Part shown: piece by piece, positions 1 to 10,183 of the stretch | Position numbering within the stretch: the first letter of the stretch is position 1 | Layout of the letters: each line of letters opens with the position of its first letter | Assembly (NCBI GenBank): GCA_003153655.1 | Contig: PMAK01000234.1 | Coordinates: forward strand, 3,155-13,337 | From: Phycisphaerales bacterium | GTDB lineage: Bacteria > Planctomycetota > Phycisphaerae > Tepidisphaerales > Tepidisphaeraceae | Direction of reading: 5' to 3' | Length of the DNA: 10,183 bases | Notes under the pieces: generated by a model | The model's input: only the letters and a program-made list of their open reading frames with translations | The model's database searches: none | Told to the model about the DNA's origin: nothing | Translations under genes and position numbers: made by a program

Positions 1-135
1 ACCTGCGCGACGCTTTTGGATGCCCCGACCGGAAGATTGGCGATTTACTATGGTTGCGCTGATACGGTGACGGGATTGGCGTTTGGATATGTGAATGAGA
101 TCATTGATTTTGTTAAAGCCAATTCGCAGACATGA
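1..135 (+). CDS. C-terminal end of a GH130-like glycoside phosphorylase (partial)
   Basis: The reading frame is open from the first base and stops at TGA 133-135, giving 44 residues. The segment reads [19 protein letters not shown] followed by a helix-like end, [16 protein letters not shown] recognise this as the C-terminal strand and tail of glycoside hydrolase family 130, whose members often end in a (I/Y)YYGAADTVxGLA-type strand followed by a short helix. Family members phosphorolyse beta-1,4- or beta-1,2-mannosides, releasing mannose 1-phosphate, usually in the cytoplasm. Only the last part is visible, with no catalytic residue, so substrate and exact activity cannot be read. Its presence near an ABC sugar importer is suggestive only. 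A five-bladed-propeller hydrolase of a related family (GH43-like) is the main alternative. Confidence 0.65.
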
Positions 136-145
136 TATGGCACGG

Positions 146-168
146 GCGAGCCTTGCCGAAAGGCTTGC
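146..168 (+). terminator. Hairpin after the GH130-like gene, possible terminator
   Basis: A 9-bp stem (146-154 with 160-168, one G-U pair) closes a 5-nt loop, starting 10 bases after the stop codon. No T-run follows, so it would be a poor intrinsic terminator. It may protect the 3' end or simply be a hairpin. Confidence 0.35.
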
Positions 169-205
169 AGTATAAGCCATGAGCGATGGCTGGGGCGGTT
201 CATCC

Positions 206-234
206 TTGACATTTGTTCGCAAAAAAGAGAACAT
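206..234 (+). promoter_or_regulatory. Candidate promoter of the toxin-antitoxin pair
   Basis: A perfect -35 hexamer TTGACA (206-211) is followed after 17 bases by GAACAT (229-234), a weak -10 matching 3 of 6 consensus positions. The predicted transcript start falls about at the ATG at 241, and no Shine-Dalgarno sequence precedes that ATG. If the promoter is real, the toxin mRNA would be leaderless or nearly so. Confidence 0.35.
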
Positions 235-240
235 CCCAAT

Positions 241-612
241 ATGCCGCAAACGGCCGTCGTTCTTTTTCGAGAGGACGATGGGTCGATTCCGCTTTTGGAT
301 TGGCTTGATGAATTGCCGGATAAGGCAAAGGATAAGTGCGTCGCCCGATTGCGGCGGTTAGCCGATCTGGGACACGAATTACGCCGTCCCGAGGCGGACT
401 TTCTTCACAACGGGATTTATGAATTGCGGGTCGGCCTGGTCGGAATAAATTACCGAATGTTGTACTTTTTTCATGGGAATCGCCTGGCGATAGTGGCGCA
501 TGGCCTGCTTAAGGAGAGACGAGTGCCTCCCGTCGAAATCGACCGGGCGATCAACAGAATGAGGCGGTATATGGCCAATCCGGCCAAACATACCGCGGAA
601 ATGCCAATATGA
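241..612 (+). CDS. HigB/RelE-superfamily toxin (phage Gp49-like)
   Basis: A 123-residue basic protein of the phage-derived Gp49-like/HigB group of the RelE superfamily. These are ribosome-dependent mRNA interferases that cleave mRNA during translation and are neutralised by the partner antitoxin. Family marks are visible in order: an N-terminal strand, DWLDELPDKAK (helix 1), LRRLADLGHELRRPEADFL (helix 2), then NGIYELRVGLVGINYRMLYFF, the typical G-(I/L)-YELR and YR-(M/V)-LYF strand pair. A late basic segment LLKERRVPPVEIDRAINR corresponds to the usual K-K-T-x-x-x-P-x-x-E-I-x-x-A helix. Length fits the family (about 100-120). The first in-frame ATG is used; no clear Shine-Dalgarno precedes it. 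The stop overlaps the antitoxin start as ATGA. The toxin-first order is that of HigBA-type modules. Family membership is well supported; activity is inferred. Confidence 0.85.
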   Translation: MPQTAVVLFREDDGSIPLLDWLDELPDKAKDKCVARLRRLADLGHELRRPEADFLHNGIYELRVGLVGINYRMLYFFHGNRLAIVAHGLLKERRVPPVEIDRAINRMRRYMANPAKHTAEMPI

Positions 613-941
613 AGCCTAAAATCCGGCGAACAACGACCGATGCATTGCAAATCATTCATGAGCGGTTTTACGCGGGGCGGCCTCGCCGCATTGCCCAACT
701 CCAGGAGGCTCAGGCGAATGACGACATTGCCCGTAAGATTTACATGATCCGGACCTCGGCGAACCTGACTCAGCGCCAATTGGCCAAGCTTGTGGGAACG
801 ACGGCGTCGGTCATCTGCCGCCTGGAAGACGCGAAATACGAAGGACATTCGCTGGCATTGCTGAACCGCATCGCAATGGCGCTGGACAAGCGCGTCCGGA
901 TCGAGTTCGTGCCGCTGGTTAAGAAGAGACGGTCGGCATGA
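609..941 (+). CDS. HigA-like XRE-family antitoxin
   Basis: A 110-residue protein starting inside the toxin stop codon (ATG 609-611, toxin TGA 610-612), so translation is probably coupled. Residues of about 38-95 form a helix-turn-helix of the XRE/Cro type: an entry helix ending IRTSANLTQ, then RQLAKLVGTT and ASVICRLEDAKYEGHSLALL, followed by a last helix, NRIAMALDKRVRIEFVP. The spacing Q-x-x-LA-x-x-x-G-T-x-x-x-(I/V)-x-x-(I/L)-E is the expected one. The N-terminal third is basic and may bind the toxin. Members of this group neutralise HigB-like toxins and repress their own promoter by binding operators in it; here that would act on the 206-240 region, although I see no clear palindrome there. 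Confidence 0.85.
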   Translation: MKPKIRRTTTDALQIIHERFYAGRPRRIAQLQEAQANDDIARKIYMIRTSANLTQRQLAKLVGTTASVICRLEDAKYEGHSLALLNRIAMALDKRVRIEFVPLVKKRRSA

Positions 942-1068
942 GATGATTCTGAGATGCAACAGGGACGATCGAATTATTGGAGGGGAGTTTACCGGTTCGG
1001 GTGGGGCATTAAGGAAGGCGTTACCCGATGCTGAGAAACCATAAGCAAGGCTTGGCACAACAATTTAC
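942..1068 (+). other. Non-coding spacer after the antitoxin
   Basis: A 127-base stretch between the antitoxin stop and the terminator at 1069. It contains a 26-codon ATG frame (954-1034) without a ribosome binding site, which I do not call as a gene. I recognise no RNA family in it. It is probably the 3' untranslated part of the toxin-antitoxin mRNA, although an unrecognised small RNA ending at the terminator is possible. Confidence 0.4.
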
Positions 1069-1108
1069 CCGCCGGCGTCAAATATTCCCGACGCCGGCGG
1101 TTTTTTTT
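1069..1108 (+). terminator. Strong intrinsic terminator
   Basis: A perfect 11-bp GC-rich stem, CCGCCGGCGTC (1069-1079) with GACGCCGGCGG (1090-1100), closes a 10-nt loop and is followed directly by eight T (1101-1108). It ends transcription from the toxin-antitoxin side and insulates the pseudopilin promoter just downstream. Confidence 0.9.
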
Positions 1109-1143
1109 GGTCCTTTTGGACACGCTTTCCCGAAAGAATAAGA

Positions 1144-1171
1144 TTGACACAATATTTTTCATATATATGAT
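1144..1171 (+). promoter_or_regulatory. Sigma70-type promoter of the pseudopilin cassette
   Basis: TTGACA (1144-1149), a 16-base AT-rich spacer and TATGAT (1166-1171). Both hexamers are close to or at consensus. The predicted start is about 1178, giving a leader of about 29 bases to the ATG at 1207. GAGGAG (1196-1201), five bases before the ATG, is a good Shine-Dalgarno sequence. Confidence 0.7.
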
Positions 1172-1206
1172 TATGAGCAATTCGCGGATTTTCACGAGGA
1201 GCGTGC

Positions 1207-2328
1207 ATGTCTATTAAGAGCGTCAAACGAGGCTTTACTCTGGTCGAACTGCTGGTGGTGATCGGGATCATTGCGTTGTTGATTTCGATATTGCTGCCAG
1301 CGCTGAACCGTGCCAGGGAGCAGGCGAATCTTGTGGCGTGTATGTCCAATTTGCGCAACATCGGGCAACTCATCCAGGAATATGCTGCGGATAATCGCGG
1401 GTATCTGCCCTATGGATATGCAACCGTCCCGGCACCGGGAGTTGGCGGTGAGCCGCTAAACACAACTGAGTATGTCTCAGGTAATGATTTGCAGAGCGTG
1501 CCATGCTGGAATTGGCCCGACAGCCTCTCTCGCGAGACAAACAATAAGGCCCCTGGCGATGGTGGATCATTGGTTTGGGATCCATCTACGAGCGCCTCTG
1601 GTTTTTTGGCACAGAACGAAGGAAATATGTCGCCGGATTTTCTCGGTGTGTTTCATGATTATGACACATCCGGGCTTCCCTATCAGACCCGCGTTTCAGA
1701 CTACATGGGCAACGCGGTTGTTATGATTGATTGCAACATGTGGGATCCAAGGTATAAGCAAACCGGAGGAGCGGACCCCAAGCAAGGGTACTTGTCCCTT
1801 CGCCAACTTGGCAGCATCAGGCGGCCTGCTGAGACAATGATGGTCTGGTGCGGTCCGCAAAGCCTTACCGACGGACAGAGTGCCGCAGCTCTTGGCGCAA
1901 ATTATGGTTGGTTGGCTGAACAACTGGATGGATCGGTAATGGAATGGGGTGGTGCTACCTACGGGCAGTATTATCCGACACCAGCAGGAGCTGTTCAATC
2001 ACCGGCTAACCAATTGTGGCCAACAAATCCAATTGCTCTCGGAAATCCGGGAACATTTATTCCGCCGATTAGCGGCCTAACGCTTGTGAATGCCTCTACT
2101 GGATTGGGCGCCACTCTTTTCTGCAACCAGGGAGAGAACGTGGATATCACAAATCGCCGGGATAAATATGCCTCAATGTGCAACATGCGATTTCGGCACA
2201 TGAATAACACAACGTTAAACGCCCTTTTCATCGACGGGCATGTGGAATCACGAGTACTCATGCAGGTGGTGGCTAGGGATGTGTCGATCACCACATCAAT
2301 TGGTTACGGTCCTCCGCCGGGGCAATGA
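1207..2328 (+). CDS. Type II secretion/type IV pilin-like pseudopilin with H-X-DG C-terminal motif
   Basis: A 373-residue protein with a class III (prepilin) signal. After a short basic leader (MSIKSVKRG) the cleavage motif [13 protein letters not shown] appears, with the conserved Glu at +5 of the mature protein, followed by about 20 hydrophobic residues. Prepilin peptidase would cut after Gly9 and methylate Phe10. Next comes [20 protein letters not shown], the amphipathic helix seen in planctomycete and verrucomicrobial pseudopilins, then [10 protein letters not shown]. The middle (about residues 70-320) is a large variable globular part. Near the end [19 protein letters not shown] matches the H-X9-DG motif of prepilin processing-associated proteins, but with 11 residues between His and DG. 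Such pseudopilins are much longer than GspG (about 140) and are highly paralogous in these phyla; their substrates are unknown. The next gene overlaps it by ATGA. Confidence 0.88.
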
Positions 2329-2927
2329 GCAAGTTGGAGGCACCTGATAGAAGACGTGGCCCAGAGATTGATGGACCAATCGAGATCGTAGTTAAAGACA
2401 GGGAGATAGCCAAGTTGACAATGAGCGTTAGAGAAAAACTTAACGACAAGAAGCTCGGAATCGGCGTGGCGGTCGGACTGATTGTCGTGGCTGGGTTGGT
2501 TCTTGGACATTATTTCCTGTCTCACTGGACGCCCAGCGTAAATGTGACGCAGGCGTATTTCACTGACGACGATGGGCAGACTTACTACAAAGATACCGTC
2601 TATCAATTCCCACCATTCGAAAAGGGCGGAAAAACTGTATCGCTGGTAACACTCGGAGAATCCAACGGCCACCGGTTTATTGCGTTTCTCTCCCGTTATA
2701 CGCCCAGCGCACAGAAGGAACTTCAGAAAAGATACGATGATGCAGTGAAGAATGGCTTATCGGTGCAAAAGACGATGTTAGATTCGATGACATATTTTGG
2801 CGGCCAGATGGAAGTGAAGTTACCAGGGAGTGGCCATTCTTGGGTGCCTACTTCGCAAGTCGGAAGACTCGATGTGCGATCTCCGGATGGAAAGATTCCG
2901 GATAAATATATCGACCAACCTTCGTAG
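2325..2927 (+). CDS. Single-pass membrane protein of unknown function, paralog A
   Basis: A 200-residue protein whose ATG overlaps the pseudopilin stop (ATGA, 2325-2328), implying coupled translation. Residues 1-45 are charged and probably cytoplasmic. About 46-68 ([21 protein letters not shown]) is one transmembrane helix, so about 130 residues are probably exported. The exported part has [46 protein letters not shown] (helical) and a Gly/Pro-rich end PGSGHSWVP...[16 protein letters not shown]. The whole segment from about residue 34 recurs in the next gene. An internal ATG at 2421 (MSVREKL) lines up with where similarity to the paralog begins and is an alternative start, but it lacks a nearby Shine-Dalgarno. 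I know of no assigned function. My recollection, unchecked, is that similar DDGxTW/PPF proteins sit beside H-X-DG pseudopilins in other planctomycetes. A pilus-assembly or pilin-anchoring partner is a guess from position. Confidence 0.8.
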
Positions 2928-3511
2928 CTTCTGCTTCCGGTGGGCGGCGGGGCCGAAAGTCATTAAAATAAAACGGGGCGTCCTTGGGCACCGTGGCAAA
3001 AGCTGTCATGCCGCAAAGCGCTTATGATTTTTCGATCCGAGAATCGCTGCAAAGAAACCGCAAGGTAGGTTTAGCGGTCGCAATGATTATGATCCTCGTG
3101 GCAGCAGGGGTTGCCACTCACTATCTCTGGCCTCACGGCAAACAATTCGATCCTTCAAAAGCATTTTATACCGAGGACGATGGCCGAACCTATTTCGTGG
3201 ACAGCGTCTATAATTTCCCACCATTCGATCACAATGGAAAGACCGCGGTGGAGGCGGTAGTCGCCGTTTCGGACGGACATTATTTCGTAGGATACCTGCT
3301 TCGGTACAAACCCGAGGCCCGCAAGGAGCTCCAGGAAAAGTATGACGATGCGGTAAAAAACAACTTGCCCTTACAAAAGACTGTGTTGGATGCGATGGGG
3401 GCGATGTCGGGTCAAATGGAAGGGAAACTACCGGGCCCTGGCCACCCCTGGGTTCCAAACGGGCGGATTCCAAAATTGGACGTCAGATCTCCGGATGGAA
3501 AGATTCCGGAT
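2878..3511 (+). repeat. 26-bp identical segments marking the tandem gene duplication
   Basis: Positions 2878-2903 and 3486-3511 are identical over 26 bases and encode the end motif RSPDGKIPD in the two neighbouring paralogs. Outside this and a short shared CCACCATTCGA stretch the DNA has diverged. This points to an old tandem duplication with the C-terminal end held by selection or by local gene conversion. Confidence 0.75.
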
Positions 3512-3532
3512 CGCTACATCGACAATCCATAG
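2984..3532 (+). CDS. Single-pass membrane protein of unknown function, paralog B
   Basis: The second tandem copy of the family, about 175-183 residues. From AFYTEDDGRTYFVD to the C-terminus it aligns without gaps to paralog A; I count 73 identities in 123 positions. The order is a short basic N-terminus (SIRESLQRNRK), one transmembrane helix (VGLAVAMIMILVAAGVATHYL), then the exported domain with NFPPFDHNGKT, DGHYFVGYLLRYKPEARKEL, KLPGPGHPWVP and [15 protein letters not shown]. The start is uncertain: TTG 2984, with GGGG at 2975-2978 as a weak ribosome site, GTG 2993 or ATG 3008. All three keep the helix, and the ATG gives a length best matching the conserved part of paralog A. Only about 56-80 bases separate it from paralog A and no terminator lies between, so it is probably in the same transcript. 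Function unknown. Confidence 0.75.
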   Translation: MGTVAKAVMPQSAYDFSIRESLQRNRKVGLAVAMIMILVAAGVATHYLWPHGKQFDPSKAFYTEDDGRTYFVDSVYNFPPFDHNGKTAVEAVVAVSDGHYFVGYLLRYKPEARKELQEKYDDAVKNNLPLQKTVLDAMGAMSGQMEGKLPGPGHPWVPNGRIPKLDVRSPDGKIPDRYIDNP

Positions 3533-3591
3533 ATTGCATTCCACTCGCGCTTAATATTCGGACCGACGCGATCCGGCTCTATTGGTATTGC

Positions 3592-4530
3592 TTATTTCAA
3601 CCCCGTCGTCGCAATCCCCTGAATGAAGGTCTTCTGTGCCACGAAGAAGAGCAGAATCACGGGGAGCATCACCAGCATTGACGCGGCCATCAGCAGATTC
3701 CAATCGGTGCCACCTTGCGCGCTTTGGAAGGCCTGTAAACCCAGGGCTAGCGTGTATTGTTGCGGGCGCTGGAGATAGAGGAGCGGGCCGAGGAAGTTGT
3801 TCCAGGCCCACATGAATGAGAAGAGGGCGACGACCGCGAGGGCCGGGCGGCTCAGGGGGAGCATGATCCGCCAGAAGATGCCCCATTCGGTGCAGCCGTC
3901 GATTCGGGCGGCTTCGCTCAGGTCGTCGGGGATGGTCAGGAAGAATTGGCGGAGGAGGAAGATGCTGAAGGCGCTGCCGAACCAGGCTGGGAGCCAGAGC
4001 GGCTTGAAGGTGCCGAGCATCTGGAGTGGCGTGTGATCGCCGATGAAGCGGAAGACGATGAAGAGCGGGAGCATCATCACGGGGAACGGGATCATCATTG
4101 TTGAGAGCATGAGAACGAACAGAAAGCCGCGGCCTTTGAAGCGGATCTTGGCGAAGCCATAGGCGACGACGGCGCTGGAGAGGGTTGTGCCGAGAACGGA
4201 AAGGGCGGCGATCAGCAGAGTATTGCGGGTGTAGAGGGGGAAATCAGCCTTGGGGGAGGAGATCGCGCTCCAGTAATTCATCGGGACGGCCGGATGCGGA
4301 ATCAACTGCGGCGGAAAGCTCGTGGTTTTGTCCACGGTTTTGAGACTGGTGGAGATCATCCAGAGGAACGGCATGAGATAGCCGAAACAGATCAACATAA
4401 TGGCCAGGAGGGCGAACCATCGATGCGGATAGCGCCGCCTTCGCCTGCGAATCCTGGGGATTGCGGAGATGACTATGGCCGCTTCGCGCTGCTCGAGCAT
4501 TTGTGGAGAATCAGTAGGCAGAGTGCTCAT
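3592..4530 (-). CDS. ABC sugar transporter permease, MalG type
   Basis: A 312-residue inner-membrane permease of the MalG/CUT1 group. After a cytoplasmic tail with an arginine run (IRRRRRRYPHRW, about residues 27-38) come six predicted helices, the first being ALLAIMLICFGYLMPFLWMI, followed by STSLKT, typical of MalG. The cytoplasmic EAA loop that docks the ATPase is at about 206-225: EAARIDGCTEWGIFWRIMLP, with the conserved G at the expected place and P before the next helix. The C-terminus ends FIQGIATTGLK, resembling the F-x-x-G-(L/I)-x-x-G-x-x-K end of the family. The ATG directly follows the stop of the upstream permease gene with no gap. It is the last gene of a three-gene operon; no clear terminator is seen in the 59 bases before the convergent paralog B gene. 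Substrate unknown. Confidence 0.93.
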   Translation of the reverse strand: MSTLPTDSPQMLEQREAAIVISAIPRIRRRRRRYPHRWFALLAIMLICFGYLMPFLWMISTSLKTVDKTTSFPPQLIPHPAVPMNYWSAISSPKADFPLYTRNTLLIAALSVLGTTLSSAVVAYGFAKIRFKGRGFLFVLMLSTMMIPFPVMMLPLFIVFRFIGDHTPLQMLGTFKPLWLPAWFGSAFSIFLLRQFFLTIPDDLSEAARIDGCTEWGIFWRIMLPLSRPALAVVALFSFMWAWNNFLGPLLYLQRPQQYTLALGLQAFQSAQGGTDWNLLMAASMLVMLPVILLFFVAQKTFIQGIATTGLK

Positions 4531-5433
4531 TTATTTACCCTGGTAATGAACCCATCTGCTGCTGGTCCAGAACGCCACACCCGTCAGGACGAGCACGATT
4601 ACGAGCATGATCCAGGCCATGGCGCTTGCGTAGCCGATTTGCAGATACACAAACGCATTGTCGTAGAGATACATCGACAGAAAATAAGTTTTATGGACCG
4701 GGCCGCCGTTGGTCATGATGTACGGGATATCGAAAATCTGCAGTGCGCCGATGATGGCCATGATGAGGTTGAAAAAGATGACGGGGGACAGCATGGGGAT
4801 GGTGACGTGCCGCATGCGGCCGAGAAGTCCGGCGCCATCAAGCTCAGCGGCTTCGTACAATTCAACCGGCACATCCTGCAGGCCGGCGAGATAAATCACC
4901 ACGGCATTTCCGACACCCCAGAGGCTCATCAGCGCCAGCGTGGGCATAGCCCATTGCGGGTCGCCGAGCCATGGCGGAAGGGGGAAATTGAGCTTTGCCG
5001 GCAGAATATCATTTAGCCTGCCGAGCAGGAGGTTGAATAGTCCGAGCCTCGGATTCAGCATCCACATCCAAACCATGGCCGACGCGACGATCGGCACGAG
5101 GGAAGGCATGAAGATGATTGTTCGCCAGATGGCGCGGCCGGGGATTTCGACGTTAAGCAGCATTGCCAGGCCGAGCGAAACAAGCAGCCCGGCCGGAAGG
5201 GCCATTGCCGTGTAATAAAACGTATTGCTCGTCGCCTGCCAGAATGTTTTGTCGTGAAGGAGATCTGTGTAGTTGTGCGCGGCGATGTATCGCGGTGGCT
5301 GCAACATATCGAATTTGCAAAGGCTGAAATAAAACGACAATCCGATCGGAATCAATGTGAAAACGATAAACCCAATGAGCCATGGCGAGAGAAACGCCAT
5401 CCCTTTGCCAAATTGACGAAGTTCACTTTGCAT
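4531..5433 (-). CDS. ABC sugar transporter permease, MalF/UgpA type
   Basis: A 300-residue permease of the CUT1 group, pairing with the MalG-type protein in a heterodimeric channel. FLSPWLIGFIVFTLIPIGLSF is the first helix and carries the typical S-P-W-L-I-G-F start. The EAA docking loop is at about 194-213: EAAELDGAGLLGRMRHVTIP, again with the invariant G and P. GGP (about 243-245) in IMTNGGPVHKT is the usual periplasmic T-x-GGP motif. Six helices can be counted. Length is that of the short MalF/UgpA class without the large periplasmic loop of E. coli MalF. The ATG lies 11 bases inside the end of the binding-protein gene and has no clear Shine-Dalgarno, so expression probably depends on translational coupling. 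Confidence 0.93.
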   Translation of the reverse strand: MQSELRQFGKGMAFLSPWLIGFIVFTLIPIGLSFYFSLCKFDMLQPPRYIAAHNYTDLLHDKTFWQATSNTFYYTAMALPAGLLVSLGLAMLLNVEIPGRAIWRTIIFMPSLVPIVASAMVWMWMLNPRLGLFNLLLGRLNDILPAKLNFPLPPWLGDPQWAMPTLALMSLWGVGNAVVIYLAGLQDVPVELYEAAELDGAGLLGRMRHVTIPMLSPVIFFNLIMAIIGALQIFDIPYIMTNGGPVHKTYFLSMYLYDNAFVYLQIGYASAMAWIMLVIVLVLTGVAFWTSSRWVHYQGK

Positions 5434-7108
5434 CGGATTGCGGACTTTCTTGGGTGTCGAGATTTGTATTCTCGGGAACGTCCAGGGCTTTGTTCAGCTC
5501 CTTCTGGCAACGCACCTGTTCCTCATTGAGGATTTCAGCGGTTGTGCCATGAAGCATGTAAGAGCGCTCCGCGGCCTGGGTCAGCTCATCATAGATTTGC
5601 GGCCAGTTGATCAGTCGGGGAAGCGGCCGCGCGTTGGGGCTGGCGGCCAGGGCTTCGTATACGTCAACATAGGGACTAGGGTGATTGTCTTTGTACTGCT
5701 GACTTTCGACGGCGAGGGGAGATAGATTGCAGTGTTCCGAGCTGAGTTTTTCGATCTGGTCCTGCCGGCTGGCGAAGGCGATGAATTCCATCGCTTCCTT
5801 TTTGTGCTTGGATGTGCTGGGGATTACCCATACGTCCATGCCAGCCCAAGTGATATTGTCCACGCCCGGCACGGCTGATGGAAAGGCGGCAGCGCCCCAT
5901 TGACAATACTGCTGACGCATTTTGGCCGGCAGCCATTTCGCCAGTTTGTCCGAGACTTTTCCATCGACGAACGTAACGTAAATATCTTTGACTCCCGCGG
6001 GCCAGCGGAACATTTGAGCGCTCGCTGGGACATCGGGGGCGACGGTGCGGCCGCCGCCGCTTGGGGGATCACCCGGGCCGAGCAACTTCTGAACCAGGTT
6101 CAGGCTCATGCCAAGATCGATTTTATCGAAATCCACTTCTCGCTGAAGCTGATCCGGCGGAACATGCCAGCGATTGAACGACGGCTTAAGCTTTTCGATG
6201 AAGGCGGAGATCCAGGGGCCTTGCGCTTCCATCGCATTCCAGCCAACGAGGAAGGGATTTTGTGGCGTATCGAACATTCCAGTGGCGCCGCTGCTGAAAC
6301 CGCTGCGGAATTCGGCCAGTGAATCCCGGCCAAGCCGTTCGCTATAGCTGCGAATCCAGTTATAAGCCGCAAACATTTGAGGCGAATTGATCAGGACCTT
6401 GGTGCCGGTTGGGTCGGCGATCGAAGCGCCGAACCAATAGCCCATCACGTTGGTGGCGGTGCCGGGCTCCAGAGGAATACAGCCGGTGACGGACAGGTGT
6501 TTTGAGCCGCCGCTTGTAACCCAGGTATCTATGGCGGCGGCGTATTTATCCAGTTCGGCCATCGTTTGCGGAGGACGATCCGGGTCGAGGCCGGCCGCTC
6601 TCAATTGGGCCGCCTTTTCGTGAAATATTTCCTTGTTCCATAACATTGCGATGCACCAGACCGTGCTGGGGATGGCGTAGAGCTTTCCGTGATATTCGCA
6701 GCCATCGTAGAAGACATGTTTGTAATGGTCTCGGGTCAGGCCGTATTCCTGAACATAGTTGTCCAGCGGCTCCAGCGCGTTCATCGAAGCGAACTGCAAA
6801 ACCTGGGTATCCCATAGTCCGGCCACATCGGGGGGGACGCCGGCGGCGGTGGCGATGAGCGTCTTGCGATCGATCTGGCTCATGGAAGTAAAATCGACCC
6901 AGATTCCCTTGTCTTTGCCGACGGTGTTATTGAACGCATCGACGACTTCTTTCATCTGGTCAGCCTCGAGGCCGGTCCATTTTTCCCAATATTGGATTCG
7001 AACGCGTCCCTCAGGCGAGTTCATTTGGGGTCTGGGCCCAAACGCCAGCATTGCCGCGGCGCTGAGGATCATGAGCGAGATCAAAGTTATGGAGAGGAGT
7101 CGTTTCAC
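5423..7108 (-). CDS. Extracellular solute-binding protein of a sugar ABC importer (family 1)
   Basis: A 561-residue carbohydrate-binding component, larger than the usual 400-450. The N-terminus (MKRLLSITLISLMILSAAAMLAFG) is a signal peptide or membrane anchor without the lipobox cysteine. The mature part begins VRIQYWEKWTGLEADQMKEVVDAFN, the typical first strand and helix of family 1 binding proteins. Other family marks are ATAAGVPPDVAGLWD, the hinge-like MEAQGPWISAFI segment and MDVWVIPSTSKHKKEAMEFIAF near the end. Ligand residues cannot be named. The start is GTG at 7106-7108: an in-frame stop lies 14 codons upstream with no ATG between, and no clear Shine-Dalgarno precedes it. It is the first gene of the operon and overlaps the MalF-type gene by 11 bases. 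The acidic C-terminal tail of about 25 residues looks disordered. Confidence 0.92.
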   Translation of the reverse strand: MKRLLSITLISLMILSAAAMLAFGPRPQMNSPEGRVRIQYWEKWTGLEADQMKEVVDAFNNTVGKDKGIWVDFTSMSQIDRKTLIATAAGVPPDVAGLWDTQVLQFASMNALEPLDNYVQEYGLTRDHYKHVFYDGCEYHGKLYAIPSTVWCIAMLWNKEIFHEKAAQLRAAGLDPDRPPQTMAELDKYAAAIDTWVTSGGSKHLSVTGCIPLEPGTATNVMGYWFGASIADPTGTKVLINSPQMFAAYNWIRSYSERLGRDSLAEFRSGFSSGATGMFDTPQNPFLVGWNAMEAQGPWISAFIEKLKPSFNRWHVPPDQLQREVDFDKIDLGMSLNLVQKLLGPGDPPSGGGRTVAPDVPASAQMFRWPAGVKDIYVTFVDGKVSDKLAKWLPAKMRQQYCQWGAAAFPSAVPGVDNITWAGMDVWVIPSTSKHKKEAMEFIAFASRQDQIEKLSSEHCNLSPLAVESQQYKDNHPSPYVDVYEALAASPNARPLPRLINWPQIYDELTQAAERSYMLHGTTAEILNEEQVRCQKELNKALDVPENTNLDTQESPQSDAK

Positions 7109-7221
7109 AATTTTGTGCCGAACACCAACAGGATTTGCCGCAGGCCTTTATTGAGGCATCGCCGCGGGCTTAGCAGCGGCCGGAAGGATCACATTCGGCA
7201 GCTAAAGAATCGTAATGATCG

Positions 7222-7287
7222 TCAGCAAAAAAGGCCAAATCGAGGCCCGCCGACATCAACCAATCTTTTGAGCATAATTTCCGCCAT
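7222..7287 (-). CDS. Short ORF upstream of the binding-protein gene (leader peptide or gene remnant)
   Basis: An ATG at 7285-7287 (minus strand) has a good Shine-Dalgarno, GAGGA (7294-7298), six bases away, better than that of any gene in the importer operon. It opens a 21-codon frame beginning MAEIMLKRLVDVGG and ending in TGA at 7222-7224. The start resembles the first residues of MsmK/UgpC-type ABC ATPases (MAxVxLKxLxKxxGG), but no Walker A or other ATPase part follows, so the likeness may be chance. Either it is a leader peptide within the operon mRNA or the stub of a lost gene. Nothing shows that it is functional. Confidence 0.35.
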   Translation of the reverse strand: MAEIMLKRLVDVGGPRFGLFC

Positions 7288-7384
7288 GATCTATCCTCGT
7301 ATGCGACTGTGAAGATGGCGAAAATATCATTGGCCGACCTCAAATCAGCATAAACGGAGCAGCCCGATCTAATCGCATCAATAC

Positions 7385-7414
7385 AATATAAGTCATTAAT
7401 TTATATATAGTTAA
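7385..7414 (-). promoter_or_regulatory. Candidate promoter of the ABC importer operon
   Basis: Read on the minus strand: TTAACT (7414-7409), an 18-base spacer and TATATT (7390-7385). The predicted start is about 7378, at the edge of a TCGCAT word (7373-7378), with another at 7425-7430 just upstream of the -35. The leader to the GTG at 7108 would be about 270 bases and would include the short ORF. The region is AT-rich, so other registers are possible. Confidence 0.4.
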
Positions 7415-7425
7415 AACAAATAACT

Positions 7426-7461
7426 CGCATCGTCCATTTTAGATTGCCAGATGACGATGCG
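7426..7461. promoter_or_regulatory. 9-bp inverted repeat, candidate operator
   Basis: CGCATCGTC (7426-7434) and GACGATGCG (7453-7461) are perfect inverted copies separated by 18 bases. They lie between the two divergent promoter candidates and contain the GCAT core that recurs across the region. The wide spacing is unlike a single classic LacI-family operator, so these may be two half-sites or sites for two dimers. Confidence 0.45.
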
Positions 7462-7520
7462 TCGGTTAACGTGTTATATCGAGCATATTCGCATAAGGCA
7501 ATAAAGTGCTCAGAATAATG

Positions 7521-7548
7521 TTGACTATTCGACTGCTTCATATATATT
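7521..7548 (+). promoter_or_regulatory. Promoter of the LacI-type regulator gene
   Basis: TTGACT (7521-7526), a 16-base spacer and TATATT (7543-7548). The predicted transcript start is near 7555, only about seven bases before the ATG at 7562, and there is no real Shine-Dalgarno sequence. The mRNA may therefore be almost leaderless. Confidence 0.55.
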
Positions 7549-7561
7549 AATCCCGGATGTC

Positions 7562-8623
7562 ATGAACCGGCTTCACTTTCAAGTCAGTCAAAAAAGTATT
7601 GCGGAACAGGCAGGCGTTTCCCAATCGACGGTTTCGTTGGTTCTGTCAGGCCGTCGGGTGAACTCGGATGAGACGAGTCAGCGGGTTTTGGAGGCGGCCG
7701 AACGTCTTCGATATCGCCCGAATCTGCTGGTCCGAGGCATTCAGACGGGAAAAACTCGAATGATCGGCGTGATGATGCCGCCATTCGACTTTTACTGGTC
7801 GGAAGTGCTTTACGGAATTCATGACGTGCTGACGGCTGCGGACCACGTGCCGATCACACTTTGGACAGTACATATTGGCGCCAAGCCGCGAAGACGCGAA
7901 GGGCCGGGCGAAGAGTTGCAACAGATTCACCGGTTGCTGGATCGAAGAGTGGATGGCGTGATTCTGTGGCCCCCGTTCGCGGAGTTGTTCAGAGAGCATA
8001 TACACGAATTTTCGTCCCGAAATCTTCCGGTGGTGACGATAGATCACCAACTCCCCGCGGAATACAACGCGGATTATGTCGGGAGTGATGAGGCAGAGGG
8101 CGGGCGAATGGTTGCCGAACATTTGTACGCTCAAGGGCACAGACGGATGGGACATGTGGCGGCGGCATCGGTGGCATCCTGGGCATTGGCCCGCCGAAGC
8201 GCCTTCGAGAATGCGGTGCGAGAGATGCCGGGCGCGAGTTGCGTGACCATGGAGGTTCCGCCAGGCGAAACAGGACTCGCCATCGAACCGGCTCGAGCGA
8301 TGTTGTCTTTGCCGGATCGGCCGACAGCAATATTCGCAGCCAGCGACTTGTACGCCAAGCAGGTTTATCAGGCGGCCAAGGAGTTGAATTTGAAAATACC
8401 GGACGACTTGAATGTCGTTGGCTTCTCGGATGATGACTTTGCGTGCGAGATGTCGCCCCCGCTGACGAGCGTACGTCAGCCGGCCTATCAGATTGGGCGG
8501 CGCGCGGCGGAAGTGCTTCTGGGAAGGTCGATGGGCCGGATTCGGGATCGCGGCCGGCATGAGGAATTGCCGGTGAGTTTAATCGTGCGGGAGTCGAGCC
8601 AGCGAATGGGCCCGCAGCACTGA
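7562..8623 (+). CDS. LacI-family transcriptional regulator
   Basis: A 353-residue regulator of normal family length. Residues of about 8-55 form the DNA-binding head: VSQKSIAEQAGVSQSTVSLVLSG (helix-turn-helix), then SDETSQRVLEAAERLRYRPN (third helix and hinge). The periplasmic-binding-protein-like effector domain follows. RMIGVMMPP is its first strand, RRVDGVILWPP and NLPVVTIDHQLP are core strands, VGSDEAEGGRMVAEHL is the typical D-x-x-x-(G/A) helix, PTAIFAASDLYAKQVYQAAKEL is the second-lobe segment, and LNVVGFSDDDFACEMSPPLTSVRQP is the usual V-x-G-(F/Y)-D/S-D end motif. It is divergent from the importer operon and so most likely represses it until a sugar binds. The effector is not readable. 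The ATG at 7562 keeps the head in register; an ATG at 7557 stops after one further codon. Confidence 0.95.
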   Translation: MNRLHFQVSQKSIAEQAGVSQSTVSLVLSGRRVNSDETSQRVLEAAERLRYRPNLLVRGIQTGKTRMIGVMMPPFDFYWSEVLYGIHDVLTAADHVPITLWTVHIGAKPRRREGPGEELQQIHRLLDRRVDGVILWPPFAELFREHIHEFSSRNLPVVTIDHQLPAEYNADYVGSDEAEGGRMVAEHLYAQGHRRMGHVAAASVASWALARRSAFENAVREMPGASCVTMEVPPGETGLAIEPARAMLSLPDRPTAIFAASDLYAKQVYQAAKELNLKIPDDLNVVGFSDDDFACEMSPPLTSVRQPAYQIGRRAAEVLLGRSMGRIRDRGRHEELPVSLIVRESSQRMGPQH

Positions 8624-8645
8624 GAAGAGGCAGCACTGAGAAGAG
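8614..8645 (+). repeat. 16-bp tandem duplication across the regulator stop codon
   Basis: GCAGCACTGAGAAGAG occurs twice back to back, at 8614-8629 and 8630-8645. The first copy includes the TGA stop (8621-8623). It looks like a recent slippage or small duplication; it does not change the protein because the first stop is kept. Confidence 0.85.
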
Positions 8646-8671
8646 ATAGAAAACTGAAGTGAGGTTTTAAG

Positions 8672-8698
8672 ACGAGGCATCTGTATGAGAGGCCTCGT
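8672..8698 (+). other. Hairpin after the regulator gene
   Basis: ACGAGGC (8672-8678) pairs with GCCTCGT (8692-8698) around a 13-base loop. No T-run follows, so it is at best a weak terminator for the regulator gene. Confidence 0.3.
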
Positions 8699-8802
8699 GA
8701 GGAGGTGCGAGATTAGTGAGAAGACAAGTCAGTTGGACGTTTAAGTAGAAAATGGAACTCACGAACTTCATTTGTATTAGGGAGTGGGTTTGATTGAAAG
8801 GT

Positions 8803-8859
8803 CGGCGCCGCCCGGGCGCACATCCGTGGAGGGGTGTTCCCTCTTTTGCCTGGGTGCCG
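8803..8859 (+). promoter_or_regulatory. Structured leader of the PEP-CTERM gene
   Basis: Two mutually exclusive pairings share the same bases: a local 5-bp hairpin (8805-8809 with 8815-8819) or a longer-range 7-bp stem (8803-8809 with 8853-8859, one G-U pair). Inside the latter lies GAGGG/CCCTC (8829-8833 with 8839-8843) followed by TTTT (8844-8847), which resembles a small attenuator. I do not recognise a named riboswitch class. Confidence 0.35.
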
Positions 8860-8875
8860 CTAAGTTTCCAAATAT

Positions 8876-8904
8876 CGAAACGTAACTTACGTTTCGGAGG
8901 AGAG
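8876..8904 (+). promoter_or_regulatory. 10-bp inverted repeat abutting a strong ribosome binding site
   Basis: CGAAACGTAA (8876-8885) and TTACGTTTCG (8887-8896) are exact inverted copies around one base. The last base of the repeat is the first G of the Shine-Dalgarno GGAGGAG (8896-8902), which stands seven bases before the ATG at 8910. In RNA it would form a stem of about eight pairs next to the ribosome site; in DNA it could be a repressor site. Confidence 0.6.
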
Positions 8905-8909
8905 TAATC

Positions 8910-9605
8910 ATGTTGGGACAGAATTTGCGTCGGCTCGGCATCCTGGCTGCACCGGCGGCACTCACATTCGCGGCCGCAACGGCCGTGCAAGCTCAGATTT
9001 ATACGCCAACCCAGGCAAACCTGCTTGCCATGCAAGATGAGCATTCGGGTAATAACCTTAGCAGCGTAGTGAACAGCATTACGCCGGATCTCAATGGTGG
9101 CGTGATCGTCAGTTTCAACTTCGGTCAGACGCAATCCAATGGCCGTCCCCCGGCAAGCACATCGGTTTGGGCGAATTTTGATGACACCTACTTTGGCCCG
9201 AATCTAAATCTGACGGCTTTTACGGATTCAGAAGTCACCGTAACACTTCTGACCGGCAGCGCTGACGCTGCGGTTGACGTTCAGCCATACATTCAAGAGG
9301 GATCTACTCAAGGATACGCCTTCGACGGCTTCAATCAGGCCGGTGCAGAAGTCTTCCCGCAGCGTGGTGGCCCGACTCTCCTGTCGGACGCTGTCCTCGC
9401 TAACGGTGGTGCAAATGTTGCCGACGATATCCGCTGGGGCTTCCAGGTGTTCCCGCAGCCGACGTACAGTGCCCCGGACCCCTTTGGTACTGGCCCGGAA
9501 TTGCTCGAGATCGACCCGGTTGCCGTTCCTGAGCCGGCCTCGCTCGGTCTGCTCGGCTTGGCCATTCCAGCCTTGCTGGCTCGTCGTCGCAATGCTTCCA
9601 AGTAA
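8910..9605 (+). CDS. PEP-CTERM sorting domain protein
   Basis: A 231-residue exported protein. A signal peptide (residues 1-28; basic LRR, then an alanine-rich core, probable cut after AVQA) is followed by a mature domain of about 175 residues rich in Asn, Thr, Gly and acidic residues, without cysteine, probably a beta-sandwich; I recognise no domain in it. From residue 206 the sequence is VPEPASLGLLGLAIPALLARRR: the PEP motif, a hydrophobic stretch and an arginine cluster, which is the sorting signal processed by exosortase at the cell envelope, often in exopolysaccharide-producing bacteria. No exosortase gene is in the window. It has the best ribosome site in the window and its own terminator, which suggest a single-gene, well-expressed unit. 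Role unknown; a surface or matrix protein is the usual inference. Confidence 0.9.
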   Translation: MLGQNLRRLGILAAPAALTFAAATAVQAQIYTPTQANLLAMQDEHSGNNLSSVVNSITPDLNGGVIVSFNFGQTQSNGRPPASTSVWANFDDTYFGPNLNLTAFTDSEVTVTLLTGSADAAVDVQPYIQEGSTQGYAFDGFNQAGAEVFPQRGGPTLLSDAVLANGGANVADDIRWGFQVFPQPTYSAPDPFGTGPELLEIDPVAVPEPASLGLLGLAIPALLARRRNASK

Positions 9606-9639
9606 GCTTTGTAACGCGAGTATTCGTTTGAATTGAATC

Positions 9640-9677
9640 GATGCCACGGCGAACCATTCGCCGTGGCATCTTTGTTT
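9640..9677 (+). terminator. Strong intrinsic terminator after the PEP-CTERM gene
   Basis: A perfect 14-bp stem, GATGCCACGGCGAA (9640-9653) with TTCGCCGTGGCATC (9657-9670), has a 3-base loop and is followed by TTTGTTTT. It begins 34 bases after the stop codon and separates this gene from the next. Confidence 0.9.
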
Positions 9678-9805
9678 TGATCTAGATATTTTTCATTTTG
9701 TCGCCAATATTTTATTGTCTTCTGGAGTAGAACTAAATAGACTTCCGAATCATGACGTAGACCCTATGGGGTGAGTTTGGATCGATTCAAAACTGGAGCA
9801 GGTTT

Positions 9806-10183
9806 ATGCTCAGTACATTCAGTGTGCAACCAACAGCGAGCGCCCCGCTCGGCGTAAGCAACGGAAATATTTCAGTCGTCACCGTCAATGCGCCAAATGG
9901 TCTGGTGCAGTTGGATGGCAGCGGTAATTTTCCTGCCGCAACGATCATCCAATTGACAAATGTAGACTCGAATTTGTCGACCCTGGTAGGCACTTTAGGC
10001 CAGATCGGCATTCCCTCTGATCAAATTGCCAACTACATGCGTTTGTATGATGGAACGACGACGGGCGGCAACAAGTTTTACTCGGCCAATTTTGCATCGA
10101 TTGGACCCGTCATAGCCAGCGGTGTTTCGCTTTCGGCAAACAATATCACCGTTTTAACTATTGGAGCCTCTGAAAAACCCCTC
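9806..10183 (+). CDS. Unrecognised protein, 5' part only (runs off the window)
   Basis: A frame open from ATG 9806-9808 to the last base (126 codons). GGAG (9795-9798) stands seven bases before the ATG, a reasonable ribosome site. The sequence is rich in Ser, Thr, Asn, Gly and Val with few charged residues: VSNGNISVVTVNAPNGLVQL, TIIQLTNVDSNLSTLVGTLG, YMRLYDGTTTGGNKFYSANF, GVSLSANNITVLTIG. This composition and the alternating hydrophobic strands suggest an extracellular beta-rich protein. The last part is reminiscent of the C-terminal beta-sandwich of secreted glycosidases, but that is only an impression. There is no signal peptide at this ATG. The frame is also open upstream to a TAG at 9758-9760 with no start codon. 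Confidence 0.6.
   Translation, partial: MLSTFSVQPTASAPLGVSNGNISVVTVNAPNGLVQLDGSGNFPAATIIQLTNVDSNLSTLVGTLGQIGIPSDQIANYMRLYDGTTTGGNKFYSANFASIGPVIASGVSLSANNITVLTIGASEKPL

Follow-up and report, generated by a model that had tools for sequence, protein, structure and literature searches.

What task falls to a pair of small proteins encoded in tandem directly behind a pseudopilin gene is the question raised by a locus of a Phycisphaerales bacterium (GenBank assembly GCA_003153655.1, contig PMAK01000234.1). The window, by which we mean the whole 10,183-nucleotide stretch of DNA analysed here, carries this pair (FAM1 and FAM2) flanked by the pseudopilin gene on one side and a sugar-type ABC operon on the other; genes for a LacI-type regulator and a PEP-CTERM protein lie beyond the operon (Table 1). 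For the uptake of whole polysaccharides into the planctomycete periplasm, published work offers a frame: pili-like fibres that bind dextran occur in Planctopirus limnophila and Gemmata obscuriglobus (PMC5394234), and a “fishing rod” hypothesis has been worded in a review (PMC12078418); excerpts of the fibre work name no molecular parts. According to excerpts of a 2024 survey, CAZyme clusters in the planctomycete phylum were functionally uncharacterised to its authors' knowledge (PMC11131199).

Table 1. Features of the window, with positions counted from its first letter.
Feature	Position	Strand	Description	Basis
Promoter-like site of the pilin operon	1144..1171	+	TTGACA, 16 bases, TATGAT; includes TTCATATATAT at 1158-1168	
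Pseudopilin gene	1207..2328	+	373 aa; N-methylation motif and C-terminal DGHVE	ORF, Pfam, NCBIfam
FAM1, first paralog	2325..2927	+	200 aa open frame; likely start 2421 (168 aa)	ORF, BLASTP, relatives
Asp-box of FAM1	2562..2585	+	TDDDGQTY, residues 80-87	
FAM2, second paralog	2984..3532	+	182 aa open frame; likely start 3008	ORF, BLASTP, AlphaFold2 model
Membrane helix of FAM2	3059..3127	+	Model residues 26-48	AlphaFold2 model
Asp-box of FAM2	3170..3193	+	TEDDGRTY, residues 63-70	
Sugar-type ABC transporter	3592..7108	-	Permeases 3592-4530 and 4531-5433; solute-binding protein 5423-7108	Pfam
Promoter-like site before the LacI-type gene	7521..7547	+	TTGAC and TTCATATATAT, as at the pilin promoter; word at 7537	
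LacI-type regulator	7562..8623	+	353 aa	Pfam

The gene upstream of the pair belongs to the type IV pilins and pseudopilins by its N-terminal cleavage/methylation motif (PF07963, 29.3 bits against a Pfam cut-off of 21.2; TIGR02532, 27.3 bits against an NCBIfam cut-off of 16.3). A sequence comparison with the PDB relates it to type IV pilins and GspG, in its N-terminal part only. The original prediction had called it an H-X-DG pseudopilin; the pilin part of that name stands through the N-methylation motif, and the H-X9-DG/DUF1559 part is rejected, because PF07596 is a weak match under the Pfam cut-off (19.4 against 23.3 bits) and TIGR04294 is absent among the NCBIfam matches up to E 10. Upstream of the pilin promoter, a strong GC-rich inverted repeat followed by a T-run is visible by eye at about 1069-1110 on the plus strand; its loop is longer than the terminator scan accommodates. 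It follows a two-gene pair (241-941, plus strand) that encodes a Gp49/DUF891-like protein and a helix-turn-helix protein by Pfam, with overlapping ends, an arrangement that we take to be that of HigBA-type toxin-antitoxin pairs.

Both predicted paralogs are present as adjacent open reading frames behind the pseudopilin gene. FAM1 and FAM2 are identical at 88 of 168 positions (BLASTP E 3e-65), and an eye count on this alignment, to the C-terminal end, returns the 73 of 123 identical residues that had been claimed for their ungapped exported domain; the motifs listed with that claim are there as well. No Pfam or NCBIfam family reaches its cut-off for FAM1 or FAM2, and pilin families in these collections are unmatched by either protein up to E 10. 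The paralogs lack the N-terminal cleavage/methylation motif and were rejected as pilins in their own right. An initial protein search yielded 25 relatives, and a profile search extended this to 519, with 120 of them listed; among these 120, no match has a Pfam domain and those named by organism are Tepidisphaeraceae or Phycisphaerales bacteria. In FAM2 numbering, D65-D66-G67, P80-F81, G85, K148, P150-G151 and W156 are conserved in at least 96% of 119 relatives, and R19, F71, A88 and F101 are additionally near-invariant.

An AlphaFold2 model of FAM2, built on an alignment of 119 sequences, reaches a mean pLDDT of 92.3. Residues 18-24 and 26-48 form helices, the latter being the membrane helix; five strands, then two longer helices and a C-terminal part make up the rest. 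Apart from the membrane helix, the model shows a domain of about 120 residues with seven strands and three helices. The first two strands (59-63 and 71-74) flank a D-D-G loop that resembles an Asp-box, a motif whose consensus is given in excerpts of PMC2716378 as S/T-x-D/N-x-G-x-T/S-W/F/Y in a beta-hairpin. Both paralogs and 107 of 119 relatives fit this consensus, against 0.22 expected in shuffles; among the 93 class-wide family ORFs described below, the strict fit holds for only 44. BNR profiles match the family weakly: the best E is 0.0021, and 23 of 119 members match at E 0.1 or better. The identity of an Asp-box (BNR) beta-propeller was rejected because the motif is single-copy and sits in a small domain of about 120 residues, not repeated in a propeller. 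As modelled, a family protein would begin with a short cytoplasmic stretch that includes a conserved R-E, cross the membrane by a single helix and end in an exported domain bearing one Asp-box; this domain presumably faces the periplasm.

Public relatives help to place the starts of both genes and to date their duplication. The original prediction noted an ATGA overlap between FAM1 and the pilin stop; these letters exist, but they are probably not a working start, since relatives begin 96 bases later. P0007 and the 168-aa public version of the window's own FAM1 (P0011) both begin at MSVREKL, window position 2421, so the overlap is probably accidental. FAM2 probably starts at 3008, where its relative P0002 begins (MPQSAYDF), despite a public version of FAM2 (P0001) that starts at GTG 2993. 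FAM1 shares 67% identity with P0007 and FAM2 shares 70% with P0002, compared to 52% between FAM1 and FAM2 and 61% between P0002 and P0007. The duplication therefore seems to predate the split from P0002 and P0007. The longest contig is 49,181 bases for both of these proteins, which suggests, without proving, that they are neighbours as well. Each paralog having its own counterpart in a relative, a split into two diverged roles is plausible; the original prediction had suggested two similar roles or two partners. Tandem duplication recurs in the family, as the grouping of same-locus copies on the tree indicates: sister copies are found in C135 (L010), L084 and L121 as well, and the three L114 copies cluster.

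The paralogs represent an unnamed family that is almost confined to one planctomycete class. In a sample of 298 genomes of this class, its profile found matches in 58, among them 22 of the 26 listed genomes of the window's own taxonomic family; in a thinner sample of the phylum it found them in 9 of 392, two of these outside the class. The class search produced 122 matches in the 58 genomes; 80 stretches taken from them, together with five from the window's genome, gave 93 family ORFs (L121 8406-8948 at E 5e-4 only), and matches outside these 85 stretches were mostly weaker. The neighbour table holds 92 family genes, identical proteins being counted once, and 87 free-standing relatives remain after six fusions are set aside. 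The window's genome has eight family copies in six clusters. Pilins were called by motif on ORFs, and missed ones were added by hand or with a wider motif (the truncated pilins of L050 and L062, and those of L119 and L112), so others may be missed among linked or unlinked genes.

Linkage to pilins is concentrated at one position. A pilin lies directly upstream on the same strand for 29 of 92 family genes, compared to 7 of 382 at the pooled positions -4, -3, +2, +3 and +4 (Fisher p 1e-16, on the neighbour table before missed pilins were added); positions -2 (4 of 84) and +1 (5 of 91) were left out of the pool. When tandems are counted through and missed pilins are included, 38 of the 87 free-standing genes are pilin-linked and 49 have no adjacent same-strand pilin, although some of the latter (e.g., L109, L116 and L118) have a pilin nearby on the opposite strand. 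In the window's genome, a pilin lies directly upstream in four of the six clusters and directly downstream in a fifth. The same genome has 33 N_methyl pilin matches, six of them at or beside a family gene; 20 stretches that cover 25 of the other 27 contain no family member. The original prediction described the paralogs as obligate partners of the pseudopilin, proposed a profile search that counts pilin neighbours, and named homologs scattered away from pseudopilins as the refuting outcome. The counts bear out a real coupling and contradict an obligate one, and scattering is therefore true of one part of the family and not of another.

Fusions and evolutionary history add to this mixed picture. 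In one fusion (L046), the domain ends an exported protein directly behind a pilin-like region with a DGHVE signature (i-E 5.2e-6; TIGR04294 17.9 bits, just under the cut-off of 19). The other five fusions have no pilin-like region, and one of these, L047, resembles an esterase. Cysteine-rich versions of the domain with CxxC-like pairs, possibly metal-binding, end exported proteins in L044, L045, L046 and L048. These observations bear on the view, put forward in the original prediction, that the family protein is an anchor, chaperone or assembly factor; it would keep its own pseudopilin stable in the membrane or initiate the filament, with no carbohydrate recognition. The strict position directly behind the pilin, the L046 fusion and the conserved R-E ahead of the membrane helix are consistent with such a role. 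We nevertheless consider it unlikely, given that most pilins of the window's genome do without a family protein, that more than half of the relatives (49 of 87) are not beside a pilin, and that some exported proteins with no pilin-like region, the esterase-like L047 among them, have the domain at their end too.

Pilin linkage has been gained or lost many times, as the pilin label changes at least 13 times on the family tree, compared to 28.6 changes in shuffles. Where linkage exists, pilin distances correlate with family distances (33 pairs, r 0.68; 20 pairs within the own family, r 0.73; 0 of 5000 permutations), a correlation that leans on few close pairs, with nearest neighbours agreeing in 7 of 20. 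In L080/L081 and L076/L082, both partners are mutual nearest neighbours within one genome. Copies of family f5 (L097, L099, L100, L104-L107 and L118) adjoin ribBA, a riboflavin synthesis gene, without a same-strand adjacent pilin, and form a second habitat. The copies that lack a pilin, next to ribBA or to other genes, weigh most heavily against a role restricted to pilins. They also favour, along with the 49 unlinked relatives and the repeated label changes, a general envelope protein with a job of its own that was merely recruited into sugar operons, where pilin adjacency would arise because both are frequent there. Enrichment of pilins at the single position directly upstream, and the mutual nearest neighbours of L080/L081 and L076/L082, speak against that explanation, which we hold to be improbable.

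Pilin-linked family genes are often followed by enzymes. The next same-strand gene encodes a polysaccharide-degrading enzyme for 11 of 21 pilin-linked followers but for 0 of the 16 unlinked followers scanned (p 6e-4), a context that goes beyond the original prediction, which missed it. Nine of the enzymes were assigned by Pfam: GH10, GH53, two GH67-like proteins (both DUF4838 with a GH67 N-terminal domain), GH95, GH5, GH130, GH2 and an alginate lyase. For two more, PDB relatives decided the call, one being a GH74-type xyloglucanase and the other a xylosidase relative; without these two, the comparison is 9 of 21 against 0 of 16 (p 0.005). Of the other ten linked followers, four received no call; the remaining six are a transketolase, a MatE transporter, an alanyl-tRNA synthetase, a LuxR-type regulator, a xylose-isomerase-like protein and a DUF1349 protein. 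The 21 distinct linked followers leave 15 linked genes with none callable, the window's included. Unlinked genes likewise have 21 distinct followers (16 scanned singly, five only within a pooled scan) and 27 genes with none callable. A phosphoglucomutase and an epimerase occur among the 16, neither of which degrades polysaccharides, and a PDB search with four of the ten unlinked followers that had no call found nothing.

Three clusters of the window's genome run from a pilin through one or more family genes to a GH74, GH53 or GH10 gene. The window's own cassette, with its pilin and two family genes, lies beside the sugar ABC/LacI locus and has no enzyme gene behind it. Two pilins without a family gene were examined. 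One (L144 2283-3395, minus strand, C5) has an endo-beta-1,2-glucanase relative 13 bases downstream, so linkage to enzymes may be a property of pilins by themselves; the follower of the second has no PDB relative. Downstream of a pilin and family gene in another locus, L113 7658-11665 (plus strand) encodes a single protein that combines an M56 BlaR1-type peptidase with a secretin domain. The enzyme context could also be read as secretion: the family protein would recruit the co-encoded enzyme or retain it at the membrane, and the pseudopilin would meanwhile push this enzyme through the type II system. We liken such a role of the family protein to that of GspC. This adaptor would suit the 11 of 21 linked cases with an enzyme next, the single helix and exported domain of the model, and the fusion of the domain to exported proteins. 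The window and 10 of the 21 linked cases, however, have no enzyme next, and the enzymes span about ten families, which makes a shared recognition site hard to see. Such an adaptor seems to us quite unlikely.

Regulators occur near both groups of family genes. Flank scans, which covered 94 of 118 listed neighbours of linked genes and 93 of 208 of unlinked genes, found LacI-type regulators (Peripla_BP_3) eight times and AraC-type ones four times near linked genes, and four times each near unlinked ones. In the window, the exported PEP-CTERM protein (8910-9605, plus strand; Pfam) lies behind the LacI gene. A Pfam scan of ten window ORFs reported neither a SusC nor a SusD family, so that the locus does not qualify as one of SusC/SusD type. 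The pilin and LacI promoters share a rare word, TTCATATATAT, which was picked after looking at the window. It occurs six times in the 4.65-Mb genome, three of these on this 13.3-kb contig (binomial 5e-7). Only two of the genomic copies, both inside the window, have a TTGAC at promoter distance. The third copy on the contig (L009 2064-2074, minus strand) is outside the window, just behind a promoter-like TTGACA/TATACT and about 70 bases before an exported ORF (L009 914-1993). A search of the contig for near-palindromes found three sites compared to 0.33 expected, and 2 of 200 shuffles reached three. The LacI-type regulator may control the TTCATATATAT sites.

These findings suggest that the family is best described as an accessory anchored in the membrane; in 38 of the 87 sampled cases it is coupled to a pilin, often in a cassette with a polysaccharide-degrading enzyme. 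Our preferred reading, which we put forward tentatively, is that the family protein is an inner-membrane accessory or recognition partner in pilin-based polysaccharide-capture cassettes. A family gene and its adjacent pseudopilin gene would then form a cassette for one carbohydrate. The pseudopilin, assembled by the cell's common type II/type IV machine, would bind or carry the polysaccharide. The family protein would remain anchored in the inner membrane and expose its domain to the periplasm, where it may hold the pilin base or take over the glycan, and this handover would let the co-encoded enzyme or sugar transporter act on the glycan. The tandem in the window could represent two specialised versions of the partner in a LacI-regulated sugar-uptake locus. 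Against capture cassettes stand the unlinked majority of family genes, the many pilins of the window's genome without a family gene, the lack of an enzyme behind the window's cassette, the LacI-type and AraC-type regulators near unlinked genes too, and the five fusions without a pilin-like region. Cassettes with enzymes of predicted specificity (xyloglucan, galactan, xylan, mannan, fucose-containing glycans and alginate) name candidate parts together with predicted substrates, so that the “fishing rod” idea becomes testable gene by gene.

Several known systems resemble these cassettes in part. In the excerpted fishing-rod literature, pilin-like proteins have been proposed to capture intact polysaccharides and to draw these into the planctomycete periplasm; these fibres differ in belonging to another class, and the excerpts name neither a protein of the present family nor an enzyme cassette (PMC5394234, PMC12078418). 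The alginate locus of Verruconatronum alginivorum, as described in excerpts, includes a PulG-like pseudopilin, with 67 homologues in one genome, that is encoded with polysaccharide-degrading genes and over-expressed on the polysaccharide; this organism belongs to the Verrucomicrobiota, however, and no membrane-anchored partner like the present family is named in those excerpts (PMC13274419). Rhodopirellula baltica has 74 DUF1559 genes according to an excerpt of PMC2754498. The window's pilin shares the N-methylation motif with DUF1559/PF07596 pilins and matches PF07596 weakly, but it stays under the cut-off and is not called H-X9-DG. Asp-box (BNR) proteins share with the present family one loop that fits their consensus; the motif, to which excerpts of PMC2716378 give a mainly structural role, is repeated in a beta-propeller there, whereas here it occurs once in a small domain. 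A search of titles and the beginnings of abstracts returned no description of the family or of such cassettes in this class. A bolder form of our reading, for which we see a small chance, is that a substrate-specific pseudopilin binds the glycan and its own inner-membrane family receptor removes the glycan from the retracting filament, enzyme included, which would make the cassette a pilus counterpart of SusC/SusD. In the SusC/SusD-type loci of Bacteroidota, capture proteins lie beside different enzymes and regulators, with one set per substrate; the present cassettes put a pilin and an ABC importer in place of SusC and SusD.
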